Source of the DNA: a virus
Reading direction: 5' to 3' (one strand)
Length of the DNA stretch: 32,587 nucleotides
Virus record (IMG/VR): IMGVR_UViG_3300006805_000089
Span: 1-32,587 of that record
This document shows positions 1 to 32,587 of the stretch, one piece after another. The translations under genes and the position numbers were made by a program. How positions within the stretch are numbered: the first letter of the stretch is position 1; every line of letters starts with the position of its first letter. A model generated the notes under the pieces. That model did no database searches and was not told the DNA's origin. It saw only the letters and a list, made by a program, of their open reading frames with translations.

Positions 1-1
1 C

Positions 2-652
2 AGACAGCGGCTCTGGTGGGTTGGAGAAAGGCTGGGCAACGCCGACAACGCACGACGCGAAGGGGACGTTTTACACTCGCTATGGGGCGGACGGGATAGA
101 GGCGGGCCGGATGGCGGCGCTTCAGGATCAGGCCCAGCTCTCGACATGGCCGACGCCGGCGACCCGCGACTACAAGGGGGAGAGTGGATCTGGGAGGCAA
201 GAACGCAAGGATCACCCAGCGGACACCGTGCCGAATGCGGCGGTCTTAGCGGGCTGGCCGACGCCCATGACGCAGACGGGGGCGGGGAACTCAGACTTTA
301 CGCGCAAGACGGAAGCGATGTGCGGTCGGGACATAACGGGACACGGCCTGACCTTGTTGAAGGGCTGGCCGACACCAGCGGCATCGGACGGAGAACGAGC
401 GGGGTCTGGCATAACGGCGGGGATGACGGGAACCAGCCTGACGCAGATGTCAAAGATGATAGGCCCAGCCCGACTAACGGTCACTGGCGAGATGCTGATT
501 GGCTCTTCTGCCGCGATGGAAAGTGGCGGCCAGTTGAACCCGGCACATCCCCGTTGGCTCATGGGTCTGCCGCCAGAGTGGGACGACTGCGCGGTTACGG
601 CAATGCAATCGTTGCCCAAGCAGCGCAAGCCTTTATCGAAAGCGTGATGTGA
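2..652 (+). CDS. Phage cytosine-5 DNA methyltransferase, C-terminal part (5' end outside window), reading frame 2
   Basis: The frame is open from the first complete codon to TGA at 650-652, so the gene begins upstream. The last 50 residues carry the ending I know from phage C5 methyltransferases: a [15 protein letters not shown] stretch, then PLAHG, then [12 protein letters not shown], which matches motif X (GN followed by hydrophobic residues) that helps close the SAM-binding site. The earlier part is low complexity with repeated GLADA-like segments, as in the variable target-recognition region of these enzymes. The catalytic PCQ and ENV motifs would lie upstream. Such enzymes methylate phage DNA against host restriction. 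The same DNA is also fully open in frame 3, which has stronger G/C at third codon positions by eye, so which frame is translated is unresolved. Confidence 0.55.
3..647 (+). CDS. WPTP-repeat protein overlapping the methyltransferase C-terminus (frame 3, 5' end outside window)
   Basis: This frame is open from the window edge to TGA at 645-647. It encodes four spaced copies of a GWPTP-like motif ([44 protein letters not shown]). It ends with a conserved-looking segment containing [16 protein letters not shown], resembling motif IX (LQGFPxxW) of C5 methyltransferases, and a basic tail. I know proteins of this exact style from phage genomes, usually annotated as methyltransferase-associated or hypothetical. 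Third codon positions are G/C-rich by eye, more than in frame 2. It could be the C-terminus of the methylase itself, a separate overlapping gene, or the target of a frameshift from the frame-2 product. No function beyond this association can be stated. Confidence 0.55.
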
Positions 653-659
653 GCTGCGC

Positions 660-679
660 GGGGGGCTTGACGGCTCCCC
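660..679 (+). terminator. GC hairpin after the methyltransferase locus
   Basis: GGGGGGC at 660-666 pairs with GCTCCCC at 673-679 (seven pairs, one G-U) around the loop TTGACG. No U-tract follows. It lies just past the stop codons and before the helicase leader, so it may mark a transcript end or processing point. It is a weak intrinsic terminator at best. Confidence 0.45.
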
Positions 680-718
680 TCGACTTCGCCTAAGTCTAGG
701 ACCGGGCCGAATGGGTCC

Positions 719-730
719 ATGTAGCAACGT
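719..730 (+). promoter_or_regulatory. 12-bp leader element, copy 1 (ATGTAGCAACGT)
   Basis: The sequence ATGTAGCAACGT ends 20 nt before the helicase start. The identical 12-mer occurs at 4061-4072, 19 nt before another left-arm start. Matching position relative to two start codons suggests a shared 5'-UTR or operator element. No protein or RNA partner is known. The rest of 653-750 holds the hairpin at 660-679 and the start-site cassette at 737-750. Confidence 0.4.
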
Positions 731-750
731 AAACCGAAAGAGACCTGCCA

Positions 751-2094
751 ATGATACTGCTCCCCCACCAGATCGAAGACGCCGCCTTTCTCGCATCCCG
801 CGCATTCGCCGGATGCTTCTCCGGCATGGGATCCGGCAAGACCCGCACCGCGCTCGAGGCTGCGCGCCTCGTCGGTGCTGCTCCGCTCGTCATCATCGCA
901 CCGCCGATCGCGCTGCGGATGTGGGCACGCGAAGCGGAAGATCACCTCGGCGCTGTCGCGCGGATCGTGAAGACCGGCGCGGCTAAGATCGACCTGTCGG
1001 CGCGCATCTTCGTGATGTCTTACGAGATCGCCACCAAGCGCGCCGCCGAGCTCAAGGCGATCGGCGCGACGAGCTCGAAGGCTGTCTTGATCTGCGACGA
1101 GAGCCACGCCCTCAAGAGCACGACCGCCAAGCGCACCAAAGCGATCCTCGGATCCGGCGGGATCGTCGGCTCCTTCGCGCACTCTTGGCTGTTGACCGGC
1201 ACGCCGTCGACGCGCTGGAACGACGACCTGATCCCCTTCCTGTTCCGCGCCGCGCCGGAGACGATGAAGGCGAAGCTCGGCGGTCTGTCGATCGAGCGTT
1301 TCCAGATCCGCTACACCGTCCGCCAGCAAAAGCAATTCCCCGGCGCGCGCTTCCCCGTCACGATGACCGTCGGCTCGCGTAACACCGAAGAGCTGCGCGA
1401 CATCCTCTATTCCGGCGCGAACCGTGTCGCCGTCCGCCGCGAGCTGGCCGACGTCTGGGCTGCGATGCCGCCGATCACCCACAACCGCTATTCGATCTCG
1501 CTCTCGAGCTCGCCCGAGCTCACCGCCGCGCTTGCGGATCTGTGCTCGATGTCGCGCGCGCAGGTCGAGGAGAAGCTCGCCGCCAAAGATCCCGCGCTCT
1601 CGACCATGCGCCGCATGATCGGGCTCGGTAAGGTCGCCGCCGCTGCCGAGGTCATCGCAGAGCGCGCAGGAGACACCGCAGGAGCGGTCCTCGTCGGTGC
1701 TTGGCATAGTGAGGTCATCGACGGGCTCTGCGCTGCTGTGCGTGCCAAGGAGCTGCGCTGCGAGATCCTCGACGGCCGCACCTCGATGTCGCGCAAGTCC
1801 GAGCTCGAGGCGATGTTCAACGCAGGAGAGATCGACGTCCTCGTCGGCCAGATCGGCGCGATGGGGGTCTCGCTGAACCTCCAGCGCGGCGGGAACTGCA
1901 TCATCGTCGTCGAGGAGGATTGGTCCCCGGCGATCATGGATCAGTTTTACGCGCGCCTCTATCGGATGGGTCAGGAGCGCCACGTCCACATCGACACGCT
2001 CGAGACCGAGACCAAGATCGACGAAGCGATCCACAAGATCAGCCGCGAAAAAGCGCGGCATCACCAGAAGCTCAACGTAGGAGAAGAGAATTGA
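751..2094 (+). CDS. SNF2-type (superfamily 2) DNA helicase/ATPase
   Basis: The 447-aa protein has the superfamily 2 motif series in order: Walker A GMGSGKT (residues 25-31), motif II DESH (116-119), motif III LLTGTP (147-152), and in the C-terminal lobe GAMGVSLNLQ and QFYARLYRMGQ (398-408). The last carries the arginine fingers of motif VI and is characteristic of the SNF2/Rad54 branch. It is shorter than cellular SNF2 remodellers, as expected for minimal phage helicases used in replication, recombination or replication restart. The ATG follows AAAGAGACCTGCCA, a variant of the start cassette used by several left-arm genes. Its stop overlaps the TTG start of the next gene (TTGA), so the two are probably translationally coupled. 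Confidence in the family is high; the exact role in phage replication is inferred. Confidence 0.9.
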   Translation: MILLPHQIEDAAFLASRAFAGCFSGMGSGKTRTALEAARLVGAAPLVIIAPPIALRMWAREAEDHLGAVARIVKTGAAKIDLSARIFVMSYEIATKRAAELKAIGATSSKAVLICDESHALKSTTAKRTKAILGSGGIVGSFAHSWLLTGTPSTRWNDDLIPFLFRAAPETMKAKLGGLSIERFQIRYTVRQQKQFPGARFPVTMTVGSRNTEELRDILYSGANRVAVRRELADVWAAMPPITHNRYSISLSSSPELTAALADLCSMSRAQVEEKLAAKDPALSTMRRMIGLGKVAAAAEVIAERAGDTAGAVLVGAWHSEVIDGLCAAVRAKELRCEILDGRTSMSRKSELEAMFNAGEIDVLVGQIGAMGVSLNLQRGGNCIIVVEEDWSPAIMDQFYARLYRMGQERHVHIDTLETETKIDEAIHKISREKARHHQKLNVGEEN

Positions 2095-2510
2095 TAACGA
2101 TCGCAGCGGCGACCTGCCTCGCCATGAATGTCTATTGGGAAGCGCGGAACCAAAGCGTTGACGGCCAGCGCCTCGTCGCCGAGGTGACGATGGAGCGCGT
2201 CGCGACGCCCGGCTTTCCTGACACCGTCTGCGAGGTCGTCTGGGAGCACCGCGCCTTTAGCTGGACCGAAGACGGGAAGAGCGACGAACCGACGGATCCG
2301 GAAGCGTATCTGCTCGCGCAGATCATCGCGAACGAGACGCTCTTGAATGGATGCGACCTGTGCACCGGCGCGACCCACTACGCGACGATCAACGCAGATC
2401 CCTACTGGGCCGACGACCTTCAAATAATCGGGATGTATGGGAACCACATTTTTTACATCGAGCGCACGGCGCGGATGCACCCACCACGCCGCCCGGAGGG
2501 GATGAAATGA
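2091..2510 (+). CDS. SleB-family cell wall hydrolase
   Basis: A 139-aa protein of the SleB/CwlJ hydrolase_2 family, which cleaves peptidoglycan. Diagnostic parts are NVYWEAR near the N-terminus (E17 corresponds to the conserved catalytic glutamate region), EVTMERV, VVWEHRAFSW, GATHYAT and the C-terminal GNHIFY. I chose the TTG at 2091 because AGGAG lies seven bases upstream and it overlaps the helicase stop; an ATG at 2124 would cut into the hydrophobic N-terminal segment. That segment (ITIAAATCLAM) may be a weak export signal. It lies in the replication arm, away from the GH19 endolysin, so it may have a different timing or role, for example wall remodelling or a second lysin. It ends in RRPEGMK, whose DNA also carries the Shine-Dalgarno of the next gene. 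Confidence 0.8.
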   Translation: MITIAAATCLAMNVYWEARNQSVDGQRLVAEVTMERVATPGFPDTVCEVVWEHRAFSWTEDGKSDEPTDPEAYLLAQIIANETLLNGCDLCTGATHYATINADPYWADDLQIIGMYGNHIFYIERTARMHPPRRPEGMK

Positions 2511-2746
2511 GCGAGATCGACACCGGAAACCCTGCGTTTCCTATTACGACGGGGCACAGCGTCTATCACCAAGGCATGAGCTTGCGTGATTGGCTTGCGG
2601 GGCAAGCTCTGTCCGGGATTTTGGCGGGGTATTGGGCAAACCCTGAGTTGAGCGCCCTTACTGAGGACGTCCTCGCGCAGCAAGCATATCAAGCCGCCGA
2701 CGCCATGCTTGCCGCCAGACGCCCCAAACGCCCGGAGGGGATGTGA
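2507..2746 (+). CDS. Small conserved phage protein (79 aa)
   Basis: It starts at the ATG in an ATGA overlap with the hydrolase stop, with CGGAGGGG just upstream. The protein contains MSLRDWLAGQALSGILA, then an alanine-rich helix with YQAADAMLAARR. I recognise this pattern from many small phage proteins of unknown function, often in early or replication regions. There is no signal peptide, membrane helix or catalytic motif. It ends KRPEGM, nearly the same tail as the preceding gene, because both stops are embedded in the same GGAGGGGATG junction sequence. Function unknown. Confidence 0.75.
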   Translation: MSEIDTGNPAFPITTGHSVYHQGMSLRDWLAGQALSGILAGYWANPELSALTEDVLAQQAYQAADAMLAARRPKRPEGM

Positions 2747-3066
2747 TGCTGGTCGGTGTGCGCGGGGTCATCTATCCATCAACAAGAGCTGCGGCGCGTG
2801 CGCTCGGCGTAAGCATTGACGCGGTTTATTCCGCGCTTGCCCGGGGGAGCATGGACAAGCTCGGGCTCGGCACGACCCAGCGCAAGCCGGTCGAGATCGG
2901 GGGGATCCCCTTTCGCTCGATGTGCGCTGCAAGCCGGGCGCTCGGGTTCTCGCGGTCTTACCTTCGCACCGCGTTGACCTCGGGGAGCGAACACGTCAAG
3001 GAGCGCGTCCGGATCGCCGTCGAACAATACAAAACGAACCTCAACAAAGGAGACCTGCCACTATGA
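2746..3066 (+). CDS. Tandem NUMOD-like small DNA-binding protein
   Basis: A 106-aa protein made of two related units: VIYPSTRAAARALGVS followed by VYSALARG, and IPFRSMCAASRALGFS followed by LRTALTSG. Each looks like a nuclease-associated modular domain (NUMOD1-like), a short helix-turn-helix module usually attached to HNH or GIY-YIG homing endonucleases. No nuclease domain is present here or next door, so it may act alone as a DNA-binding protein or be the remnant of a homing endonuclease. I prefer the ATG at 2746 (spacing 5 from CGGAGGGG) over the GTG at 2743. It overlaps the previous stop (TGATG) and the next start (ATGA). The family call is moderate; the role is inferred. Confidence 0.65.
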   Translation: MLVGVRGVIYPSTRAAARALGVSIDAVYSALARGSMDKLGLGTTQRKPVEIGGIPFRSMCAASRALGFSRSYLRTALTSGSEHVKERVRIAVEQYKTNLNKGDLPL

Positions 3067-4052
3067 CACCCGAAGACCTCAAGAGCGCGATCCTGCGCGG
3101 CGCGGACGTGATCGACGCCCGCAAGACGTGGAGCGTCGACCGCTCGAAATACCTCAACGCCTCCGAGGCGCTGTCGTGCATCCGCAAGCAATGGTTCGCC
3201 AAGCACGAGCCCAGCACCGCGCCGGAGGATTGGGGCTTTGCCCGGCGCGGAACCCACGGCGAGAAATATGTCGTCGAGATGCTGCGCGCCTCCGGCATCG
3301 AGCTCGCCTACGCCGGGGAAGATCAGGAGAGCGTCGCGGACGAGGAGCTGCGGATCTCGGCCACGCCCGACGGCGTGCTCTGGAACGCCTCCGGCGCGCA
3401 CATCGCGCTCGAGATCAAGACCATCGACCCGCGCACGAACCGCGCGAACCTGCCGCGCAGAGAGCACGTCGTGCAGATCCAGATCGGGATGGAGCTTGTC
3501 CGCAAGGTGCGCGGCCTCGACATCGAGAGCGGGTTGATCGTTTACATGGACGCCTCGAACTTTAACCAGCTCGATGTCTTTGCAATCGGGCGGAACCCGG
3601 GGCTGATGGACGATATGGCGCTGCGCGCCGGGCAAGTGCTGCGGACGCGGAACGTCGACCGCCTCGACCGCGAGGGGCGCGCCACCGGCGCTTGCAAGAC
3701 CTGCCCCTACGCCGACCGCTGCGGCGTCGACCTGACCGAGACGAAGGCGTTCACGCGCTCGAACCGCGGCTCGCAGCTCGACGCGATCGTGCAGCGTTAC
3801 GTCGAGATCAAGGAGACGCAAGATCAGCTCTCCGACGAGAAGGACAAGATCGCGGAAGAGATCAAGGAGGAGCTCCGTAAGCGGAACACCGCCTCGACGA
3901 TTGTCGGCGACATCGAGATTGAGCTCGCGTCCGTCGCCGGTCGCTCTAGTCTCGATCAAAAAGCAATGGAGAAGGCGGGGATCGACCTCACGCCCTTCAA
4001 GAAGACCGGTCTTCCGTCCGAACGGTTGACCGTTAAGGCGCTCGCGACCTAA
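3063..4052 (+). CDS. Cas4/RecB-like PD-(D/E)XK nuclease with Fe-S cluster cysteines
   Basis: The 329-aa protein has the PD-(D/E)XK core: D103 in TPDGVLW, then E117-I-K119 in LEIKT, then Q138 in VVQIQIG (the QxxxY-type position). Four cysteines match the Cas4/AddB iron-sulphur arrangement: C39 (ALSCIRKQW) and C211, C214, C220 (CKTCPYADRC). About 60 residues of charged coiled coil follow (around 245-285), then a short C-terminal domain. Phage proteins of this type act as 5'-3' or ssDNA exonucleases in recombination or end processing. There is no CRISPR array or other cas gene nearby. The ATG overlaps the previous stop (ATGA) and is preceded by AAAGGAGACCTGCCACT. The next genes are a probable replication accessory and DNA polymerase, which fits a replication/recombination module. 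Confidence 0.85.
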   Translation: MTPEDLKSAILRGADVIDARKTWSVDRSKYLNASEALSCIRKQWFAKHEPSTAPEDWGFARRGTHGEKYVVEMLRASGIELAYAGEDQESVADEELRISATPDGVLWNASGAHIALEIKTIDPRTNRANLPRREHVVQIQIGMELVRKVRGLDIESGLIVYMDASNFNQLDVFAIGRNPGLMDDMALRAGQVLRTRNVDRLDREGRATGACKTCPYADRCGVDLTETKAFTRSNRGSQLDAIVQRYVEIKETQDQLSDEKDKIAEEIKEELRKRNTASTIVGDIEIELASVAGRSSLDQKAMEKAGIDLTPFKKTGLPSERLTVKALAT

Positions 4053-4060
4053 TCGCGGGA

Positions 4061-4072
4061 ATGTAGCAACGT
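4061..4072 (+). promoter_or_regulatory. 12-bp leader element, copy 2 (ATGTAGCAACGT)
   Basis: Identical to 719-730 and placed 19 nt before the ATG at 4092. The short gap 4053-4091 otherwise contains only the Shine-Dalgarno GGAG at 4082-4085. Confidence 0.4.
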
Positions 4073-4091
4073 GCAAAAAATGGAGCACAAC

Positions 4092-4796
4092 ATGACGACC
4101 TCTTTGACCGCCTACCTCGACAACAACGCCCTGCCCGAGATCTCGGACGATCAGATGATCGCGGCGCTGGCCGACACGACGGACGAGCAGCGCACCGGAA
4201 CCGGCGCGAATGTCCAGTATCTCGCGTTCTCCGGCAAGACCGGATCCTACGCTCTGGGGCGCGACCGCACCGACCTGACCGACGACGTCCTATTCATCCT
4301 CGAGCCGAAGTCGGTGATCGAGGGTTGGATCTGCTGGAAGGCGTCCAAGCCGATCGACCGCGTCGAATGGTCGATCTATAACAAGCGCGCCGCCGTGCAG
4401 GACGTCGACCTGCCCGACCACGCGCCCTACAACACGAAGACGGGCGAAGGCTGGCATCGTTCGCTAGGCTTCGGCTGCATCTCGACCGACGGCGCGGCGA
4501 CGAACGTCAAGTTTGTCACGAACTCGGTCTCGGGCCGGAACGCGATCACCGATCTCTTGAACGAGATCGTCCGTCGCATGGGATCCGGAGCCCCAGCTCT
4601 GCCGATCTTTGGCTTCGGTGCTGAGAGCTTTACCGCGCAAGGCGCGCAGAACTTCAAGCCGAAGTTTGGGGTCTCGGGCTGGGCGACGCGCGACGAGGTC
4701 GAAGCGTTCTTCGCTGGGAACGCCTCGCTCGACGAGCTGGTCTATGGGGATGCCGCTCCGGCCCCGTCCTACACCAAGCCGAAGGCTCGCCGCTAA
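4092..4796 (+). CDS. Conserved replication-module protein, possible ssDNA-binding or annealing role
   Basis: A 234-aa soluble protein. Visible segments include YLAFSGKTGSYALGRD, LEPKSVIEGWICWK, VEWSIYN, GWHRSLGFGC and a C-terminal basic tail KPKARR. I do not recognise a Pfam family. Proteins of this look lie beside Cas4-like nucleases and family A polymerases in other phages, where ssDNA-binding or annealing proteins are expected, so that role is a contextual guess. I chose the ATG at 4092 because GGAG is six bases upstream; GTG at 4071 and ATG at 4080 are alternatives. It lacks the acidic C-terminal tip of classical SSBs, which argues against a canonical SSB. A GC hairpin follows directly after the stop. 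Confidence 0.75.
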   Translation: MTTSLTAYLDNNALPEISDDQMIAALADTTDEQRTGTGANVQYLAFSGKTGSYALGRDRTDLTDDVLFILEPKSVIEGWICWKASKPIDRVEWSIYNKRAAVQDVDLPDHAPYNTKTGEGWHRSLGFGCISTDGAATNVKFVTNSVSGRNAITDLLNEIVRRMGSGAPALPIFGFGAESFTAQGAQNFKPKFGVSGWATRDEVEAFFAGNASLDELVYGDAAPAPSYTKPKARR

Positions 4797-4803
4797 ACCC
4801 CTT

Positions 4804-4826
4804 GGGAGCGCGTCCTACGCGCTCCC
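4804..4826 (+). terminator. 9-bp GC hairpin between the accessory gene and DNA polymerase
   Basis: GGGAGCGCG at 4804-4812 pairs perfectly with CGCGCTCCC at 4818-4826, loop TCCTA. TGCCCTCAT follows rather than a U-tract, so it may be a partial terminator, attenuator or mRNA-stabilising hairpin just upstream of the polymerase start. Confidence 0.55.
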
Positions 4827-4848
4827 TGCCCTCATAAGGATCTGCCGC

Positions 4849-6651
4849 ATGGAATACGACCTCATAACGACCAGAGCCGCCCTGTCGCGCGTGCTGCAAA
4901 AGTGCCACGCCGCAACCGCGCTCGACTTCGAGACGACGTCCCTGCGGCCCGTAGACGGGCGCGTGCGGCTCGCCCAGCTCCGCAACGCCGAGGTGCGCTG
5001 CATCATCGACTTCGATCAGATCCCGGGAGGCTTTGCCGCCTGCGCGGATCTCTTCGTCCCTCCCGGCCCTTGGGTCGTCTTCAATTCAGGCTTCGAGATG
5101 CGCTGGTTCCTTGCTGCCGGTGCGACGCCCGAGATCATCGACGTCGGCCACCTGCGGCGCGCTCGCATGGGAGGCGGTCGCTTCTCCTTGGCCGACATGG
5201 TCTTATGGGATCTCGAGCAGAAGCTCGCCAAGGACGAGCAGGTCTCGAACTGGGGCGCGCCGGAGCTCTCCGCGTCGCAGCTCGACTACGCGATCCGCGA
5301 CGCCGACGTCACCTTCGAGCTCTGGCAATACTGGAAAGAGAAGACGACCTCCGCCCACGACCGCGCCGCCCAGCTCCTCGATGACATGACGCTCGGCGTG
5401 ATCGAGATGGAAGAGGCGGGGATGCTGCTCGACCGGCGCGCCCATAAGGAGCTCGTGCGCCGCTGGGAGGAGATCCGCGACGAGCTCGCGACGCAGGTCC
5501 GCGCGCTGATCCCGGAGACCGAGGTCGCGAACCTAAACTCGAACCCGCAATTCTCCGATTTTTTCGCGCGGATCTTTCCCGATCGCGTGCTCTCCGTCTG
5601 GCCCAAGACCGAGAAGACGAACCAGCTCGAGATCTCGGGAGAGGCGCTGGCAAAAATGGCCGGGCTCTTCCCCGGGACGCCGGTCGAGGCTGCGCTCGAT
5701 GCTCTGTCGCGCTACCGGCGGATCCAGAAATATATCTCGAGCTTCGGGGTCACCGTGATCGACACCGCTGCGCGGTCACCGGACGGTCGGGTCCGCGCGC
5801 GCTTCAACGTCGGCGCGGCGCGCACCTGTCGCTTCTCGAGCTCCGGCCCGAACCTGCAACAAGTGCCGCGCGACAAGAAGCTCTTCGACGACGACGAGGA
5901 TCAAACGCGCGTCCGCAAGAGCTTCATCGCGCCCGCCGGATCTCTGCTCGTCTCCTACGACTATTCGGCGATCGAGATGCGCGTCCTCGCGCTCCTGTCC
6001 GGTGACGACCAGCTCCTCGAGGATGTCGTCTTCGGTGACGTGCACTCCGAGGTCGCTGCGGTGATCGCTGGGCACAAGATCGACAAGAAGACCCCAGAGG
6101 GGAAAACTGCGCGCAGCGCGGCGAAGGGGGTCTCCTTCGGCATCATTTATGGATCCGCCGCCGCCGGGCTCTCGATCACGATGCGGACGCCGATCGAGAA
6201 GGCGCAGACCTACATCGACTTCTGGGCGAACCGCTACAAGCGCGCCTTCGCCTATCGCTTCGAGATGCAAGAACAAGCGCAAGCGACCGGCTACCTCACC
6301 ATGTGCGACGGCGGGACGATCTATCTGGGCAAGCGAAACGCGGATCTCCCCAAGTGCGCGAACTATCCCGTCCAGCGCGCCGCGCTCTCGGTCATGGCGC
6401 GCGCGATCACTCGGCACAAGGCGACGCTCGATCGGCTGCGCGGATCAGGGGAGCTCGATCCGACGCGCACCTTGCTGCTCGCCACGATCCACGACGCCCT
6501 GATTGACGAGGCGCTCGAGACGCAAGCCGAGACCGTCAAGCGCGCGATGGCCGAGGACATGACCGCCGCCTACGTCGACTTCTTCCCCGGCGCGCCGACC
6601 GAGAACTTGATCGAAGGCGGGGTCGGACCGAACTGGGCGGATCTCGGCTAA
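4849..6651 (+). CDS. polA: Family A (Pol I-like) DNA polymerase with 3'-5' exonuclease domain
   Basis: The 600-aa protein has an N-terminal proofreading domain: exo I DFET (26-29), exo II NSGFEMRW, exo III YAIRDADVTF. The polymerase domain has motif A SYDYSAIEMR (catalytic D371), motif B RSAAKGVSFGIIYG (R422, K426, F430, Y434) and motif C IHDAL (H548, D549). There is no 5'-3' exonuclease domain, as usual for phage replicative polymerases. Motif C reads HDA where most family members have HDE. The O-helix position equivalent to E. coli 762 is phenylalanine, a state associated in marine-phage surveys with virulent lifestyles. The ATG follows AAGGATCTGCCGC. It is the likely replicative polymerase, working with the helicase and nuclease upstream. 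Confidence 0.95.
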   Translation: MEYDLITTRAALSRVLQKCHAATALDFETTSLRPVDGRVRLAQLRNAEVRCIIDFDQIPGGFAACADLFVPPGPWVVFNSGFEMRWFLAAGATPEIIDVGHLRRARMGGGRFSLADMVLWDLEQKLAKDEQVSNWGAPELSASQLDYAIRDADVTFELWQYWKEKTTSAHDRAAQLLDDMTLGVIEMEEAGMLLDRRAHKELVRRWEEIRDELATQVRALIPETEVANLNSNPQFSDFFARIFPDRVLSVWPKTEKTNQLEISGEALAKMAGLFPGTPVEAALDALSRYRRIQKYISSFGVTVIDTAARSPDGRVRARFNVGAARTCRFSSSGPNLQQVPRDKKLFDDDEDQTRVRKSFIAPAGSLLVSYDYSAIEMRVLALLSGDDQLLEDVVFGDVHSEVAAVIAGHKIDKKTPEGKTARSAAKGVSFGIIYGSAAAGLSITMRTPIEKAQTYIDFWANRYKRAFAYRFEMQEQAQATGYLTMCDGGTIYLGKRNADLPKCANYPVQRAALSVMARAITRHKATLDRLRGSGELDPTRTLLLATIHDALIDEALETQAETVKRAMAEDMTAAYVDFFPGAPTENLIEGGVGPNWADLG

Positions 6652-6671
6652 ATCTTTTTTCGGATCGGTCC

Positions 6672-6700
6672 TTGAAATGCTTGCAGACCGGTCCTATATC
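6672..6700 (+). promoter_or_regulatory. Sigma70-like promoter
   Basis: TTGAAA at 6672-6677, a 17-bp spacer and TATATC at 6695-6700 form a good vegetative promoter. It lies in a 94-bp gap that is more AT-rich than its surroundings. It would start the 6746-8235 set of small genes separately from the polymerase. Confidence 0.65.
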
Positions 6701-6745
6701 TAGGTCTCACTACCAGACCATCGAAACAAAACGGAGATCATCAGA

Positions 6746-7060
6746 ATGCGCCTCACGATCCAACAGGTCGCCGAATACGTCCCCGCCTATAACGTCCTTT
6801 GCGACGGCGCGGACATTGGCACGATCACCTCGTTCCCGGGCGAAGGTCCAATGGGCACGGTCCGTTATAACGGCTCGAAGCATACCGTCGCCGGTGCGAC
6901 GATTGCTGCCGTGCTCTTGTTGCTGGAAGAAGAGGTCGAGCGCGAAGATTACTACGCGAGCGAAGGCGAGATTTACGACGAGGACGGGAGCATCGCTTAC
7001 GCGCAGATGCTCGAGCGTCAGGCCGAGATCTGGTCCGCGCAAGACGAGTGCCCCTACTAA
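6746..7060 (+). CDS. Hypothetical small acidic protein (104 aa)
   Basis: Not recognised. The protein is soluble and acidic in its second half (EEEVEREDYYASEGE, DEDG). The first half has a beta-rich pattern with paired glycines (CDGADIG, TVRYNGSKHTV) and is followed by the hydrophobic helix AATIAAVLLLLEEE-like segment around residues 50-62. The ATG is preceded by CGGAGATCATCAGA. It is the first gene after the promoter at 6672-6700 and is followed by a strong hairpin, so it may be its own short transcript. Early phage genes of this size are often host-takeover factors, but nothing in the sequence shows that here. Confidence 0.65.
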   Translation: MRLTIQQVAEYVPAYNVLCDGADIGTITSFPGEGPMGTVRYNGSKHTVAGATIAAVLLLLEEEVEREDYYASEGEIYDEDGSIAYAQMLERQAEIWSAQDECPY

Positions 7061-7069
7061 CATCACCTC

Positions 7070-7087
7070 GGGGGGCTGCGGCCCCCC
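7070..7087 (+). terminator. 7-bp G/C hairpin with TGCG tetraloop
   Basis: GGGGGGC at 7070-7076 pairs with GCCCCCC at 7081-7087 around TGCG, a UNCG-type tetraloop closed by C-G, so very stable in RNA. No U-tract follows. It lies between 6746-7060 and the DUF6011 gene. Confidence 0.55.
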
Positions 7088-7110
7088 ACATCACCACGAA
7101 AGGATCTGCC

Positions 7111-7575
7111 ATGCTTGCCCACTACGAGACCGGAAAAATCCCAGAGCCCACGCCCGGAGAGCTCTCGAGCGCGAACGACGCGCTCCGCTTCATCTTCGGC
7201 GGGAACGCCACCTTCACGATCCGCAGCGCCAAGACCGGCACGCGCTACACCTACAAGATCCGCCAGAAGGAGATCGGCAAGCCGTTCTTCGCGTCGGTCT
7301 TGTCCGGCCAGAACAACGAGACCGACTTCGACTATATCGGTTTCATCCCCGCCGCGACGCGCGACGTGCTGGTCGCCGGGAACAAGGGCAAACCGGACGC
7401 GCCGAGCTTTAAGGCGCTCGCATGGACAGTCGCCCAGCTCGCCACGAAGGCGCGGATCCCCGAGCATCTCGAGATCTTCCACGAGGGGCGCTGCTGTGCC
7501 TGCGGACGCAAGCTCACGACCCCCGAAAGCATCCTCTCCGGCATTGGGCCGGAGTGCGCCAAGAAACCCCACTGA
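7111..7575 (+). CDS. DUF6011 zinc-ribbon-like protein
   Basis: A 154-aa protein whose last 30 residues (GRCCACGRKLTTPESI, then GIGPECAKK) match the DUF6011 signature, CxxCGRxLTxPxSIxxGIGPxC, a treble-clef/zinc-ribbon fold with three to four cysteines. The upstream 120 residues form a globular domain with NATFTIRSAKTGTRYTYKI and FDYIGFIP, typical of the phage proteins to which this finger is attached. It probably binds nucleic acid or metal; the function is unknown. The start ATG is immediately preceded by AAAGGATCTGCC, the recurring left-arm start cassette. Confidence 0.8.
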   Translation: MLAHYETGKIPEPTPGELSSANDALRFIFGGNATFTIRSAKTGTRYTYKIRQKEIGKPFFASVLSGQNNETDFDYIGFIPAATRDVLVAGNKGKPDAPSFKALAWTVAQLATKARIPEHLEIFHEGRCCACGRKLTTPESILSGIGPECAKKPH

Positions 7576-7586
7576 AAGGATCTGCC

Positions 7587-7712
7587 ATGTGGTCACGTTT
7601 TATCGACTTCTTGAACGAGCACGACGCCATTGAGCGCGCGCTTCAAGCAATCATCGCCTGCGGCCTGATTTACGTCGGTTGCCTGCTCTTCTTCGTTCTT
7701 GTGACATTGTGA
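7587..7712 (+). CDS. 41-aa single-pass membrane peptide
   Basis: It begins at the ATG after AAAGGATCTGCC, a 12-nt leader identical to that of the previous gene. The N-terminal half is amphipathic (MWSRFIDFLNEHDAIERAL). The C-terminal half is one hydrophobic helix (IACGLIYVGCLLFFVLVTL). Such peptides in phage early regions can act on host membrane proteins or in superinfection exclusion, but nothing specific is shown. The excellent start context makes it likely to be translated. Confidence 0.6.
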   Translation: MWSRFIDFLNEHDAIERALQAIIACGLIYVGCLLFFVLVTL

Positions 7713-7720
7713 GGCGCGCC

Positions 7721-8059
7721 ATGCAGCTCCCCCTGTCCTATATGCTCCCCGCCCTCGATGGATCGAGCGCAGAGCGTGCCGCCGTCCTGCAAGAGATCCG
7801 AGATCGCGGGATCGTCGAGACGGACGATCTGGTCGCGTTGTGCTTCAAGGTCGAGGCGCTGCTCGACATTGCGGAGACCCGCGAGCTCGAGCTCATGCAA
7901 GACCTGATCGAGGCGCGCCGAGAGAAGACATCGACGACGGACATCGAGGAGATCCGCGAGACGGTCGCGAACGGATTTGCGGATCTGTCCGAGCTGCTAC
8001 CGAAGCACGCCGACTTGATCTATAACAAGTGCACCGAGACTTTGAGGAGCTTGATATGA
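7721..8059 (+). CDS. Hypothetical helical protein (112 aa)
   Basis: Not recognised. Apart from its first 20 residues it is almost entirely charged helix (AAVLQEIRDRGIVETDDL, VEALLDIAETRELELMQDL, TDIEEIRETVANGFADL), suggesting a coiled coil or helical bundle. The ATG follows GAGG seven bases upstream, and the stop overlaps the next start (ATGA). It is probably co-expressed with the small basic regulator-like protein downstream. It has no membrane segment and no cysteine motif. Confidence 0.7.
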   Translation: MQLPLSYMLPALDGSSAERAAVLQEIRDRGIVETDDLVALCFKVEALLDIAETRELELMQDLIEARREKTSTTDIEEIRETVANGFADLSELLPKHADLIYNKCTETLRSLI

Positions 8060-8235
8060 CCGACCAGAAACTAGACGCACGCCGCGCGCGCGATCGAGAG
8101 CGCAAGCGCGCCGAGCGCGCCGAGCTCGGGGAGCGCGGCCTTGTGCGCGTCGAGGTGCGCGTGCCGGTGGAGAAGGCGGACCAGATCCGCGCGCTTGCCG
8201 AGATCCTGCTTGCGGATCGAGGTCCGGAAAAGTAG
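8056..8235 (+). CDS. Small basic protein, possible ribbon-helix-helix regulator
   Basis: A 59-aa protein with a strongly basic N-terminus (ARRARDRERKRAERAE), then LVRVEVRVPVEKADQIRALAE, which fits a beta-strand plus two helices as in ribbon-helix-helix repressors (the RVEVRVP strand would contact DNA). It starts in an ATGA overlap behind GAGGAG. It is the last gene of the left arm. A palindrome GGTCCGGACC at 8285-8294 and a related GGTCCGGA at 8221-8228 lie close by and could be operators for such a protein; this link is speculative. Confidence 0.6.
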   Translation: MTDQKLDARRARDRERKRAERAELGERGLVRVEVRVPVEKADQIRALAEILLADRGPEK

Positions 8236-8332
8236 GTTTTAGATGACGCGCGCAACAAAACGGCAAGCAAGCGGTTTTTGTAGTGGTCCGGACCTGTCTG
8301 CGCTACGGCCTAGTCCTTCACCCTGCGCGTCT

Positions 8333-8357
8333 GGCCCCCGGAAGATCTCCGGGGGCC
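8333..8357. terminator. Bidirectional terminator between convergent arms
   Basis: GGCCCCCGGA at 8333-8342 pairs perfectly with TCCGGGGGCC at 8348-8357 (10 bp), loop AGATC, followed on the + strand by TTCTTCG. It lies between the last + gene (ends 8235) and the last - gene (ends 8365), where both transcripts must stop. The rest of 8236-8332 has no gene; it contains the palindrome GGTCCGGACC at 8285-8294. Confidence 0.75.
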
Positions 8358-8364
8358 TTCTTCG

Positions 8365-9207
8365 TCAGCCGATCAGCTTTGCGAGCGTCTTCGGGCCGAC
8401 GATCCCGTCCGGCGTCAAGCCGTTCGCTGTTTGCCACGCCTTGACGACGCGCTCCGTCCCCGGGCCGAAATCACCGTCTGCGGCGACGCCCAGAGCCTGC
8501 TGCACGCGCTTGACGAGCTCGCCCTTGCTACCGATGCGCAGCGTCTCGCTATGCGCTGTGGAGCCCGCTGCGGGCGCTGGTGCGGATCCGTCCAAGATCT
8601 TGAGAGCGCGGAGGAAGTGCGCGCGCCGATCGTCTAGGCCGATCGTGCCCCCGTTGACGAGCTTCGTCATCCGAACGATGTCCCCAGTGTCGCAGGCTTC
8701 TTCGTTGATCTTCCGACTGTTCCAATACCAGCACGCGCTCTCGAGCGCGCCGCGCTTGGTCTGAACGTAGTCGATGACCTCCTCTGCCGTGAGCCCGATC
8801 GTCTTCCCGAAGGCGGTGTAATTGTCGCGCCCGGTAAGTTGGATCGCGCCGCGCCCTCGGAAGCGATAACCGTCCCCCGAGGCGGTGTCTCCGTTGCCCA
8901 TGCGCGAAGCGTATACGATATTCGCAATCTTCTCGGGCTGCTTCGCATAGTCTGCGGCGTTGCGCCCAGCGTTCGCGAAATATTTGGGGAAGATCTTGTC
9001 GAGCGTCTCGGCGCGGTAGTGCAGGTTCTCCTCGAGCGTTTTTAGCCCTGCGCTCTCATGGCCGATTTGAGCGAAGAAACCAGCGATCCGGTGCGGCGTC
9101 GTGATCTGATACTTGGGCAGGATCTCGAGTGCGGCGTCGGCCCATGCCTCGGCCTCCGGGTTGCCGTGCAAGAGCTCGATGATCTTCGATCGGTCGAGCG
9201 CGCTCAT
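8365..9207 (-). CDS. Endolysin: GH19 chitinase-like muramidase with C-terminal peptidoglycan-binding domain
   Basis: The 280-aa protein has a GH19-type lysozyme domain (about residues 1-205). Its catalytic region is FAQIGHESAGLKTLEENL, with E51 the probable general acid and a second glutamate near 59-60; the substrate-cleft signature FRGRGAIQLTGRDNY follows. Residues 215-280 are a PG_binding_1 domain (IGSKGELVKRVQQALG, DGDFGPGTERVVKAWQ, LTPDGIVGPKTLAKL). No signal peptide is visible, so it needs a holin to reach the wall. It is the last gene of the right arm and starts in an ATGA overlap with the 53-aa gene, next to the holin-like gene at 9362-9628. Confidence 0.92.
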   Translation of the reverse strand: MSALDRSKIIELLHGNPEAEAWADAALEILPKYQITTPHRIAGFFAQIGHESAGLKTLEENLHYRAETLDKIFPKYFANAGRNAADYAKQPEKIANIVYASRMGNGDTASGDGYRFRGRGAIQLTGRDNYTAFGKTIGLTAEEVIDYVQTKRGALESACWYWNSRKINEEACDTGDIVRMTKLVNGGTIGLDDRRAHFLRALKILDGSAPAPAAGSTAHSETLRIGSKGELVKRVQQALGVAADGDFGPGTERVVKAWQTANGLTPDGIVGPKTLAKLIG

Positions 9208-9365
9208 TTAATCACCTTCTTGAGCATATCCACCGGGCTGTCGATCGCCGCCGACTTTATCATATCCTCGACTTTCGGCGGGAGATCCACCTGATCGAGG
9301 ACGGTGTCGACGATCTTCTCCTTCACTTTGCGCCCTATGAGCGCGCCTACGAGCTTTCCGATCAT
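9204..9365 (-). CDS. 53-aa amphipathic protein in the lysis region
   Basis: This short gene overlaps both neighbours by ATGA: its start overlaps the stop of the holin-like gene and its stop overlaps the endolysin start, so it is almost certainly translated. The sequence MIGKLVGALIGRKVKEKI begins an amphipathic helix, followed by VLDQVDLPPKVEDMI and a lysine-rich C-terminus (DMLKKVIK). It has no full membrane span. It may support lysis timing or attach to the membrane face, but no family is recognised. Confidence 0.75.
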   Translation of the reverse strand: MIGKLVGALIGRKVKEKIVDTVLDQVDLPPKVEDMIKSAAIDSPVDMLKKVIK

Positions 9366-9628
9366 TCTGAGCCCTCCTCGGTCTCTTGTTTGCGGTTGTT
9401 CGATGCTGCGAGCACGCCGCCCAGAGCGCCGACGATAAACGAGGCGATCGGGGTCAAGAGCTCGAAGAACTTGCGGTCGTTCTCGCTCGACGCGCCCATA
9501 GGCTGCGTCACGAAGATCAGCGAGTAAAGGATCGAGAAGATCGTCCCGCCGAGGATCAAGGTCAGCGTGACGCCGATAAAATAGCGGAGCTTCGCCTCCA
9601 TCAGGTCTGCGTCGTTTTTATTGGGCAA
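9362..9628 (-). CDS. Two-helix membrane protein, holin candidate
   Basis: The 88-aa protein has transmembrane helices at about residues 15-40 (YFIGVTLTLILGGTIFSILY and on) and 57-77 (LLTPIASFIVGALGGVLAA), with a charged C-terminus (NNRKQETEEGSE), typical of class II holins. FELLTPIASFIVGALGGV is a pattern I associate with small membrane proteins near lysis genes in marine phages. The TTG start at 9628 has GAGG eight bases upstream and overlaps the previous gene; ATG at 9601 is an alternative. It sits two genes upstream of the endolysin, which fits a holin, but it also belongs to the exported-protein block and may have another job there. Confidence 0.65.
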   Translation of the reverse strand: MPNKNDADLMEAKLRYFIGVTLTLILGGTIFSILYSLIFVTQPMGASSENDRKFFELLTPIASFIVGALGGVLAASNNRKQETEEGSE

Positions 9629-9818
9629 TGTCTTGTCCTCCTATCAGGTCGCTCGTGCACGACTTGAGAGCGGTGCACATTGGCGGGTTGCATTCAGGCG
9701 CGGACCAGCGCGCCGGATCTTGGCACGGGTAACGATAGAACCCATCTGCGGAAAAGTAGAAGATCGCGACGATAGCGGCGGCGAAGACCAGCCAGAGCAC
9801 TCTCTCAAGTTTTAGCAT
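9618..9818 (-). CDS. 66-aa membrane-anchored cysteine-containing protein
   Basis: It starts at the ATG at 9818 behind AAGGGA. One N-terminal membrane helix (VLWLVFAAAIVAIFYFSA) is followed by an external segment with four cysteines: RYPCQDPARW, PECNPP, MCTAL, SCTSDL. I have seen YPCQDPxxWxxPEC-type proteins in other marine phages near tail and lysis genes, without known function. The cysteines suggest disulphides in the periplasm. It overlaps the holin-like gene by 11 nt and is part of the 9362-13245 block. Confidence 0.7.
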   Translation of the reverse strand: MLKLERVLWLVFAAAIVAIFYFSADGFYRYPCQDPARWSAPECNPPMCTALKSCTSDLIGGQDIAQ

Positions 9819-9829
9819 TCCCTTATCCC

Positions 9830-10321
9830 CTATTGCGCGAGCGGGTTGTCTAGAGCCCGCTGCAATCTTCCATTTAGTCGGTCTTCGAGCTCTTTCATAT
9901 CTTGGTCTTGCGACATTCGGAGCTGGTCGCGCCGGGTCTCGAACCGCTTCTCGGCGTCGTCGATCAAGGTGCGGACCTTCTCTTCGTTTGTTCTGACGGC
10001 ATCTTCGGCCCGGTCGACCTGCTTCTCGAGCTGGATTATATCGTCCTTCAAGCCGTTCTTGATGTCGCGCGCGTAATCGAGCGCCTCTTGGACCTTGGCG
10101 TCCATGATCTCCATCTGCTGTTGATAGGCCCCAAGATCCATGCCCGCGACCTCTTCGACCTTCTGATACATCACGAACCCGCCATAGAGCGTGCCGCATA
10201 CGGTGGACAAAAGCGCGACGGCGGCGGCGATAGTCGCAGGCGTCATCCGCAGGCCGAGGACGGTGACCCCTTTGTCCTTTAGCCCTTCGATCTCCTCGAG
10301 CGCCTCGCCAAGATCCGTCAT
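9830..10321 (-). CDS. Membrane protein with long coiled coil (163 aa)
   Basis: It starts in an ATGA overlap with the upstream gene. Residues 1-20 are acidic, residues about 26-50 form one membrane helix (TPATIAAAVALLSTVCGTLY), and residues 55-163 are a long charged coiled coil ending RLQRALDNPLAQ. I know the pattern (GLRMTPATIAAA, coiled coil, RALDNPLA end) from uncharacterised phage proteins annotated as membrane or coil-containing. The topology suggests a membrane-anchored stalk. Possible roles include a spanin-like or scaffold component of the exported block; nothing shows enzymatic activity. Confidence 0.8.
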   Translation of the reverse strand: MTDLGEALEEIEGLKDKGVTVLGLRMTPATIAAAVALLSTVCGTLYGGFVMYQKVEEVAGMDLGAYQQQMEIMDAKVQEALDYARDIKNGLKDDIIQLEKQVDRAEDAVRTNEEKVRTLIDDAEKRFETRRDQLRMSQDQDMKELEDRLNGRLQRALDNPLAQ

Positions 10322-10722
10322 GGCTCGAAATCCATCTGCTCGTCTTGGAGCGCCTTCATCGCCTCGAGCTCTGCTTGGAGCTGTTGGATCTCGAGCCGCC
10401 GCTGTTGCAATTCGAGCAGATAGAGCTGGTCGCAATCAATTCGAGACTTGGGCGCGTTGAGCGGGATCACGATCCGCGCGAAGATCCCGAGGTCCTTTGT
10501 CTGCGGCGCTAGATCAGAGCCGCCAAGATTGTTGACACCGCCGAGCACGCCGACCTCGAGGTTCGTGCTCCCGCCGATCGCCATCGAACAGTCCAGATCC
10601 CCAGCGCGGAAACTATCACTTTGATAGGTCAAGGACGTCGAGGGGAGCTGCAATGCCAGCGAGGTGCTGTCCGCCTGCGCGGCCCCTCCTATCATCGCCA
10701 AGATCAGCGCGAGCCGCTTCAT
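10318..10722 (-). CDS. Exported protein with beta-rich domain and C-terminal coiled coil (134 aa)
   Basis: An N-terminal signal peptide (KRLALILAMIGGAAQA, cleavage near residue 17) is followed by a beta-rich, glycine/serine-rich domain (LALQLPSTSLTYQSDSF, CSMAIGGSTNLEVGVLGG, KDLGIFARIVIPL). Two cysteines (CSMA and DCDQL) could form a disulphide. From about residue 98 a leucine/glutamine coiled coil (LELQQRRLEIQQLQAELEAM) ends the protein. It is coupled by ATGA overlaps to both neighbours. The family is unknown to me; it looks like a secreted structural component rather than an enzyme. Confidence 0.78.
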   Translation of the reverse strand: MKRLALILAMIGGAAQADSTSLALQLPSTSLTYQSDSFRAGDLDCSMAIGGSTNLEVGVLGGVNNLGGSDLAPQTKDLGIFARIVIPLNAPKSRIDCDQLYLLELQQRRLEIQQLQAELEAMKALQDEQMDFEP

Positions 10723-11102
10723 GCGCGCTCTCCATCGAGCCGGGAGCAGATCCGAGACGAGATGATTGCGTTATCCTCCTGCCCAGCTCGAAGCATCGAG
10801 GTGGTGCAGACGTAGACGACGCGCGCCATGTCGTCCTCCCTGATGTAGATCTCGAAGTCCTGCCTGCCTCCCGGGGGGACGTGCATAACGCGCTGGGCCG
10901 AGGCGAAGACGATCGGGTTCATCTCGGCATCGAGCACGCTGATCGCGTAATACTCGACGTCATCTCGCGCGTTAAAGAGTGACAGATCGGCCTGCATGAT
11001 CTGCGCCATCGCCGATTGATGGAGCTTTGGATATGCCGGTGTCATCTCGTGCGCGCCCGCGCCCGTGGCAAACAAGATCAGGGCTGCGGCGGTCCGTTTC
11101 AT
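10719..11102 (-). CDS. Exported PapD-like (periplasmic chaperone N-domain-like) protein (127 aa)
   Basis: A signal peptide (KRTAAALILFATGAGA) precedes a domain whose strand pattern resembles the first Ig-like domain of pilus chaperones: ADLSLFNARDDVEYYAISVL (N-x-x-D, paired beta strands), NPIVFAS, then MHVPPGGRQDFEIYI and ARVVYVC, where PapD-like proteins have PPG-type turns before the donor strand. The second chaperone domain is absent and there is no usher gene, so it would be a minimal or divergent relative. It directly follows the pilin-like gene (ATGA overlap). The resemblance is by eye only. Confidence 0.75.
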   Translation of the reverse strand: MKRTAAALILFATGAGAHEMTPAYPKLHQSAMAQIMQADLSLFNARDDVEYYAISVLDAEMNPIVFASAQRVMHVPPGGRQDFEIYIREDDMARVVYVCTTSMLRAGQEDNAIISSRICSRLDGERA

Positions 11103-11593
11103 TTTGCGATACAGTCCGCTTGAATGACGGCGCGATAGGTTCCGGCGGGGAAGGCTTTGTTATAGCCATATTCTGCCGCGCTATCGACCTTGAACCATGT
11201 CGTCCCCGCGACGGTCAGATCGAACTCGGTCGTCGCATCATACTCGACCTTCGCCGCATCATAGGCCGACATCTGCGCGCTCGATACGCTCGAGACCGAC
11301 GCGCCCCCAGACCATGCGACGGTGTCGGTCAAGGTCGGGCTGGTCGAGAAGGCTGTCGGGTGCGTGATGCGCGCGATGTAGTAGCCCGCCAGCGCCACGT
11401 CGTAGCGGATGATCGGCGTCACGCCGCCGTCCGCTGCCAGCGCGCTTAACTTGTCCGCCGTCGGGTTGCCGTAAACGCCGGTGCGATCGGTGCGGATGAT
11501 GCACTTGGCCTGAACATTGCCTTCGATCTGGACGCCCTCGGCCAGCGCCATGTGCGGCAAGACGACCAAAAGAGCGATTGCGAGGTGTTTCAT
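11099..11593 (-). CDS. Exported pilin-like beta protein (164 aa)
   Basis: A clear signal peptide (KHLAIALLVVLPHMALA) precedes a beta-rich secreted domain. It begins EGVQIEGNVQAKCIIRTD and ends AGTYRAVIQADCIAK; the arrangement of one cysteine in an early strand and one in the last strand, with a GTYxAxIxA final strand, resembles fimbrial subunits (CS1 or spore-coat-U/type 1 pilin classes). The middle has repeated Thr/Ser-rich strands and WFKVDSAAEYGYNKAFPAG. It is followed immediately by the PapD-like gene, as pilins often are by chaperones. No usher is visible, so the similarity may be convergent. Function unknown. Confidence 0.75.
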   Translation of the reverse strand: MKHLAIALLVVLPHMALAEGVQIEGNVQAKCIIRTDRTGVYGNPTADKLSALAADGGVTPIIRYDVALAGYYIARITHPTAFSTSPTLTDTVAWSGGASVSSVSSAQMSAYDAAKVEYDATTEFDLTVAGTTWFKVDSAAEYGYNKAFPAGTYRAVIQADCIAK

Positions 11594-11604
11594 CTGCGCG
11601 TCTC

Positions 11605-12474
11605 CTATTGATACTGCGAGCCGATCAGTTGCTCGTGCAGCACTTGTTGAGCTAGGCCATTCCGTAGCCCGCGCTTGTTTTCTGGGATCTTCCCGTCGAC
11701 GAGCATGGGCGCGTCCGCATAAGATCCGCCCTCTAACTGCGCGGCGTAATAGACGGCCATGTCGGAAGTATAACCCATCGAGGCGATAATAGCATCCTGA
11801 GAAATCCCGTCGGCCAAGGCGAGCGCGTTCTTCGATGCGGCGAGCCCGCGCTCGAGCCGCGCCTTGCGTTTTTTATCGTCGCTCCGGTCTTCGTCGGCGG
11901 TCTCTTCGTTCTGATATTCTGCATCCGTTTTCGCGCTCGCGATCCGATAGGCGTCATCCTCTAAGGCGTCGTAGGTTGCTTGCTCCTCAATAGTCACCGG
12001 CGTCGCGGGGGGAACGTAGCCATCGCACGACGGGCTCGACTGCGGATTGGCGCATTCATCGACCCGGTAGGCGTAGATCACCGAGGCGTCCGAGATCGAG
12101 CCCTCGCCCTCGAGCTCGATGGATCCGATGCCCCAGTATTCGAGCGGGATGTTCGGCACGGGGACGCCCTTGGTGATCGTGTTCCCCGCGATGCCCGACC
12201 AGTCGTCGGTCTCGCGGAAGATGTAACCGGTCCCCAGCGCGTTCTCGTTCTGCACATGGACCAGCGCGTCCGCCGCCGGATCTTTGTCGATCGTGTATTG
12301 ATAAAAGACGCCGCTGATGTCCAAGCCCGGGACGTTTGGAACGACGTTACTCATGGCCCACGAGAGCGCGTCCGCTGCGGCGTTGCCGGTCGATCCGTAG
12401 GTGTAAGGATCAGATTGCGAGGAGGAGCCCCAGAACGCCAAGCAGAGCGCCCAGACCCATCTTTGTTTTGCCAT
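11605..12474 (-). CDS. Exported conserved phage protein (289 aa)
   Basis: The N-terminus MAKQRWVWALCLAFWGSSS is a signal peptide. The first half contains VVPNVPGLDISGV, VQNENALGTGYIFRETDD, GNTITKGVPVPNIPLEYW and GEGSISDASVIYAYR, segments I recognise from uncharacterised proteins in marine phages. Two cysteines bracket NPQSSPS. The second half is charged helix (EDRSDDKKRKARLERGLAAS) and an Ala/Gly-rich end. The ATG has AGGGG about nine bases upstream and lies inside the end of the previous gene (65-nt overlap). No domain of known function is seen. Confidence 0.8.
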   Translation of the reverse strand: MAKQRWVWALCLAFWGSSSQSDPYTYGSTGNAAADALSWAMSNVVPNVPGLDISGVFYQYTIDKDPAADALVHVQNENALGTGYIFRETDDWSGIAGNTITKGVPVPNIPLEYWGIGSIELEGEGSISDASVIYAYRVDECANPQSSPSCDGYVPPATPVTIEEQATYDALEDDAYRIASAKTDAEYQNEETADEDRSDDKKRKARLERGLAASKNALALADGISQDAIIASMGYTSDMAVYYAAQLEGGSYADAPMLVDGKIPENKRGLRNGLAQQVLHEQLIGSQYQ

Positions 12475-13006
12475 CGAGATGTCCCCTCGGGTTGCGATCA
12501 GCGCGCTCGGGATCCGCCTCCCACGCCGCCTTTGCCTCCTCGCCGATCATGCCGTCGTAGGGGCAAGGCGTCCCCGCATCGAGCATCGACTGAAAGACGC
12601 GCTCGTCTTGGCACATGGTCGAGACCGCTGCGACCTTCATCCCCATATCGTAGAGCGCCTTTGCGTTCTTGAGCATCTCGCAATTCATGTCGCGCGTCGT
12701 TTTGCCTGCCGATAGACCGAGGATCTGCGTCTGGACGGCGGCGGAGACCCCCACGGTGCAGATGTCATTCCCCGCGCCCGCGCTGAACTGCGGCGAAATA
12801 GCGGACGGCGGCGGGGAGATCAAGGTCGTCGTCATCTCGCCCGTCGTATTGACCGACCCGTCGGATCCCGACCATGTGCAGATGTAGCCCTCCGGGCACT
12901 CGACATCCGGAACCGTCTGAGAGTGCGCGAGAGCTGCGGCAAAAAGAAAACCCAAGACAAGGATGCAGATCACGATGACCTGATCTTTGTCTAGCTTGAT
13001 CTTCAT
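12410..13006 (-). CDS. Exported, twice-anchored cysteine-rich phage protein (198 aa)
   Basis: An N-terminal hydrophobic helix (VIVICILVLGFLFAAALAHS) is either a signal peptide or anchor. The outside domain has six or more cysteines (VECPEGYICTW, NDICTVG, DMNCEML, TMCQDERVF, GTPCPYDGMIG) and a helical core (AAVQTQILGLSAGKTTRDMN, LYDMGMKVAAVSTM). It ends in a C-terminal membrane helix (GLGALLGVLGLLLAI). The cysteine-containing core is one I know from uncharacterised phage proteins. Its last 65 nt also encode the signal peptide of the next gene in another frame. Starts by ATGA overlap. Confidence 0.8.
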   Translation of the reverse strand: MKIKLDKDQVIVICILVLGFLFAAALAHSQTVPDVECPEGYICTWSGSDGSVNTTGEMTTTLISPPPSAISPQFSAGAGNDICTVGVSAAVQTQILGLSAGKTTRDMNCEMLKNAKALYDMGMKVAAVSTMCQDERVFQSMLDAGTPCPYDGMIGEEAKAAWEADPERADRNPRGHLDGKTKMGLGALLGVLGLLLAI

Positions 13007-13245
13007 TTAGTGAGCCGATCAAGGAGCCGCTCGATCTTCGCATCGAGGTTGTCGATCCGAGAGATCACGCGGTTAAAGTCGGTGTGCATATCGACGCGCG
13101 TCACATAGTCGCGCGCCAGCTCTTCGCGGGTCTTGTTGAGGAGGATCTGTTGCCGTTGCAACTCGGCATAGAACGCCTTGAGAATGAACCCAGAGACGCC
13201 GAGCGCGGCGGTCAGGATCCCGCTCCATATCATCTCCGGGCTCAT
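13003..13245 (-). CDS. Small membrane protein with coiled coil (80 aa)
   Basis: One membrane helix (MIWSGILTAALGVSGFILKAF) is followed by a charged coiled coil (LQRQQILLNKTREELARDYV, RVISRIDNLDAKIERLLDRL). LLNKTREELARDYVTR is typical of small phage proteins in lysis regions. I chose the ATG at 13245 because GGAGG is seven bases upstream; GTG at 13251 is less well spaced. It could be a holin accessory or i-spanin-like protein; it is the first gene of the exported/membrane block after the tail fibre chaperone. Confidence 0.75.
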   Translation of the reverse strand: MSPEMIWSGILTAALGVSGFILKAFYAELQRQQILLNKTREELARDYVTRVDMHTDFNRVISRIDNLDAKIERLLDRLTK

Positions 13246-13247
13246 GT

Positions 13248-13622
13248 TCACGCCTCCGGATAGGGGAAGCGTGCTTTGATCTCTGCGATCTTAGCGAGCC
13301 ACTCGTCCGTCGTCGCTTCTTCGCGCTGGGATTTGAAGAACAGCGGGTCGGCTTCTGTCTTGTAGGCTTCTGCACGGGCTGCTCGTTGCATTTCAATCGT
13401 TAATGCCGGTTCAGGAAGTGGCTCAGGTTCAACTGGGTCTGGGATTTCCACAACAACCCATGATCCAGATACCCATTGCGCCAACTGTTTTTCACCAAGT
13501 GATGGTGGAGGCTCAGTGACGCAACCAGCGGGAATCAGCCAGTTGCCTTGATCAAGCGGGTCTGGATCAGCCATAGTCTGACCGACATAAAAGCCTTGGT
13601 GATCTGTCTGGTATACTTGCAT
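13248..13622 (-). CDS. Tail fibre chaperone-like protein (Tfa-like, 124 aa)
   Basis: It starts at the ATG at 13622 behind GAGG and overlaps the fibre gene's end. The N-terminus (YQTDHQGFYVGQTMADPDPL and NWLIPAGCV) is the standard opening of tail fibre assembly or tip proteins that fold the receptor-binding end of the adjacent fibre. A proline-rich stretch (VEPEPLPEPALT) follows, and a helical C-terminus (DEWLAKIAEIKARFPYPEA). The DNA of most of the gene is visibly lower in G+C than neighbouring genes, like the fibre's 3' end, while the last 80 bases return to the phage norm, suggesting a swapped cassette. Confidence 0.75.
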   Translation of the reverse strand: MQVYQTDHQGFYVGQTMADPDPLDQGNWLIPAGCVTEPPPSLGEKQLAQWVSGSWVVVEIPDPVEPEPLPEPALTIEMQRAARAEAYKTEADPLFFKSQREEATTDEWLAKIAEIKARFPYPEA

Positions 13623-13630
13623 GGCTGACC

Positions 13631-14866
13631 TCAATACTTGATGCAGGCTAGAAGGGCGATGTTGCGTGACCGTGTTTCAGCACCTGTTCTAGCACTTGGT
13701 GAATTTGCGCTATCAAATGTAAAACGTCTAAGCTGCTGTGCGCCGCTATTAGGCACGTTGCTTGCCGTTGCTTGAGCCGTATGAGAGAAAGCCCCACTAG
13801 CCGCAGATGTTATGTTGGACCATCCGCCAGAGGCCGCAAAATACCCAGTGATCTGCTGCATCTGATCATCTTGTGCGGAGCCAAACGCACGACCGCTGTC
13901 AATGCCACGGCTATCATCCCAACCACGGATGAACTCGCCGCGAAGATCAGGCACGTTAAACGTAGTCGATCCGTCACCCACGCCGAATGTAGTGCCAATG
14001 GCCGTGAACAAGGCCGCATAGGTTGTGCGGGATACCGCAGCGCCATTAGCTTTGAGCCATCCAGTAGGCGCGGAACTCATTGCAAAAAATGAAACCTCAC
14101 CCGCCGCTTGGCTTGATGCAACAAACGCAGTCGTAGCGATCTGGGTCGTGTTTGTCCCAACAGTGGCAGTCGGCGCGGTCGGTGTGCCTGTCAGCGCGGG
14201 CGATGCCAACGGAGCCTTTGCGTTGAGCTGGGTCTGGATCGCCGAGGTGACGCCATCGACGAAATTGAGCTGCGCGGCGGTCGTTGTGATCGTCGTCCCG
14301 TCGAGCGCGAGCTGGCCGATATTCGTGCGGCCCGTCCCCTTCGGGGTCAGCGTGATGCCGATGTTCGTGTCGTTACCGATCGCCGAGATCACGGGGTTCG
14401 TGCCGGTCGCGGCGTTCGCGACGTTGATCTGGTTCACCGCGCTCGCGGTCGTCGAGAAGGACAAAAGCTCGTTGTTGCTGCTGTCCCCGATGTAAGGAGA
14501 CGCGATGTTGAACTGCAAGCCGGTCGAGCGGATCGTCGCGGTGTCGACGCTCGCGATCACGAACTTGATCTGTGCGGCGGTCGTCGCGGTGATATAGCTT
14601 GTCGCGGCGCTGTCGACTGCGACCCGGGCGACGTTGTTCGTCGCGTCGATGATGCCGACGTCGATCGACTGCGCGCCGTCGTAGAGCTTGAGCTTGTAGT
14701 TTGCGGACGTCGTATCGAGCCAGAGCATCCCGGCGGTGATGTAGGACGGCGCGCTGGATCCGCCATGCGTCGAGTGCAGCGCGTTGCGCCACGAGTTAAG
14801 ATCGGTTGCGAGCGCGGTCCCGCTCTTCGTGTTCGGGTCGATCGTCCCGAAATCATACTGCGACAT
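13631..14866 (-). CDS. Tail fibre / receptor-binding protein with collar domain
   Basis: The 411-aa protein has an N-terminal part (1-215) with beta repeats (SGTALATDLNSWRNALHS, LTPKGTGRTNIGQLALDG) that attaches to the tail tip. It then has the fibre linker LNAKAPLASPALTGTPTAPT (214-233), a phage tail collar domain (about 262-345: SAPTGWLKANG, FGVGDGSTTFNVPDLRGEFI, RGWDDSRGI) and a variable C-terminus ending LLACIKY, the usual end of collar-type fibres. It binds the host receptor. The DNA 3' of about residue 218 (below position 14212) is lower in G+C with different codon use, so the receptor-binding half appears to have been exchanged. It lies between the hub and the chaperone-like gene. Confidence 0.9.
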   Translation of the reverse strand: MSQYDFGTIDPNTKSGTALATDLNSWRNALHSTHGGSSAPSYITAGMLWLDTTSANYKLKLYDGAQSIDVGIIDATNNVARVAVDSAATSYITATTAAQIKFVIASVDTATIRSTGLQFNIASPYIGDSSNNELLSFSTTASAVNQINVANAATGTNPVISAIGNDTNIGITLTPKGTGRTNIGQLALDGTTITTTAAQLNFVDGVTSAIQTQLNAKAPLASPALTGTPTAPTATVGTNTTQIATTAFVASSQAAGEVSFFAMSSAPTGWLKANGAAVSRTTYAALFTAIGTTFGVGDGSTTFNVPDLRGEFIRGWDDSRGIDSGRAFGSAQDDQMQQITGYFAASGGWSNITSAASGAFSHTAQATASNVPNSGAQQLRRFTFDSANSPSARTGAETRSRNIALLACIKY

Positions 14867-17800
14867 TTAAGTGCCCCTCTCTCTGCCGAACCCGATCGCC
14901 TGATAGTCGAATGTCCGACTGATCGCTGTTCCGGCGCTGTTGCGGAATATAACACTGAACCCCGTGCGCGTCTTGCTCGAAATCTCGTAGTAGTCGCCGG
15001 TCGCCATGTTCTGCGCGGCGATCGTGATCGAGCGGATCTCGCGGAACCACGGGGAGAACGCGACGGCGTAAGACCCCGCGCCGGAGACGATGTCGTTCCC
15101 CTGCTCGATGCGGTCCGGCATATCTATTGAGACCGAGAGCGCGCTCACGGTTGGCGTGATCGTCGAATAAAGCGTCGAGAGCACCGCGCGGAATTTGAGG
15201 TGACGCGCCGTGTAGTCCCCGACGACGAAGCGCCTCCACCCTTGATAGACCGGCGTCGCGCTGTCGACGATTGAATAGTTGACTTGGATCTCGATCTGCA
15301 CCTCGTCTCCGGTATCGAGCCCCGCGATAGTCGCCACGCCGGAAAGCGTAATCCATGCCGCCATCGTGGAGAGCCCGCCGGACGTGCTTACGACGGCGTC
15401 TGTTGTAACGCGCGACGTGTAGACCTGACTGAGGTCCGTCTCCCCGAACTCGTAATACCCCACCGAGGCGTAACCTGTCGCTGCGGTAAACCCGATGAAA
15501 GAAACAGAGGCGAGCGTCGTCCACGACGCCATAAAGTTTTGACTTTCGAGCTGTAGATCTCCGCTGTAGAGCTCTACACCAGTTTTTGTTCCCGCCCAAA
15601 GGGGGTTTTGTGGCAAGGTCAAGATCACGTTGAGCGCCGCCGGATCCTCTAGGGAGGCGTTGATATAAAGCGCGGCGACCGAGCGATTGCCCAGCACGTC
15701 GATCGGCTTGATCCCGTAGGATCCGGACCGGCTGGGGATTGTGAACGAGCGCGCCTCTCTCGGGATCGCATCCGAGAGGACGGTCATCGTCGACCACGCG
15801 GTATTGTTCTGGTCTGGGGAGTAGCGGATCTCGTAGCCCGTCACGTCGACCGCGATCGACGGATAGGTCCATTCGACATAGGTGTGATCGCCGATCGTGT
15901 TGAGCGAGAAAGTGTCAATGGCGGGAGGTTTTGCGGTTGCCCCGAGCACTTGATGGTTTGCGATCTCGGCAAACGCGCTGGTCGTGCTCTCGTCTGGGCC
16001 GATCGCGCGCACCCCGATGTCATAGTTTATCCCGTTCTCAACTGGGCTTAGAAGAATAAAGGGCGCATCGACGGCGGAATAAGGCGCGTAGGTGAACGGG
16101 TCGTCGGTTCCTGACCGGCGATAGCGCGCTTGAAAGAATGACGTGCGCGTTACTGTCCCGTCATTAGCTGCCGCTGTCTTGCCCGGCTGCACATAAAGCA
16201 AGATCGCCGGAACGATCGAGCCGGTCGACGTAATTTGCAGCGCGGCTTCGTCTGAGACGACCTGCGAGATCGTCGGGCGCGGCGGACCGACAAAAGATGC
16301 CGAGACCGGCGTCGAGAGGATTGTCGTGTAAGCGGGGATCGTCGCCGCCGAATTGTAAATGTCCGGGGAGTATGGGACGCAGGTCACGACGGCGGCGAGG
16401 TCGTCGATGTATTCGATCCCCGCGATCAGCACCTCGAGGCTCTCGAGGTTCTGCTCTCCGAACTGGAATAGATCCCCAGCGTTGACCGATGTCCCGCCGC
16501 TGGTGACGATCACGGTGTCGCTCGTGACGGTCGTCCCGACTGCCGCCACGGTGAGCGCGAGCGACGTGTTTGTGATCGTCGCGCGGACGCGCAGCGTGTA
16601 GGTCTTGCCCGCCTCGCGCGTCACCGGCTCATCGAGGACGATCGTGTTCGTAGCGCGCGAGACGACGCGCCCCGACATCTGGCCGATGCTGGGGACGTCG
16701 TGCGTGAGGCGGCAAAGATCCCCGCGCAGCGCGATGAGGTGCTCGATGTCGACCTCGAACGTGAATATCTCCGGACGAAGGCGCGCCGCCGCGATGTAGT
16801 GCCGACCGAGCTTATAGACGTTGTCGGGGTCGGTCTGCCCGGGGAGGTCGATCACCTGATAGGTCGTCGCGTTCGCCTCGTTGAACCCGTCGTCGAAGAC
16901 GACGCGCTCGTCCTCGCGATAGTCGGCGTTCTTGTTGAAGAAGCGGATCCGCAGCGCCTCTGGGAGCTCGTTGTAAAGGATGCGGCCCGCGAAGTTACGG
17001 GTGTTGCGCGGCGTGAAGTGCTGCACGATCGTCGAGCGCGTCTGCTCGATGACGACGGTCCACTTGTCATCGACGTAAGCCGGGCTCGCCTTGCCCGCGT
17101 TCGCGACGTCTTGCAGGATGTCGCGGACCGAGAGCTGGAAGTCGAGCACCTGATCGAAAGCGAGCCCGTTCGTCGCGCAGAACGTAAACCAAGCGCCGAG
17201 CTGCGCGTCGTTGATGTTCGCCGCTGCGACCGGCTTCTTGTTTGGCGCACCCTTCAAGATGTAGCGGAAGATCGCTGCGGGGTTCGAGCTCGCGCTCGTC
17301 GTGGTCGTCCACGCCGAGCCGTTCCACGTCGGGATCTTCAAGGAGACGATCGCGTTGAGCTGCTGAACAATGCCGTTGAGCTGATCCGTCGCCTTGATCC
17401 GGAAGGCACTCTTTGCGATGCCGGTGAGCTTCACCGGCTGCGCGTCGGTGTTAAACGAGCGGAGGTCGCTCCAATCAGCGCGGTCTATGTGCCTCGGTTT
17501 AGTAAGGCCCTCTTCAGTGTCGCGTTTAATCTGAACCTCATACTGCCCAGACGTAAGCCCAGTCTTTCGCTGCGAGATCCGCTTCACCTGCGAGGTGTTA
17601 TCCCTATATGTCTCGTCAAACCACGGTAGCCATGTTGCAGCTCCAACAAGCCGATATTGCCCAGTAATCTGGACCTCATTACCTAGTCTTCCCTTTTTGT
17701 CGCTCGCATAAAATAAACCTTGCGGAAATGTCACAGTGATCCCGAACTCTGTCGTGTTGAGCGCAGTCGTGCGCGACACATATGTGGTCGTCAGGCGGAT

Positions 17801-18547
17801 CGAGAGATCTTCTTGCGAGGCATCCGCAGGGTAGAGCCCCAGCGTCGACGCGGATCCGGCGAAGTCGTGCTCCATCTCGACACCGGCGTAATCCGCGATC
17901 TCGGTGTTCCCGATCTTGATCGCGGTCACATCGACCGGCCCATAACCCCAGATCAGCACAAAGCGCAGATATTGATCGTTCCCCACGATCTCGGTGTAGG
18001 GAGCCGCGCCGTAAGGCGGAACCATGCGGTGCGTTCCCAGCACGACGGGAACGGGCGAGTAGGGGGTCAGTCCGTTGCGCGCTGCCGAGAGATTGTAAGA
18101 CGGGCTCTCGTTCCTGTTCTGGGTTGGTCTGGGACCAAAGAGTGCCGAAGCGGCGTAGGTGATCGCCATCGCGATCGCTGCACCAGCTATTGTTGCTGCA
18201 AACCCCGTAAATCCGATCGCTGTCGCGATAGTCGGCGCGACGGCGGATGCGAGGATCGCGATCATTGAGACCGGATCCTGCAACGAGATGCGAAGATAGA
18301 TCGACGCGCCAGACTTCGGTCTGGTCTTCGCCCAGAGATCTTGCGGGATGTAATCGCCACCGATGAAGGCGCTTATGTGCTCGCGGTCGCTCTCCTCGAG
18401 GACCAGCGCGGCGATCATCTGATCGAGCGTCTGCCCTGCCATGATGCGGACGACGAGCCGCTCGCCCTTGGCGAGGGGATTTAAGATCAGCGTGATCTCG
18501 ACATATTCGGCGAGGGCGCGGTCTTTGAAGGGGACGAGATCATTCAA
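14867..18547 (-). CDS. Tail tip central hub protein (gpJ/TipJ-like, gpI-like N-terminus)
   Basis: The 1226-aa protein is the tail-tip hub that closes the tube and carries the fibre. Residues about 25-97 look like the ubiquitin-like domain of lambda gpI, followed by a long Ala/Ile hydrophobic stretch (98-140), so gpI and gpJ functions may be fused. From about 150 on it follows gpJ/TipJ proteins: SPVPVVLGTHRMVPP, LIWGYGPVDVTAIKIGNT, AWFTFCATNGLAFDQVLD, FTFEVDIEHLIALRGDL, then fibronectin-III-like domains (YVEWTYPSIAVDVTGYEIRY). It starts at TTG 18547, overlapping the NlpC/P60 stop; no in-frame ATG lies near. A region at about residues 265-355 is encoded by more AT-rich DNA (17480-17750). Confidence 0.92.
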   Translation of the reverse strand: MNDLVPFKDRALAEYVEITLILNPLAKGERLVVRIMAGQTLDQMIAALVLEESDREHISAFIGGDYIPQDLWAKTRPKSGASIYLRISLQDPVSMIAILASAVAPTIATAIGFTGFAATIAGAAIAMAITYAASALFGPRPTQNRNESPSYNLSAARNGLTPYSPVPVVLGTHRMVPPYGAAPYTEIVGNDQYLRFVLIWGYGPVDVTAIKIGNTEIADYAGVEMEHDFAGSASTLGLYPADASQEDLSIRLTTTYVSRTTALNTTEFGITVTFPQGLFYASDKKGRLGNEVQITGQYRLVGAATWLPWFDETYRDNTSQVKRISQRKTGLTSGQYEVQIKRDTEEGLTKPRHIDRADWSDLRSFNTDAQPVKLTGIAKSAFRIKATDQLNGIVQQLNAIVSLKIPTWNGSAWTTTTSASSNPAAIFRYILKGAPNKKPVAAANINDAQLGAWFTFCATNGLAFDQVLDFQLSVRDILQDVANAGKASPAYVDDKWTVVIEQTRSTIVQHFTPRNTRNFAGRILYNELPEALRIRFFNKNADYREDERVVFDDGFNEANATTYQVIDLPGQTDPDNVYKLGRHYIAAARLRPEIFTFEVDIEHLIALRGDLCRLTHDVPSIGQMSGRVVSRATNTIVLDEPVTREAGKTYTLRVRATITNTSLALTVAAVGTTVTSDTVIVTSGGTSVNAGDLFQFGEQNLESLEVLIAGIEYIDDLAAVVTCVPYSPDIYNSAATIPAYTTILSTPVSASFVGPPRPTISQVVSDEAALQITSTGSIVPAILLYVQPGKTAAANDGTVTRTSFFQARYRRSGTDDPFTYAPYSAVDAPFILLSPVENGINYDIGVRAIGPDESTTSAFAEIANHQVLGATAKPPAIDTFSLNTIGDHTYVEWTYPSIAVDVTGYEIRYSPDQNNTAWSTMTVLSDAIPREARSFTIPSRSGSYGIKPIDVLGNRSVAALYINASLEDPAALNVILTLPQNPLWAGTKTGVELYSGDLQLESQNFMASWTTLASVSFIGFTAATGYASVGYYEFGETDLSQVYTSRVTTDAVVSTSGGLSTMAAWITLSGVATIAGLDTGDEVQIEIQVNYSIVDSATPVYQGWRRFVVGDYTARHLKFRAVLSTLYSTITPTVSALSVSIDMPDRIEQGNDIVSGAGSYAVAFSPWFREIRSITIAAQNMATGDYYEISSKTRTGFSVIFRNSAGTAISRTFDYQAIGFGRERGT

Positions 18548-18977
18548 GGCGATATGCTCCGATCACGCGCTGCAAGAAACGGTTATCCCCCTTATAGCGC
18601 GAAACGCAGGATCCTACGACATCTTCCGCATGAAGAACGAACCCCGGCTCGGTGACGATCCCGCAATGGGTCGCGCGCCGTCTTCCCTTATAAAAGCCCC
18701 ACATATGGAGGACGTCGCCAGAGCGCACGTCCTCGAGGTCGACCTGCACGCCGGTCGAGGCGAAATCAGAGAAGGATCCCGCGCCGCGCTCGATCTGCGT
18801 CTCGAGCTCGTTGTAGCGCGGGAGCTTGATCTTGTAGACCTCCTTGTAAACCAAGCAGACAAGACCCCAGCACGACGCGCCCTCGCGCGTCGATCCGTTC
18901 CACTCGAACGGGATCCCGATGTAATCGTTCCACCAGTTAGAAGATGCCGGGGAACGTTGAGGGCGAGAAGGTTGCAC
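18540..18977 (-). CDS. NlpC/P60 peptidase, tail-tip (gpK-like)
   Basis: The 145-aa NlpC/P60 cysteine peptidase has catalytic C36 (GASCWGLV), H104 (ATHCGIV) and a polar third position near H116 (VLHAED). In lambda-like tails this gene cuts peptidoglycan during DNA entry or helps tip assembly. It lies in the expected place between the gpL-like and gpJ-like genes. The start is GTG at 18977 with GGAG ten bases upstream, giving a 41-nt overlap with the gene before; no in-frame ATG precedes the domain. The lambda gpK JAB (Mov34) domain is missing, so this is a single-domain version. Confidence 0.9.
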   Translation of the reverse strand: MQPSRPQRSPASSNWWNDYIGIPFEWNGSTREGASCWGLVCLVYKEVYKIKLPRYNELETQIERGAGSFSDFASTGVQVDLEDVRSGDVLHMWGFYKGRRRATHCGIVTEPGFVLHAEDVVGSCVSRYKGDNRFLQRVIGAYRLE

Positions 18978-19413
18978 TTGGGAAGGGCTCCGTTAGGAAG
19001 TTGTCGATCGTCAGGTCGATGTCCATCACGTCGGCGTTATAGCTCACCGACGCCGCCACGAGCCCAGAGACGCTCTGCAAGACGGTTGTCGGGTCGCTGG
19101 CCTCGATGACCTTGAGCGCGAACGTCGCGCGCGTGCGCTGCCCTGCTATGGAGCGCAGAACGGCAAGCTCGGTCGTGACGTTCGAGATCGTGAGCCGCGC
19201 TCGCACTTGGAGCTCTGGATCGTCGGGCGGTAGCATCACCGAGAAGGGGAAGGCGAGGTAGGTCGTCGCTCCGGCGACGACGTTCTCGGTGTTGTTGACG
19301 AGGTAATAAGTGCCGATGCCTGGGTGATAGATCTCGAGCAGGACGAGAAAGACGCTCGTCGTTGTCTGCTGATTGACCGCCGTTATGACCGATGTCGGAA
19401 GAGAGCGCGCCAT
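18937..19413 (-). CDS. DUF1833 minor tail protein (gpL-like)
   Basis: The 158-aa protein matches the DUF1833 pattern: SVFLVLLEIYHPGIGTYYLV, NNTENVVAGATTYLAFPFSV, LPPDDPELQVRARLTISN. This family occupies the gpL position in tail-tip modules of phages of alphaproteobacteria and others and forms part of the ring between tube and hub. It starts at ATG directly after the previous stop (TAAATG). Confidence 0.85.
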   Translation of the reverse strand: MARSLPTSVITAVNQQTTTSVFLVLLEIYHPGIGTYYLVNNTENVVAGATTYLAFPFSVMLPPDDPELQVRARLTISNVTTELAVLRSIAGQRTRATFALKVIEASDPTTVLQSVSGLVAASVSYNADVMDIDLTIDNFLTEPFPSATFSPSTFPGIF

Positions 19414-19779
19414 TTACGGAAGCACCTCGAGCATGATCTCCATGCGCCACTGGACGGTCGTCGCGGTATCTCCTCCGGAGACTGCGGACAACGAAGGCGG
19501 CTGCGTGAAGCGCGCCGAGACGGTCGAGAAGTCGATCGGATCGGTGAAGTCGAAGGCGTCGGTCCCTTCGGAGATCGTCGTCTTGTAGAAGGTCTCGAAC
19601 GTCGCGCGCTGGGATCCGGTCAAGAGCATCGAGCCCGCCAAGAAGCGCGCCGTCGCGGTGAACCGCTTGCGCTGCTTGTAAGGTCCGGTGTCCGTCTGCG
19701 AGCGGATGAACCCTTGCTGTCGGGTGTCTTGCACGCCGACCTCGAAGTATTGCGGGAGCGATAAAGGCCAGATTGCCAT
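19414..19779 (-). CDS. Minor tail protein (gpM-like)
   Basis: A 121-aa protein directly downstream of the tape measure, beginning MAIWPLSLPQYFEVGVQ; WPLSLPQ near the N-terminus is a common feature of minor tail proteins at this position. It has a beta-rich core (KRFTATARFLAGSMLLTGSQ, FETFYKTTISEGTDAFDFTD) and ends RMEIMLEVLP. It probably forms the first tail-tip ring, like lambda gpM. Assignment rests on position and general similarity. Confidence 0.8.
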   Translation of the reverse strand: MAIWPLSLPQYFEVGVQDTRQQGFIRSQTDTGPYKQRKRFTATARFLAGSMLLTGSQRATFETFYKTTISEGTDAFDFTDPIDFSTVSARFTQPPSLSAVSGGDTATTVQWRMEIMLEVLP

Positions 19780-19782
19780 CTC

Positions 19783-21720
19783 TTATCCTCTTTGCTGCAA
19801 GCGGTTCGAGATCCCGAAGGTGCTCTTGATTGCTCGATAGGTCGGCCCGCCTGCCGTGATGTCCTGCGCGATTGCGCGCCCGATCTCGACGATGATGTTC
19901 CCCATGTTGTCCGTAGACGCCGACGCTTCTTGCCCGCTGTAATTGTTGATCGTGATCTTGGGCGCGCTGTTCCCGTTCGCTGCGACGACGCCGAGCTTGC
20001 CGTCGGATCCTCGGGAGAGCGGCATGATCGCCTCGGGCCCTGCTTCTCCCATGAGCCCCGTCCCATTGGCGAACGGGAAGACCGTCGGCCCCGATACGAC
20101 GCCCCCCTTGGCAAACGGCACGAACCCGCGCTGGTCGAAGACGTTCCCGTCCTCGCTGCCGATGAACGATTTGATCCCAGCGGCGATCGGCGCTGCGAAC
20201 TGCTGTGCGAAGAGATCCTGCGCGACCTTGGCGAGCACGTTCGAGGCGAAGCTGAGAAGCGCGTCTCCGAGCGTTGCGGTTCCGTCGATCACCGATGCGA
20301 AGGCGTTGTTGAGCTCGTTCTCGACGGTCGAGGCGAGCCCTGTGATGAGCTTCCCGAGCGGATCGAACTCCTCGGCGAGCTTGCCGACGGCGCGCGCATA
20401 GACATCGCTGTCGATCGCGCCGGACCGGTAAAGATCGGCCACCTTCTCGAGCTCTGCCGCATACTTTTCCGCCTCGGTGCGCGTGCCTTCGAAAAGCCGC
20501 TTCGCGTCCTGCTCTGCCGGTGATTGCTGGGCCCCAGACCGCGCAGCGCGCGCCGCTGCTTCGGCGTCTGCGGCTTGCTTGCGCTCCATCCGGATCCGCG
20601 CCTCGAGGATGCTCGCGGTATTGTCTGGGATGTCCGGACGTCCGCCCGCGCCGATCTTGACGCTCGAGGTGCTGATAGCGATCTTCATCGCTGCCTCGGC
20701 GGCGCTCCATAGCTGCTTTGCGAGCGCCTCGGCCTGCGAGAGCGCGCCGGAGAGCCATCCGCTCTCGGGATCGAGCGCGACGATCTTAGCGACCGCTGCC
20801 GCGCTGTCGTTTGCGGCGGCTTCGACCTGCCGGAGCTGTAGCGCGGCGTCGGTGACGGAGCGCGCGAACTCTCCACCAGCAACAGTTGAGCGCGCGAGGA
20901 TCGCGTCGATCTTTGCGAGCGCATCTGCTTGCTCTTGAAACGTCGTCGCATTCTGAGCGTCTTTAATCGCGTTCTGGAATGCGATCATAAGATCTTTGCT
21001 TAGGCCCAGCTCTTTAGCGATGTCGGCGGCTGCACCTGTGCCGGTGATCTTAAACAGGTTCATCTGTCCGCTTGCGACGGCGTATTCATCCGCAAGCTGT
21101 TTAACGGCCTCCGCCGCTGCGGATTGCGCCACCATGATCTGCTGTTCGCGCATATGCCCGAGAAGCTGCACGAGCTGCGTGTCGACGGCCCCGTATTTTT
21201 CGGCGAGCTTGTCTAGGCTCGCCATCTCGCTCGATAGATCGCGCAGCGCGCCGACGCTATCGGATAGCTCGTCGATCCGCTCTTGCAGCGTTTTTGTGTC
21301 GGCGGCTGCGCCCAACAAGGTTGGGCCGAGAGCTAAAAGCGCGCCCGCCGCGAGACCGACGACTGCACCAAGCGGTCCGAACCCGCCGAGGAGCTGCGGG
21401 AGCTGTTGCCCGAGCGTCCGCGCGATCGGGACGCCCATCTCCATCTGGACGATCACGTCTTGGAGCTGGAAGCTCGCGTTCTGGATCGCGCTCGAATTGT
21501 TCTTGAATGCCGAGCCGAGGTTGCCGACTGCACCTGCCATCCCCTTTGCTGGGGCTGCGCTTTTGGTTTGAGTGCTGTTTAGCTGCCGGACGCTGTCTTC
21601 GAGATTGTCTGCGGCGGTTGCCGCGCCTGTTGCGGCTTTCTGGAACGTCCCCAGCCCTTGCGCGGCCTGCGCGCTTCCGGTTGTCTGAACTTCGACGCCA
21701 AGCGTCACTAGGTCGACCAT
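19783..21720 (-). CDS. Tail tape measure protein
   Basis: A 645-aa protein with an N-terminal helical part (VDLVTLGVEVQTTGSAQAA), a hydrophobic Gly/Ala segment (around 105-140: LGGFGPLGAVVGLAAGALL), extensive heptad-rich helices and the C-terminal GLMGEAGPEAIMPLSRG signature of lambda-gpH-like tape measures. It sets tail length; at about 0.15 nm per residue it implies a tail near 95-100 nm. I chose the ATG at 21720 (AAGGAAAGGG eight bases upstream) over GTG at 21744. It overlaps the frameshifted chaperone ORF end. Confidence 0.93.
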   Translation of the reverse strand: MVDLVTLGVEVQTTGSAQAAQGLGTFQKAATGAATAADNLEDSVRQLNSTQTKSAAPAKGMAGAVGNLGSAFKNNSSAIQNASFQLQDVIVQMEMGVPIARTLGQQLPQLLGGFGPLGAVVGLAAGALLALGPTLLGAAADTKTLQERIDELSDSVGALRDLSSEMASLDKLAEKYGAVDTQLVQLLGHMREQQIMVAQSAAAEAVKQLADEYAVASGQMNLFKITGTGAAADIAKELGLSKDLMIAFQNAIKDAQNATTFQEQADALAKIDAILARSTVAGGEFARSVTDAALQLRQVEAAANDSAAAVAKIVALDPESGWLSGALSQAEALAKQLWSAAEAAMKIAISTSSVKIGAGGRPDIPDNTASILEARIRMERKQAADAEAAARAARSGAQQSPAEQDAKRLFEGTRTEAEKYAAELEKVADLYRSGAIDSDVYARAVGKLAEEFDPLGKLITGLASTVENELNNAFASVIDGTATLGDALLSFASNVLAKVAQDLFAQQFAAPIAAGIKSFIGSEDGNVFDQRGFVPFAKGGVVSGPTVFPFANGTGLMGEAGPEAIMPLSRGSDGKLGVVAANGNSAPKITINNYSGQEASASTDNMGNIIVEIGRAIAQDITAGGPTYRAIKSTFGISNRLQQRG

Positions 21721-22399
21721 TTTTTCGCCCTTTCCTTGTGCCACAAGGCGTCGAGTGCAGAGATCGCGTCCACCTCGAGCGGGGTAAACCGGCGACCGGT
21801 GAGCGCACTATACGCTAAGACCTCGGAGAATACTATCGGCGCGTCGGGCTGCCGAGAGCGATGAAGGCGCAAGAACGTCTCCCAGAGCTCGCCCATTGTC
21901 TTGGGGATCTCTGGGAGATCGAGCTCTGGGGGTCGCATCCCGGTCGTCTTCTCGACGTGCTCGTAGTGAGCGCGGATCGAGATCCCGTCCTTGTCGGTCT
22001 GCGCGAGCTTAAAGCTGGCCTCGGCGTGCTTTAGGAGCCCGTCGAGGGCCCGGCGAAAAAATTGGCGCGCTCCGATGCTGCGGCGAAGATCTGGTCGCGG
22101 ATCTGGGGCGGCATCGCGCCGTAGACCTTCTTCGCGTCTTCGAGCTTCGCATCAGCTCCCCCAGCGTAGACGTGCCAAGCGGTCGTAATAAGCGCCAGAA
22201 ACGCTGTCAGACGCTCGTCTGCGTCGTCGACCCCTAGACGTGCGACTTCGGCCAGCGCGTTGCGGTAGCCCTTGCTGTCGGAGCCGTAGAGCGTGATCGT
22301 TTGAGGGGCCCCGTCCTTGTGCAGGACGGGGTCTTTCGTGATCGGGTGGAGGATCGTGTGGGTGTAGGTGTCCCGGAACGTGAGGTCGTTTAGGTCCAT
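21708..22399 (-). CDS. Tail assembly chaperone fusion (gpGT-like) made by -1 frameshift
   Basis: Reading the 22399-22031 frame to T-TTT-TTC at 22061-22055 and slipping back one base gives an open frame (RRALDGLLKHAEASF, GISIRAHYEHVEKTTGM) that continues to the stop at 21708. It joins the short ORF beginning MRPPELDLPEIPKTMGELW to the upstream gene. The product is about 230 aa. This is the conserved G/GT arrangement just upstream of the tape measure; gpGT recruits tail tube subunits around the tape measure and is not in the virion. I verified the frame relation and the absence of stops across the join. Use of the site in vivo is inferred. Confidence 0.88.
22031..22399 (-). CDS. Tail assembly chaperone (gpG-like), unshifted product
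   Basis: A 122-aa protein beginning MDLNDLTFRDTYTHTI, with PITKDPVL typical of chaperone proteins of this position, then helices through QIRDQIFAAASERANF. It lies between the tail tube and the tape measure. AAAGG precedes the ATG. Normal termination is at TAA 22031-22033, just after the slippery site, so most product would be this short form. Confidence 0.85.
   Translation of the reverse strand: MDLNDLTFRDTYTHTILHPITKDPVLHKDGAPQTITLYGSDSKGYRNALAEVARLGVDDADERLTAFLALITTAWHVYAGGADAKLEDAKKVYGAMPPQIRDQIFAAASERANFFAGPSTGS
22055..22061 (-). promoter_or_regulatory. Slippery heptamer T TTT TTC for -1 frameshifting
   Basis: On the - strand the codons AAT TTT TTC place the heptamer T TTT TTC in the right phase for simultaneous -1 slippage of two tRNAs (TTT and TTC both re-pair with TTT). 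GC-rich sequence (CGCCGGGCCCTCGACGGGC) follows and may fold. It is located at the end of the gpG-like gene, as in lambda-type tails. Confidence 0.85.
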
Positions 22400-22409
22400 C
22401 TTCTAGCCT

Positions 22410-23327
22410 TTAGGTTGTCGTGCGGGTGATGCGGAACTGCGTCCCCGTCGAGCTGTCCTTGAGCGCGACGAAGGGGATCGTGATCAAGCGCGACTGCGGG
22501 TTTGCGACCGGAACTGCCGCGCCGTTGATCTTGATGCGCGGCATCAGGAGCGTGTAATTTTTACCGGCGACGCGGTCATCGAGCACGATCTCGAGCGAGC
22601 TCTCGGTCTCGCCCAAGAACTTGTCGATCAGCGCCTTGTCTTGGTAATAGACGGTCATCGTCCCCTCGAGCGTCGACATCCCGAACTCCATCTGCGGGGT
22701 CACGTTCGAGCCCAAGACGTAGGTCTGGCCGAGGTTATTGTTCAGCGTGAAGTCGATCGAATTGACGTAAGCGATCGCGGATCCGCCTTCGGTGATCGTG
22801 CCCGAGAACGCGTCGAAGGGTTCGTTCGTCGAGGCTGCGGTATAGCTTCCCCCAGAAGGCGCGCTTGCTGCTTGCGCCATGTCCTGCCCGACCATGCCGA
22901 AGGTCGCCATGACCATCTCGTCCGGGCGCAGGGTCATCTGCATCGTGTTGACCATCGAGCCCTCGAAGGTCCGGAATTGGGTGATGTCGAGCGCGGCGTC
23001 TTGGATCGAAAACGATTTAACGGTCGTTCCGGTGTTCAAGACGTCCGAGGAGAACGCGCCGAAGAGCGCGCCTTCGAGGAGCCAATCATAATCTGCTGGG
23101 CGCATCTCGACGGCGATGTCGCCCGAGACGCCGCGCTGGCCGTGCCGGTCGATCGTCGGCATCCGGTCCGAAGTGATCATCGCCGATTGCACGCGGCTCT
23201 TTTGCAGGTCGAGCGAGTGCGTGTTGAACGGGATCTGTGTGTAAACCGGAGACGACGACGGGGTCGTCCCAAAGGTTGCTTCTGCGATGTAGGAGAGCCG
23301 TGTCCGGGCTCCTTGTGAAAACGCCAT
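22410..23327 (-). CDS. Major tail tube protein
   Basis: The 305-aa protein follows phage tail-tube proteins: LSYIAEATFGTTPSSSP, TPQMEFGMSTLEGTMTVYYQ, and a C-terminal Ig-like beta pattern (LIDKFLGETESSLEIVL, RIKINGAAVPVANPQ). An AAGGAGG Shine-Dalgarno, one of the strongest in the window, fits a highly produced virion protein. It sits between tail terminator and chaperones as expected. Confidence 0.9.
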   Translation of the reverse strand: MAFSQGARTRLSYIAEATFGTTPSSSPVYTQIPFNTHSLDLQKSRVQSAMITSDRMPTIDRHGQRGVSGDIAVEMRPADYDWLLEGALFGAFSSDVLNTGTTVKSFSIQDAALDITQFRTFEGSMVNTMQMTLRPDEMVMATFGMVGQDMAQAASAPSGGSYTAASTNEPFDAFSGTITEGGSAIAYVNSIDFTLNNNLGQTYVLGSNVTPQMEFGMSTLEGTMTVYYQDKALIDKFLGETESSLEIVLDDRVAGKNYTLLMPRIKINGAAVPVANPQSRLITIPFVALKDSSTGTQFRITRTTT

Positions 23328-23339
23328 GATGTGCCCTCC

Positions 23340-23759
23340 TTATGAGCTGGTGTAGGTATACCACGAGATCGCCACCGTGACGATATACCACGGCGCATCG
23401 AGAACGGCGACGCTACGCTCGGCGTAGCGGAACCGCACCGTCGTTCCGCCGGACGTCAGCCCGGTGTCGACGGAGAATGCCGCGCGGATCGCGTCGGCCA
23501 GAGCATCAGCACCGGCTGGGCCTGTGCCTTCGGGAAGGTGCGCGGTGACGAGAAAGGATCCGTCGTGCCTGATCTGCGGCGACGGGCCCATGACCGCCGG
23601 GCGGCTGGTCACGGGGACGAGCGCCATGCGGACCCACGACGTGCCGGTCGTCGGCACGAATTTGACGTTCTCCCAAGCGCGATTGCTCGACGACGGGATC
23701 CCCGAGACGTTCGCGATCTGCTGTTCGAGCGCCGCGCGGATGTCCTGCATCACTGTCAT
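23340..23759 (-). CDS. Tail terminator-like protein
   Basis: A 139-aa protein in the slot just before the tail tube, with MTVMQDIRAALEQQIANV at the start, a strand NVKFVPTTGTSWVRMALVP and FLVTAHLPEGTGPAGADAL, the alpha/beta pattern of gpU/DUF4128-like terminators, which cap the tube after length control. Starts in an ATGA overlap. Confidence 0.8.
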   Translation of the reverse strand: MTVMQDIRAALEQQIANVSGIPSSSNRAWENVKFVPTTGTSWVRMALVPVTSRPAVMGPSPQIRHDGSFLVTAHLPEGTGPAGADALADAIRAAFSVDTGLTSGGTTVRFRYAERSVAVLDAPWYIVTVAISWYTYTSS

Positions 23760-24193
23760 GGGATCCCCGTCGCTTTAATGTTCTTGATCTCGGTCACGAC
23801 CGCCGCCGCGATCGAGCGAGAGCGCGCCAGCACCTTCCGTAAGAACTGCGTGCGCGCCTCGACGAAGATCGCATAGTTTGCCCCGTTGAGCAGGTAGATC
23901 GAGCCGTCGAGCTGTGCCAGCGTCTCGGATTGACCTGCGAGGCGCGCCATCGTGACGCCCGGAGCGCCGGTCGTTGCTTCACCGGCGGAAGCGCCGGGAG
24001 AGCTCGAGAGCGTCGGAGATAGGAACCACGACGCCCTGAGCCTCCCGGTCTTCACCGGCGTGCCTCGCACGACCTCAAGCGAGAGCCGGTTTATGTATTC
24101 GTTGCGCGCCTGCCCGACGGTGACGCCCGCCTTGGCTACGAGTTTGTCGAAGTCGACCGTGATCTGTTTGAGGATCTGCCCGTTCGCCATCAT
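23756..24193 (-). CDS. HK97 gp10-like neck/tail completion protein
   Basis: The 145-aa protein has the gp10-like core: RLSLEVVRGTPVKTGRLRASW, with VKTGRLRASW the family's best-known motif, and SIYLLNGANYAIFVEARTQF. It joins head and tail. It starts at the first of two ATG codons, which overlaps the previous stop (ATGA); the second ATG is equally possible. Confidence 0.87.
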   Translation of the reverse strand: MMANGQILKQITVDFDKLVAKAGVTVGQARNEYINRLSLEVVRGTPVKTGRLRASWFLSPTLSSSPGASAGEATTGAPGVTMARLAGQSETLAQLDGSIYLLNGANYAIFVEARTQFLRKVLARSRSIAAAVVTEIKNIKATGIP

Positions 24194-24567
24194 TCCCTCG
24201 CTTGGCAGACGTAGGCGAGGATCGAGGAGCCGCTCTTGATCGTCTGCACCGAGACGATCCGGACGGCGTCACCTTCTCCGCGCAGCTCGTCGTCGATCTG
24301 CGGGGTCTTCGAGATCGCGCTCCCGTTGTAGGTCGCGGCGATCACGGCCTTGCGGTCGCCGCGCTGCACGAGCGTCCCGTCGATGTCGCGTGCCGTGTAA
24401 TTGAGAAAGATCGCGCGGACGCTCTCGTCGGCGTTCGAGCCGCCGGTGATCGTGCCGGTCGAGGGGCTGTAGGATCCGCCGTTATTCGGTCGGCGGAACG
24501 TGAGGTCATAGCCGTGATCCCGGAGGAGCGCGACGACATCCTTTTGCATCTGCGCGCCGGTTGCCAT
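24190..24567 (-). CDS. Head-tail stopper-like protein
   Basis: A 125-aa small beta-rich protein at the position of head-closure or stopper proteins (between connector and gp10-like genes): LTFRRPNNGGSYSPSTG, SVRAIFLNYTARDIDGTLV, then DDELRGEGDAVRIVSVQTI, a layout shared with gp16/stopper-type proteins. Assignment from context plus pattern. Confidence 0.75.
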   Translation of the reverse strand: MATGAQMQKDVVALLRDHGYDLTFRRPNNGGSYSPSTGTITGGSNADESVRAIFLNYTARDIDGTLVQRGDRKAVIAATYNGSAISKTPQIDDELRGEGDAVRIVSVQTIKSGSSILAYVCQARE

Positions 24568-24573
24568 GATGGA

Positions 24574-25032
24574 TCAATACTCGTCGAGGGGATTGCTAAA
24601 TCGCGGGGGGTTCGTGAACTCTTCGATCCGGAATGCCCCGGGAACGCGGTCCGTGTCGGTCTCGACTGCGGCCATGTCAGAAATTGACATCCCCCCAGCT
24701 TCGGGAACGCCCAGCCCGACGGATCCGAGCCGCTTGCTGTCTTTGGTGAGCCGCACCGCGAGCTCGGCATATTGCGCCGCGCGCTGCGAGTAGGACGACG
24801 AGACGCTCTCGACGCTGCTGTCGACGAGGCGCGCATATTTGCCGGAGAGTGCCCGACATATGACCGCGCCCGCGACATAGACGTCGTCGGAGCCCTGAGA
24901 GAGCGCGAAGGCGATCTCTTCGTCGGTGACTTGCTGGTCGGTCGTGTCCGTGTCCCCTACGAGGAGGCGCACGGCGTCCCGCCGCGTTGCTGCGCTCGTT
25001 GTGCCGGGCGCTCCCCCGTAGGTCCACGTCAT
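24574..25032 (-). CDS. Head-tail connector / adaptor protein
   Basis: A 152-aa protein with DAVRLLVGDTDTTDQQVTDE near its N-terminus, a sequence typical of connector proteins that bind below the portal, followed by helical bundle (CRALSGKYARLVDSS, AAQYAELAVRLTKDSKRL) and a Pro-rich tail (FTNPPRFSNPLDEY). ATG overlaps the previous stop. Confidence 0.83.
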   Translation of the reverse strand: MTWTYGGAPGTTSAATRRDAVRLLVGDTDTTDQQVTDEEIAFALSQGSDDVYVAGAVICRALSGKYARLVDSSVESVSSSYSQRAAQYAELAVRLTKDSKRLGSVGLGVPEAGGMSISDMAAVETDTDRVPGAFRIEEFTNPPRFSNPLDEY

Positions 25033-25319
25033 TCTGTCACCTTTTTCGCTCGCGTCTTTTTGGCGGGTGCGGGATCTGGAACGTCCTCGGCGAGCTTCTC
25101 GCCGAGACCTTTGTCTGTGAGGTCGATTTCAGGGTTTCCGAGCGCGTAATGGCGGACCTTACCCGCTCGGAATAGGAGCTCGACCTTTTCTGCGGCGATC
25201 CCGAGAGACTGCCAATCGAACGCCGCGCCACGGTTAAACCGACGCCCGTGAGCCACGAACGCGCGGAACGCGAAGAGCGGGTCCGACTTCTGGAAAGATC
25301 GTTGCTCGAGCGTCTTCAT
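25029..25319 (-). CDS. Hypothetical protein between capsid and connector (96 aa)
   Basis: Soluble protein, start in ATGA overlap with the capsid stop. It contains FVAHGRRFNRGAAFDW and EKVELLFRAGKVRHYAL, and a lysine-rich C-terminus (APAKKTRAKKVTE). Proteins of this size and tail at this position are common in siphovirus head modules, without known function. It may assist head completion. Confidence 0.72.
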   Translation of the reverse strand: MKTLEQRSFQKSDPLFAFRAFVAHGRRFNRGAAFDWQSLGIAAEKVELLFRAGKVRHYALGNPEIDLTDKGLGEKLAEDVPDPAPAKKTRAKKVTE

Positions 25320-26308
25320 GCGACGATCGCGTCCCAGAAGTAGCCCAGCGACGAAGACACCAGCTTGTGATCGTAGTGAGCGCGAGCGCGGATCACGTCG
25401 GTGTCTTCTTCATCGCGACGCTTGGTGTCGACGACGAAGCCATACTCGTTCGTCCCGCCCAGATAACCGGACCAAGAGAACGTGTAGCCCGCTGCGGGGG
25501 TCATGATGCTCGGAGCTGCCGGGCGGTAGGTCAGCAAGCACTTCTTGCCCAGAATGAACGAGTGAGCGGCGGTGTCGCCCTCGGCTGCGGTGTTCTGGAT
25601 TGCTTCGCCGACCATGACCTCATCGACCTCGAAGATCTGCGCGAGCAGGTTCAACGAAGCGATTGACGGTTGCGCGGTGGTCGCGCCGCCGTTGATGCGG
25701 CCTTGGACGTCCGGGTGGTCGATCAGCGTCGAGTAAACCTGACGGCCCATGACCATCACATTTGGCTTGATGCCGGTGTTGCCCAAGATCGTGTCGATGC
25801 CGGTGCGGACGTTGCCGATCGGGTCGCCCGAGGTGGTGTCCGACCATTTGATGACCTGACCGGTCGAAGGCGAAGACGCCACGCCGGTAATGTCAGTGCC
25901 CCACAAGCCGGTCGTGAAGAAGGACGACGAGAAGTCGTTCTCTTTCTGGATCAGCATCTGGTGCGTCGCCAGCTCTGCGGCTGCACGAGCAGGATCCACG
26001 GCTGCGTCCGAGTTTGCGCGGATCTGGTCGGGGATCGGGATCGCTACGCCATATTCTTCGCAGAAATAGCTATCGTTCGAGACGGCATAGCCGACCTCGG
26101 ACACACGAGCACCGGCGGCGCGCTTCTTAGCGCCGTTGCGGTTGAAGTAGGAGCGATCGAACGTGAAGTATTTGTCCGACTGCTTCTGCACCGGCACGTT
26201 CTGGAAAACGCGCGAAGAGACGAAGCTCTGCGGGTTTTGCAGCAATGCGACGGAGATGTTCGTAAGGGCTGCGTCGATGTGGAACGAGCCAACGGTAGGT
26301 TGCGGCAT
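25316..26308 (-). CDS. Major capsid protein
   Basis: The 330-aa coat protein begins PQPTVGSFHIDAALTNISVA and contains FTFDRSYFNRNGAKKRA, CEEYGVAIPIPDQIRANSD, DPARAAAELATHQMLIQKE and the GRQVYSTLIDHPDVQGRI/NEYGFVVDTKRRDE-type C-terminal region. I recognise this pattern as an HK97-fold capsid family frequent in phages of alphaproteobacteria. It has no visible propeptide delta domain, matching the separate scaffold-like protein two genes upstream. SD GGGGGA precedes the ATG. Confidence 0.93.
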   Translation of the reverse strand: MPQPTVGSFHIDAALTNISVALLQNPQSFVSSRVFQNVPVQKQSDKYFTFDRSYFNRNGAKKRAAGARVSEVGYAVSNDSYFCEEYGVAIPIPDQIRANSDAAVDPARAAAELATHQMLIQKENDFSSSFFTTGLWGTDITGVASSPSTGQVIKWSDTTSGDPIGNVRTGIDTILGNTGIKPNVMVMGRQVYSTLIDHPDVQGRINGGATTAQPSIASLNLLAQIFEVDEVMVGEAIQNTAAEGDTAAHSFILGKKCLLTYRPAAPSIMTPAAGYTFSWSGYLGGTNEYGFVVDTKRRDEEDTDVIRARAHYDHKLVSSSLGYFWDAIVA

Positions 26309-26326
26309 GATTTAAATCCCCCTGCC

Positions 26327-26695
26327 TTATGCTGCTGCGCCGCGCGGCTGGAAGAGGATCTCGATGATCCGCCCTGCCGCACCTGTTTCAAGCGCCACGC
26401 CGAGGATGATGTCCCCGGTTGCGGCGCTCACCGCTGTGCCGCTGGCATCCGAAGCCACGGGACCGCCACGGGTGACGACGCCACCGCAGACGACCTTGAC
26501 CTTGCCAGCGATTGCCACGAGCGCAGCGCGCCCTGCGGCTGCGGGAGCGTCTTGTAGGACGCCGTCCGCGTCGAGCCCGTCACCGGTGGGGTCGATTTGA
26601 CCATCCGAAGCGACGGAAACGAAGTAGAACTGCTTCGTCGAGAGGTCTGCACCAGCCTCGAGCGTAACGCAGAGCATATTTTCTTGAGTTGCCAT
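26327..26695 (-). CDS. DUF2190-like capsid cement / decoration protein
   Basis: A 122-aa beta-rich protein beginning MATQENMLCVTLEAGADLS; FVSVASDGQIDPTG, LVAIAGKVKVVCGGVV and GDIILGVALETGAAGRIIEI are characteristic of DUF2190/cement proteins that trimerise on the capsid surface. It lies next to the capsid gene. Strong SD AAGGGGG. Confidence 0.85.
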   Translation of the reverse strand: MATQENMLCVTLEAGADLSTKQFYFVSVASDGQIDPTGDGLDADGVLQDAPAAAGRAALVAIAGKVKVVCGGVVTRGGPVASDASGTAVSAATGDIILGVALETGAAGRIIEILFQPRGAAA

Positions 26696-26706
26696 CTTGG
26701 CCCCCT

Positions 26707-27540
26707 TTACTGCACGTTGCGTTTAGCGAAGAGCTCCGCGCCGCGACCGGTCAGCGTTACCTCGGCGAATGCCTTGGCGAACGTCACCTTCTTCTCGACT
26801 GCATAATCTTCGGCCATCTTGTTGAGCTCGGACATCGCATCAGTCTCTTCCGGTGCGACCGTGCCGAACTCGCGGGTCAGCTTCGAGGCGAGAGTGTTCG
26901 CGCCTTTTAGCATAGCGTGAGCGGCTTTGCGGACCTCGTCGTCGGTGATAGCGTCGACCGCCTTGAGAACCGCGCCCTTCATCGCCGGAGCGCCCGAGAG
27001 ATGCGGGATCTCGGCGCTCACGCGCTTGACCAGCTCTTCGGCTTCCAGCTTCTTCGTTACTTCGGCCAGCTCGCCAGCCTGCTTGGAGATCATCGCAAGA
27101 ACGCTTGCGGGGAGCGCGCTTTTCAGCACGGCCTCACCAGCGACGTCGATGTAGTCCTCCGGTTTACGCTTCTCGACGGTGACGGCGTCGTCGGCGATCT
27201 GCACGACATAACCCTCGCCCTCGAGCGACTTCACAAGTGCGTCGCGAGATGCCTCGAGGCGCTTGTTTGCTGCCTCGAGCTCTTCGAGGCGCTTCTCTGG
27301 ATCGGACATCGAACGGTCTCCTTTGTCCAGATCGCCGGTCGGTCCGGCCCCCTTGTTGCGCCTCATACGCGCAACTTGATCTCGAGCTTCTGCCTCCGGC
27401 ATCCCCCCGTCGATCAACTCTTGGATCTTGTCATCGTCCGGAGCGGCGCGCTTGAACATAACGACGCGCGCTGCGGGGTTGGCGGGCTCGTCGACGAGCG
27501 ACAGCTCGATCAGCTCGAGATCTGTGACGTTAAACGGCAT
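26707..27540 (-). CDS. Scaffold-like head protein
   Basis: A 277-aa protein. Its N-terminus (LELIELSLVDEPANPAARVV) resembles the end of XkdF/prohead protease proteins, suggesting it arose by splitting of a protease-scaffold fusion. Residues 80-160 are coiled coil (KRLEELEAANKRLEASRDAL), and the rest is helical. No enzymatic motif. Position between protease and capsid genes fits a scaffold that is cut during head maturation. It overlaps the protease gene by 11 nt. Confidence 0.78.
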   Translation of the reverse strand: MPFNVTDLELIELSLVDEPANPAARVVMFKRAAPDDDKIQELIDGGMPEAEARDQVARMRRNKGAGPTGDLDKGDRSMSDPEKRLEELEAANKRLEASRDALVKSLEGEGYVVQIADDAVTVEKRKPEDYIDVAGEAVLKSALPASVLAMISKQAGELAEVTKKLEAEELVKRVSAEIPHLSGAPAMKGAVLKAVDAITDDEVRKAAHAMLKGANTLASKLTREFGTVAPEETDAMSELNKMAEDYAVEKKVTFAKAFAEVTLTGRGAELFAKRNVQ

Positions 27541-28687
27541 TGCGTTTCCCTATGCCTCCGATCGAGAAAGCGGCAAGCTCGCCGCTCTTCACCCTATTCC
27601 ATACACCATCGTCGTGAACTTTCATAGCCACGATCCACCCTTCTAGTGCAGAGTGCACGCCCAGCGCGTCGCCCAGCTCTTTGGTGAGCGGGAAGGAGTG
27701 AATGACCTCTCCGATCTGCGCGCCCTCGTGCATGGCCTTAGCGACGCGCACGTCGACCATGAAGCGGTCTGCGGCCTTTGTCATCACCTCGGCCGAGATG
27801 ATGTCGCCCTGCCGGTCGACCATAGGCTTACCATCGACCGAGACGACCGACGCCCAGCCCCAGACGATCCGCGCCTCGTCGTTGATCTTGATGATCTTTG
27901 CCGCGCGCTTCTCCATCGTCGCCTCGATCACGGCCTCGATCGCCGCACTGATCACGCTCTCGATCAGCTCCGCCGCTGGGTTCTCGACCTCGGCCCCGTC
28001 TTCGGCGACCATGCCGGTCTGGCCGACGAGCTCGAGGTAATCGTCATGCGATGCTCCCGGCATATAGAACGCCTGCCCGTCTGGGCCTTCGGTCATATGC
28101 GCGACCAGCCCGAGCCCGAGCTGGTGCGACCGCTGCACCGCCTCGGTGACCGTCGTGAAGACGTCGTCCGAGATCTGCCGCTTGTTCATCTGTTCCATCT
28201 TCGTCATCTCCGAGACTGAGGTTCCACTTTCCCACATTTGGCAAGACCAGTAACGCGCCGAGGTCTTGTCCGTTGCGGTGTCGCATGAATGCCGCGCGCG
28301 GAAATTTGCGCGCGCTTCTGGATCGTCGCGCCGGATCTCCATGTTTGGATCCCCGAACGTGACCTTCTTGATCTTGTCTCCGGCGGTGACATAGACGCCG
28401 AACTTCTTGCTCGCGCCTGCCGGTAAGCGGAACGGTTTGTCGAGCTCGACCTCGCGGCCCTGATAGAGCGCCTTCTCGATGCTCTTCTCGACATAGACGC
28501 CGGTCTTCGGATCCTTCTTGAAGCCCGCGCTGTCGATCGCCGCATATGCCGCGCCGAACGAGCGGCCCTCCTGATAGCCGCGCTTCATGCTGTCATTGAA
28601 GACGGTGCGCCAGATCGTGCGCGCCTTATCGGAGGGGAGCACGCGCTTCACCGCGTCAGGTAGGTCGTCGTTTGTCGAATATGGCAT
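27530..28687 (-). CDS. ChaB domain - XkdF-like head maturation protease fusion
   Basis: The 385-aa protein has a ChaB domain at residues 1-60 (MPYSTNDDLPDAVKRVLP, FNDSMKRGYQEGRS). A middle part (70-215) contains HSCDTATDKTSARYWSCQMW, a module common in such phage proteins. The C-terminal XkdF/peptidase_S78_2-like domain (about 265-385) has VWGWASVVSVDGKPMVDRQGD, AKAMHEGAQIGEVIHSFPL and VKSGELAAFSIGG. The C-terminal domain would process scaffold and capsid. The start is preceded by AAGGATCTGATCC, close to the left-arm start cassette. Confidence 0.83.
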   Translation of the reverse strand: MPYSTNDDLPDAVKRVLPSDKARTIWRTVFNDSMKRGYQEGRSFGAAYAAIDSAGFKKDPKTGVYVEKSIEKALYQGREVELDKPFRLPAGASKKFGVYVTAGDKIKKVTFGDPNMEIRRDDPEARANFRARHSCDTATDKTSARYWSCQMWESGTSVSEMTKMEQMNKRQISDDVFTTVTEAVQRSHQLGLGLVAHMTEGPDGQAFYMPGASHDDYLELVGQTGMVAEDGAEVENPAAELIESVISAAIEAVIEATMEKRAAKIIKINDEARIVWGWASVVSVDGKPMVDRQGDIISAEVMTKAADRFMVDVRVAKAMHEGAQIGEVIHSFPLTKELGDALGVHSALEGWIVAMKVHDDGVWNRVKSGELAAFSIGGIGKRNAV

Positions 28688-28877
28688 GGATCAGATCCTT
28701 CTGTAGGACGCGGGAGGACAGATCTCGCGCGGGTGGTCAAAATCGGCCAGAACCTCGGAGGGGTATCCCTGCGATAGCAGGGTTCCCCTTCGGGTTCCAA
28801 CCGGTGAAATGTAGGGAGGGGAGGAGAGGATAACACTATAGGGAGATCTGTCCTCTCCTCCCATGTTTTGCGCGCTC
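28688..28877. other. Structured noncoding gap inside the head operon
   Basis: 190 bp without a gene in an operon whose other genes nearly all overlap. It holds a hairpin CCCTGC-GATA-GCAGGG (28767-28782), the inverted repeat 28819-28862, and a second arm GAGGACAGATCT (28714-28725) that is complementary to AGATCTGTCCTC (28844-28855), so two alternative foldings are possible. It may regulate expression between the virion gene at 28878-29711 and the protease, or hold a promoter; no clear sigma70 promoter for the - strand is seen. Confidence 0.6.
28819..28862. repeat. 12-bp inverted repeat with T7-promoter-like core in the loop
   Basis: GGGAGGAGAGGA (28819-28830) and TCCTCTCCTCCC (28851-28862) are perfect inverted repeats separated by 20 bp. 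The loop contains CACTATAGGGAGA (28834-28846), identical to positions -7 to +6 of the T7 class III promoter consensus, oriented to the right (against the head operon). The upstream recognition half of the T7 consensus is not conserved. Confidence 0.6.
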
Positions 28878-29711
28878 TTAATCTGCATCTTCGAGCCACC
28901 CGTAGAACCCCGCCGACGCGGTCGCGCCCTTGTCCGTTGTGACGCGAAAACCGAGGATCGACCCCGCAGGAAATGCCCCCAGCGCGCCATCTGCGAGCGT
29001 CGTCGTGTTGTCTTGCAGCTCGATCGTGCCCTGCCGGAAGAGCAGACCGACGTCCTCGAAGCGGTCGACGGTCCCGTCGAGGTTGCCGATCACCGAAGCG
29101 ACGAGAGAGACCTGCACCTTCGCCGCCGCTGTTCCGGAGCACGCCCCTGCAAAGAGCGAGTGCACGATCAGGCGCTTGCCTGTGGGAACGCGAAAGGAGG
29201 TGCTGCGCGTCGCGCGCGCGCCGAGATCGAGGAGCTTGTAGCGCGTGCCGCTGTTCGTCACGGTGATGTCGCCGACGGCGTGCTTCTCGGATCCGAAGGT
29301 GAGCCCGGTCAGATCCCCGACCCAGCGCACATTGGTCGCCACGGTCACGACCGGCGTCGTGCCGTTGAGCGTCACGATCTCGCTGTGCGGGTTGAGATCC
29401 GCGTCGAGGTAATTGAACCGCAGCGTCCGGATCCCCGTCCCCGCCGAACCGTCCTGCGCGCTGGTCGAGACGAGCGTCATCTGCACGCCGCCGACCGGCG
29501 CGACCGACGGATCCTTCACGGTCGATCCCGGCCAGATCATGATGTCCGTCACCGCGCCGCCGACCGTGATCGTTCCCGAGACTGCGACCGCCTGCGAGCC
29601 CTCGACGCGCCCGCGCGTGATCTCGAGCTGTTGTGCGAACATGAGCCGCCAGACCCGCTCGTTCCAATCACGCACCGGCTTGATCGTCTTCGTGTAACCG
29701 ACCTCTGTCAT
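28878..29711 (-). CDS. Putative virion structural protein (277 aa)
   Basis: A soluble beta-rich protein, with few charged helices: VEGSQAVAVSGTITVGGAVT, RTLRFNYLDADLNPHSEIV, LNGTTPVVTVATNVRWVG and a C-terminal GFRVTTDKGATASAGFYGWL. Its place between the MuF-like minor head gene and the protease, and its compact repetitive beta pattern, fit a capsid-associated or decoration protein, but I recognise no family. Starts in ATGA overlap with the 57-aa gene. Confidence 0.7.
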   Translation of the reverse strand: MTEVGYTKTIKPVRDWNERVWRLMFAQQLEITRGRVEGSQAVAVSGTITVGGAVTDIMIWPGSTVKDPSVAPVGGVQMTLVSTSAQDGSAGTGIRTLRFNYLDADLNPHSEIVTLNGTTPVVTVATNVRWVGDLTGLTFGSEKHAVGDITVTNSGTRYKLLDLGARATRSTSFRVPTGKRLIVHSLFAGACSGTAAAKVQVSLVASVIGNLDGTVDRFEDVGLLFRQGTIELQDNTTTLADGALGAFPAGSILGFRVTTDKGATASAGFYGWLEDAD

Positions 29712-29881
29712 AGCAAGATCACCTTCTGCGTGTCATCCGCCGCCGTGATCGCCTCGTAGATGTAAAGCTCGACGAGATCCTTATCGTCCTCGGTGTAGGA
29801 TTTAAGTAGCTTCTCCGCCGCCGCCTCTCTCTGGCTGGCCGGTAGAGCGAAAACCTGATTTGCGAGCTCTTGATAGGTCAT
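29708..29881 (-). CDS. 57-aa helical protein in the head module
   Basis: It starts at the ATG overlapping the stop of the MuF gene (ATGA) and ends in an ATGA overlap with the next start. It is a short, mostly helical, acidic protein (FALPASQREAAAEKLLKSY, DDKDLVELYIYEAI). Overlaps on both sides argue for real expression. If the MuF C-terminal domain is toxic, a small co-expressed partner directly downstream could be its inhibitor; there is no sequence proof. Confidence 0.7.
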   Translation of the reverse strand: MTYQELANQVFALPASQREAAAEKLLKSYTEDDKDLVELYIYEAITAADDTQKVILL

Positions 29882-31794
29882 CTCGTCACCTTCTTGTCCA
29901 GTTTGCGGTAAATCTCCAGCAATGCCGGATGAATGCGGAAATGCTCGCTCTCTGGCATCCCCATGTAGATCGCGAAGGTCTCCGCGATATACTCTTTGTC
30001 GTTTGTGTTTCCGTAGACCGAGAGAAGCAGATCCCACCCAGTGCTGCGCGGCCTCTCGCGCAAAAGAAATGCGTCGAGCTCCGGCCCGATGCGGCTGTTT
30101 TGCAAATGGATGTAGTGCCCGTATTCGTGATAGACGGTCGAGCGCACCCTGAACGCGCTATCGAGCGAGGTGCTGTCCACGCACCAGTTATAAGGCTTGC
30201 CGCCCAGCGCATCCATCTGCTTGACGCGTTCGCGCACGCGCGGGTCAATCACGATCCCCGGCTTTGGACTAGCCAACGCGGCGTCGCGTTCAGCAATGTA
30301 ACGCGCAGCACTTCTTTTTTCGCGTGCTGCTAATTCCTCCACGCCTTCCCCAAAACCAGAAGCGGGGATGTGGAACATCCCCCTGTTTCCGGTTGCCCCA
30401 TCTGTGACCTGATACATCGCCGCAAGTGCGCGCCTGTTGACCTTAGCCCGCGCATAGAACCGCTTGGCATATCCGAACGCGGCAAGCGGCGAGAGCCCGA
30501 ACCGCTCGGTGACCTCTTGCATGGCAGGAACCGCGACGTTCAACGCTGCTAGGGTTGTCCCTTTGAGGTCCACCCTACCAGCGACGCCGCTCGTCCTTAC
30601 ATAATCCTCGATCTTTGCTAAAGATTTGAGCGGAGTGTAGCTCTCATAAGCGAACGCCGGAGCAGGCGTTGCGGGCCCAGCACTCCGCCGCTCTGCATCC
30701 GAGATCACCGGCGCGGGAGGAGGTGCGCTGGGAACCGGACGCGGTGGCGGCGGAGGTGGCGCGACGACCGCTCCCGGGGAGGACGGGAGCAGACCGCGAG
30801 AGATGATGCGCGCGAAGACCGCGCACCTGCATTGGATCGTGTTCGCTGCGAGCGCGCTGGGATCGCCGGGGTAGAGGATCGGCCCGAGGGGGCTCGAGAA
30901 GGTCTCGTTCTGCCCGACGCCCTTCGGGTTCATCGCGGGGATCTGCAAGTGCGCGTTGCGGACGTGCGCGTCGCCGGTGTGGATCCACGTCCGGCGGACC
31001 TGCCGAGCGTCGATCTGCCCCTTGTTTATCATGTCTTGGAAGAGCTCCCACTGTGCGCCCTGCACGGCGCGGATGCTCTCGGTGCGCGCGATGACGTTCG
31101 CCCGATATTTGACATAACGGTCGCGATACCGGTCCACCAGAGACCGCACCTGTGCGTCGGTGAGCGCCTTGTCGTTGTTGATCGCCCGCGCCACCGTCGG
31201 GTCGCTGCGCCGGTCGCGGAGCTTGCGATCAAGCACCTCGGGGTCGAGCGCGCGCAGCATCCTCTCGTAATTGTTGACCGCCGCCTCTTGGCGCTGCGTC
31301 AGCCCGATCGAGCCCCTGATCCGGCGCGCGATTGCGAACGGGTCGTCGCCTGCGGTGAGCCCAGATTGCAGCACCTGCCGGATCGTGTCGCGCGTCGTCT
31401 GGTCGATCTCGCGGATCCGCGTCGAGGTCATGGTCTGGGCGAACTGCTCGAGGCGCGGGTTCAGCCCGACGCGGATCTCGAAGTCCTCTTGCGCGCCGTT
31501 TACGACGCCTTGCGTCTCGCTTGTCGCCTTCGTCCCAGCGATGACGGCCTGCTCGATTGCTTTTCCGTAGGGTTGCCACTCGGTCGACGTGAAGTGCCCG
31601 GAGAAGGCGTTCTCGAGCGAGGTGAAGTCGCGCCGCTCGATGAGCTGCGCGATCTTCTCTGCCGGAACGCGGAGCCGGATCGTCTCGATCGCCTGAATAA
31701 AGGCGCTCGCGATCTTCGGATCCATGCCCTCCGCTGCCCGCAAGAAGACGGCCACGGCGTCGGAGGCTGTCATCTTGCGGATCGCGATGTTCAT
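29878..31794 (-). CDS. MuF-domain minor head protein fused to metallopeptidase-like C-terminal domain
   Basis: Residues about 115-330 of this 638-aa protein form a MuF/SPP1 gp7-like domain (RANVIARTESIRAVQGAQWE, RRTWIHTGDAHVRNAH and the closing LAANTIQCRCAVF). A proline-rich linker (340-380: APPPPPPRPVPSAPP) joins it to a C-terminal domain with HEYGH (556-560) and a downstream glutamate in EYIAETFAIY (E605), the gluzincin-like zinc site. MuF proteins are packaged into virions and in some temperate phages carry toxins or effectors at the C-terminus. The 3' part of the gene (below about 30650) has visibly lower G+C, as if acquired separately. It lies in the usual place after the portal gene. 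The enzymatic prediction is by motif only. Confidence 0.88.
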   Translation of the reverse strand: MNIAIRKMTASDAVAVFLRAAEGMDPKIASAFIQAIETIRLRVPAEKIAQLIERRDFTSLENAFSGHFTSTEWQPYGKAIEQAVIAGTKATSETQGVVNGAQEDFEIRVGLNPRLEQFAQTMTSTRIREIDQTTRDTIRQVLQSGLTAGDDPFAIARRIRGSIGLTQRQEAAVNNYERMLRALDPEVLDRKLRDRRSDPTVARAINNDKALTDAQVRSLVDRYRDRYVKYRANVIARTESIRAVQGAQWELFQDMINKGQIDARQVRRTWIHTGDAHVRNAHLQIPAMNPKGVGQNETFSSPLGPILYPGDPSALAANTIQCRCAVFARIISRGLLPSSPGAVVAPPPPPPRPVPSAPPPAPVISDAERRSAGPATPAPAFAYESYTPLKSLAKIEDYVRTSGVAGRVDLKGTTLAALNVAVPAMQEVTERFGLSPLAAFGYAKRFYARAKVNRRALAAMYQVTDGATGNRGMFHIPASGFGEGVEELAAREKRSAARYIAERDAALASPKPGIVIDPRVRERVKQMDALGGKPYNWCVDSTSLDSAFRVRSTVYHEYGHYIHLQNSRIGPELDAFLLRERPRSTGWDLLLSVYGNTNDKEYIAETFAIYMGMPESEHFRIHPALLEIYRKLDKKVTR

Positions 31795-32177
31795 GCGGCG
31801 ACGTCCAGAGCTAGGAACGAGGGGGTCTCGGCGGGGAGCTTCTGCTTAAACTCGGTGTAAACCTGACGCAGCGGCGCTTCTCCGGGGAAGAGGTCGAACG
31901 GTTGCCGGATCCCGTCGAGCAGGACGCGCACATAATCGTCTCCGAACCGCTGCATCGAGGTGATCGCCGAGGGCCGGATCCAGCGCGCCGCGCTCATCTC
32001 GACGAAGTCGCGCGCGAAGGCGTCGGTCTCGATGTAATCCTGCCCGTTCGTGACGGGGATCTGCAAGCCGGGGACGTGCAGGATCATCGTCTTGCCGGAC
32101 ATCGACGCCTCGATCGCGTAGATGTTCCAGATGTCGATGTCGATCCAGATGTCGCGGGGGTAGACTTGGAACCTCAC
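31791..32177 (-). CDS. Hypothetical head-module protein (128 aa)
   Basis: Not recognised. It starts with GTG in a GTGA overlap with the portal stop and ends in an ATGA overlap with the MuF gene. The protein has a beta-rich N-terminal part (RFQVYPRDIWIDIDIWNIYA, MILHVPGLQIPVTNGQDYI) and ends DVAA. Located between portal and MuF genes, it is probably a small head or portal-associated protein. Confidence 0.7.
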   Translation of the reverse strand: MRFQVYPRDIWIDIDIWNIYAIEASMSGKTMILHVPGLQIPVTNGQDYIETDAFARDFVEMSAARWIRPSAITSMQRFGDDYVRVLLDGIRQPFDLFPGEAPLRQVYTEFKQKLPAETPSFLALDVAA

Positions 32178-32587
32178 TGGGGAACTCCTGTGTCGAGAGG
32201 TTGAACGGGCGCGGCCCCGAGCAGATCGGGGTCCATTGTCTTCTCGGGGAACCCGGCGGCGCGCCGGATCGTGTTCTCGGTGTCGTCGTCTGGGAAGAGC
32301 GGCATCCCTGCGCCTGCGATGTCGCGCACGAATGCGCCCAGCTCGGCCAGATCCACCGGCGCGATGTCACCGAAGGAGATCGACGGCATCAGCTCGGGGT
32401 CGAACCCGTTGAGCTCCCAGAGGCGGGTCAAGAGCTGCCGGTTTAGGACCGACGCGATCGCCTCGGTGTAACCGCCCGCCGCTGCGAGGAAGAGATCTGT
32501 CTTGCTCTTCGATAGCGCGAAGGATCCTTTGTCGCCGCTGCCGAGCATCAGGAAGTCGGCCAGCACCGACCGCGCGATGTTCTGCTG
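32174..32587 (-). CDS. Phage portal protein, C-terminal part (5' end outside window)
   Basis: The frame is open to the window edge (first residues QQNIARSVLADFLMLG). Segments such as VLADFLMLGSG, GSFALSKSKTDLFL, VLNRQLLTRLWELNGF and FGDIAPVDLAELGAFVRDIA match the C-terminal crown region of portal proteins of the gp6/DUF935 type. It is followed by the MuF gene one gene later, which supports the call. The N-terminal two-thirds lies outside. Confidence 0.8.
   Translation of the reverse strand, partial: QQNIARSVLADFLMLGSGDKGSFALSKSKTDLFLAAAGGYTEAIASVLNRQLLTRLWELNGFDPELMPSISFGDIAPVDLAELGAFVRDIAGAGMPLFPDDDTENTIRRAAGFPEKTMDPDLLGAAPVQPLDTGVPQ

Follow-up and report, generated by a model that had tools for sequence, protein, structure and literature searches.

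The question raised at this locus is why one stretch of phage DNA is open in two overlapping reading frames, both of which look like the end of a methyltransferase gene. The window analysed here is the entire IMG/VR virus record IMGVR_UViG_3300006805_000089 (32,587 bases), and this record starts inside the methyltransferase gene. On its plus strand, frame 2 is open at positions 2–652 (216 aa) and frame 3 at positions 3–647 (214 aa), just as the original prediction had read from the letters alone, and frame 1 has 14 stops in the same stretch. Three explanations had been left standing, namely dual coding, a frameshift from an N-terminal methylase into either end, and a decayed gene with one real frame. 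The search of both proteins against phage protein families, which had been suggested as a check, assigned frame 2 to phrog_363 (E 4.5e-15) and frame 3 to phrog_31772 (E 2.7e-33) and phrog_1008 (E 4.5e-27). Frame 2, which is the motif-bearing frame in complete relatives, encodes the C-terminal end of the catalytic (alpha) chain of a phage C5-cytosine methyltransferase; its motifs I–VIII belong to the 5' part of the gene, which is off the contig, so the catalytic motifs are absent from the window because the record begins within the gene. Motif X, already recognised at the end of this frame, was confirmed at 584–619 by its sequence and by hhalign of the frame-0 alignment against single-frame phage methyltransferases, which matches here only. 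Frame 3 is the C-terminal part of a nested +1-frame protein, the proposed specificity subunit (beta), whose start codon and N-terminus are also off the contig and whose identity to the +1 proteins of complete relatives is up to 50%.

The WPTP-type repeats and the motif-IX-like segment noticed in frame 3 proved to be four W(A/P)TP modules, starting at 33, 147, 255 and 366, followed by a motif IX. According to the module parse, target-recognition-like module 1 lies at 33–143 (aligned by hhalign to the target recognition domain (TRD) region of single-frame methyltransferases as well), module 2 at 147–251, module 3 at 255–362 (the +1 protein of the close relative L006 has the same module type), and module 4 together with the conserved GPARLTxTGEMLxGSSAxMESGGQ segment preceding motif IX at 366–533. 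Motif IX itself, identified at 534–581 by hhalign with the single-frame enzymes, has its in-frame equivalent RLNPAFPEWMMGWPTGW in Mycobacterium phage IrishSherpFalk, and its end in frame 3 and the start of motif X in frame 2 are three bases apart. The DNA stretch 461–640 is about 78–86% identical to phage records from many hosts (194 records in total). The stronger third-position G/C seen by eye in frame 3 also holds, with the G+C peak of 72.6% at frame-3 third positions, which are the first positions of frame 2. When the frame-2 protein was kept and its codons were shuffled synonymously, frame 3 of the window had 0 stops versus 2.26 expected (P=0.045), and when the frame-3 protein was kept, frame 2 had 0 stops versus 4.65 expected (P=0.0018). 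The double openness in the window alone is thus modestly unlikely, and therefore the case rests on the relatives.

In total, 163 methyltransferase homologues were gathered, nearly all of them by catalytic-frame patterns only. A single frame carries PCQPF, GEQVAS, GAPHIRxR and RLRGYGNAI in four complete phage genes and in an alignment of 53 other relatives; it corresponds to window frame 2, which answers the earlier question of which frame joins the catalytic motifs; in the complete relatives the equivalent of window frame 3 is +1 relative to the catalytic frame. The outer chain of the relatives, in the same frame as window frame 2, matches PF00145 (E 2.4e-12 and 3.6e-19). In all 163 homologues the longest open run in the +1 frame spans 89% or more of the sequence between QCHFF and the stop codon, compared with about half in synonymous shuffles, and the +2 frame has stops at the expected number. 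The same +1 openness was observed in K1 coliphages (GC 0.56) and a T4-like Krischvirus (GC 0.45), and also in a Leyra-like family of Paenibacillus and uncultured phages (GC 0.41–0.62), where one member (L386) has 391 open +1 codons at GC 0.42 versus 128 expected. The nested +1 protein has about 220–390 aa in the relatives. Moreover, a separate search for the +1 family phrog_1008 in 299 Pseudomonadota genomes found it at 21 places, 21/21 of which are inside a C5 methyltransferase gene and one base out of phase with it.

Selection on codons across the homologues, proposed earlier as another check, points in the same direction. Synonymous diversity of the catalytic frame is 0.81–0.92 of expectation before the overlap, falls to 0.24–0.54 in conserved overlapped blocks and is 0.79 at the end; the 40 N-terminal codons of the +1 frame present little synonymous constraint (0.84–0.88). 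In the variable region, identity is 0.46–0.54 in the +1 frame versus 0.36–0.38 in frame 0, and the usual third-position excess of change is reversed, which shows that the nested protein is under stronger purifying selection there than the catalytic frame. Furthermore, the nested frame has its own start. The nested ATG precedes the Q codon of QCHFF by 32 bases in 119 of the 163 homologues, and other homologues use an ATG at –20. An invariant upstream Arg is encoded by the rare codon AGG in 39% of cases, compared with 0–15% at other conserved Arg columns, and this AGG gives an AGGAG Shine-Dalgarno sequence about 8 bases ahead of the ATG. The anti-Shine-Dalgarno energy at the nested start is –5.98 versus a background of –2.53 in the family of the window, and –5.82 versus –2.45, a typical Shine-Dalgarno, in the Leyra-like family, and +1 stops near the nested start occur in 8/154 sequences versus 71.5 expected. 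In the coliphage K1ind3 record the nested gene is annotated with its start 88 bases into the methylase. In phage N15 gene 58 (L167), a single +1 stop falls within the N-terminal portion of the nested frame, which is otherwise open almost to its end; this makes a later start or an N-terminal loss likely in this case. Frame 3 is a real, conserved gene fully nested in the methyltransferase gene.

These data bear directly on the simpler explanations. A frame 3 free of stops by chance, owing to the high G+C, with frame 2 as the sole real one, would be compatible with the window alone, which gives only P=0.045, but the openness in 163/163 homologues, with genes of GC 0.45–0.55 among them, and the reduced synonymous variation leave next to no room for it, and the synonymous shuffles together with the low-GC relatives rule it out. 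A decayed gene with one real frame is just as remote: nothing speaks for decay beyond the truncation at the contig edge, and each frame reaches its own stop without a break, matches conserved families to its end and is universally conserved, by which this part of the original prediction is refuted. The nested family yielded none of the homologues with one open frame that had been named as what would speak against dual coding; where phage enzymes use a single frame, it is the catalytic one that carries the modules and motif IX. One polypeptide made by programmed frameshifting, with a shift to +1 past motif VIII to read the modules and motif IX and a return to frame 2 for motif X, would give the canonical order I–VIII, TRD, IX, X. 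It is nevertheless very improbable, as two shifts would be needed, frame 0 is open and conserved across the whole stretch, and openness and selection in the +1 frame, which starts at a ribosome-binding site of its own, extend well upstream of any shift site. No conserved shift site is seen, a slippery heptamer lying between motifs IX and X in 2/154 sequences, and the second start is an independent one. The suggested frameshift from an N-terminal methylase also finds no support, since PCQ, GEQV, GAPHxRxR and motif X are all in the frame-2 frame of the complete relatives, and the other frame has its own Shine-Dalgarno sequence and start codon, which argues for two proteins. Dual coding is thus the part of the original interpretation that stands, with strong support from the openness, selection and start of the +1 frame, and frameshift and decay do not; the two frames as complementary parts of an enzyme had not been foreseen.

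This complementarity appears when the two frames are compared with the single-frame methyltransferases of mycobacteriophages, in which LLPTP modules, LNPAFPEWMMGWPTGW (motif IX) and GNGVVPQQA (motif X) are all located in the catalytic frame. In hhalign, the nested family aligned with these enzymes at a probability of 92.6 (E 4.7e-7; repeats can inflate this score) over template positions 71–233, namely the TRD modules and motif IX, and the outer-frame family aligned only with template positions 235–263, namely motif X. Profile homology thus shows the parts of one enzyme split between frames, with the TRD modules and motif IX in the nested frame and motif X in the outer one. The module parse also revealed that the modules recur in differing order among different proteins, as expected for exchangeable specificity cassettes. 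The +1 protein has a conserved N-terminal helix and hairpin; no relative of it was found in sequence searches of Pfam, NCBIfam and PDB, and Foldseek with its model (pLDDT 60) gave no significant match. AlphaFold2 predicted a confident catalytic core (1–167) and a motif-X helix in the outer chain, with no TRD fold, and its confidence was low for the TRD/module region in both frames, so structure cannot decide which chain bears the TRD.

Among the relatives, fused, split and nested enzymes make up a natural series. The fused form is represented by IrishSherpFalk gp71 and the other mycobacteriophage enzymes, with all parts in one frame; they are like the nested form in that the LLPTP modules, LNPxFxEWMMGxPxGW and motif X are homologous by profile, and differ in that nearly all of them are without a conserved +1 frame, the +1 stops of most single-frame enzymes (L286–L311) being about as frequent as expected by chance. 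Although single-frame, IrishSherpFalk and a few of its close relatives (L282–L288) have 124–139 open +1 codons from PCQ; in IrishSherpFalk this stretch holds the hairpin segment and one LLPTP module, and it is possibly a relic of the nested form. In the split form, the catalytic chain of Gordonia phage Float294 ends after motif VIII and its +1 chain consists of modules, IX and X. Similarly, the catalytic chain of L329 (1998–3177) stops after motif VIII, and a +1 chain that starts within the catalytic gene with MVEQLNLF has the clamp motif discussed below, four modules, IX and X in one frame; L329 also has a second C5 methyltransferase-like ORF at 4158–5159. The nested form, with motif X in the outer chain, is that of the window and its relatives.

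Among characterized enzymes, M.EcoHK31I (YGGCCR) has its small gene nested in the large gene in another frame, and a small gene nested with its own start is what we found in the relatives of the window. PMC3404938 describes a large polypeptide of M.EcoHK31I with motifs I–VIII and X and a small one with motif IX, and its reference 18 states in the title that two proteins are needed. As far as descriptions can be compared, this is a heterodimeric C5 methyltransferase with the same motif split, of which the window itself shows IX and X only. The differences are that the genes described here belong to phages and prophages, that the nested chain also bears repeated TRD-like modules, and that some relatives have a clamp motif. 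The same source places the predicted TRD of M.EcoHK31I on the large subunit (PMC3404938), so a TRD on the nested chain sets the phage enzymes apart from M.EcoHK31I and does not count as confirmation. No restriction partner was seen among the adjoining genes looked at. For M.AquI (CYCGRG), this source gives motifs I–VIII on one chain, IX on the other and X on the small chain (PMC3404938). Motif IX on a chain separate from I–VIII is common to both, and Float294 and L329 fit the M.AquI layout, whereas the window has motif X in frame 2 and does not.

Taken together, we consider it probable, at about 0.85, that the locus encodes a two-subunit methyltransferase of the M.EcoHK31I kind, in which a modular specificity subunit is nested in the catalytic gene. 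The outer chain, with motifs I–VIII, a poorly conserved stretch and then motif X, is the catalytic one and would transfer the methyl group; the nested chain holds, by profile, the parts which the outer chain lacks, the W/LPTP modules and motif IX, and would set the sequence to be methylated. With M.EcoHK31I as precedent, the two chains most likely assemble into a single active C5 methyltransferase, which the phage probably uses to shield its own DNA from restriction by the host. Phages would alter the specificity by exchanging modules with one another, always in multiples of three bases. Alternatively, the +1 protein could be a genuine overlapping gene with a separate role, for example an anti-restriction or clamp-associated factor, its TRD and motif IX likeness being a relic. 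The conserved N-terminal helix and hairpin without a Pfam or PDB relative and the N-terminal clamp-like motif in part of the family are in keeping with such a role, but it is rather unlikely, given that the +1 protein is obligately paired with a methyltransferase, that the two chains are exactly complementary at motifs IX and X, and that the second chain in L329 and Float294 must supply TRD, IX and X.

The clamp-like motif concerns the beginning of the nested chain, an end which the window itself is without. QL(S/D)LF is the bacterial sliding-clamp-binding consensus (PMC9690074). In the nested proteins of the Leyra-like family (L312–L391), QLTLF or a close variant is located 1–11 codons past the start in 38 of 52 non-redundant members, where synonymous shuffles give 1.2; in the family of the window a clamp-like motif is found in 20/154 sequences versus 0.7 expected, including the close relatives L006, L008, L013, L017 and L092. 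Because the Leyra-like motif is seen at shifted positions too, it is more than an echo of the TIDLI motif of the outer chain. The nested chain is thus predicted from its sequence to begin with a sliding-clamp-binding motif, clearly so only in part of the family, and QLTLF on it would tether the enzyme to newly replicated DNA. In DNMT1, a clamp motif brings a cytosine methyltransferase to new DNA via PCNA (PMC9690074); this is an analogy only, as DNMT1 is an unrelated protein and the clamp motif here is predicted and lies outside the window. A partial literature search returned no report of a phage methyltransferase with a clamp motif. We put forward tentatively, at somewhat less than even odds, that phages of a large class encode replication-coupled methyltransferases, whose nested +1-frame subunit is both a swappable specificity cassette and a clamp tether and whose dual-coded modules recombine. 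If so, phage DNA would be methylated during replication, and specificity would be reprogrammed by swapping modules that are open in two frames.

The nested arrangement, known from essentially one bacterial enzyme, is standard across many phages. A partial search of the literature on dual-coded phage methyltransferases found nothing direct and M.EcoHK31I as the sole precedent, via a secondary source; the arrangement is far more widespread than the literature found suggests, and the enzyme kind is known but rarely described. What is apparently new is the phage-wide spread, the TRD modules in the nested subunit and the N-terminal clamp motif in the sister family. For DNA phages, this is a large example, with very strong support, of one gene fully nested in another on the same strand, and the overlapping products of the two appear as two halves of one enzyme. 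The fused, split and nested series offers material for studying how overlapping genes originate, and specificity swapping in phage methyltransferases and the possible clamp tether become directly testable.

The nested arrangement also explains why phrog_363, phrog_1008 and phrog_31772 overlap mutually and all have the label 'DNA methyltransferase': they represent overlapping frames, and the label on the +1 families was probably transferred. The same +1 nested ORF is annotated in phage records as 'Mte8-like protein' in K1ind3 and 'g62 internal gene' in Lily, for which we found no description of function, conservation or mechanism, nor the origin of the name Mte8 in the literature. Annotation often retains one of the two frames and sometimes the nested one alone, as in Cylindrospermopsis phage Cr-LKS3 (L169, 2132–2869), where the nested +1 frame is annotated as 'methyltransferase' and the catalytic frame is unannotated. 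Directly 3' of the methyltransferase gene, the window has an SNF2/helicase-like gene at 751–2094 with a GC3 of 85%, and a helicase is also the next gene in the K1 coliphages (L166 and L168). Opposite this helicase gene, an antisense ORF of 489 codons extends over 595–2064 on the minus strand, and it is probably a by-product of the high GC3 of the helicase gene.

Follow-up and report, generated by a model that had tools for sequence, protein, structure and literature searches.

Chaperone-usher systems such as FimC/FimA, PapD/PapA, Caf1M/Caf1 and Csu pair a secreted, pilin-like Ig subunit bearing an N-terminal strand with a PapD-type chaperone encoded by the adjacent gene, and have as further hallmarks an usher and a second chaperone domain. 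The phage locus described here resembles them in encoding a pair of this kind, which we call D and E, whose predicted folds fit strongly for E and weakly for D; it differs in that neither hallmark accompanies the pair (no usher was found), in being phage-borne, and in its extra partners B, C, F and G. Among phages, a pelagiphage curli/type VIII secretion cluster offers a case of phage-encoded exported genes proposed to form a surface structure, according to published accounts (PMC9599517, PMC7029224, PMC9004378); unlike that cluster, the present block came with no CsgG above the cut-off in the 24 records searched. Related modules of the form B-X-G occur in the roseophages CRP-207 and CRP-810, in MW202481 and MW202675 and, recognized by eye, in pelagiphages (HTVC202P gp24-26; Mosig 202-200). 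In these modules, homologs of B and G, the latter ending in NPL or NPM, form the flanks; unlike in our block, C-D-E-F is replaced by other secreted proteins, and MW202675 retains A and H-K while lacking C-F. Comparison with Rz/Rz1 spanins turns on G, which combines a probable single transmembrane segment with weak matches of coiled-coil type, and on B-F of the window, in which no lipobox was found by eye.

The window, that is, the whole 32,587-nucleotide stretch of the virus record IMGVR_UViG_3300006805_000089 that was analyzed, carries the locus entirely on the minus strand, as the first-pass annotation had stated; that annotation counted eight genes in 9362-13245, where we find nine (A-I). 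From high to low coordinates, A (13003-13251; 82 aa) has a hydrophobic N-terminus and a coiled-coil-like part and matches phrog_462 (1.3e-9). It is followed by B (12410-13006; 198 aa), with an N-terminal hydrophobic segment indicating export and a hydrophobic C-terminal tail, and by C (11605-12474; 289 aa), with a putative signal peptide. D (11099-11593; 164 aa) is a predicted secreted pilin-like Ig-sandwich subunit, E (10719-11102; 127 aa) a predicted secreted single-domain PapD-like chaperone comprising domain 1 only, and F (10318-10722; 134 aa) the secreted third member of a D-E-F trio. G (9830-10321; 163 aa) has one N-proximal hydrophobic segment, probably transmembrane, and a coiled-coil-like part. 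Beyond it, in the adjacent lysis region, lie the Cys-rich H (9618-9818; 66 aa), with a probable transmembrane segment, and I (9362-9628; 88 aa), a holin-like candidate with two hydrophobic segments that matches phrog_25359, of unknown function, at 1.7e-12 and the holin phrog_9987 at 0.19. J (9204-9365) separates I from K (8365-9207), an endolysin with GH19 and peptidoglycan-binding domains (phrog_181, 1.8e-73; PF00182, PF01471) that closes the lysis cassette. Tail-fiber genes also neighbor the block in the window.

Gene neighborhood analysis of relatives places the fixed block at B-G (9830-13006), which is complete and in the order BCDEFG in 131 of 151 fetched D-bearing loci, all of them fetched because D is present and thus a test of the neighbors of D only; in 18 of the remaining 20, a contig end interrupts the locus. 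The 151 loci hold some contigs twice (at least six pairs), and the count profiles were iterated on the very loci counted. E follows D in 149 of the 151, the other two being cut off, and C is present in 151 of 158 loci. A, which adjoins the block, lies outside the conserved set (14/158), as do H (27/158), I (28/158) and J (18/158). The conserved unit is six genes, B-G, with D-E-F as its most widely spread core, and H-K make up a lysis cassette that a minority of relatives share. At least 590 viral contig stretches encode relatives of D. When B-G were compared with their relatives, median dN/dS was about 0.03-0.07 (11 relatives tried per gene; with undefined-dS pairs dropped, n = 11, 11, 9, 6, 4 and 5 for B to G), values of which only the direction is safe, as dS is saturated. 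Same-order homologs in 131 of the 151 loci, together with this low dN/dS, argue against B-G being open frames that arose by chance. An N-proximal hydrophobic segment is present in D (148/151), E (145/149), F (142/145) and G (132/141) and less often in B (78/135) and C (101/141), perhaps owing to wrongly chosen start codons. The gene order and these segments bear out the original claim of a conserved block of exported proteins, for which that annotation had proposed a gene-neighborhood check.

For D, the AlphaFold2 model (pLDDT 91.8) is an Ig-like sandwich whose first six Foldseek ranks are CfaB (three chains), the PapG pilin domain, FimF and FimG. The match is weak (best E 1.6e-3, hence none at E ≤ 0.001; TM about 0.35-0.5); VIA-align does not separate D from generic Ig sandwiches (its best Z, 7.8, is to an MSCRAMM, and none reaches 8), and a BFVD fold search returned a mixed list with nothing at E ≤ 0.001. 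The predicted fold thus places D weakly closest to chaperone-usher pilins and bears out, weakly, the fimbrial-subunit likeness noticed in the first pass. Ahead of Cys31, D has a conserved V-P-I-x-G-x-V stretch. Residues 21-30 belong to no strand of the model and have a mean pLDDT of 75, versus 93-98 from residue 31 on, yet their conservation is close to that of the remaining protein (mean majority frequency 0.68 versus 0.72), with I23, G25 and V27 each retained in no fewer than 66 of 67 aligned rows, these being the window and 66 representatives of the 151 loci. As modeled, this conserved strand-less N-terminus resembles a donor strand. At the other end, Cys161 lies three residues before the C-terminus, and the protein stops exactly three residues past its last Cys in all 67 marine and all five Vibrio rows, as expected if the C-terminus serves as a docking point.

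The case for E is stronger. Its AlphaFold2 model (pLDDT 87.7) covers FimC residues 1-116 (VIA-align Z 10.6), and 21 of its 23 Foldseek PDB matches at E ≤ 0.001 are chaperone-usher chaperone entries, with chain type (chaperone or pilin) assigned by entry title and length. The three top VIA-align ranks go to entries of the chitosanase CsxA (Z 10.7), level with FimC and ahead of MSP/ASH domains. The 21 matched chaperone chains are 166-211 aa long; E measures 103-128 aa in marine phages and 132-135 aa in four Vibrio phages, and a second chaperone domain is absent. The model strongly suggests that E corresponds to domain 1 alone of a PapD-type chaperone, in agreement with the likeness originally noted for this gene. 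Two features fit the comparison. Cys99 and Cys119 lie on the last two strands, and this F/G-strand pair resembles that of the FGL chaperone Caf1M. Position 121 is always basic (K in 51 and R in 22 of 73 rows) and, to judge from where the FimC alignment ends, sits close to K112, a functional residue of FimC. Two others fit less well. Near the place of Arg8 in the chaperone cleft, as located by alignment endpoints alone, E has an invariant Tyr. The predicted mature N-terminus begins with a His invariant in 73 of 73 rows, for which we know of no counterpart among classical chaperones; a copper site at this His was considered and set aside, as the alignment holds no second invariant His.

The other members of the block are less readily placed. 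B, which overlaps C in a different frame, has four conserved Cys (C83, C109, C132, C148), matches phrog_20531 (7.9e-12) and has relatives in pelagiphages and roseophages. C has two conserved Cys (C141, C150) and a conserved C-terminal QY, with no Pfam match and no PHROG below 0.06. F has two conserved Cys (C45, C97), a probably helical C-terminal segment and a match to phrog_37374 (2.1e-11). G has a conserved C-terminal NPL motif, and its relatives ending in NPL or NPM adjoin B homologs in other phages. A sequence-only search of solved structures with six queries retrieved nothing meaningful.

The D-E-F trio recurs in Vibrio phages, annotated as hypothetical and followed by a small lipoprotein-like gene. 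Profile searches there used E-values for 7 sequences and for a set size of 20. With mature regions compared by hhalign, the marine and Vibrio families score 93.5% for D and 33% for E (E-value 4.6e-4), and the marine, Vibrio and jumbo-phage groups of F score 97%; among 36 cross-family control pairs the highest value was 6.4% (E-value 0.0057). F is also readily identified in large phages of Klebsiella, Erwinia and Vibrio, seven loci of which have the order E-F-D; jumbo-phage D and E score only 0.2% and 1.4% against their marine counterparts and are recognized only by pattern, namely position, export signal and Cys pattern. A jumbo-phage link for E at 89% was discarded, as those alignments included signal peptides and the link was lost without them. 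The D, E and F genes of Vibrio phage Bennett match phrog_25895, phrog_25455 and phrog_37374 at 1e-65 or better, and these three families, all labeled unknown function, represent the Vibrio phage D, E and F; window E aligns weakly with phrog_25455 (residues 11-120; 0.26). We found no earlier link of these three families to pilins or chaperones, and our literature search found no paper describing the block or the trio. About 180 named Vibrio phage records, a number that includes GenBank/RefSeq duplicates, carry these hypothetical genes.

Searches for an usher (PF00577), in which the E. coli control was positive, gave no match above the cut-off in 40 block records, some of them fragments, or in 11 whole records of trio-bearing phages. 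Large genes upstream of Vibrio phage D were considered as ushers and rejected, with no usher match by Pfam in seven such genes or in the whole records; the starts that were read have no obvious signal peptide, and the genes look like tail fibers, albeit without a confirming Pfam match. Ushers are present in six of 100 genomes of Rhodobacteraceae, one candidate host family, so the host may supply an usher. Curli were considered since B has relatives in pelagiphages and phage curli have been published, and were set aside: CsgG stayed below the cut-off in all 24 records, the one sub-threshold match (11.5 bits; window 31522-31809) lies outside the block, and Pfam gave no curli match among the block proteins. 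A pattern scan of bacterial genome contigs, a method that misses relatives, returned one Rhodobacteraceae MAG contig with B, C and D at its end and one doubtful match. A bacterial origin was likewise set aside: a profile search found D in one of 394 Rhodobacteraceae genomes, the same MAG, on five contigs. Three of these were read and all contain BCDEFG; one has head genes and another a tail-fiber match, and in the third the sole PHROG match of two proteins tried is a nucleotide-sugar epimerase.

Conservation, gene order, export signals and the lack of a recognizable usher in the searched records are direct observations; with the predicted folds of D and E, they are consistent with B-G being an exported, usher-independent chaperone-pilin operon that builds an envelope structure, a function that we infer and regard as an even call. 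D would be an incomplete Ig-fold subunit that E folds and caps in the periplasm by lending its last strand (donor-strand complementation). D would then be passed on, its conserved N-terminal strand joining it to a partner subunit, which may be another D, C or F. Retention of the product in the envelope may fall to F, through its C-terminal helix, and to B and G, through their membrane anchors and coiled coil, and C would be the likeliest surface-exposed element. We further infer the exchange, its partners, the topology, the timing and a role at the surface: the structure, encoded after the tail fibers, would most likely alter the surface of infected cells by covering receptors, which would hinder superinfection and keep progeny from being lost on debris.

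Other readings, not all mutually exclusive with this mechanism, were weighed against it. The block could be a lysis accessory in which G acts as the spanin of the inner membrane, while the secreted proteins reach across to the outer membrane and disrupt it. The hydrophobic segment and coiled-coil-like part of G fit this, as do the holin-like gene and endolysin after the block in the window; of 130 complete loci, 35 have the endolysin family (representative phrog_181) close to the block, 28 of them on its downstream side (this family alone was used, as the neighbor clusters contain wrong-strand shadow frames). In Bennett and pVp-1, D-E-F is followed by two small genes and then holin and endolysin, and in Vibrio phage 2.275.O a gene annotated as a cell wall hydrolase lies about 4.4 kb upstream. 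However, Bennett encodes, besides the trio, an annotated Rz-like spanin of its own (gp143) at a distance of about 6 kb. In Klebsiella YC1, FBKp24, Miami, Eowyn and Erwinia pEp_SNUABM_01, the 3.5-5 kb read to either side of the trio, where most genes are labeled 'hypothetical', contains no annotated lysis gene, and B-F of the window lack a lipobox by eye. Given Bennett's spanin and the five phages, we consider this role unlikely; the outer-membrane lysis option of the first-pass annotation is not favored, and its envelope or surface assembly is still the best reading of the block.

We also think it unlikely that D and E are Ig-fold proteins that do without donor-strand exchange, for example as a permanent secreted complex or as partners binding carbohydrate or metal, with a purely topological likeness to pilin and chaperone. 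The failure of D to reach Z 8 in VIA-align, the ties of E with other Ig domains and its invariant N-terminal His would suit such proteins, whereas the position of E after D, seen in Vibrio phages as well as in 149 of 151 loci, the conserved free N-terminus and fixed C-terminus of D, and the Caf1M-like Cys pair of E speak against it. A pilin-based fibre that decorates the virion at lysis and aids adsorption appears improbable: tail-fiber genes are nearby in the window, large fiber-like genes in Vibrio phages and, in pEp_SNUABM_01, an annotated tail fiber gene that precedes the trio by about 1.3 kb, but YC1, FBKp24, Miami and Eowyn have no annotated tail gene close to their trios, and D, E and F bear export signals and should therefore leave the cytoplasm, where virions assemble. 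Very improbable, in our estimate, is a host-aggregation device like that proposed for pelagiphage curli ('sibling capture'); pelagiphages do carry surface-fiber secretion genes, according to the cited accounts, and relatives of B, but the CsgG search of 24 records gave nothing above the cut-off and the block proteins gave no Pfam curli match.

Returning to the usher-independent chaperone-pilin reading, we tentatively extend it, with less than even confidence, to the proposal that unrelated groups of tailed phages share a dedicated secretion-side, usher-free assembly system of chaperone domain, pilin and F that forms a donor-strand-joined structure in the host envelope, elaborated in marine phages into a six-gene envelope-spanning machine. 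If true, phages would have a new weapon or shield in the form of a minimal relative of the chaperone-usher pathway that works without an usher. Phages would own a pilin-chaperone pair and build in the host envelope without the pore of the known pathway, which would be relevant to how little donor-strand assembly requires. Hypothetical genes in hundreds of viral contigs and about 180 Vibrio phage records would gain a testable job, and Vibrio phage Bennett provides a cultured phage for a question raised by an uncultured marine contig.

The window, a 32.6 kb virus record, carries PHROG families for a tape measure, a minor tail protein, a central tail fibre J and a major head protein. After the fibre genes and one small gene, called a tail-fibre chaperone in the first-pass annotation and with relatives that group with families for tail fibre assembly, nine minus-strand genes (A–I) occupy 9362–13251, followed by J (9204–9365) and a GH19 endolysin gene, K (8365–9207). 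The first-pass annotation had counted eight genes here, but its description was otherwise accurate. Six of them, B (12410–13006), C (11605–12474), D (11099–11593), E (10719–11102), F (10318–10722) and G (9830–10321), occur in this order on one strand in 131 of the 151 fetched loci with D, a set that includes some contigs fetched twice and in which nearly every locus was picked because it bears D. Of the 20 remaining loci, 18 run out of contig within the block or immediately next to it. G is absent from the 1.6 and 0.36 kb of sequence left in loci L075 and L124; in the similar L073 and L074, it is situated 2.3 kb after F, and the F–G gap reaches at least 300 bases in 10 of 141 loci. Genes A (13003–13251), H (9618–9818), the holin-like candidate I (9362–9628) and J lie outside the conserved unit, because they are present in only 14, 27, 28 and 18 of 158 loci, respectively.

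Relatives of D were encoded in 104 viral-contig stretches in a single-sequence scan, and in at least 590 when an alignment of 22 D proteins was used. The out-of-frame overlap of B and C is constant (135/135 loci), and so is a hydrophobic tail on B (135/135); at 12410–12474, one DNA stretch codes both this tail and the putative signal peptide of C. A Rhodobacteraceae MAG (G040) carries D on five contigs (C64, C76, C105, C121 and C174), with the whole block on all three that were read; the five look as if several phages had been binned together.

The AlphaFold2 model of E (pLDDT 87.7; 73 sequences) yielded 23 Foldseek matches against the PDB at E-values ≤0.001, 21 of them, including ranks 1–18, from chaperone–usher chaperone entries (FaeE, PapD, DraB, SafB, FimC, Caf1M and SfaE); the other two were a VAP-A MSP domain and a protein related to FixG. 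VIA-align paired residues 17–125 with FimC 1–116 (Z 10.6; rmsd 2.9 over 102 residues), with chitosanase CsxA entries tying at Z 10.7. From the Foldseek chaperone matches and the FimC pairing, E is therefore predicted to be a single PapD-type domain, corresponding to domain 1, and all its marine relatives are of single-domain length. Its two invariant cysteines sit on the last two strands of the model, where the FGL chaperone Caf1M also carries a cysteine pair. Position 121, basic in all 73 proteins (51 K, 22 R), lies near FimC K112, as judged by the alignment end, and mature E is predicted by eye to begin with an invariant histidine (73/73). Several E-like proteins of jumbo phages likewise have a histidine after the signal peptide.

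For D, modeled at pLDDT 91.8 (67 sequences), the six best Foldseek matches were CfaB (three chains), the PapG pilin domain, FimF and FimG (E-values from 1.6e-3; TM about 0.35–0.5), while VIA-align placed no chain at Z 8 or above, with MSCRAMM and integrin Ig domains on top. As these fold matches are weak, the pilin reading draws on more than fold. Residues 21–30 lie outside any strand at lower confidence, with I23, G25 and V27 nearly fixed, and this hydrophobic-x-Gly-x-Val spacing ahead of the first cysteine is one we take to resemble a FimA-type N-terminal strand. All 67 aligned D proteins stop exactly three residues past the last cysteine.

F provided the route to Vibrio phages (tblastn E-value 0.1; profile to their PHROG family 2.1e-11). 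In Vibrio phage Bennett, gp148, gp149 and gp150 match D, E and F at 4e-7, 3e-5 and 8e-16 (set of seven); gp149 (L160:4615–5022) is apparently annotated 35 residues too short, an upstream start restoring its signal peptide. The same trio occurs in pVp-1, K379 and 252E42.2, with modest profile E-values for E in K379 (0.0066) and for E and D in 252E42.2 (0.0028 and 0.0014; set of 20). In all four phages, two large fibre-like genes precede the trio and one small gene follows, lipoprotein-like in three and annotated without a lipobox in K379. Three genes of vB_VhaS-tm align with the Vibrio trio in the same order, and of 180 records hit by tblastn with D, 179 belong to Vibrio phages; the other, from Nostoc (E-value 9), was taken as chance. 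Vibrio phage douglas 12A4 (L164:5001–5495) has an apparent F fragment only (query residues 66–109), adjoining a small lipoprotein-like gene, with neither D nor E found among the four neighbours read.

Seven large-phage loci also carry F (YC1, FBKp24, Miami, Eowyn, pEp_SNUABM_01, Vibrio 2.275.O and one IMG/VR contig), each flanked upstream by a short gene encoding two cysteines and downstream by a gene encoding a cysteine near the C-terminus, both genes being exported-looking. With signal peptides removed, hhalign scored the marine, Vibrio and jumbo F groups at 97%, and marine versus Vibrio D and E at 93.5% (2e-7) and 33% (5e-4), against a maximum of 6.4% among 36 cross-family control comparisons. 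Jumbo D and E, assigned by position and pattern only, had no detectable homology to marine D and E in this comparison (0.2% and 1.4%); E scored 89% with signal peptides kept.

Two roseophages, together with two records of uncultured phages, lack the trio and have homologues of B and G on either side of other secreted proteins; their G likewise carries an NPL or NPM end. HTVC202P and Mosig gave a score for B alone, and G was recognised there by eye. The marine block therefore looks like C plus the D–E–F trio inserted into an older B–G frame. MW202675 (L085:614–4688) has homologues of A, B, G, H, I, J and K in window order, with another secreted gene replacing C–F, a layout that suggests an exchangeable C–F cassette. 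Genes annotated as 'lysozyme' in Roseobacter phages CRP-207 and CRP-810 (L083:3292–3873; L086:7213–7635) match the G profile and encode a hydrophobic segment, a coiled-coil-like part and an NPL end.

No description of block or trio appeared among the matches listed for the freely available journal literature, part of which was covered by title and abstract start. The phage curli passages of PMC9599517, PMC9004378 and PMC7029224 deal with curli genes, and none of five terms searched occurs in the text of PMC9700779 on phage Kp24 (FBKp24).

With export signals and conservation read from sequence and folds predicted, we infer the following exchange and partners. In the periplasm, E would lend a strand to D, which would be handed to a second subunit through its N-terminal strand; the product would be tethered by F, B and G, with C as the exposed component. 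No usher match (PF00577) passed the cut-off in 40 block-bearing virus records, some of them fragments, the one sub-threshold match scoring 12 bits and containing stops; 11 trio-bearing phages, searched as whole records, gave no match of any score. An usher is present in 6 of 100 genomes from the family of the sole block-bearing MAG, and the window phage could use an usher of its own host.

Lysis as the purpose of the block could draw on the holin or endolysin near the block or trio in the window, Bennett and pVp-1, and on a cell wall hydrolase 4.4 kb from the trio in 2.275.O. We do not favour it, because Bennett has its own annotated spanin and because, as far as the sequence on either side of the trio was read, the annotation of the large Klebsiella and Erwinia phages names no lysis gene there. 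The best fit to the export and the tail-fibre neighbourhood is that infection alters the cell surface, for example by masking receptors; as the precise purpose, we rate this at best as rather less likely than not.
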